27,371 nt of DNA from a virus, in IMG/VR virus record IMGVR_UViG_3300027797_001923, positions 1-27,371 of that record. One strand, written 5' to 3'. Shown piece after piece: positions 1-27,371 of this stretch. The notes under the pieces are model-generated. The model worked only from the letters and a program-made list of their open reading frames with translations, was not told where the DNA came from and ran no database searches. The first letter of the stretch is position 1, and every line of letters starts with the position of its first letter. Both the position numbers and the translations under genes were made by a program.

Positions 1-2862
1 TAAAGTTCCAAAGACAGTTGCACCATATCCAGTAGTTTCAAACTTTATGGAGTTGTTGTGATAGAGTTTGACTGGACCGTCAGAAGTAAACTGTGCGAGA
101 ACATCACTAGATCCATCTTGGAAAATAATAGATTTTTGTAGGTCTGTTTTTAGATATAAATCTCCAGTTCCATTTACTATCCTGGAGTCCGTGCCATCAT
201 GAAGGATTTGAAGATCACTTGAGTCTCCAAAAATAATCTTATCATTATCACCAAGTTTAATGTCACTTTGGAATATAGCGTTTCCTACGAATGTAGAAAC
301 ACCAGAAACATTAATATTAGTTGCATTCAGTGAAGTAACTGTAGAAACTCCAGAAGAATTAATGTTACCAGTTAGATTACCAGTTACATTACCAACGAAT
401 CCACTAGAGGAAGTGGTAATACCAGCAATAACAACACCAGATGCATTTGTATCAAATGAAGGTGAATTAACTTCACCAGTCAAGTTACCTGTTACATTGC
501 CAACAAAACCTGAAGTAGCAGTTACAACACCAGATGCAACAACACTTGTTAAAGAAATGTTTGGATCAAGATTAACAGTAAGAGTATTAGATGCAGCAGA
601 TGAAGTTAAATTAGTTCCGCCTGAAATCGTAAGAGTTTCACTAAGAAGGCTGATGTTTTCAGAACCAGAATCCCCAGCAACAGTAAGTGCAGTTCCAACA
701 GAAGCAGTACCGGCAGCAGTTAATCTACCTTTGGAGTCAACAGTGAATGTAGCAACTTCTGTTGAAGACCCATAAGAACCAGGAGTAACTGTAGTGTTTG
801 CAAGAGTAAGTGCTAAACCAACATTAGCAGTACCATTAAATGAAATTGGTGAAGCAGTTGCATCACCACTAATACTGAAATCTCTTGAAGTTTGAAGTTG
901 AGTAGCAGAACTAGCTAAACCAGTTAAGTTTCCAACGAAACCAGAAGTAGCAGTTATAATACCTGATGCACTAATATTGGTTGCATTCAGTGAAGTAACT
1001 GTAGAAACTCCAGAAGAGTTGATGTTACCAGTTACGTTTCCGGTGAGTGCTCCAACAAATGTAGTAGCAGTTACAATTCCACTTGAATTAACATTACCAA
1101 CACTTAAGTTAGTAAGAGTTCCAACAGAAGTCAGAGAAGAATTAACAACACCAGATCCAAGAGTTGTTGAAGAAAGAACTTCAGTATTACTAATTTTATA
1201 AACTTTATTTACGGCAACATTGAGATTTTCTGAAGAACCTAAGTTGTCTCCAGCATCTTGGAATTGGAAAGTCTTATTACCATCACCAGAGCTTATAGTA
1301 AGTCCAGCGCCATCAGCAGCTGCATCATTAGCGGCACCATCAGCAATCTGAATATTTTTATCGTCTATAGTAACTGTTGTAGAATTAATGGTTGTAGTTG
1401 TGCCATCAATCTGTAGGTCACCTTTGATTACAACTAATCCAGTATTATCACCAACAGCAGCAGGGTCAATAGTAAGTACAGCAGGACCAGAAATTGTATT
1501 GGTACTGATACCAATTGCAGATCCTGATGCACCAGTTACGAATTGAGCAGCAGTAACGATACCTGATGTATTAATATTGGTTGCATTCAGTGAAGTAACT
1601 GTAGAAACTCCAGAAGAGTTAATGTTTCCAGTTACATTACCAGTTACATTACCAGAGAAACCAGAAGTAGCAGTTACAACTCCAGATGCAACAATACTTG
1701 TTAAAGAAATGTTTGGATCAAGATTAACCGTAACAGTATTAGATGCAGCAGATGAAGTTAAGTTAGTTCCACCAGAGATTGTTAAAGATTCACTAAGAAG
1801 ATCAATATTTTCTGAACCAGAGTCTCCAGTAACTGTAAGTGCAGTTCCAACAGCAGCAGTTGTTACAGCAGTAACTAAACCTTTAGCATTAACGGTAACA
1901 ACTGGTATCAGAGTTTGTGAACCAAAGGATCCTACATTAGAGTTAACTGTCGCTAATGTTCCGGTTCCAGTTACATTATCAGTACCATTAAATGACTCAC
2001 TGGTATATGCTAAATCTCCAGTGATTGCTATAGTTCTTCCTGTTGCAAGTTGAGTAGCAGAACTAGCTAAACCAGTTAAAGCACCAACGAAACCTGAAGT
2101 AGCAGTAACGATACCTGATGCATTAATATTAGTCGCATTCAGTGAAGTAACTGTAGAAACTCCAGAAGAGTTAATGTTTCCAGTTAGATTACCAGTTAAG
2201 TTTCCAGAGAAACCAGAAGTAGCAGTTACAACACCAGAGGCAACAACACTTGTTAAAGAAATGTTTGGATCAAGGTTAACAGTAACAGTATTAGATGCAG
2301 CAGATGAGGTTAAGTTGGTTCCACCAGAGATTGTTAATACTTCACTAAGAAGACTGATGTTTTCTGAACCAGAGTCACCAGCAACTGTAAGTGCAGTTCC
2401 AACAGATGCAGTACCGGCAGCAGTCAAACGTCCTTTGGAGTCAACAGTGAATGTAGCAACTTCTGTTGATGAACCATAAGAACCAGGAGTAACTGCAGTG
2501 TTTGCTAATGTTCCTGTTCCGGTTACATTACCTGTACCATTAAATGAACCACTGGTATAAGTTAAATCTCCAGTGATTGCTATAGTTCTTCCAGTTGCAA
2601 GTTGAGTAGCAGAACTAGCTAAACCAGTTAAAGCACCAACGAATGTAGTTGCAGTAATGACACCAGAAGACGCATTAATGTCGCCCGCAGACAAATTACC
2701 AGAAATTCTCGCATTACCAAGTACATCAAGTTTTGCTGTTGGATTATTTGTACCAATACCCAAATTTGTTTGGGAAGTTGATGGTATAATGCTAACGAAA
2801 GTTCCGTCAGAATTAACTTCTAGAAAATTTGCGAGTTGAGATAAATCTCTGTTAAATGCCAT
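1..2862 (-). CDS. Repetitive virion structural / tail-fibre-like protein (3' end outside window)
   Basis: The frame is open without a stop from ATG at 2862 to the left edge, giving at least 954 residues; the C-terminus is missing. The N-terminus starts MAFNRDLSQLANFLEVNSDG and is followed by LGIGTNNPTAKLDVLGNARI, a start seen in phage fibre and tail proteins. The body is made of in-frame modules of 552-660 nt carrying GVITATTFVG, FTVDSKGRLTAAG, SLLSEVLTISGGTNLTSSAA and SSGVSTVTSLNATNI. Near the left edge it reads KIIFGDSSDLQILHDG and KFETTGYGATVFGTL, a signature of T4-like cyanophage virion proteins. Low-complexity Gly/Thr/Ser/Asn beta-rich repeats fit an elongated fibre. A late promoter lies 78 nt upstream (2940-2947). 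The exact virion position (tail, neck or head fibre) cannot be told from sequence. Confidence 0.9.
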   Translation of the reverse strand, partial: MAFNRDLSQLANFLEVNSDGTFVSIIPSTSQTNLGIGTNNPTAKLDVLGNARISGNLSAGDINASSGVITATTFVGALTGLASSATQLATGRTIAITGDLTYTSGSFNGTGNVTGTGTLANTAVTPGSYGSSTEVATFTVDSKGRLTAAGTASVGTALTVAGDSGSENISLLSEVLTISGGTNLTSSAASNTVTVNLDPNISLTSVVASGVVTATSGFSGNLTGNLTGNINSSGVSTVTSLNATNINASGIVTATSGFVGALTGLASSATQLATGRTIAITGDLAYTSESFNGTDNVTGTGTLATVNSNVGSFGSQTLIPVVTVNAKGLVTAVTTAAVGTALTVTGDSGSENIDLLSESLTISGGTNLTSSAASNTVTVNLDPNISLTSIVASGVVTATSGFSGNVTGNVTGNINSSGVSTVTSLNATNINTSGIVTAAQFVTGASGSAIGISTNTISGPAVLTIDPAAVGDNTGLVVIKGDLQIDGTTTTINSTTVTIDDKNIQIADGAANDAAADGAGLTISSGDGNKTFQFQDAGDNLGSSENLNVAVNKVYKISNTEVLSSTTLGSGVVNSSLTSVGTLTNLSVGNVNSSGIVTATTFVGALTGNVTGNINSSGVSTVTSLNATNISASGIITATSGFVGNLTGLASSATQLQTSRDFSISGDATASPISFNGTANVGLALTLANTTVTPGSYGSSTEVATFTVDSKGRLTAAGTASVGTALTVAGDSGSENISLLSETLTISGGTNLTSSAASNTLTVNLDPNISLTSVVASGVVTATSGFVGNVTGNLTGEVNSPSFDTNASGVVIAGITTSSSGFVGNVTGNLTGNINSSGVSTVTSLNATNINVSGVSTFVGNAIFQSDIKLGDNDKIIFGDSSDLQILHDGTDSRIVNGTGDLYLKTDLQKSIIFQDGSSDVLAQFTSDGPVKLYHNNSIKFETTGYGATVFGTL
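324..2687 (-). repeat. In-frame array of long coding modules in the fibre-like gene
   Basis: A conserved block encoding SSGVSTVTSLNATNI recurs with its plus-strand 'cattcag' at 324, 984, 1584 and 2136. The spacings of 660, 600 and 552 nt are all multiples of 3. The modules starting at 324, 1584 and 2136 also share the block encoding SENISLLSEVLTISGGTNL and TVNLDPNISLTS, at about 540-670, 1690-1820 and 2240-2370. Module 984 instead carries an unrelated segment at about 1100-1560. Nucleotide identity between copies is high but not perfect. Confidence 0.8.
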
Positions 2863-2939
2863 TTTTTTACCTGTGAATATGGGTTTATTTTAGAACAACA
2901 AAATAAGCCATCTTCGTTTACACTAGGCTTGGTTATTTG

Positions 2940-2947
2940 TATTTATA
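2940..2947 (-). promoter_or_regulatory. T4-type late promoter, TATAAATA
   Basis: On the minus strand the octamer reads TATAAATA, an exact match to the T4 late promoter -10 element (cyanophage consensus NATAAATA). It lies 78 nt before the ATG at 2862 in a 142-nt intergenic gap and is well placed to drive the long fibre-like gene late in infection. Confidence 0.7.
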
Positions 2948-2994
2948 AAAAAATCCTACAAAATCAAATTCCAAATCTTCTGTTTAGAATTTGA
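2948..2994 (-). terminator. Weak terminator-like hairpin after the 405-aa structural gene
   Basis: An 8-bp stem (2964-2971 with 2987-2994, TCAAATTC/GAATTTGA) with a 15-nt loop lies 10 nt past the stop at 3005. On the minus strand it is followed by TTTT, six other bases, then a run of seven T. The stem is AT-rich and the loop large, so this is weaker than the other terminators in the window. Confidence 0.35.
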
Positions 2995-3004
2995 ACTTCA
3001 ATAG

Positions 3005-4222
3005 TTAAATTGTTTTGTATCCATAAAACACAGTTTGATTTGTACCGCTATTATTAGTAATACCAAACGAAAAGGTATTAGTATTACTGACAGCGGGACT
3101 AGATGTAATTATAGATCCAGATGTTCCGATTATTTGACTTGGTATTGCTGTTAATACCAATTGATTTCCATCAACATAATACCAACCATATTGATTACCT
3201 ATTACTGGAACATTTGTATTTGAAATAGAAACAGTAGCATTCCAAATACAAATACCACTTGGTATACTACCCCTAACCCACATCACATAATTTGCATTTG
3301 CTGGTACAGTAAAACTATAAGTACCAGACCCAGCAGATACAGTCCAACTACCTTCACTTGAACCAACAGCAGTGATTGTTACGTTACCACTGTTTTGATT
3401 TACTGAAATTCCAGAACCTGCGCTGATATAAGTCACAATACCCGTTAAGTTGGAACCAGAACCATTGTAAGAAGTTGCAGTAATAACACCAACAGATATA
3501 TTAGGAGTACCAGTTAAACCTTGAGAATTGGTTGCTATACCAGCATTAGTCGCATAAGTTGCTATTCCTGCTGTAGTTGCAAAGGTTGCTATACCAGCAT
3601 TAGTCGCATAAGTTGCTATTCCTGCTGTAGTTGCAAAGGTTGCTATACCAGCATTAGTCGCATAAGTTGCTGTTCCTGTTAAATTTCCAACAAAAGAAGT
3701 TGCAGTAATAACACCAACACTCATCCCATTGGATGAGGTATTCCCAAGTCCTAATACATTATTTAAAGTTTGAGATTCTGTGCTGATTCCTCCACCTCCC
3801 GAACCAGTGCTTGTAGTGTTATACGCAAGAATATCTACTGTTTCTCCACCAAAACAAGATTCATTAAGAACAATAGAAGTTCCACTTGTTCCGGTGAATT
3901 CACTGTCTGTTAAACGAACACCATTTATATAAACATCAACAAAACCAACATTATAAGAAACTGCAAAGGAAGTTTGTGCAACTCCTGCAGTAAAAACATT
4001 TCCGGTTCTTAATGTTGGAAATGATGCCCAAGTTACACCTATTCCAACAGATTTTAAATATTGCCCCGAAGTCCCAGTAGTTGTACCAGTACTGACTGAA
4101 CCATTCAGAACTATATTACTGAATGAAGAAATTCCTACAACACTTAAAGTTGTTTGATTTTCACTATAAGAACTAATTCCTATATTTAATTTTGGTATTC
4201 TTCCACTAAGTAACTTTGCCAT
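3005..4222 (-). CDS. Virion structural protein with tandem 18-residue repeats (405 aa)
   Basis: Probable tail-fibre or virion surface protein. Residues about 80-135 hold FTAGVAQTSFAVSYN and VDVYINGVRLTDSEF, a small beta domain repeated in many cyanophage fibre proteins. Residues about 168-235 carry GVITATSFVGNLTGTATYATN followed by tandem ATYATNAGIATFATTAGI units. After a second GVITATSYNGSGSNLTG block, the C-terminal 120 residues form a Ser/Thr/Gly-rich beta domain (SGTYSFTVPANANYVMWVRG) that may be the distal, receptor-facing part. The start at 4222 lies 2 nt past the stop of the upstream gene. There is no strong Shine-Dalgarno, so translation is probably coupled. It shares its GVITATSF modules with the neighbour at 1-2862, which suggests module exchange between the two fibre genes. 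No enzyme motif is visible. Confidence 0.85.
   Translation of the reverse strand: MAKLLSGRIPKLNIGISSYSENQTTLSVVGISSFSNIVLNGSVSTGTTTGTSGQYLKSVGIGVTWASFPTLRTGNVFTAGVAQTSFAVSYNVGFVDVYINGVRLTDSEFTGTSGTSIVLNESCFGGETVDILAYNTTSTGSGGGGISTESQTLNNVLGLGNTSSNGMSVGVITATSFVGNLTGTATYATNAGIATFATTAGIATYATNAGIATFATTAGIATYATNAGIATNSQGLTGTPNISVGVITATSYNGSGSNLTGIVTYISAGSGISVNQNSGNVTITAVGSSEGSWTVSAGSGTYSFTVPANANYVMWVRGSIPSGICIWNATVSISNTNVPVIGNQYGWYYVDGNQLVLTAIPSQIIGTSGSIITSSPAVSNTNTFSFGITNNSGTNQTVFYGYKTI
3531..3671 (-). repeat. 54-nt tandem repeat inside structural gene, 2.6 copies
   Basis: Two full 54-nt units (3531-3584 and 3585-3638) and a 33-nt partial unit (3639-3671) are identical at the DNA level. Each unit encodes 18 residues, so the frame is kept. 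Perfect nucleotide identity, with no synonymous change, points to recent slippage or duplication. Confidence 0.9.
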
Positions 4223-4224
4223 TA

Positions 4225-4566
4225 TTAATTAAGAGTTTCTAAAATACTACCAATGAATTTCAAGTTAGATGCATTACTACCAGATAGGACTAACTTATCT
4301 CCACTTTCCAAGACTAATTTTCCGGCAAGAAGATTTGCAGTATCATTTGCCGAGATTGGATATTGTTTTAACATTTCAGTAGTTACTGCTACTCCAACTA
4401 CACTTCTTTGATGTGATAATGAAACATCATGCGAAGATGCCCCAATATTTGCGACTTGAGCTAAAAGAACAACACCAGTATAACCAACAGGTGCGGTATA
4501 TACTGTAGTTGGACTTGTAGACACAACTGCTGTAATTGTTTGAAATACATTAAGTGCTAATGCCAT
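4225..4566 (-). CDS. Small conserved virion-associated protein (113 aa)
   Basis: The protein starts MALALNVFQTITAVVSTSPTTVYTAPVGYTGVVLLAQVANIG and ends in a short beta-rich tail (GDKLVLSGSNASNLKFIGSILETLN). The pattern of a Thr/Val-rich N-terminus, YTAP-GYTGVVLLAQVAN and an SGDKL element is common in small cyanophage structural proteins encoded next to fibre genes. There is no catalytic motif, signal peptide or membrane helix. A good Shine-Dalgarno (GGAGGAG) lies about 9 nt before the ATG at 4566. It sits 4 nt downstream of the 619-aa structural gene and 2 nt upstream of the 405-aa one, so all three are likely one late transcript. A role as a virion surface or connector subunit is inferred from context only. 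Confidence 0.7.
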   Translation of the reverse strand: MALALNVFQTITAVVSTSPTTVYTAPVGYTGVVLLAQVANIGASSHDVSLSHQRSVVGVAVTTEMLKQYPISANDTANLLAGKLVLESGDKLVLSGSNASNLKFIGSILETLN

Positions 4567-4570
4567 TTTT

Positions 4571-6430
4571 CTAATCTCCTCCGAGTGCGAGTATGAATGG
4601 TGTCATCGTGGAGAACAAACTCTTGGAGTAGAATGTTCCTGAAATAGTTCCGGTTTGTTGATTAATCACAACACCATCACCAATACGAAAGTTTCCTGCT
4701 TGGTCGGTAGATGTGAATACAACCAGACTACCATTTCTCATATCAATTTCATTTTCTTGAATTGGAACTCCACCTTGATTAGGAAGAGCACTATTAATAT
4801 TAGTTCCAGAACCAATGTATTCCAAAGAATGTCCTGATGCTAATATTCGGCTTTGCTTAAAGAATGGAACGGTTGAACCAACACCCACAGCATAAGGAAC
4901 ATTATCATTCACCGTAATCGTACAAATACCACCAGATATTGGTGTTGACCTTAATATAGAGTAATAAGTTGGAATTAGATTTGCAGTTCCTGTTGCCGTA
5001 TTTATTCCAGAGTTGGGTGATGCAAAAGTTACTGTTGGTATTCCTGTGTATCCTCTTCCATTAGAAACCATTTCCACAGAAGTCACAGAACCATTTGTAA
5101 CTTCGCCAACAGCAGTTGCAGAAACTCCCCAAGGTTCACTTGGGTCACTAAAAGTAATGTCTACATTTTGAGTATAACCAGTTCCACCAGAACCAACAGT
5201 CACACCACCAACAGTATAATAAAGTTCATCAAAATACACTACCTGACCATCATAAGGTCTTGATACATTAATCTTTACAGTTCCACCAGAATTATAGGTA
5301 TGCGAAAGTGTAGAAACTCCAATATAAGCGGAGAAACTATTTGCGGCACCAATAGCAGCAACCTCAAAGATATATCCAAAGTTTCCAGAAGGGAACGTAG
5401 ATATTCCAGCACCAGAAGGACAAGTAAATCCAAGTCCGGCAATTGAAACACCCATTCCGACATTAAGGTTGTGATTTGTGGTTGTGGTAATTGTGATAAT
5501 TCCAACAGTATTATTATAAACAGCAGTCTGTATTCCAAGTGTTGGAACATTTAAATCTAAAACAAAAGTATCACTATCTGCATCTGTGGCAGTTGTAATG
5601 ATACCGGTATATTTCTTTGGACCAACACCATCGGCAACTAATCCATAATTACCAAATGATGAGTTAGAGTTCGTTAAGTCACAGGCAGAACCAGAACCAC
5701 AGAAAATAGCAGTATCATTACAAATGGTAAAAATAGAAACTAACTGAGCATATCCTTCATTCGTAATTGAAACTCCAATACCACCCTGATTATATTGGGT
5801 ATAAGAATCTACAACCATTGACTTTAATGGTCCTATTGCCTTGGAACCATCGATCTTCATTCCAATACTATTTGGAATAAAGTTAGTGCAGTTCTGCACA
5901 TAAGGAGACTGATTAAAATATCCAACTTGATTTGGATTAAATGCGACAATTGCCTTACCAGAATTTAATGACCCAGTAAAAGACATTTCTGCAATGTAAT
6001 CACCATTTGCAACATAAAACAAATCTTCATTTGCATTCTGTGGTGATACTGATACTTCTCTTAGACTATCACCAATAATACTTACTTGTTCTGGAATAAT
6101 AACTGGGTTATTTTCTACATAAGATCCAGCACTAACTTTAATAACAGTTCCTGTTCCTGCTGTTGCGATTGCTCCTGCGATTGTTGCTTTTGCGTCTCCA
6201 AGTTTTCTTCCTGTGTTTGTATCACTTCCATCTTTCGTAACATAAAGAATATTTGTAACTGTTGCACCGGCACCAAGTCTTACAACATCAGTACCTATAC
6301 CACTTCTTTCTCTTGTAGTATAAAGTTCTGCATCATAAGTATTAAGTGCTAATTCACCTATTTGCAGATCTGCAACTACCGGCCTCTTACCCGGTACAGC
6401 AGACCTTTTAATTCTAAAAGGAGTTGCCAT
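4571..6430 (-). CDS. Virion structural protein with beta-helix (pectate-lyase-like) region (619 aa)
   Basis: The N-terminus (MATPFRIKRSAVPGKRPVVADLQIGELALNTYDAELYTTRE) is the short motif that opens many phage fibre proteins, PVVADLQIGELALN-YDAELY. Residues about 60-130 read ILYVTKDGSDTNTGRKLGDAKATIAGAI, TVIKVSAGSYVENNPVIIPEQVSIIGDSL. This is the classic start of a right-handed parallel beta-helix (GSDTNTG, AIA-A--GTVIKV-AGSY-E-NP, V-IIGD). Later parts hold VGSGGTGYTQNVDITFSDP and GRGYTGIPTVTFASP repeats. The C-terminus is MTPFILALGGD. A late promoter lies 57 nt upstream. Most likely it is a trimeric fibre or spike. No depolymerase active-site residues can be assigned from sequence alone, so enzymatic action is not claimed. 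Confidence 0.85.
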   Translation of the reverse strand: MATPFRIKRSAVPGKRPVVADLQIGELALNTYDAELYTTRERSGIGTDVVRLGAGATVTNILYVTKDGSDTNTGRKLGDAKATIAGAIATAGTGTVIKVSAGSYVENNPVIIPEQVSIIGDSLREVSVSPQNANEDLFYVANGDYIAEMSFTGSLNSGKAIVAFNPNQVGYFNQSPYVQNCTNFIPNSIGMKIDGSKAIGPLKSMVVDSYTQYNQGGIGVSITNEGYAQLVSIFTICNDTAIFCGSGSACDLTNSNSSFGNYGLVADGVGPKKYTGIITTATDADSDTFVLDLNVPTLGIQTAVYNNTVGIITITTTTNHNLNVGMGVSIAGLGFTCPSGAGISTFPSGNFGYIFEVAAIGAANSFSAYIGVSTLSHTYNSGGTVKINVSRPYDGQVVYFDELYYTVGGVTVGSGGTGYTQNVDITFSDPSEPWGVSATAVGEVTNGSVTSVEMVSNGRGYTGIPTVTFASPNSGINTATGTANLIPTYYSILRSTPISGGICTITVNDNVPYAVGVGSTVPFFKQSRILASGHSLEYIGSGTNINSALPNQGGVPIQENEIDMRNGSLVVFTSTDQAGNFRIGDGVVINQQTGTISGTFYSKSLFSTMTPFILALGGD

Positions 6431-6464
6431 TGATGTTCATTCTCAGTATATACCATTAAAATAC

Positions 6465-6478
6465 GACTTATATAAGTC
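6465..6478. repeat. 14-bp perfect palindrome GACTTATATAAGTC
   Basis: A perfect palindrome in the 71-nt gap between the HNH gene and the 619-aa structural gene, 35 nt before the structural gene's ATG. It could be an operator or a short terminator stem (GACTT/AAGTC, ATAT loop) followed by GTATTTT on the minus strand. Similar half-sites occur at 6884-6894 and at the hli promoter. Confidence 0.5.
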
Positions 6479-6486
6479 ATTTCATC

Positions 6487-6494
6487 TATTTATT
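6487..6494 (-). promoter_or_regulatory. T4-type late promoter, AATAAATA
   Basis: The minus strand reads GAATAAATAG, matching NATAAATA. It lies 57 nt upstream of the ATG at 6430, just past the stop of the HNH gene, and fits a promoter for the structural gene set 6430-3005. Confidence 0.6.
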
Positions 6495-6501
6495 CATTTA
6501 T

Positions 6502-6873
6502 TTAACTCGCATTATTCCTTCTTGGACGATAAGCAAAAACATTTTCTGGAGCATCAGGTTTCATCCATTCTTTGATCTTATCATAGTTCTCAATAGAGAA
6601 GAAACACTGATTGTAATACCATTCTTCCCAGGGAATATGACCTTTGGATTGATTGCAAGAATGGCAGCAGGCAATTACATTCATTTTAATATCTAAACCA
6701 CCCTTACATTGGGGTATAACGTGATCTAGTGTAATGTCGTCTTTTGATTCGCAATAAGCACACTCGTGATTCCAGGCATCTTTTATATTCTGTCTCCATA
6801 ATCGTTTTGCCTCCGATTTATTTGTTGCATGAAGATTAAACAGATAGTCCTTAGGCGAGTGCAGAGGAACCAT
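6502..6873 (-). CDS. HNH endonuclease (123 aa)
   Basis: A free-standing HNH nuclease. C38-AY-C41 and C70-HS-C73 form the two zinc knuckles of the beta-beta-alpha metal fold. Between them lies D50-H51-V-I-P (the catalytic His of the first strand), then KGGLDIKMN65 and N74-Q-S-K-G. This is the full C..C-DHVIP-N-C..CN-KG pattern. The N-terminal 35 residues (PKDYLFNLHATNKSEAKRLW) are basic and helical. Such small HNH proteins in T4-like phages often act as homing endonucleases cutting related phage genomes near their own insertion site. No intron or intein is visible around this one. A late-promoter-like element at 6894-6901 lies 21 nt upstream. The DNA target is unknown. Confidence 0.85.
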   Translation of the reverse strand: MVPLHSPKDYLFNLHATNKSEAKRLWRQNIKDAWNHECAYCESKDDITLDHVIPQCKGGLDIKMNVIACCHSCNQSKGHIPWEEWYYNQCFFSIENYDKIKEWMKPDAPENVFAYRPRRNNAS

Positions 6874-6893
6874 AAGTGTTTGCGACTTATAAG

Positions 6894-6901
6894 TATTTAT
6901 T
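6894..6901 (-). promoter_or_regulatory. Late-promoter-like element AATAAATA before the HNH gene
   Basis: The minus strand reads GAATAAATACTTATAAGTCG. The octamer matches NATAAATA and overlaps the 3' end of the 69-aa gene. It is followed directly by the palindrome ACTTATAAGT (6885-6894). The leader to the ATG at 6873 would be only about 10-15 nt, which is short. Confidence 0.4.
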
Positions 6902-7106
6902 CTAAATTTTTAAATTTGATATTAGTGTTCTTTTTACAAGCATCTCTTGCCCAAGATCTTGATAAACTATTTACATAAGAACAAGGTTTTTTAGATCTCC
7001 CACAGTATGGGCATTTGGTATCTGGAGGATCTAATAAGTACCCTTCAGGTGTATACATTTTTTTCTTCTTAAGGTTTTCTGTTTGTTTATATTTACGATG
7101 ATTCAT
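6897..7106 (-). CDS. Small basic protein with a Cys pair (69 aa)
   Basis: I do not recognise this protein. It is rich in Lys and Asn, with a KKKK stretch near residue 13. CPYCGRSKKPC at about residues 32-42 looks like half of a zinc knuckle (C-x2-C plus C), with one more Cys near residue 57 (WARDACKKN). A zinc-binding nucleic-acid role is possible but unproven. The start at 7106 lies 4 nt past the stop of the phosphoesterase gene, so it is part of the same operon. The neighbouring HNH gene downstream also carries Cys knuckles, but the two do not otherwise look alike. Confidence 0.6.
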   Translation of the reverse strand: MNHRKYKQTENLKKKKMYTPEGYLLDPPDTKCPYCGRSKKPCSYVNSLSRSWARDACKKNTNIKFKNLE

Positions 7107-7110
7107 TTAT

Positions 7111-7815
7111 TCAATACTTCTCTAAACAATAAACTCCATTCTTCTCTGTAATCGCAGTACACTGGTCACACCAGTCTCCACAGCACATATACATCACCTT
7201 ACCAAACTGACGAATGTTTCCTGAATGAATATGCCCACAGATAATTCCAGCATACTTTTTATCTTGCTGAATACAATATCCAATAATATCATTCTCATAC
7301 TTATCAATATATTCTCTACCCTTTATAGTATTCTTTAAGTAATGAACTAAAGAGAACCGAAAGAAACGATTCAACCAGATGCTTAAAGGTGTGACTAACT
7401 CATAACCTCTATTGAACATTAACTGCTTCCAAGAACCAGAAGAATATTCAGAATACTTATCTCCGTGAACACATAAGAACTTATTTCCTTTGGAATCTTT
7501 GTGAACATATTCATTACAAATCAAAAGATTCTTGTGCTCAAAGTCACAGTATCTTCTCATCGTTGCTTCGTGATTACCAAGAATATAAATTACTTCTGTG
7601 CCTTTTTTACATAAGTTGAGAATTGCATGAACACATTCCGTATGTTCTTTCTTCCATCGTGTATGGTATCTTTCCATACAATGAATGTCTAGAATATCCC
7701 CAACCATTACAAGTTTTTTAGTCTTAAGTTCTTTTAGAAACTTCAAGAACTTTTCAGTATTACATCTATCAGTGCCCAAATGGACATCAGAAATTAAGAC
7801 CGTATCATAAGTCAT
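7111..7815 (-). CDS. Calcineurin-like metallophosphoesterase (234 aa)
   Basis: The five metallophosphoesterase motifs are all present in order: S-D10-V-H12, G-D40-I-L-D, G-N81-H82-E83, V-H117-G-D119 and G-H195-I-H197. The spacing and the segment GDKYSEYSSGSW resemble the LpxH / UDP-2,3-diacylglucosamine hydrolase branch, which removes UMP in lipid A synthesis. However, many phage and bacterial members of this branch have other or unknown substrates. Expected cofactors are two metal ions (Mn or similar). There is no signal peptide or membrane helix, so it should be cytoplasmic. Its start overlaps the stop of the 65-aa gene by 4 nt (ATGA), implying coupled translation. Substrate could be a nucleotide, a nucleic acid end or a lipid precursor. 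Confidence 0.85.
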   Translation of the reverse strand: MTYDTVLISDVHLGTDRCNTEKFLKFLKELKTKKLVMVGDILDIHCMERYHTRWKKEHTECVHAILNLCKKGTEVIYILGNHEATMRRYCDFEHKNLLICNEYVHKDSKGNKFLCVHGDKYSEYSSGSWKQLMFNRGYELVTPLSIWLNRFFRFSLVHYLKNTIKGREYIDKYENDIIGYCIQQDKKYAGIICGHIHSGNIRQFGKVMYMCCGDWCDQCTAITEKNGVYCLEKY

Positions 7816-8009
7816 AGTAATTCAATCTGATTTGCAAGTTCTGTCAAGTCATTCTTATCTAATACAATCAAATTATCCTGTGCATTATAATTAATCACAT
7901 TTTCAGATACAATACGCAAAATAGATGCGACTAATTTATTCTCGGTATCTGCTCCTTGATTTCTAGATTCCCAAATAGAATCCATCATTTTTTGTGCTCG
8001 TTCAGTCAT
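7812..8009 (-). CDS. Hypothetical protein (65 aa)
   Basis: I do not recognise this protein. It is acidic and mostly helical (MTERAQKMMDSIWESRNQ, then LVASILRIVSENV and LTELANQIELL), with no Cys, no membrane segment and no known motif. An AAGGAG Shine-Dalgarno lies about 13 nt before the ATG at 8009, a somewhat long spacing. Its stop overlaps the phosphoesterase start (ATGA), so it is probably a co-translated partner or a small accessory protein, but that is inference from position only. Confidence 0.65.
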   Translation of the reverse strand: MTERAQKMMDSIWESRNQGADTENKLVASILRIVSENVINYNAQDNLIVLDKNDLTELANQIELL

Positions 8010-8035
8010 TTTGATTTCTTATACTCCTTATCTAT

Positions 8036-8329
8036 TTAAGGTCTAAAAGGTTCTTGCTGTCTGTCTGGTAGTTTGATTTGTGGGAGTTGTTCCTGATGAG
8101 GAGCATATTCTCTAACATTAGACACGAAAATGTTTGTGGTTGGAAGTATCTTGGGCATTTCAATATCAAAAACTGGTCCCATCAGAAACTTATTTCTGCT
8201 ATAAGTACGATTAGCAGGATCAAAAGAAATCATTAGTAGTGCATCATTTTCATCACCACAATCTACGATTTTTCTTCCGGTATTTTTATTAAGGACAGAA
8301 AAGTAATCTTCAGTATTATACTTGTTCAT
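8036..8329 (-). CDS. Hypothetical cyanophage protein (97 aa)
   Basis: I do not recognise a family. The N-terminal half reads like a compact alpha/beta domain (YFSVLNKNTGRKIVDCGDENDALLMISFDP), and the C-terminal 30 residues are Pro/Gln-rich (HQEQLPQIKLPDRQQEPFRP) and likely disordered. There is no membrane segment. It lies between two other small genes in a colinear run from 8453 to 7111. The start at 8329 sits 14 nt inside the 3' end of the small gene 8316-8453, consistent with coupling. Confidence 0.65.
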   Translation of the reverse strand: MNKYNTEDYFSVLNKNTGRKIVDCGDENDALLMISFDPANRTYSRNKFLMGPVFDIEMPKILPTTNIFVSNVREYAPHQEQLPQIKLPDRQQEPFRP

Positions 8330-8453
8330 TTTTTGGTTTCTCTTTCAGTATAAGTTGTTTGTGAATTTGATTGTACTTGGTTGGTGTATATAGATTATAC
8401 CACGTATTTCTGATTATTTCTGCTAGTTTATATGGAGTTGTTGAGGAAATCAT
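8316..8453 (-). CDS. Very small hypothetical protein (45 aa)
   Basis: A minus-strand ORF fills the otherwise empty gap between the 207-aa and 97-aa genes. ATG is at 8453 and the stop TAA at 8318-8316. The product starts MISSTTPYKLAEIIRNTWYN, continues LYTPTKYNQIHKQLILKEKP and ends KNEQV; it is basic with amphipathic helical potential. Its start lies 9 nt past the upstream stop and it overlaps the next gene by 14 nt, the usual packing in this region. The Shine-Dalgarno is weak (AGG only 2 nt from the ATG). I do not recognise a family. The call rests on gap filling and packing. Confidence 0.5.
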   Translation of the reverse strand: MISSTTPYKLAEIIRNTWYNLYTPTKYNQIHKQLILKEKPKNEQV

Positions 8454-8462
8454 AACCTAAAT

Positions 8463-9086
8463 TCATTCTTTAATATCGTAAATGTAATGGTCTGAAGTCT
8501 CAAAGGTTCTTGTATTTTCTACAGAATATACGGTAGTATCAATCTCATATCCTGGATTTGATTCTATGCGATTGAATGTCCAGGCACTATCATACCATAT
8601 AATTCTATTATTTGGATATGCATAATAATTACCAGTCTCCACCTTGAACAAATGAGCGCATTTATGTTCTGGAGTTTCTGAATAATTAAAGTCCGTCATT
8701 GCCTTATTCTCAAATCCCCAGTCAAGAGTGAACATATAATCACCTTGAACTTTAGTATTATCAGGACGAATAAGTTCTGCTTTCAATCCGGCAAGACGAT
8801 TTCTTCGTTGAACATCCACATAAGAAGAGAAACAATCCCAATACATAATTTGATTGAGAGGTTCTATTTCTGCATCAGGTCTCCAACAAAGTGACTGTAG
8901 TGGTCTGCGTGTCCAGTTCACACCATTCTCTAGAAAACATTCAAATAATGGAACTCGTTTCTCCATACTTGCGACAGAGTGAACATCACATTTTGTAACC
9001 TCACCTTGTCCTTTTTTGTGATTATATAGAAACTCATTACGAATATAACAACTCCAATCGGGCAAATTATGATTTAAATAAGACAT
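8463..9086 (-). CDS. Conserved hypothetical cyanophage protein (207 aa)
   Basis: I cannot assign a domain. The protein is rich in Trp, Tyr and Asn (PDWSCYIRNEFLYNHKKGQGEVTKCDVHSVASM, NWTRRPLQSLCWRPDAE, IMYWDCFSSYVDVQRRN). It has no signal peptide or transmembrane helix, and looks like a soluble globular protein with mixed alpha/beta content. Four Cys and several His are scattered without a clear metal motif. It is the first gene after the psbD terminator and has its own late-like promoter about 20 nt upstream (9106-9113), so it probably heads the small-gene operon 9086-6502. Confidence 0.7.
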   Translation of the reverse strand: MSYLNHNLPDWSCYIRNEFLYNHKKGQGEVTKCDVHSVASMEKRVPLFECFLENGVNWTRRPLQSLCWRPDAEIEPLNQIMYWDCFSSYVDVQRRNRLAGLKAELIRPDNTKVQGDYMFTLDWGFENKAMTDFNYSETPEHKCAHLFKVETGNYYAYPNNRIIWYDSAWTFNRIESNPGYEIDTTVYSVENTRTFETSDHYIYDIKE

Positions 9087-9105
9087 TTTTTAATACTTCT
9101 TGGGG

Positions 9106-9113
9106 GATTTATA
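9106..9113 (-). promoter_or_regulatory. Late-promoter-like element TATAAATC
   Basis: Directly after the T-run of the psbD terminator the minus strand reads TATATAAATCCCCC. TATAAATC matches the late octamer at 7 of 8 positions. It lies 20 nt before the ATG at 9086, and the next open frame would otherwise have no promoter beyond a strong terminator. Confidence 0.45.
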
Positions 9114-9116
9114 TAT

Positions 9117-9144
9117 AAAAAAAGAGACCCACAAGAAGGTCTCT
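9117..9144 (-). terminator. Intrinsic terminator of psbD
   Basis: A perfect 7-bp stem (AGAGACC/GGTCTCT, 9123-9129 with 9138-9144) with an 8-nt loop is followed on the minus strand by seven T. It starts 6 nt past the psbD stop. Confidence 0.9.
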
Positions 9145-9150
9145 GGATAA

Positions 9151-10209
9151 TCAAAGAGCATTACCTCGTGGTAATACTTCTTCCGGAAATATGAAATTCT
9201 CATGTGGTTGATCTGCTGGTGCCATCCAGGCACGTAGTCCCTCATTAAGCAAGATATTTTTTGTGTAGAATGTTTCAAACTCAGGATCTTCTGCTGCACG
9301 AATCTCCTGAGATACAAAGTCATATGCTCTCAAATTAAAAGCAAGACCAATAATACCAATAGAAGCGGTCCAAAGACCCATGACAGGAACAAATAGCATA
9401 AAGAAATGTAACCAACGCTTATTGCTAAACGCGATACCAAAGATTTGCGACCAGAATCGGTTCGCAGTAACCATTGAATAAGTCTCTTCTTCTTGCGTAG
9501 GTTCAAATGCTTTGAAAGTGTTTGCTTGTTCACTGTCCTCAAATAAAGTGTTTTCTACAGTTGCTCCGTGAATCGCACAGAGCAGTGCTCCACCCAGTAT
9601 ACCAGCAACTCCCATCATATGGAAGGGGTTGAGTGTCCAGTTATGGAAACCTTGTAGGAATAGGAGGAACCTAAAAATCGCAGCAACGCCAAACGACGGC
9701 GCAAAGAACCAAGATGACTGTCCGAGTGGATACATGAGAAACACACTGACAAAAACAGCAATAGGCCCAGAGAACGCAATAGCATTGTACGGTCTAATCC
9801 CCACTAAACGAGCAATCTCAAACTGACGAAGCATGAATCCAATCAGAGCGAAAGCCCCGTGGAGTGCCACAAAAGCCCAGAGTCCCCCAAGTTGGAACCA
9901 CCTGATAATGTCCCCCTGAGACTCAGGACCCCAAAGTAGAAGAAGAGAATGACCCATAGCATCAGCAGGCGTTGACACAGCTGCCGTGAGGAAATTAGCG
10001 CCCTCAAGATAACTAGACGCCAACCCGTGGGTGTACCAACTTGTAACAAACGTTGTCCCAGTAAGCCAGCCACCAATTGCCAGATAAGCAGTGGGAAAAA
10101 GAAGTAATCCAGACCACCCCACAAAGATAAAGCGATCCCGTTTAAGCCAGTCATCCAAGACATCAAACCATCCTCTCTGTGTTTGTTGAGTAAACGTTGA
10201 TGAAACCAT
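9151..10209 (-). CDS. psbD: Photosystem II D2 protein (352 aa)
   Basis: This is the D2 reaction-centre subunit of photosystem II, a five-helix thylakoid membrane protein that pairs with D1. Using ATG at 10209 gives 352 residues, and canonical D2 numbering then fits exactly. Tyr160 is the redox-active TyrD with its partner His189. His197 binds the special-pair chlorophyll, His214 and His268 bind the non-haem iron, and Trp253 stacks on plastoquinone QA. The end [10 protein letters not shown] is typical. An in-frame GTG at 10212 would add one residue and is less likely. GGAGG inside the end of the upstream ORF is its ribosome site, and the upstream stop overlaps its start (TGATG). It is an auxiliary metabolic gene taken from a cyanobacterium. 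All helices and ligands are intact, so I expect a working protein that supports photosynthesis during infection. Confidence 0.99.
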
Positions 10210-10454
10210 CACATAAATCCTCCAGATTTAGTTTTTTTTACTTTTTTATCCAAGACTTCTGCGTGACTTAGGAGTTGTTTTGGATATTGAAACCATGCTG
10301 CCATAAACTCTTGATGATCCTCAAATACTTTAGTATTACCATTGGTGTATACTAACTTATAATCGTGACGGTCATAAGGTTTATCACAAGTTTGTTGAAA
10401 AAATTCAGGTAGTCCAGTCATTACACGATCCTCTGGGTCTAATTTGCCATGCAT
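10209..10454 (-). CDS. Small conserved ORF between psbA and psbD (81 aa)
   Basis: The product (starts [20 protein letters not shown], ends KKTKSGGFM) has no membrane helix and no known catalytic motif. [28 protein letters not shown] suggests a small beta-hairpin plus helix domain. Small ORFs of this kind sit between psbA and psbD in cyanomyoviruses; the function is unknown as far as I know. Its last codons (GGA GGA TTT ATG) supply the Shine-Dalgarno of psbD, and its stop shares one base with the psbD ATG (TGATG), so it is translationally coupled to D2. That placement invites a role in PSII synthesis or assembly, but this is inference. I see no good promoter between it and the psbA terminator, so it may depend on read-through. 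Confidence 0.75.
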
Positions 10455-10474
10455 AAAACTTTACAATTCAATGG

Positions 10475-10500
10475 AAAAAAATAGGGGTCCTAAGACCCCT
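10475..10500 (-). terminator. Intrinsic terminator of psbA
   Basis: A perfect 7-bp GC-rich stem (AGGGGTC/GACCCCT, 10483-10489 with 10494-10500) with a 4-nt loop is followed by A and then seven T on the minus strand. It lies 21 nt past the psbA stop and is the strongest terminator in the window. Confidence 0.93.
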
Positions 10501-10521
10501 TTATCATAGCATGTTTTTAGA

Positions 10522-11601
10522 TCAACCGATTGCGGGTGCAGTAAGAGCAACAGGAGTTAACTCAGCAGCAGCAAGATCCAATGGAAAATTATGTGCATTT
10601 CTTTCGTGCATTACCTCGAGCCCGAGACCAGCACGGTTGAGAACATCAGCCCAGGTGTTTACAACACGTCCCTGACTATCCAGAATACTCTGATTGAAAT
10701 TCAGACCGTTCAAATTGAATGCCATCGTGGAAACACCAAGTGCAGTGAACCAGATGCCTACAACAGGCCAGGCAGCAAGGAAGAAGTGAAGTGAACGTGA
10801 GTTGTTGAACGAAGCATATTGGAAGATCAAACGACCAAAGTATCCGTGAGCAGCAACAATGTTGTAAGTCTCTTCTTCTTGACCAAACTTGTAACCGTAG
10901 TTCTGGGACTCGGATTCTGTGGTTTCACGAACCAGTGAGGATGTGACCAAAGAACCGTGCATCGCAGAGAACAGTGAACCACCGAAGACACCAGCAACTC
11001 CAAGCATATGGAAGGGGTGCATAAGGATGTTATGTTCTGCCTGGAATACAAGCATGTAGTTAAATGTACCGGAAATACCCAAAGGCATAGCATCAGAGAA
11101 CGAACCTTGACCGAAAGGATATACAAGGAATACGGCAGTAGCAGCAGCAACAGGTGCAGAGTAAGCAACCATAATCCAAGGACGCATACCTAAACGGTAA
11201 GAGAGTTCCCACTCACGTCCCATATAGCAGAAGATACCAATCAGGAAGTGAAAAATAATAAGTTGGAAAGGTCCACCATTATACAACCATTCATCCAGAG
11301 AAGCAGCTTCCCAGATAGGATAGAAGTGAAGTCCGATAGCGTTAGAAGAAGGAATAACAGCACCAGAGATGATGTTGTTACCGTACATTAATGAACCAGC
11401 GACAGGTTCACGAATGCCGTCGATGTCCACAGGAGGAGCACCAATGAAGGCGATGATGAAACAAGTAGTTGCCGCAAGAAGGCAAGGAATCATCAGAACA
11501 CCGAACCAACCAACATAAAGGCGGTTGTCGGTAGAAGTAATCCAGGAACAAAAATCTTCCCAGAGATTACTATTAGAGCGTGTAGCAATTGTAGCAGTCA
11601 T
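10522..11601 (-). CDS. psbA: Photosystem II D1 protein (359 aa)
   Basis: This is D1, the rapidly turned-over core subunit of photosystem II. Canonical numbering fits without gaps to the end of the mature protein. Tyr161 is TyrZ with His190. Asp170, Glu189, His332, Glu333, Asp342 and the carboxylate of Ala344 are the Mn4CaO5 ligands. His198 binds the special pair, His215 and His272 bind the iron, and Ser264 lies in the QB pocket. Residue 130 is Glu, the form linked in cyanobacteria to high-light D1 variants, rather than Gln. Fifteen residues follow Ala344 ([15 protein letters not shown]), so the host C-terminal protease CtpA must process it. There is no intron or endonuclease insertion. It has its own strong promoter and structured leader and ends at a strong terminator. 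Phage D1 replaces damaged host D1 and sustains energy supply during infection. Confidence 0.99.
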
Positions 11602-11752
11602 TTGTTAAAAGGGTAAATAAGAATTCAGGGGGAACTGAAAGTTACGGTTATTCCTGTACCACCCTCCAGCACAGGTATGAGAGACGCTTTACTTCTGATG
11701 GTCTCGGTTGCAGAAGGTTACGGAACGTAAAGATTTGTCTTCGTTTCCTGAC
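11602..11752 (-). ncRNA. Structured psbA leader with possible pseudoknot (PhotoRC-II-like candidate)
   Basis: The predicted transcript starts near 11752 and has about 150 nt before the psbA ATG. On the minus strand CUUUA (11732-11728) pairs with UAAAG (11691-11687), and CUUCUG (11716-11711) pairs with CAGAAG (11697-11692), stacking into one helix. GAGAC in the hairpin loop (11705-11701) can then pair with GUCUC just downstream (11685-11681), an H-type pseudoknot. Two further hairpins follow: CCUGU/ACAGG (11675-11671 with 11657-11653) and UUCAG/CUGAA (11639-11635 with 11628-11624). No clear Shine-Dalgarno precedes the ATG. Conserved psbA leader RNAs named PhotoRC-I and PhotoRC-II are known from marine cyanobacteria and cyanophages. 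I infer this is such an element but cannot match it to a covariance model here. Confidence 0.5.
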
Positions 11753-11753
11753 T

Positions 11754-11787
11754 TATTTATCATAGCACGGTCCCCGAATCCTGTCAA
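11754..11787 (-). promoter_or_regulatory. psbA promoter: sigma70 type overlapping a late element
   Basis: On the minus strand TTGACA (11787-11782) is followed by a 17-nt spacer and TATGAT (11764-11759), preceded by TG at the extended -10 position (TGCTATGAT). The -10 box runs directly into GATAAATA (11761-11754), a match to the NATAAATA late octamer. One site could thus serve the host sigma70 holoenzyme early and the phage late sigma factor later. Confidence 0.85.
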
Positions 11788-11841
11788 GGGGTCATTTGAA
11801 AGTCGCTGCTTTCAGCACCAGAACGACAAAAATGACTAAAA

Positions 11842-11860
11842 AATATATTTCCAATATATT
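11842..11860. repeat. Repeated AATATATT boxes upstream of psbA promoter
   Basis: AATATATT occurs at 11842-11849 and 11853-11860, separated by TCC. Each box is itself palindromic, so the pair is both a direct and an inverted repeat with an 11-bp period, about one DNA turn. It lies about 55-73 nt upstream of the psbA -35 box, between the hli terminator and the promoter. It may be an UP-like or protein-binding site, or simply AT-rich spacer. Confidence 0.4.
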
Positions 11861-11875
11861 ATACATCATCCAAAC

Positions 11876-11908
11876 AAAAAAATCCTCACCCGTATTTAGA
11901 GTGAGGAT
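11876..11908 (-). terminator. Intrinsic terminator of hli
   Basis: A perfect 8-bp stem (ATCCTCAC/GTGAGGAT, 11882-11889 with 11901-11908) with an 11-nt loop is followed by a minus-strand run of seven T (the first is shared with the closing pair). It starts 29 nt past the hli stop. Confidence 0.88.
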
Positions 11909-11937
11909 AAGTATGATTACCTATTTTAGTTAGTGTT

Positions 11938-12147
11938 TCACCATACTCCAGGAATTACTTGCCCGGTTAGTACGTAGGCACCAACGGCAGCAATAAATCC
12001 AATCATCGCAAATCGTCCGTTTAGTTTTTCTGCGCGTTCTGCATAAGTTTCAACTTCATTTTGTTGCATGTCTTTCTCCGTAATGTACATTTTAGGTTCT
12101 TTAGCAAACATATTTTGTTCGCCACGTTCGTTGGTTGTGATCGTCAT
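11938..12147 (-). CDS. hli: High-light-inducible protein (69 aa)
   Basis: A single-helix protein of the chlorophyll a/b-binding family. The signature AERAEKLNGRFAMIGF covers residues 36-51, with E40, N43, R45, A47, M48 and G50, the residues that bind chlorophyll and lock the helix. The membrane helix runs from about 44 to 62 and the protein ends TGQVIPGVW. HLIPs sit in the thylakoid membrane, protect photosystem II and help D1 assembly by quenching or carrying chlorophyll. Many cyanophages carry them beside psbA. The N-terminal 30 residues are polar and variable. Met13 is a possible later start; I keep the ATG at 12147 because the promoter leaves a leader of about 20 nt to it. It has its own promoter and terminator, so it is a single-gene unit just upstream of psbA. 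Confidence 0.95.
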   Translation of the reverse strand: MTITTNERGEQNMFAKEPKMYITEKDMQQNEVETYAERAEKLNGRFAMIGFIAAVGAYVLTGQVIPGVW

Positions 12148-12174
12148 TTGAGTATCATAAAGTTTTACAACCTA

Positions 12175-12203
12175 ATTATATAGGAATCATAAAGACTTGT
12201 CAA
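12175..12203 (-). promoter_or_regulatory. hli promoter, fully consensus sigma70
   Basis: The minus strand has TTGACA (12203-12198), exactly 17 nt of spacer and TATAAT (12180-12175). Both hexamers and the spacing are consensus. Transcription should start near 12168, giving a leader of about 20 nt. No late octamer is present, so this looks like an early promoter for host RNA polymerase. Confidence 0.92.
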
Positions 12204-12208
12204 GTCTT
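12192..12208. promoter_or_regulatory. 17-bp palindrome covering the hli -35 box (candidate operator)
   Basis: AAGACTTG-T-CAAGTCTT is a perfect inverted repeat of 8-bp arms centred on 12200. It contains the whole -35 hexamer and overlaps the stop codon of the GT25 gene. A protein bound here would block RNA polymerase. As a terminator it would be poor, because no T-run follows on the minus strand. Confidence 0.55.
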
Positions 12209-13001
12209 ATTTTGCATCAAAACCTGGTGGAAGGGTTCCGAAATATGGATCATAATCGAAAATAGAATTCCAATCTTCCACATTTGTCGCATCAACTCTC
12301 CAAAAATTCCACAAACCTTCATAACTTGACTTATGAAATACATCTACGTGATCGTGATGAATAGAAGATCCCAATTCAATATTGTAAATGAATAAAGGAA
12401 TTGCGAAAGTATTGCCCGAATTATAAACCAGATCATCAGCAACTGCGCGTGGTTTGACTCCATTATCCAATTTATACTTATTCTCCCGAACGTGAAGATT
12501 GATAAGTTTCTGTGCGTGATGGCGAGTAATCAAATAACAGGCAGTTGAGAAATCATTCACAAACCGACGATGCATTTTTACATGAACCTGTGCAGGATTA
12601 ATAATCGCAAGTTGGACTACATCATAATCATAGGGAACCTTACAAAAGAAATCCTTCCACTTAAAAGGCCAATTAGTTACTGTAGAGATATCACAATCAT
12701 CTTCCATAATTAAAGCACAAGAAGAATCGGAGTTCTCTAAGAAGTGCTTCAGTGCCTTCAGATGCGATGTAGTGCAACCTACCTCCCCAGAAGACATAAG
12801 ATCAGGATAGCGTCCTTTGAGGATGTCCCCGAGGTCTCTACCATCCCTACCATCATAGGCAGAGATACGAGTATAATCTTCAATCTCCCAATACTTAAAT
12901 TGCTCCTCCATATATTCTGCTCTCTCTGGTTGTTCGTCCAGATTGAGATAATAAATGGGAGGAAGACCCTTGAGTTTATAGGCTGCTTTATTTCGATCCA
13001 T
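12207..13001 (-). CDS. Family 25 glycosyltransferase (264 aa)
   Basis: Resembles GT25 (LPS galactosyl/glucosyltransferases of the LgtB/LpsA type). YYLNLDEQPERAEYM (residues 17-31) is the nucleotide-binding start. EVGCTTSHLKAL (73-84) is the conserved GC--SH motif, and LIMEDDCDIS (97-106) holds the acidic metal-binding cluster. C-terminal sequence VADDLVYNSGNTFAIPLFIYN also fits the family. The ATG at 13001 overlaps the upstream stop by one base (TAATG); an upstream TTG at 13016 is less likely. It is the last gene of the sugar operon. It should transfer a hexose from a UDP-sugar onto an oligosaccharide acceptor in the cytoplasm or at the membrane face. Donor and acceptor are not predictable. 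Confidence 0.88.
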   Translation of the reverse strand: MDRNKAAYKLKGLPPIYYLNLDEQPERAEYMEEQFKYWEIEDYTRISAYDGRDGRDLGDILKGRYPDLMSSGEVGCTTSHLKALKHFLENSDSSCALIMEDDCDISTVTNWPFKWKDFFCKVPYDYDVVQLAIINPAQVHVKMHRRFVNDFSTACYLITRHHAQKLINLHVRENKYKLDNGVKPRAVADDLVYNSGNTFAIPLFIYNIELGSSIHHDHVDVFHKSSYEGLWNFWRVDATNVEDWNSIFDYDPYFGTLPPGFDAK

Positions 13002-13795
13002 TAGATTACATTCCAATTATCACAATACAAATCTTTAGTTTCTTTATCAACATTATTAGGTCCAAACCATTTTGATGGGGCAATAACCTTTTCAGAATTT
13101 GCTAACCATGCTCCCCACCAAGAGAATGAAGAATTGGCAATAATGTGTCCACTACAAAAAGTCATCATACAGAGATCAATGGTATTATTTCCAGACTCGG
13201 AAATAAGAAACCTATCATCAGAGAATAATGATTGTTTTTTACACCATTCTGGATCATCCGAGAACACAATGATTTGACGATTCTCAAAATACTCCAATGC
13301 CTTCTCATAATAATCAAGATCCAGATTGTTGTGATTCGCACTATTTGTTAAGTAGTCGGTGCGACGAACGTGAAGAGACACAGGATTATCAAAACCTGCA
13401 GCAATCGCCTTACAAGGTTCTAGAATATGGTTCCTAAAAGTGAAATCTTCTTTGATGTTATTCTCTATATGTTTAAAGTATTTTTCCGATTGAAAGAATC
13501 CCCAAAGAGAAACATCATTTGGACATTGGTTTAAAAGTACTTCATCAAAATAAAAAAATCTTTCCTGGACAACTGGAGCATTACCAACATCAAGATATTT
13601 AATATTTTGTTTTGATAGATTGGGAAGTTCAAATACTTCAAAGAGTTGATGAGATCTCCATTCATCTTCAAACTTAGACGGTGGAATTCCAAACTCATAT
13701 CCCCTGCGAACAGCAATACCACTTAAAGAGGCATACTGAAACATTTGATTTCCAAGTCTTCCCAATCGTCCTAGATGATTAAATGCGAGCATCAT
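13001..13795 (-). CDS. Family 11 alpha-1,2-fucosyltransferase-like (264 aa)
   Basis: GT11 motifs are clear. GRLGNQMFQYA (residues 12-22) is the opening motif. LHVRRTDYL (141-149) is the HxRR(G/T)D GDP-fucose-binding motif, and IANSSFSWWGAWLA (219-232) is the third conserved motif. Length (264) is slightly below the usual 280-300. The enzyme should add L-fucose, or a close analogue, in alpha-1,2 linkage from a GDP-sugar. AAGGAG lies 5 nt before the first of two adjacent ATG codons, supporting the start at 13795, which lies inside the upstream gene by 17 nt. A second GT11 gene sits two genes upstream (14593-15447). The pair shares the same architecture, including QSEKYF/QTEKYF and DDPEW, and probably arose by duplication. 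Confidence 0.93.
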   Translation of the reverse strand: MMLAFNHLGRLGRLGNQMFQYASLSGIAVRRGYEFGIPPSKFEDEWRSHQLFEVFELPNLSKQNIKYLDVGNAPVVQERFFYFDEVLLNQCPNDVSLWGFFQSEKYFKHIENNIKEDFTFRNHILEPCKAIAAGFDNPVSLHVRRTDYLTNSANHNNLDLDYYEKALEYFENRQIIVFSDDPEWCKKQSLFSDDRFLISESGNNTIDLCMMTFCSGHIIANSSFSWWGAWLANSEKVIAPSKWFGPNNVDKETKDLYCDNWNVI

Positions 13796-14591
13796 TCATT
13801 CTCCTTTTTATATATTCCTGTTGATTTAGATATTGTATTATAGTTTCTTTAGTTTGATTTCTCATCCATTGCCAAAGATTGTGATTGTCCATAAACTTTG
13901 GATTATGATAATGTGAGTTATGAGTTCTTCCGTGTTCAAAATGCCAGATACAATCATTTACTCTTCCAACTCTATATCCTAGAGAATTGAACCTAAAGTA
14001 AAACTCACAATCTTCGGCACCCCAGGAAAGGAAATTCTCATTCCACATTCCACCTTCAATCACTTTAGCACGATTATAGAATTGTGTCCAACCAATCGTA
14101 GAAGATTCTGTTCTACATCTTGATTGAATGATACTCAGATTAAATCCACTTGAAAGAAATGAATCAAAAGTTTCTATCGGATAATCAACTTGATATTGAT
14201 AAACTCCACATCCATAAGGATAGATTACGTCAAACTTATCCTCTTTAATTAAATTATATGCAGTTTGATGACTGTTAACTGGATAAATTACATCAACATC
14301 ATGACTACAAACAACTTTTGTATCAGAAATAAGAATCAAGTCATTCAAAATTTTTGTTTTATGAAATAAGGACTCTGCACTTTCTTCGAAGATATATTGG
14401 AGATTATCAGTATTCACATACCTTTTAATCTCTGGAATTGCTCTAAACTTAAAGGTTGCTCGTTCACTTACCTCCTTTACGATTACTTTTGCTTCAGGAA
14501 AATTTTTAAGAAGATAAGTAACCGAAGTAATAATATTTTTTAATCGATCTTCAGACTCAATTCTAGTTGGTAAAATATAAGTAAGATCCAT
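13779..14591 (-). CDS. Glycosyltransferase, GT-A fold with galactosyltransferase C-terminal motif (270 aa)
   Basis: The start YILPTRIESEDRLKNI resembles GT2-type nucleotide-sugar transferases. SHDVDVIYP (residues 96-104) gives a D-x-D metal motif (D98, D100). GGMWNENFLSWGAEDCEFYFRF (179-200) followed by WHFEHGR is the acceptor-side motif (WG-ED-) of the Glyco_transf_7C / chondroitin polymerase group. The enzyme is expected to be soluble or peripheral, with no membrane helix. It lies between the two GT11 genes, 1 nt past the stop of one of them, so it likely builds the acceptor that a fucosyltransferase then decorates. Donor may be UDP-Gal, UDP-GalNAc or similar; this cannot be decided from sequence. 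Confidence 0.85.
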   Translation of the reverse strand: MDLTYILPTRIESEDRLKNIITSVTYLLKNFPEAKVIVKEVSERATFKFRAIPEIKRYVNTDNLQYIFEESAESLFHKTKILNDLILISDTKVVCSHDVDVIYPVNSHQTAYNLIKEDKFDVIYPYGCGVYQYQVDYPIETFDSFLSSGFNLSIIQSRCRTESSTIGWTQFYNRAKVIEGGMWNENFLSWGAEDCEFYFRFNSLGYRVGRVNDCIWHFEHGRTHNSHYHNPKFMDNHNLWQWMRNQTKETIIQYLNQQEYIKRRMNDARI

Positions 14592-14592
14592 A

Positions 14593-15447
14593 TCAGTATT
14601 TCAAAGTGACCCAACGATCAGGAATTAAATCGTTCATATTATAATGAGAATATTTTACACCAAACCACGGATTTGGAGCAACAATTGGTTGAGTTGGATT
14701 TTGAATTAACCATGCTCCCCACCAACTGAATGAAGAATTGGCAATGATACCACCATCACACTGAGACATCATATAAAGATCATAGAATGGAATTAATGAT
14801 TTTTGCCTACCATCATTCGTAGCAGCAGTATGATTAAATCGTGAATCAAATTCAGAAATTAAGAACTCATCACCTTGAAAGAATTCTTGAGACTGAACCC
14901 ATTCTGGATCATCAGAAAATACTAAAACAGTACATTCATCATCAAAAAGTTTATATGCTTTTTGATAATACTCAATCGGACAAGCAGGATGATTCTCTGG
15001 TTGATTTACATAATCACCGCGCCGTAAATGCATAAAGATTTTTTTTCCATCTATACCATTTAAGATATCATTACATTTTTCTACAATTTCTTTTTTAAAT
15101 GTAAAGTCTTCACGAATAGAGTCTTCAATATCAACAAAATACTTTTCGGTTTGAAAGTAATCATGAAGATTTGCATTGTCTGGACAATTCTCAAACAGAT
15201 CTTCGTTAAAGTGAAACTGTTGAGTACAAACATTATTTTTTGTTTGAAGATATCCTAGATTATTTTCACTAACCGAAGACATCTCAAAGCAATCAAATAA
15301 AGCGTAATCAGAATCTCCATAATCAGATGGTGAGGGAACTAAGAACTCATATCCACAATTTGCTGATATTCCGCGAAGTGCGGCAAATTGAAACATTTGG
15401 TTTCCAAATCTTCCATTTGACCCTAAAGCATTGTAACTAATAGCCAT
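14593..15447 (-). CDS. Family 11 alpha-1,2-fucosyltransferase-like, second copy (284 aa)
   Basis: GT11 motifs: GRFGNQMFQFA (residues 12-22), MHLRRGDYV (139-147, the HxRRxD donor site) and IANSSFSWWGAWL (235-247). The ATG at 15447 has GGAG 7 nt upstream and lies 2 nt past the upstream stop; an in-frame TTG at 15453 is the weaker option. Compared with the copy at 13001-13795 it has an insert around residues 198-218 (EFDSRFNHTAATNDGRQKSL). Otherwise it shares most blocks: GYEF, the run EDFTFK or EDFTFR, VFSDDPEW and FLISE. Two divergent copies suggest two acceptors or two linkages. The window shows no clear GDP-fucose synthase, so the donor may come from the host, from genes outside, or be GDP-L-galactose made by the epimerase at 23376-24428. 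Confidence 0.94.
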   Translation of the reverse strand: MAISYNALGSNGRFGNQMFQFAALRGISANCGYEFLVPSPSDYGDSDYALFDCFEMSSVSENNLGYLQTKNNVCTQQFHFNEDLFENCPDNANLHDYFQTEKYFVDIEDSIREDFTFKKEIVEKCNDILNGIDGKKIFMHLRRGDYVNQPENHPACPIEYYQKAYKLFDDECTVLVFSDDPEWVQSQEFFQGDEFLISEFDSRFNHTAATNDGRQKSLIPFYDLYMMSQCDGGIIANSSFSWWGAWLIQNPTQPIVAPNPWFGVKYSHYNMNDLIPDRWVTLKY

Positions 15448-15449
15448 CT

Positions 15450-15806
15450 TCAATCTCCATTAATAATTCTGTAACTATCTTCATCAAAATGTTGAGTAGA
15501 AAATTCAAAAAGTTCCGTATCTTCCAGTGCTTCCATTTGATGCCTCAATCCACGATAAACATGAAATTTATCGCCCCTACTTAAAATTACTTCATCAGCA
15601 AGAGTAATATCATCTTCATCATAATATCTTAAAATAATTTTACCACTTTGAATATAAAAAACTTCGTCCTTTAATTTATGAAAATGCCATGAACATTTTT
15701 TACCTTTTACAAGGTAAAGTATTTTACCACAATATTCTTCACAATTAACAATCCATTTTTCAAACCCCCAACCTTTGGGGACAAATTTAATTTCAGAAGA
15801 AGTCAT
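15450..15806 (-). CDS. Cupin-domain protein, possible sugar isomerase (118 aa)
   Basis: A single cupin barrel. H41-x-H43-x4-E48 with G55 is cupin motif 1, and GDKFHVYRGLRHQMEA with H89 completes the metal site of motif 2. GWGFEKWIVN-EEYCGKILYLVKGKKCSWHFHK resembles cupins placed in sugar-nucleotide clusters and the C-terminal domain of type II mannose-6-phosphate isomerases. A metal-dependent sugar-phosphate isomerase or epimerase role is plausible but not proven. The start overlaps the end of the HAD phosphatase gene by 14 nt. The stop lies 2 nt before the next GT11 gene. There is no signal peptide, so it is cytoplasmic. Confidence 0.8.
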   Translation of the reverse strand: MTSSEIKFVPKGWGFEKWIVNCEEYCGKILYLVKGKKCSWHFHKLKDEVFYIQSGKIILRYYDEDDITLADEVILSRGDKFHVYRGLRHQMEALEDTELFEFSTQHFDEDSYRIINGD

Positions 15807-16110
15807 TAGAATTAATACCTTTGTCGTCTATGTAATAATCACCAGAGGGTTTTCCCAAAAATAATTCATGATATTTACATTCCCACAATCTCAATTGAAG
15901 TTCTGTAATCTCATAAAATCTTGCTTTTGCCAGTTTAGCATCATTATTATATCTGCCCATTCCCCTGGCAGTTAGATATACGATGTAGTTTCCTTCATCA
16001 TATAACTTATTTATTTTATCAATTCTATCGTGCAATGGAAGAGCGTTTGAATAATCTCCATTAGTTATTAATGTGCAAATGGTTCCATCAATATCGACAA
16101 CGTATTTCAC
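15793..16110 (-). CDS. Small HAD-superfamily phosphatase (105 aa)
   Basis: HAD motifs are all visible. D6-I-D8-G-T is motif I (nucleophile and acid/base Asp). LTARG (46-50) holds motif II Thr47. K87-P-S-G-D-Y-Y-I-D95-D96-K gives the motif III Lys and motif IV acidic pair. At 105 residues it is a minimal HAD without a large cap domain, like the small phosphatases found in capsule and LPS clusters. It may remove a phosphate from a sugar phosphate intermediate. Because HldE-like kinase and nucleotidyltransferase genes lie nearby, a role like GmhB in heptose synthesis is conceivable, but the motif I (DIDGT rather than DRDGT) and short length do not match GmhB itself. ATGA overlap with the upstream gene. 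Confidence 0.85.
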   Translation of the reverse strand: MKYVVDIDGTICTLITNGDYSNALPLHDRIDKINKLYDEGNYIVYLTARGMGRYNNDAKLAKARFYEITELQLRLWECKYHELFLGKPSGDYYIDDKGINSNDFF

Positions 16111-17015
16111 TCAAAACATCTCCGATAGGCATCCCAATAGGAAAGAGTTTCTTTTGGAACAATAGATTGCCAATCAGGAAGGCATCTAATTAATTCGGAA
16201 GTTTTTCTATATCCCATAATTTCTTTTTCAAGATTTGTAATTAGATCTTGAACATTTCTATCTTGGAATACGGATGCCTTATTATAGATGACGCTGTTTG
16301 GGAAATAATGCTGAAGGACATATCCACCCCAAATATCATCCATCCTACCAACGTGAGGGAAGACTGAGTAATAAGGAATAACATCTCTTGCCAAGAAAGT
16401 ATTTTGACTATTAAATGGAGAAATACTAGTTGATCCATAGGCATCCTGTACACCAAATTTAACAGTAGGTTTGATAGACAATCTTGCCATCGCATCAATA
16501 TCAGGATCACCATCCCACAAATCAGCCTGAACCAATACTTTACGTTTCAGTTTTCCACCATAAGTTACTTCCTTACGAAAAGGGACTAATTCAATTGGAT
16601 ATCCACGATGCCAAACCTGATTATGTTCTGTGACTGAAAGAGGATCAAATACTCCAAGATGAGTATGATAAAAATCAATCTCTACAGTTTCACCAACAAC
16701 AACATTTGTTCCCCAGAAATCATATGGAATATTATCATCATCTACTGTTGCGACAATATCAGCACCACGATTGTATGCCTCAACAAATCCAATGTTACGA
16801 CGTTGAATGGATTTCCATCCAATCGTATCACTCAATTCGGGATAAGTTTTTTCCTGATACTCTGGAGAAAGATAAATGCAATTTAAATTCTCATATTCAT
16901 AGTGTGGGGTCTTTGTATCACCCACAACAATAAGCGTCCAATCTTCCTTTCTCGAATACTTAATTGTAGCAAGAGTAGGAGGATTAATAGTAGTTGTTAC
17001 AATGTACTTGTTCAC
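16107..17015 (-). CDS. STELLO/RGP-like glycosyltransferase (302 aa)
   Basis: The N-terminus IVTTTINPPT and the block TIGWKSIQRRNIGFVEAYNRGADIVATVDDDNIPYD (residues 64-99) resemble the DUF288/STELLO and reversibly glycosylated polypeptide (GT75) group. In that group W-S-QRRNIG and a DDD metal site (here D92-D93-D94) are hallmarks. Later motifs include HRGYPIELVPFR, VQADLWDGDPDIDAMARL and FNSQNTFLARDVIP, ending with GRMDDIWGGYVLQHYF. Plant members are UDP-arabinopyranose mutases or membrane transferases; phage and bacterial relatives are poorly studied. This one has no membrane helix. It overlaps its upstream and downstream neighbours by 4 nt each (ATGA). A glycosyltransferase role is well supported, but whether it also acts as a sugar mutase is open. 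Confidence 0.75.
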   Translation of the reverse strand: MNKYIVTTTINPPTLATIKYSRKEDWTLIVVGDTKTPHYEYENLNCIYLSPEYQEKTYPELSDTIGWKSIQRRNIGFVEAYNRGADIVATVDDDNIPYDFWGTNVVVGETVEIDFYHTHLGVFDPLSVTEHNQVWHRGYPIELVPFRKEVTYGGKLKRKVLVQADLWDGDPDIDAMARLSIKPTVKFGVQDAYGSTSISPFNSQNTFLARDVIPYYSVFPHVGRMDDIWGGYVLQHYFPNSVIYNKASVFQDRNVQDLITNLEKEIMGYRKTSELIRCLPDWQSIVPKETLSYWDAYRRCFE

Positions 17016-17890
17016 ATTAAATACTTTTCAACGAAATGTTTAGTGGTATATCTACCAGTAGCCTTATTATAGGCGTTTTTTCTCATATAGTCAAATTCAT
17101 CATAATAATTAATGATGTATTCCAACTTTCTATCAAGATCTGCTTCATCATTAAAATACATAAAGTCTTCATCGGGAGTAAAGAAGTATTCAATTGGATT
17201 CCAAGGATCTCTTTGACAAAGAATTACACATTTTGCAAATGCTGCCTCAAACATTCTTGATTTGATTTGTGGCATCATTCCACGATCAATATGGAAGAAT
17301 GCCGTATTTTCTCTTCCCCTAGGGAAGTTATAATAATTTTCAGCAGTGGATGGATCAATATTACAAAGACCATGAACAACTGCCACTTTAGTCTCCGATA
17401 ACATTTTTATTTTATCCGTATATGAACATCTAGGAACATTACCCATACTGTAATGTCCGAATCTAAAATTATATTTGGTGAAAACATTTTGAATATAACT
17501 TTCCCAAGGCACTGCTCTTGGAAGACTTCCAAAGTAAGATACATCAATTATTTTTTCCCTTTCTTCAGGAATCCAGTCCTCACTGAAAGGAAAGAAAACA
17601 AAAGTTCTATTATCAAAAAGTTCAGCAGTATATGGGCAAATAGTTAAAATTGTGTCTACCTTTTCGTGAAGAATTGCCTTTGGTCCCTGAACGACACAAA
17701 AATTTGGTTCTTCCAGTGTCAGAACAATTTTCTTTTTATCTTCATATTGTCCAGAGTATAAGTCACCATAAAAATCAGCCATAAACAAATAACAGTCTCT
17801 GACAATATTTTCATACTTTTCGAAATTCATATAGTATAAAGGATCTTCAGTCAGACCATTTTCTGGTCTAACAAAATTTAAAACTTTCAT
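17012..17890 (-). CDS. GT-B glycosyltransferase, group 1-like (292 aa)
   Basis: The C-terminal half carries the donor-binding pattern of GT-B enzymes of the Glyco_trans_1_2 / CgeB type. It reads QIKSRMFEAAFAKCVILCQRDPW (about residues 207-229), then FTPDEDFMYFNDEADLDRKLEYI, as in 'R-FE--A-G---L------- F-p--e---f-d--eL---i'. The N-terminal half (KIVLTLEEPNF, DTILTICPYTAELF, VSYFGSL) fits the first Rossmann domain with the usual 'V-FvGs' turn. It overlaps both neighbours by ATGA, so it is tightly coupled to the kinase upstream and the STELLO-like gene downstream. Donor sugar unknown; an ADP-heptose or GDP-sugar donor would fit the context. Confidence 0.8.
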   Translation of the reverse strand: MKVLNFVRPENGLTEDPLYYMNFEKYENIVRDCYLFMADFYGDLYSGQYEDKKKIVLTLEEPNFCVVQGPKAILHEKVDTILTICPYTAELFDNRTFVFFPFSEDWIPEEREKIIDVSYFGSLPRAVPWESYIQNVFTKYNFRFGHYSMGNVPRCSYTDKIKMLSETKVAVVHGLCNIDPSTAENYYNFPRGRENTAFFHIDRGMMPQIKSRMFEAAFAKCVILCQRDPWNPIEYFFTPDEDFMYFNDEADLDRKLEYIINYYDEFDYMRKNAYNKATGRYTTKHFVEKYLM

Positions 17891-18681
17891 AAAACCTCAT
17901 TAATATCATCTTGGGTCAAGATATAAACTCCCATATGCTGGACAGATTTGGAAGCAAGATAAACTGCTTTCGGAATCGCAGCATTTAAGTCTCTAGTATG
18001 TAGATAGAAATAACAAAGAGTTGCTAGAAAAACATCACCAGCGCCAGTTACATCAAATACATCTACCTGTGGTGAGTGATAGATATTATCTCTCCACTTG
18101 GCACCCAGTTTTCCCATCGTGACCACCAGTTCACAATTGTCTGGTATACTCTTCATTTTATTCTCCTCATCATTATTAATTTTGATGATAGAGTTATTAA
18201 AATATTTTAGATCTGGATTTTTGCTGTCTACAAAAACAGGACCATTAAACTTTTCACATAATACAGAAATATTTTCAAGATCAAGAATACCCTTACAGTA
18301 ATCAGAGATTACAACAGCATCATAGTTCTTACAATCTGGTATCTCTACAGAATCCACTTGATGCCCCAAATCCTCCCTCAAAAGAAGTTGATTTGATTTT
18401 GTATCCACAAATCTTCTTTTAATTAATTGATTTGGATCGTTAGTAACAAAATCAACATCAAGTCCATATGCGAGTAAGTTTTCTCTTACGTTTGCAGCCA
18501 TCCCTGGGCGTACTTCTTCTGCTCGGTAATCAAATACAGGAACAGGTGCCTCCGCACACAATCTGTCGCAGACACCATAGTGATAAATGTCTTTACAAGA
18601 CTCACCGATAAGTAAAACCTTGAATTGTTTTCGTTGTAGAATATTCTCCAACTCTGTCAAAAAACCGAACTGTCTTAGCAT
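17887..18681 (-). CDS. PfkB-family sugar kinase, HldE kinase-domain-like (264 aa)
   Basis: A ribokinase-fold kinase closest in pattern to the N-terminal domain of HldE/RfaE (D-glycero-D-manno-heptose-7-phosphate kinase). The segment KVLLIGESCKDIYHYGVCDRLCAEAPVPVF (about residues 21-50) matches the VLVVGD-MLD-Y--G---RISPEAPVPV block. RPGMAANVRENLLAYG (58-73) matches the PGGAANVA-NL-ALG block. DVTGAGDVFLATL (210-222) holds the anion hole and catalytic Asp216. At 264 residues it is shorter than the usual 310-320. I prefer ATG at 18681 (AGG 8 nt upstream) over GTG at 18690; either way its start lies about 80 nt inside the preceding nucleotidyltransferase gene. ATP would phosphorylate a sugar phosphate, probably a heptose or a related sugar. 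Confidence 0.85.
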   Translation of the reverse strand: MLRQFGFLTELENILQRKQFKVLLIGESCKDIYHYGVCDRLCAEAPVPVFDYRAEEVRPGMAANVRENLLAYGLDVDFVTNDPNQLIKRRFVDTKSNQLLLREDLGHQVDSVEIPDCKNYDAVVISDYCKGILDLENISVLCEKFNGPVFVDSKNPDLKYFNNSIIKINNDEENKMKSIPDNCELVVTMGKLGAKWRDNIYHSPQVDVFDVTGAGDVFLATLCYFYLHTRDLNAAIPKAVYLASKSVQHMGVYILTQDDINEVL

Positions 18682-19000
18682 ACTGCTCACCTACAACTTC
18701 TTTACCTTTCCAATCGGATCCTACAACCATTATATCAGGTTTGATAGATTTTAACAAATCTTCAAGTTCTTCTTTACTATTGAATATATGAACAACATCA
18801 ATATAGCGAATTGCTCCCAAAGTTTGAGACCTGTCGTTTTGAGAAAAAATGGGTCTCTCAGGTCCTTTCATTTCTGCTACCCTCTTATCAGAATCAATAG
18901 CAACGATGAGGTAATCTCCAAGAGACTTGGCATATTTAAATAGTTTAATATGTCCCGGATGAAGCACATCAAAACATCCATTTACAAAAATAATTTTCAT
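18602..19000 (-). CDS. HldE C-terminal-like sugar nucleotidyltransferase (132 aa)
   Basis: A cytidylyltransferase-fold protein like domain II of HldE (RfaE). VNGCFDVLHPGHIKL (residues 6-20) contains the HPGH nucleotide-binding motif. GPERPIFSQNDR, GSDWKGKEVVGEQYA and EYSTTKTIQ follow in the family order. In E. coli the kinase and nucleotidyltransferase are one protein with the kinase first. Here they are two proteins with reversed gene order, and the reading frames overlap by about 80 nt. The expected reaction is activation of a sugar 1-phosphate with ATP or CTP, for example to ADP-heptose. The ATG at 19000 overlaps the methyltransferase stop by 4 nt (ATGA). Functional pairing with the kinase gene is strongly suggested by their neighbourhood. 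Confidence 0.9.
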   Translation of the reverse strand: MKIIFVNGCFDVLHPGHIKLFKYAKSLGDYLIVAIDSDKRVAEMKGPERPIFSQNDRSQTLGAIRYIDVVHIFNSKEELEDLLKSIKPDIMVVGSDWKGKEVVGEQYAKTVRFFDRVGEYSTTKTIQGFTYR

Positions 19001-19488
19001 TTTCCACCCATAACCATAAATGAATTGTTTAAGTCAATACCAGAAACAAACACATTTTTATAACCACGATCAATCATATAATCCCGAATCATCTCCGGAA
19101 CAAACACGTGCTTGTGCTTTCGGTTATTCCAAGGTCTCCAATACTTCTGACTATAATCAGGAAGATAAAGAAACAATGTGCCTCCGATGATCAAGCGTTC
19201 ATACCAATAGTTCATTGTCTCAATCCAATCATCAACGTGTTCTAGGCAATGACTAGAGAAAATATAATTAGGATTTCTTTCAGGAAGATTATTTGCATCC
19301 CAAGGATCATCAAAACTTAAATCAATTGGAACTGATCCAGGGAAAGACCATTCTGGTTTCATACAACCAATATCATATCCAAATCCAGAACAAACGTGTT
19401 TAGCAAATGGAATTGCAAATTGAGAAGCATTACCAATGGTCTGAAAATGTGGATATTCTGTTTCCTGATAGGTAATTTTTTTAATCAT
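18997..19488 (-). CDS. SAM-dependent methyltransferase-like protein (163 aa)
   Basis: Resembles compact class I methyltransferases of sugar clusters. GYDIGCMKPEW (residues 37-47) stands in for the SAM-binding glycine motif. PIDLSFDDPWDANNLP follows, then IFSSHCLEHVDDWIETM (76-92, the usual S-H-LEH motif) and LIIGGTLFLYLPD (99-111). The C-terminal part has HKHVFVPEMI, as in related proteins. At 163 residues it is short for the fold. ATG at 19488 (ATGA overlap with the upstream gene) is preferred to TTG at 19500. It may methylate a nucleotide sugar or glycan. Confidence 0.8.
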   Translation of the reverse strand: MIKKITYQETEYPHFQTIGNASQFAIPFAKHVCSGFGYDIGCMKPEWSFPGSVPIDLSFDDPWDANNLPERNPNYIFSSHCLEHVDDWIETMNYWYERLIIGGTLFLYLPDYSQKYWRPWNNRKHKHVFVPEMIRDYMIDRGYKNVFVSGIDLNNSFMVMGGK

Positions 19489-20237
19489 TGATATTGCCAA
19501 GGTAAATTAAATAAGTATCTTGTCTGTGACCAATCACCCCAACGGTGATGAAGAGTCATTGGTTTATCCTTTACTTTATCAAATAGTTCAGAAGTTTCAA
19601 ACAGATAGTTCCAGGATGTTTCAATAAAGTTATAAGCAGAAGCATTCTCAATTACTTTACACCAATCAAACAAAGAATAACCTCCAATGTGTCGTGCTTC
19701 AATAACCTGTGCTCCGCCATAATCAGCAGGATTTATAGATATTCTATCACAGATTTCAACTTGTGGTCGTGTACACCAATACCTATTTACAAGGGCATAT
19801 GTATCACCATCCTGAAGCCCCAAAACATCGTAGAACAGTTTATCTTCTTTATCTTTGTTACGGACGAATTTAATATGATCTCTCCAATCTTTCCAATCCA
19901 TTCCAATACTGTCATACTTACCTGCCATAATAGGTTGGTAATTTCCAAAACCTTGAAAATAAAAAAGTTTATCAGTAATTTCAGTTTGTTTTTCTGGAAG
20001 ATAATATTCTATTTCAGGAAACTGAACATGATCTGGTAAAGGTGGACGAGTAAGTTTTACTTTTTTATCGCCCCAAGAAATAAAATTAAAGTCTGGAATA
20101 TAATCATTTAACCATTCGAATTCGGAAACCACTGGCCAATAAACTTCATATCCTTGATCTTTGATGTGATATGCTAATTTTTGAAGAAATAAAATATCGC
20201 CCAGCCCACATGGTTGGTAAATAAGACCAGTTTTCAT
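19485..20237 (-). CDS. GT9-like (heptosyltransferase-like) protein, copy 2 (250 aa)
   Basis: It starts MKTGLIYQPCGLGDILFLQKLAYHI. The G-L-G-D-I-x-F-x-Q-K motif resembles the N-terminal G-GD--- motif of family 9 heptosyltransferases. The C-terminal half has EARHIGGYSLFDWCKVIENASAYNFIETSWNYLFETSEL, which resembles the IS-DTG--H-A--L pattern of GT9. A full GT9 enzyme is about 320-350 residues, so this is a reduced relative. ATG at 20237 has GGAGG 4 nt upstream and overlaps the previous stop (ATGA), which beats the longer in-frame start at 20267. It is clearly paralogous to the next gene (20234-20956), and the pair is a tandem duplication. Function as a glycosyltransferase is likely but not certain. 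Confidence 0.7.
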   Translation of the reverse strand: MKTGLIYQPCGLGDILFLQKLAYHIKDQGYEVYWPVVSEFEWLNDYIPDFNFISWGDKKVKLTRPPLPDHVQFPEIEYYLPEKQTEITDKLFYFQGFGNYQPIMAGKYDSIGMDWKDWRDHIKFVRNKDKEDKLFYDVLGLQDGDTYALVNRYWCTRPQVEICDRISINPADYGGAQVIEARHIGGYSLFDWCKVIENASAYNFIETSWNYLFETSELFDKVKDKPMTLHHRWGDWSQTRYLFNLPWQYQ

Positions 20238-20956
20238 TCTACCTCCATTGGAGTCATTTCTCTCCATTCATTTCGTGTATATTCAATCCACTGCCAGGGT
20301 TTCTTTAGAATACCATCATAAACTCTTTCAGAATACTTATAGTGTCTTGGATGAATCGTGAGTCGTGTTGCCTTAAGATCCAAAGTCTCCATTACATAAT
20401 GAAGTGACGTATCGACAGAGTGTATCTCTTCGGCATTCTCAAAAACCCAGCACCAGTCAAAGACTTTACCACCAGGAATATTCGGATCCATTTCTATAAT
20501 CTTTCCATCATATCCTTCTGGTATTTGCTTATAAACTCCATTCATTGGTTTATAAACACTATAGTATGGATTAATAAAGATGAATGAATCTCCCTTTTCT
20601 AGTCCAAGTTTTTTACGAAGATTCTCTTCTCGTTCAAGGTTTCTTTCGTATTTAAAGTAATCCTGCCAGTCATCATATAAAATTCCAACAGCATCATACT
20701 TGGTTCCCAGCACATCCCAAGATCCTCTTGGTTTAGGAACATTAGAAAGATCAAGAACTCCAACCTCACCAGAAGGAAGTTGGAGTTGTCCTTGAACACC
20801 GATATGAGAATTGGGAATCATCTGATCCACACCAGCAGACCAGCAAGCAGGAGTGACTGGATGATAGACCGTGTGTTCTTGCGATAATACTGCTGTTATT
20901 TTTTGTATGAAGAAAATATCCCCAAGTCCTCCTGCCTGATCAATAATAATATTCAT
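20234..20956 (-). CDS. GT9-like (heptosyltransferase-like) protein, copy 1 (240 aa)
   Basis: Paralogue of the gene at 19485-20237. Shared blocks are GGLGDIFFIQKI near the start (compare GLGDILFLQKL), KYDAVGILYDDWQDYFKYERNLEREENLRKKLGLEKGD (compare KYDSIGMDWKDWRDHIKFVRN and LGLQDGD), KVFDWCWVFENA (compare SLFDWCKVIENA) and SVDTSLHYVMETLDL (compare FIETSWNYLFETSEL). SVDTSLHYVMETL resembles the donor-site pattern of ADP-heptose:LPS heptosyltransferases (GT9). The protein has 240 residues, no membrane helix and no signal. Its start shares one base with the previous stop (TGATG), and it overlaps the following gene by 4 nt. With HldE-like genes downstream, an ADP-heptose donor is an attractive guess. 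Confidence 0.7.
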   Translation of the reverse strand: MNIIIDQAGGLGDIFFIQKITAVLSQEHTVYHPVTPACWSAGVDQMIPNSHIGVQGQLQLPSGEVGVLDLSNVPKPRGSWDVLGTKYDAVGILYDDWQDYFKYERNLEREENLRKKLGLEKGDSFIFINPYYSVYKPMNGVYKQIPEGYDGKIIEMDPNIPGGKVFDWCWVFENAEEIHSVDTSLHYVMETLDLKATRLTIHPRHYKYSERVYDGILKKPWQWIEYTRNEWREMTPMEVE

Positions 20957-21933
20957 CAGTTAATCTTATCGTACCAATACTTAAGAAGATCATTCAATGT
21001 GGTATCAATGTCATACTCTTCTTTAAATCCGGTGAATTCTACAAGGTTGGTAGAATCACCGTGCTGGTAATAGATTTCATGAGGACGCCAGAAAGGTTCG
21101 TGAATCTTTTGCTCCACGTGATCCAGTCCGGAAAGTTCAATCAACTTATCAGTAAAGAACTGCATCTTACGAGGAGTATCTCCACAGATATTGAAAATGT
21201 GATTGGTTACCTCTGGATTCATCATCGCAAGGTAATAAGATCTCACAGTATCACGAACATCCATTACAACGCGAGTCGTACTTAAGTTGCCGATAAGAAG
21301 AACAGGATCTTGAAGTCCTTTCATCATCCTAGCAATTTGATAGGCATCAGATGAGATTGAGAAGATCTTACCTCTACGAGGTCCAGTATGAGAGAATGCA
21401 CGAGTAATAAATCCTTTGATAAATCCATTCTGCATACGTTCCTGAAGATATACATCAGTTGCTGCCTTTGATGCACCATAAGGATTCGCAGGGAGAATTG
21501 TATCTTCCCAATGAATCTTGCGACCATCTTGTCCGACATTACCATAAACTTCAGAGGTAGAGCAGAACATCAACTTACAATCAAGTTGGTGATCCGCAAT
21601 AACCTGAATCAAGTTAGCACTCCCCATCACATTGGTTTCCATTGTTCCGATAGGATCAATAAAACTAAAGGGAGGATGAGATTGTGCTGCTAAATGAAAT
21701 ACCCCATCAAACTGATGCGTCTCAAACACATTCCGTAGAGAGCGATAATTACAAAGATCCGAATACAAGAACGTGATTGAATTATAAACTTCATCAGGCA
21801 CTACATCACGAATATCCGTCTCCATACCATTAGTACGACGAATCAGTCCATAGACTTTGTGCCCTTCACTGTGAAGAAGATTTGCCAGATGAGGACCAGC
21901 AAATCCGGTGATTCCAGTAATTAAAAATTTCAT
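20956..21933 (-). CDS. GDP-mannose 4,6-dehydratase / RMD-family SDR (325 aa)
   Basis: An extended short-chain dehydrogenase. GITGFAGPHL (residues 7-16) is the NAD(P)-binding glycine motif. CSTSEVYG (124-131) carries the T-S-E triad of dehydratases. YGASK (Y152, K156) is the catalytic pair, and SHTGPRRG resembles the HESPRRG motif of GMD and the HIGPGQ motif of GDP-4-keto-6-deoxymannose reductase (RMD). C-terminal FWRPHEIYYQHGDSTN also fits the family. It should act on GDP-mannose or its 4-keto-6-deoxy product, feeding GDP-L-fucose, GDP-D-rhamnose or perosamine. Length 325 is nearer RMD than GMD (about 350-370). ATG at 21933 overlaps the previous stop by one base (TAATG). Confidence 0.83.
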   Translation of the reverse strand: MKFLITGITGFAGPHLANLLHSEGHKVYGLIRRTNGMETDIRDVVPDEVYNSITFLYSDLCNYRSLRNVFETHQFDGVFHLAAQSHPPFSFIDPIGTMETNVMGSANLIQVIADHQLDCKLMFCSTSEVYGNVGQDGRKIHWEDTILPANPYGASKAATDVYLQERMQNGFIKGFITRAFSHTGPRRGKIFSISSDAYQIARMMKGLQDPVLLIGNLSTTRVVMDVRDTVRSYYLAMMNPEVTNHIFNICGDTPRKMQFFTDKLIELSGLDHVEQKIHEPFWRPHEIYYQHGDSTNLVEFTGFKEEYDIDTTLNDLLKYWYDKIN

Positions 21934-22583
21934 TAATTTACAACTCCTTCAATAAGATCTTTACAAACTTCAATATCTACATCAACAGGAAATAGAATCA
22001 AAAATCCCTGAGCAACATATGATTCTATTATAACATGAGTTTCATCAAATAATTCATACACAAAATCAATATTATCTGCACCAGCATATTGCCTTAAATC
22101 CCAATTACCTCCCTCATAAGGACCATCCTTATAAACTCTCAAATCATCAAGAACAAATATATCCTTCGAAATATCTCTACCACTTTCTTTAATTGCTCTG
22201 ATTTCAGACTCAAGAGGAATCCGTTTTGTAGGATCTGATTCACTGGTATAAGTTGCACCATTAATATTAAAGTCCGCTCCAGGAAAATGAGCATCGTGCC
22301 AGAACAAAGTTGGTTCTGAAGATAGTGTTTTCAGAATGTTCTTCATTTCAACGTGACTATAACCCTTAATCAGATGAAGATTTGGTGTACCCTCAAACTT
22401 CTCTATCAACTTGCTATAAAGTTCATCCATTAACTCAATCGTATAAACATTTAGATCATCTGGACGAACATTAAGAATATGAGAAAGACTGTCGGCAATT
22501 CCGGTTCCAGTCTCTACAAAGTTTTTAATACCAAAAGTCTCAATGACTTCCTTTGGCTTGATTGCCTGATAAATTTGTCCCAT
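21933..22583 (-). CDS. Putative class I methyltransferase-like protein (216 aa)
   Basis: Residues 16-33 (TFGIKNFVETGTGIADSLSH) look like the first strand and SAM-binding loop (FVETGTG-G-S). VYTIELMDELYSKLIEKF follows, with a Glu at the end of strand 2 where SAM enzymes bind ribose. LHLIKGYSHVEMKNIL and TLFWHDAHFPGADF resemble the motif D-H-p-G seen in phage and viral SAM-dependent proteins with a 'WLDAH' pattern. IFVLDDLRVYKDGPYEGG completes the core. The substrate is unknown; sugar methylation is one possibility. It starts 2 nt past the fucosyltransferase stop and its own stop overlaps the next gene start (TAATG). I am fairly sure of the fold, much less of the activity. Confidence 0.6.
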   Translation of the reverse strand: MGQIYQAIKPKEVIETFGIKNFVETGTGIADSLSHILNVRPDDLNVYTIELMDELYSKLIEKFEGTPNLHLIKGYSHVEMKNILKTLSSEPTLFWHDAHFPGADFNINGATYTSESDPTKRIPLESEIRAIKESGRDISKDIFVLDDLRVYKDGPYEGGNWDLRQYAGADNIDFVYELFDETHVIIESYVAQGFLILFPVDVDIEVCKDLIEGVVN

Positions 22584-22585
22584 TT

Positions 22586-23392
22586 TTAGTTAAAATAGTT
22601 AAGGTAAATAAAGTCTTCTAAAATTTCCATCTCTTTTGCTTTCTCAAGATTTTCTTTAATGGCATCCATCTTACTATAATACAATTCTTCTGATACGTCA
22701 AATTCATTGGAGAGTGCAATAATTCCATCGGAGTTAAAAACCTTACCAATATCAGGAGCACCCAGATAAACAGGAATAGTACCTGTAGCAAAGCAATCTA
22801 AAAGTTTTTCGGTAAAATAAGTTTCGTACTGACCATTTTCTATTGCGACAGAGAACATATAATCACAAAGTCCTTCTTCTTTTAAAGCAATCTCATTAAA
22901 TCCACGACCATAAAGATCAACCTGTTCACCAATACGTTCTATCCATTGAAGTCTCAAACGATGCCCATCACACATTTTTTTATTTGATGCAATCATTGAA
23001 ATCATTTTTGATTTCTCATAAATTTTTGGATCTTTAATCCAAAATCCTTGAGCAGGGCACCATTTAAATTTAGAATCAATCTTAAGTAATTCTTGATTAT
23101 GTGTAAAAATAATATCAAACATTTCCAAATATTTTTCTGGAAATAGTCTTACGGTATCTACAATTTGAGGAGTGATGTATTTGGATTCAAGTAACCAAGC
23201 ATATTTTGGTTTTCCATTATCATCATCAATAAATGCTTGTTGGAGCGTACTATCAATATAGAAAGTAGCGTCTCCACTCCCGTCCTTTACCCACTCAATA
23301 TATTTGGATTCTTTTCCATGAACAGAATAACCTTTATTTCCATCAGTTAGATGAGTAAAGGTATCTCCAACCAGATTAAACTTTTTTCGCAT
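22586..23392 (-). CDS. Family 10 alpha-1,3-fucosyltransferase-like (268 aa)
   Basis: The C-terminal half has the GT10 donor-binding signature: YMFSVAIENGQYETYFTEKLLDCFATGTIPVYLGAPDI (residues 178-215). This matches the family pattern F--afENs---dYvTEKl-nal-aGtvPVy-G-p. Upstream, WCPAQGFWIK and KKMCDGHRLRLQWIERIG-QVDLYGRGF match the R----V--YG-G block. The start is probably ATG 23392, 17 nt inside the epimerase gene; the open frame extends to 23464 but with a poor start. It should transfer L-fucose or a related L-sugar from a GDP donor. The preceding gene is a GDP-mannose 3,5-epimerase, which could supply GDP-L-galactose as an alternative donor. Confidence 0.9.
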   Translation of the reverse strand: MRKKFNLVGDTFTHLTDGNKGYSVHGKESKYIEWVKDGSGDATFYIDSTLQQAFIDDDNGKPKYAWLLESKYITPQIVDTVRLFPEKYLEMFDIIFTHNQELLKIDSKFKWCPAQGFWIKDPKIYEKSKMISMIASNKKMCDGHRLRLQWIERIGEQVDLYGRGFNEIALKEEGLCDYMFSVAIENGQYETYFTEKLLDCFATGTIPVYLGAPDIGKVFNSDGIIALSNEFDVSEELYYSKMDAIKENLEKAKEMEILEDFIYLNYFN

Positions 23393-24428
23393 TGATTTGC
23401 TCACTAATCCACGCATAAGTTTTAGCAATACCCTCTTCAAGAGATTGTGAATAGTCCCAACCAAGTTCTTTACGAACTACATCATTATTAGAGTTGCGTC
23501 CACGAACCCCAAGAGGTCCATCAATATGATTCTTTTCTACTTTCTTTCCGGCAACTCTAGCAGCAGTTTCCACAAGTTGATTTATAGTAACCATCTCTTC
23601 AGAACCAATATTCACAGGTCCAATAAAGTTGGAATCCATCATACGACGGGTTGCCTCAATACATTCATCGATGTAAAGGAATGAACGAGTCTGCTTACCA
23701 TCCCCCCAGACTTCAATTGCACCACCTTCTTCTGGAAGATATGCTACTTTACGACAGATTGCTGCTGGTGATTTTTCACGACCACCTTCCCAGGTTCCCT
23801 CTGGACCAAATATATTATGATAACGAGATACCCTAACAGGTATGCCGTGATTCCTATGGTACGCAAAGTAAAGACGTTCCGAAAAAAGTTTCTCCCAACC
23901 GTATTCGGAATCTGGTGCAGCAGGATAAGCGGATTCTTCACGGCAGTCAGGATTGTCGGGATCAAGTTGATTATGCTCTGGGTACATACATGCAGAACCA
24001 GAATAGAAGATCTTAGTATTATTAATACCAAGTTTTTCATTCATTTGATGCTGCATCTCAAGAACGTTTAAGTTAATTGTTACAGAATTATGCATAATGT
24101 TTGCATCATTTTCACCAGTGAAAACAAATCCTGCGCCTCCCATATCAGCAGCAAACTGATAGATCTCATCAAATGTCTGAATATAACGATAGGGAACTGA
24201 CTGATAGAAGTTTCCTCTATCACCTTTATATTCCAGAACACGACGAACAAAATCTACGTCACGAAGATCTCCATGAACAAATTCATGTGCTTCAGTAGCA
24301 GAATACTCAGGGATCTTTAGATCTACACCACGAACCCAATATCCTTCTTTCTTTAACCTTCTAACCATGTGACTTCCAATGAAACCACCAGCACCAAGTA
24401 CAAGTGCTGTTTTCTTATATTCACTCAT
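23376..24428 (-). CDS. GDP-mannose 3,5-epimerase (350 aa)
   Basis: An extended SDR that matches plant-type GDP-D-mannose 3,5-epimerase along its length. GAGGFIG (residues 12-18) binds NAD. AADMGGAGF (93-101), SACMYP (145-150), Y176-GWE-K180, HNIFGPEGTWEGGREKSPAA (204-223), GDGKQTRSFLYIDEC (242-256), VNIGSEEMV and GPLGVRGRNS are all hallmarks. The plant catalytic residues Cys145, Tyr174, Lys178 and Lys217 correspond to Cys147, Tyr176, Lys180 and Lys219 here, with a constant shift of two. The product would be GDP-L-galactose and/or GDP-L-gulose from GDP-mannose. It has a candidate late promoter just upstream and no Shine-Dalgarno. Its stop lies 17 nt inside the GT10 gene, suggesting coupled synthesis of donor and transferase. 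Confidence 0.92.
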   Translation of the reverse strand: MSEYKKTALVLGAGGFIGSHMVRRLKKEGYWVRGVDLKIPEYSATEAHEFVHGDLRDVDFVRRVLEYKGDRGNFYQSVPYRYIQTFDEIYQFAADMGGAGFVFTGENDANIMHNSVTINLNVLEMQHQMNEKLGINNTKIFYSGSACMYPEHNQLDPDNPDCREESAYPAAPDSEYGWEKLFSERLYFAYHRNHGIPVRVSRYHNIFGPEGTWEGGREKSPAAICRKVAYLPEEGGAIEVWGDGKQTRSFLYIDECIEATRRMMDSNFIGPVNIGSEEMVTINQLVETAARVAGKKVEKNHIDGPLGVRGRNSNNDVVRKELGWDYSQSLEEGIAKTYAWISEQINAKKV

Positions 24429-24448
24429 AAAAAAATGTTTGTTTCTAG

Positions 24449-24456
24449 TATTTATT
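24449..24456 (-). promoter_or_regulatory. Late-promoter-like element AATAAATA before the epimerase
   Basis: The minus strand reads ATAATAAATACTAG; the octamer matches NATAAATA and lies in one of the few non-overlapping junctions of the sugar cluster, 20 nt before the ATG at 24428. It touches the stop codon of the upstream SDR gene. The leader would be short (about 10-15 nt). Confidence 0.4.
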
Positions 24457-25288
24457 ATAGTATATCAAAGCATAATTGATCAAGTCCAATGTCAAGTGAA
24501 ATAGTTGGTTTAAAGTTCAAATTGTTTAACTTTTCAACATTTAAAGAAAAGTTCTTTGCTTGCGTCTTTGCGTAAAATTCTGGAGTAATAGAAGATAATA
24601 TATTACTCTTACAATTCGGCAATTTATCGACTGCTAGTTGAATTATATCACGAAAGTACCGTGATTGTCCAGTAGCAATATTATATATTTGGTTTTCATA
24701 TCCACTGTCTAGAATACATTTGATTGCTCTTGAGACATCATCAACATGCATATAATCACGAAGAACAAGTCCTCCCTCATAAAGTTGAATATCTTCATCA
24801 GTTTTTAATTTGTTTATCAAAAATGCTAGAACATTCTTTTTTGGAGATACTGTTTTATCAGTTCCATACACATTAGTGAGACGAAAGATACGATACTTAC
24901 ATCCGAAAGTTTCACAAAATGAAATCAACAATTGTTCTGCTGTTCGTTTTGTAATTGAATAAAATCCTCTAGGATCTGGAAGATCTGTTTCTTTTGCGTC
25001 TATTACATTCAATCCATAAACAAATCCAGAACTCACAAAATTAAATACAATATCTTCACTTTTACAGTACTCAAGTACTTCCATGAGAAGATTCAAATTA
25101 GTATTGATATCTACATGAAGATCTTCAAATACATTATAATTTGTAGTTGTACTAATAAAATAAAGAATGTCTTTGGATTGTGGTTCTCTAGAATCTCTGG
25201 GAATTTTTATAATTTGATCAGAAAAAAGATTACAAAAAGATTCTCCAATAAAACCTGTTCCACCATAGACCGAAATTTTTTCAAACAT
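24455..25288 (-). CDS. NAD(P)-dependent sugar epimerase/reductase, SDR (277 aa)
   Basis: GGTGFIG (residues 9-15) is the dinucleotide-binding motif. VSSGFVYG (85-92) and Y110-SIT-K114 form the SDR catalytic site. LRDYMHVDDVSRAI and IYNIATG follow as in NDP-sugar epimerases and reductases. There is no acidic triad residue after the Ser-Ser (SSG-VYG rather than TDE), so dehydratase activity is unlikely; it should be an epimerase or 4-keto reductase. It lies directly after RmlB and RmlC, where RmlD would be expected. A dTDP-4-keto sugar reductase role is therefore plausible, although it does not look like a typical RmlD. ATG at 25288 overlaps the RmlC stop by 8 nt; TTG at 25306 is less likely. 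Confidence 0.82.
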   Translation of the reverse strand: MFEKISVYGGTGFIGESFCNLFSDQIIKIPRDSREPQSKDILYFISTTTNYNVFEDLHVDINTNLNLLMEVLEYCKSEDIVFNFVSSGFVYGLNVIDAKETDLPDPRGFYSITKRTAEQLLISFCETFGCKYRIFRLTNVYGTDKTVSPKKNVLAFLINKLKTDEDIQLYEGGLVLRDYMHVDDVSRAIKCILDSGYENQIYNIATGQSRYFRDIIQLAVDKLPNCKSNILSSITPEFYAKTQAKNFSLNVEKLNNLNFKPTISLDIGLDQLCFDIL

Positions 25289-25820
25289 ATTTTTCACATT
25301 CCTCAAAGGTCTTTCCCTTCAAATCTTTTTGAGATAAGATAGGTTCTCCATCTATTCCCCATTCAATTCCCAAATTAGTGTCATTCCAAAGAAGGGTCCT
25401 ATCATATTCTGGATAATAATAATCCGTAGTTTTATAAACGATTTCTGCAGTTTCAGTAAGAGTGTAAAAACCATGGGCAAATCCAGGAGGAACCCATAGT
25501 TGCAAATTATTTTCAGATAATTTAATTCCAAACCATTTTCCAAATGATGAAGATGATTTTCTCAGATCAACAATTACATCATAAACTGCACCAGAAATAC
25601 AACGAACGAGTTTGCCTTGTGGGTGTTCAATTTGATAATGAAGTCCTCTCAAAACTCCCTTGGAAGATTTAGAATGATTATCTTGAACAAAATTACTTTC
25701 TCCAGTAATTTTTTCAAACTTCTTTAAATTAAAAGACTCCATAAAGAACCCACGACCATCCTCAAACTTTTTGTTTGTAATGATATAAGCATCTTTGAGA
25801 TTAGTTCCTATTGCGTTCAT
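25281..25820 (-). CDS. rmlC: dTDP-4-dehydrorhamnose 3,5-epimerase (179 aa)
   Basis: A cupin-fold epimerase of the RmlC family. FEDGRGFFMESFN (residues 19-31), FVQDNHSKSSKGVLRGLHYQ (44-63, with catalytic His61), GKLVRCISGAVYDVIVDLRKSSSSFGKW (69-96) and WVPPGFAHGFYTL (109-121) are all typical, and the length of 179 is normal. It converts dTDP-4-keto-6-deoxyglucose to the L-lyxo-hexulose on the way to dTDP-L-rhamnose or a related sugar. ATG at 25820 is 20 nt inside the RmlB gene; an in-frame TTG at 25829 is the alternative. It forms a unit with RmlB upstream and an SDR downstream. No RmlA is seen in the window, so dTDP-glucose must come from the host or from another phage gene. Confidence 0.96.
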   Translation of the reverse strand: MNAIGTNLKDAYIITNKKFEDGRGFFMESFNLKKFEKITGESNFVQDNHSKSSKGVLRGLHYQIEHPQGKLVRCISGAVYDVIVDLRKSSSSFGKWFGIKLSENNLQLWVPPGFAHGFYTLTETAEIVYKTTDYYYPEYDRTLLWNDTNLGIEWGIDGEPILSQKDLKGKTFEECEKYV

Positions 25821-26721
25821 ACCATTCAATCGTTTTTTCCAATCCTTTTTTTAAATTAAATCTAGGAGACCAACCAAGTTCAGTTTGTATTTTAGTAATA
25901 TCAGTTGAATATCTACGGTCGTGCCCCGGACGGTCTTTCACATATTCTATCATATCTTCTTCTTTTTTCATAATATTAAGAATATTTTTTATCAAATCAA
26001 AATTTTTCACTTCACATTCTCCGCCAATATTATATTTTTCACCAAACTTTCCTTTTTCTGCCACAACTAAAATTGCCTCACAATGATCTTGAACATATAA
26101 CCAATCACGAATTTGTTGCCCATCACCATAGATAGGAACTTTATTCCCCATCATTAAATTTTTAATTGTCTTTGGAATTAATTTTTCTTCGTGCTGTCTT
26201 GGTCCATAGTTATTTGAACAATTTGTAATAATAGCAGGAAGACCATAAGTGTTATGAAAAGCCATCACAAAATGATCACTTGATGCTTTTGATGCTGAAT
26301 ATGGATTTCTTGGATTATATGTTGTTGTCTCTGTAAATTTACCGTGTTCAATTGAACCATAAACTTCATCGGTTGAAATATGAATGAACTTTTCAACATT
26401 ATATTTCATAGAAAGATTCAAAAGATTAACTGTTCCATTAATATTAGTATTGATAAATTCGGAGCAACTTTTAATTGAATTATCTACGTGACTTTCCGCA
26501 GCAAAATGATAGACAGTTTTAATTTTATTTTCTTTAAATACATAATCTGAATTATTAATATCAAGTGGATATAATTCAATATCTAAATTTGAAATATTTT
26601 CATAATCAGCAGCATAAGTCATTTTATCAATACAAATGATTTTTTCACTTGTTATTTTTTTCAAATGATGTATAAAATTACTACCAATAAATCCACACCC
26701 ACCAGTAACTAAAATTGTCAT
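25801..26721 (-). CDS. rmlB: dTDP-glucose 4,6-dehydratase (306 aa)
   Basis: All RmlB landmarks are present. TGGCGFIGSN (residues 6-15) binds NAD, and AAESHVDNSI (74-83) is typical. STDEVYG (116-122) holds the T117-D118-E119 dehydratase triad. Y141-SAS-K145 is the catalytic pair, followed by NCSNNYGPRQ, GDGQQIRDWLYVQDHCEAI, YNIGG and DRPGHDRRYSTD. It oxidises and dehydrates dTDP-glucose to dTDP-4-keto-6-deoxyglucose in the cytoplasm. At 306 residues it is shorter than the usual 340-360. It lies 2 nt past the TagD-like gene and overlaps rmlC. With RmlC it supplies a 6-deoxy-L-sugar precursor. Confidence 0.97.
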   Translation of the reverse strand: MTILVTGGCGFIGSNFIHHLKKITSEKIICIDKMTYAADYENISNLDIELYPLDINNSDYVFKENKIKTVYHFAAESHVDNSIKSCSEFINTNINGTVNLLNLSMKYNVEKFIHISTDEVYGSIEHGKFTETTTYNPRNPYSASKASSDHFVMAFHNTYGLPAIITNCSNNYGPRQHEEKLIPKTIKNLMMGNKVPIYGDGQQIRDWLYVQDHCEAILVVAEKGKFGEKYNIGGECEVKNFDLIKNILNIMKKEEDMIEYVKDRPGHDRRYSTDITKIQTELGWSPRFNLKKGLEKTIEWYERNRN

Positions 26722-26723
26722 AG

Positions 26724-27224
26724 TTAATTATCTTTAATAGAATATTTTTCTAAAATTTCTGGTGAATATTGATTTACTACTGGAGCACCATTCTTTTCAT
26801 CTCTTTTTTGTTTCTCAAGTAGATAAACTCTGTTTCTAATTTCAGTAGAGGAATATTGATGTCTTCGTAAATGATAGTGAATTTCGATACCAGTATCTAT
26901 ACAATATTGCTTACCAGTAAAATCTCTATCTTTATATTCTTCACTCAAAAATCTTATATGAATTGTTTGAGATTGGATTAAATTAAGAAGATCTTCCTCC
27001 GTTTCATAAACAAGAATTTCATCAACATACTTGCATCCTTGAAGTTGAACATAACGTTCATAAGCAGACTGTACTGGTTTATTTTTAATACCAGGACGAT
27101 CTACGGTTGGATCAACTTGAAGTGCAACTTTTAAATAGTCACATAATTCTTTTTCCATTTTGAGCATAGTAACGTGCCCAGCATGAAACAAATCAAATGA
27201 ACTACAATTAAAACCAATTTTCAT
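26724..27224 (-). CDS. TagD-like cytidylyltransferase (166 aa)
   Basis: A small nucleotidyltransferase of the glycerol-3-phosphate cytidylyltransferase group. FDLFHAGHVTML (residues 10-21) carries the HxGH motif, and YSSTEIRNR (124-132) is the counterpart of the RTEGISTT signature near the C-terminus. The tail after residue 132 (KQKRDEKNGAPVVNQYSPEILEK) is longer than in TagD. A sugar- or polyol-phosphate would be activated with CTP or ATP. It is the first gene of the sugar operon, preceded by AAGGG about 9 nt before the ATG. It is the second nucleotidyltransferase of this fold in the window, but the two proteins are clearly different. Confidence 0.88.
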   Translation of the reverse strand: MKIGFNCSSFDLFHAGHVTMLKMEKELCDYLKVALQVDPTVDRPGIKNKPVQSAYERYVQLQGCKYVDEILVYETEEDLLNLIQSQTIHIRFLSEEYKDRDFTGKQYCIDTGIEIHYHLRRHQYSSTEIRNRVYLLEKQKRDEKNGAPVVNQYSPEILEKYSIKDN

Positions 27225-27244
27225 ATAATAAATCCCTTTATAAC

Positions 27245-27273
27245 ATTATACTAAAAAAAGAGAGTTTATGCAA
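27245..27273 (-). promoter_or_regulatory. Probable promoter of the sugar operon
   Basis: The minus strand has TATAAT (27250-27245). Exactly 17 nt upstream is TTGCAT (27273-27268), a weak -35 match. The -35 lies in the loop and arm of the terminator of the preceding gene. The leader to the ATG at 27224 would be about 14 nt. Confidence 0.5.
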
Positions 27274-27278
27274 CTCTC
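27253..27278 (-). terminator. Intrinsic terminator of the gene at the right edge
   Basis: A perfect 7-bp stem (GAGAGTT/AACTCTC, 27260-27266 with 27272-27278) with a 5-nt loop is followed by seven T on the minus strand. It separates the preceding gene from the sugar operon. Confidence 0.88.
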
Positions 27279-27279
27279 C

Positions 27280-27371
27280 TCATAGGTCATTCAGGCTCGC
27301 CACCAATTCTTTAACTGGAAATTGGAAACCAGGCGGAGAAAGAATTCCCCATCCGCCCCAACAAGAATTTT
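27280..27371 (-). CDS. C-terminal fragment of an unidentified gene (5' end outside window)
   Basis: The minus-strand frame ending at the TGA at 27282-27280 encodes NSCWGGWGILSPPGFQF followed by PVKELVASLNDL. The stop lies 1 nt before the terminator hairpin, the spacing expected for a real gene end. Another minus frame is open until about 27294 (ending VSNFQLKNWWRA), so the frame choice is not certain. Too little is present to name a family. The local GC content is higher than in the sugar cluster. Confidence 0.45.
   Translation of the reverse strand, partial: NSCWGGWGILSPPGFQFPVKELVASLNDL

Follow-up and report, generated by a model that had tools for sequence, protein, structure and literature searches.

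A consensus hli promoter of a T4-like cyanophage with its −35 box in a weak, terminator-like hairpin

The window analysed here is the whole 27,371-nucleotide stretch of IMGVR_UViG_3300027797_001923, a 27-kb virus record of the T4-like cyanophage kind. psbA, hli and a run of sugar genes lie on the minus strand throughout, and the features of the hli region are collected in Table 1. The hli product was recognised by its phage homologues and gave no Pfam match. A strong intrinsic terminator follows hli, which makes it a one-gene unit. The promoter of the neighbouring psbA, TTGACA-N17-TATGAT at 11787-11754 (minus strand), has a TG in front of its −10 box and overlaps a T4-late-like ATAAATA motif. 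Similar overlaps of the form TTGACA-N17-TATGATAAATA were found in many relatives, and the psbA arrangement may combine an early and a late promoter.

Table 1. Features of the hli region and other annotated elements of the window.
Feature	Coordinates	Strand	Basis
psbA (D1), next gene downstream of hli, own promoter and leader	10522..11601	-	sequence
PhotoRC-II RNA (RF01717), psbA leader	11640..11730	-	Rfam match
Strong intrinsic terminator 3' of hli (10 bp stem, TTTTTT)	11882..11908	-	sequence prediction
hli, 69 aa high-light-inducible protein	11938..12147	-	phage hli homologues
−10 box TATAAT, 17-bp spacer to −35	12175..12180	-	sequence
Remaining spacer TATGATTCCTA, weak counterpart of the T-run in relatives	12181..12191	-	4 T in best 8
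Palindrome/hairpin AAGACTTGACAAGTCTT = AAGACTT(GAC)AAGTCTT, 7 pairs, 2 G-C; weak terminator-like stem	12192..12208	-	sequence and MFE
−35 box TTGACA; supplies hairpin loop and inner stem pairs	12198..12203	-	sequence
Glycosyltransferase family 25 gene, upstream of hli, same strand	12207..13016	-	PF01755, E=4.4e-12
wcaG RNA, cut by contig end	27289..27371	-	Rfam match

The hli promoter, TTGACA-N17-TATAAT at 12203-12175 on the minus strand, matches the sigma70 consensus at 12 of 12 positions, as the first-pass annotation had stated, and the 10 kb that were scanned hold no other match of this kind. The two boxes lie upstream of a gene, and their spacing falls within the 16–18 bp expected of a sigma70-type promoter. 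From the promoter spacing, the hli transcript is predicted to start near 12168, approximately 21 nt before the ATG. The supposed rarity of such a full consensus did not hold among relatives. Approximately 69 of the 78 hli loci fetched by protein (counted by eye) have the same or a near-identical promoter, and the bases flanking the −35 box vary among these loci. Part of our hli set was fetched with a pattern that required the promoter, the hairpin described below being outside that pattern; promoter conservation was therefore judged on the 78 protein-fetched loci only. This conservation supports the earlier proposal of a strong sigma70 promoter, of host type, for hli. Among 135 hli promoters of IMG/VR loci whose upstream gene is on the same strand, 26 have the TGA stop codon of that gene inside the −35 TTGACA.

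The −35 box also sits in a perfect 17-bp palindrome, as first reported. Read on the minus strand (12208-12192), the palindrome begins at the second base of the TAA stop codon of the glycosyltransferase gene, and it is unique in the window (one match at up to three mismatches, with 0.22 expected). Perfect palindromes with arms of at least 7 are common in the window (6, versus 8.15 in shuffles), so that only the coincidence with the −35 box is notable. TTGACAA is itself half-palindromic (TTG-A-CAA) and gives two pairs free. The window hairpin has a minimum free energy of −4.7 to −6.3 kcal/mol in 36-nt segments, compared with −13 to −16 kcal/mol in strong relatives. When measured as an intrinsic terminator, it lacks a G+C-rich stem of at least 5 pairs (only 2 of its 7 pairs are G-C), and it lacks a T-run after the stem, TATGATTCC having 4 T in its best 8. 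The exact palindrome occurs in 39 IMG/VR contigs, and a single control palindrome with the same composition in 1; we give this count little weight because many of the contigs repeat one locus almost unchanged, with a poor −10 box, and only some of the copies lie on promoters.

The same gene junction could be compared in relatives. Among 13 variants of the glycosyltransferase-hli junction, the stem is kept in six and absent in seven (L089, L072, L073, L093, L086, L654 and L017), and these seven keep the promoter. The palindrome is thus lost from close relatives with the promoter in place, the outcome that the first-pass annotation had itself set against its view of a promoter switched off by a repressor, and that view is not supported: the palindrome changes or vanishes, and the promoter stays. 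Variants that keep the stem differ partly by G-U pairs, as in L002, L082 and L083, and these pairs maintain the RNA stem and break the symmetry of the DNA.

In the wider set of cyanophage hli promoters, a recurrent layout was seen: a G+C-rich hairpin with the −35 box as its loop, followed by a T-run that fills the spacer between the −35 and −10 boxes. Examples, all shaped like intrinsic terminators, are GGGGGTTGACAAACCCCCTTTTTT (L012), GGAACCCTTGACAGGGTTCCTTTTTT (L047) and AAAGGGGCTTGACGCCCCTTTATTTTT (L150). We scored a hairpin when the stem had at least 5 pairs, at least 3 of them G-C, and the loop fell on the −35 box. The null was obtained by swapping left and right flanks among the sequences in 300 trials. 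Of the 152 distinct hli promoters, 50 carry the hairpin, for which the null gives a mean of 10.9 and a maximum of 21, and 43 carry the hairpin together with the T-run (null mean 9.4, maximum 17); two thirds of hli promoters are without the hairpin. The excess persists when each cluster is represented by a single sequence, at three clustering thresholds, for example 27.4 hairpins versus 4.9 in the null for 102 clusters and 12.8 versus 2.0 for 65 clusters. In the promoters that are left, A+T-rich stems show a mild excess (13 versus 6.9; 1/300 shuffles). By eye, no strong hairpin was seen at the hli promoters of five isolates (Syn33, S-ShM2, S-SCSM1, Sf-CH8 and DSL-LC03).

The hairpin sites comprise 32 distinct stems in several loop registers. 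Between nearest neighbours, 14 stem-pair differences are two-sided and compensatory, 27 are one-sided with pairing kept and 28 are broken; the stems of L068 and L201 are a single swapped pair apart. The sixth base of the −35 box is not A in 10 of the 50 hairpin sites, compared with 3 of the 102 others. Where an upstream gene was found, it lies on the same strand in 46 of 47 hairpin sites. A separate upstream terminator occurs at none of the 50 hairpin sites and at 12 of the 102 others (p=0.009), and in L070 such a terminator stands just before the −35 box in place of the composite. A G+C-rich stem on the −35 box, a T-run, a same-strand upstream gene and compensatory changes are thus all present in the relatives, as a fused terminator and promoter should have them.

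The layout is not confined to hli. The sequence GGGGTGCTTGACACCCC was seen 119 times where its context could be read, in 86 distinct contexts, and both the T-run and the −10 box are present in 108 of these. Sixty-three of the 108 full sites precede hli; the other 45 precede genes that were not recognised as hli, a few of these being hli cut by a contig end. Some of the non-hli genes adjoin thyX-, hsp20-, glutaredoxin- or DNA polymerase-like proteins (names by eye). A genome survey that started from predicted terminators and took no account of hli found the composite at other gene boundaries and in each of 10 cyanophage genomes, where it accounts for 18 of 240 predicted terminators. The same terminator survey found none in T4, T5 or HTVC008M, one imperfect case in KVP40 and, by its criteria, none in the window. 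Over all records, 12 terminators with the −35 box in the loop have a −10 box of at least 5/6 matches at exactly 17 bp, and no other spacing between 8 and 29 has more than one. The hairpin is not general to strong promoters in hli-bearing loci (2 of 325; null 1.1). Strong composites occur, for example, in S-SCSM1 near 146710, in DSL-LC03 near 170465 and in Sf-CH8. In four annotated isolates, the composite lies at or near gene boundaries and sometimes inside annotated gene starts, which may have been placed too early. Two such starts, of a restriction endonuclease in Syn33 (near 38206) and a helicase in S-ShM2 (near 45762), fall inside predicted composite promoters, and the true starts of these two genes may be further downstream.

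We consider it somewhat better than an even chance that the site in the window is the sigma70-type promoter of the one-gene hli unit with its −35 box in a terminator-type hairpin, the window copy being a weak or partly decayed form of the composite. In such a composite, the RNA of the upstream same-strand gene would fold into a G+C-rich hairpin, with the −35 sequence as the loop. The polymerase would pause on the T-run within the −35/−10 spacer, and the RNA would be released, while the same DNA in double-stranded form would serve as the hli promoter. The arrangement would shield hli from transcription that reads through from upstream, and it would save space. The window copy would combine a weak or partly decayed terminator with a promoter that is still fully consensus. 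It is regarded as a weak terminator because of its A+T-rich stem, its poor T-run and the contact of the stem with the upstream stop codon. Owing to this last contact, a terminating ribosome could block folding. Directly visible in the sequences are the promoter, the T-run, the constant 17-bp geometry and, in relatives, the excess of hairpins and their compensatory changes; we infer from sequence both the actual termination and initiation at composites and the membership of the window copy in the class. A broader proposal, which we hold to be improbable, is that cyanophages use the terminator loop as a −35 element at several boundaries per genome and that the polymerase released at the T-run stays on the −10 region of the next promoter and re-initiates there, so that the end of one unit would be coupled to the start of the following one, with the window copy a weakened case.

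For the window copy, we rank the composite first and a chance origin of the palindrome second, and an operator is unlikely. The chance explanation, under which the promoter alone is functional, is a possibility to be taken seriously, even if a less probable one. The right arm, AAGTCTT, would be a common start of hli spacers, and the left arm would be the stop codon plus a few bases. Such an origin fits a stem that is not conserved among the junction variants, has low G+C and a poor T-run, and belongs to a size of palindrome common in the window; shuffled flanks give approximately 0.9 stems with at least 6 Watson-Crick pairs, and 4 were seen. It sits less well with weak stems that are mildly above expectation, with the pairing-neutral character, in RNA, of the changes in stem-keeping variants, and with a wider family that clearly selects hairpins at the −35 box.

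A phage or host dimeric repressor that binds AAGACTTGTCAAGTCTT and blocks the −35 box would account for the perfect 17-bp symmetry across that box and for the identical palindrome at consensus promoters in other phages (L166, L168, L194, L180, L191 and L199). The excess of contigs with the palindrome over the control points the same way, though many are near-copies of one locus. We nevertheless find an operator very improbable, since the palindrome is not conserved where the promoter is, the stems of the family differ in sequence and register, the window holds no second copy, and no regulator gene appeared among the ten window proteins scanned in Pfam. The palindrome is neither conserved with the promoter nor repeated at co-regulated sites, as a repressor operator should be. 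Across the family, the 32 stem sequences, the several loop registers and the one-sided T-run agree with an RNA terminator rather than with a fixed-sequence site for a protein, and the operator was rejected. The least credible reading is that the inverted repeat acts as DNA, as a cruciform or supercoil sensor that modulates promoter opening. The perfect DNA symmetry in the window is in its favour, but 7-bp arms are short for the extrusion of a cruciform, the G-U pairs of L002, L082 and L083 spare the RNA stem and break the DNA palindrome, and the T-run in the family is one-sided.

The composite shares features with known arrangements. In the frd/ampC region of Escherichia coli, frd is terminated by the ampC attenuator, which is located 3' of the start site. 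There too, the termination of one unit and the regulation of the next share DNA; in the cyanophage composite, however, the −35 box itself forms the loop and the T-run makes up the spacer. As a single gene between its own promoter (12203-12175) and terminator (11908-11882), hli resembles the morons of lambdoid phages (PMC1524935), but composites precede other phage genes too. The same hli-psbA region also holds PhotoRC-II RNA, an already known cis element; it lies in the psbA leader and is unrelated to the hli palindrome. In T4-like cyanophages, the same phage group, Sullivan 2010 (PMC3037559) lists hli03 as a core gene and predicts sigma70 promoters and, with TransTermHP, terminators. The two were predicted separately there, flanking cassettes such as pstS, and the passages found in that paper describe neither a −35 box within the loop of a terminator nor its occurrence across gene boundaries. 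Our literature search, of partial coverage, found no description of a −35 box in a terminator loop. What we claim as new is the fused layout, as read from the genomes; promoters and terminators as such are not new. If confirmed, it would mean that large cyanophages pack insulation and initiation into approximately 45 bp around photosynthesis genes, and the composite would be a natural, testable case of termination followed by re-initiation.

The first-pass annotation had also pointed to related half-sites and to one regulator acting at several phage sites. The half-site palindrome at 6465-6478, GACTTATATAAGTC, is real, whereas the one proposed at 6884-6894 has imperfect symmetry. The window has two occurrences of GACTT-N0..6-AAGTC, versus 0.24 in shuffled sequence, but neither the spacing nor the symmetry is the same at the two sites, and TTGACA is absent from the site at 6465. 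Neither 6465 nor 6884 yielded a shared regulator site, and the proposal of a common regulator was dropped. The GACTTATATAAGTC palindrome lies in a short gap just upstream of a 619-aa gene that starts at 6430 and is near ATAAATA motifs; no link to hli was found.

Palindromes on a −35 box are easily misread as operators, since TTGACAA is already half a hairpin. In L166, L168, L194, L180, L191 and L199, the exact AAGACTTGACAAGTCTT stands on fully consensus promoters with TATAAT 17 bp away and an A-run before it, and there it is possibly a true operator. Locus L281 has two consensus promoters, at 1249 and 1517, with long perfect palindromes over the −35 box, AAGGGCTT(GACAA)AAGCCCTT and GGAGGGATT(GACAA)AATCCCTCC, and no T-run. 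These two palindromes are better candidates for repressor sites.
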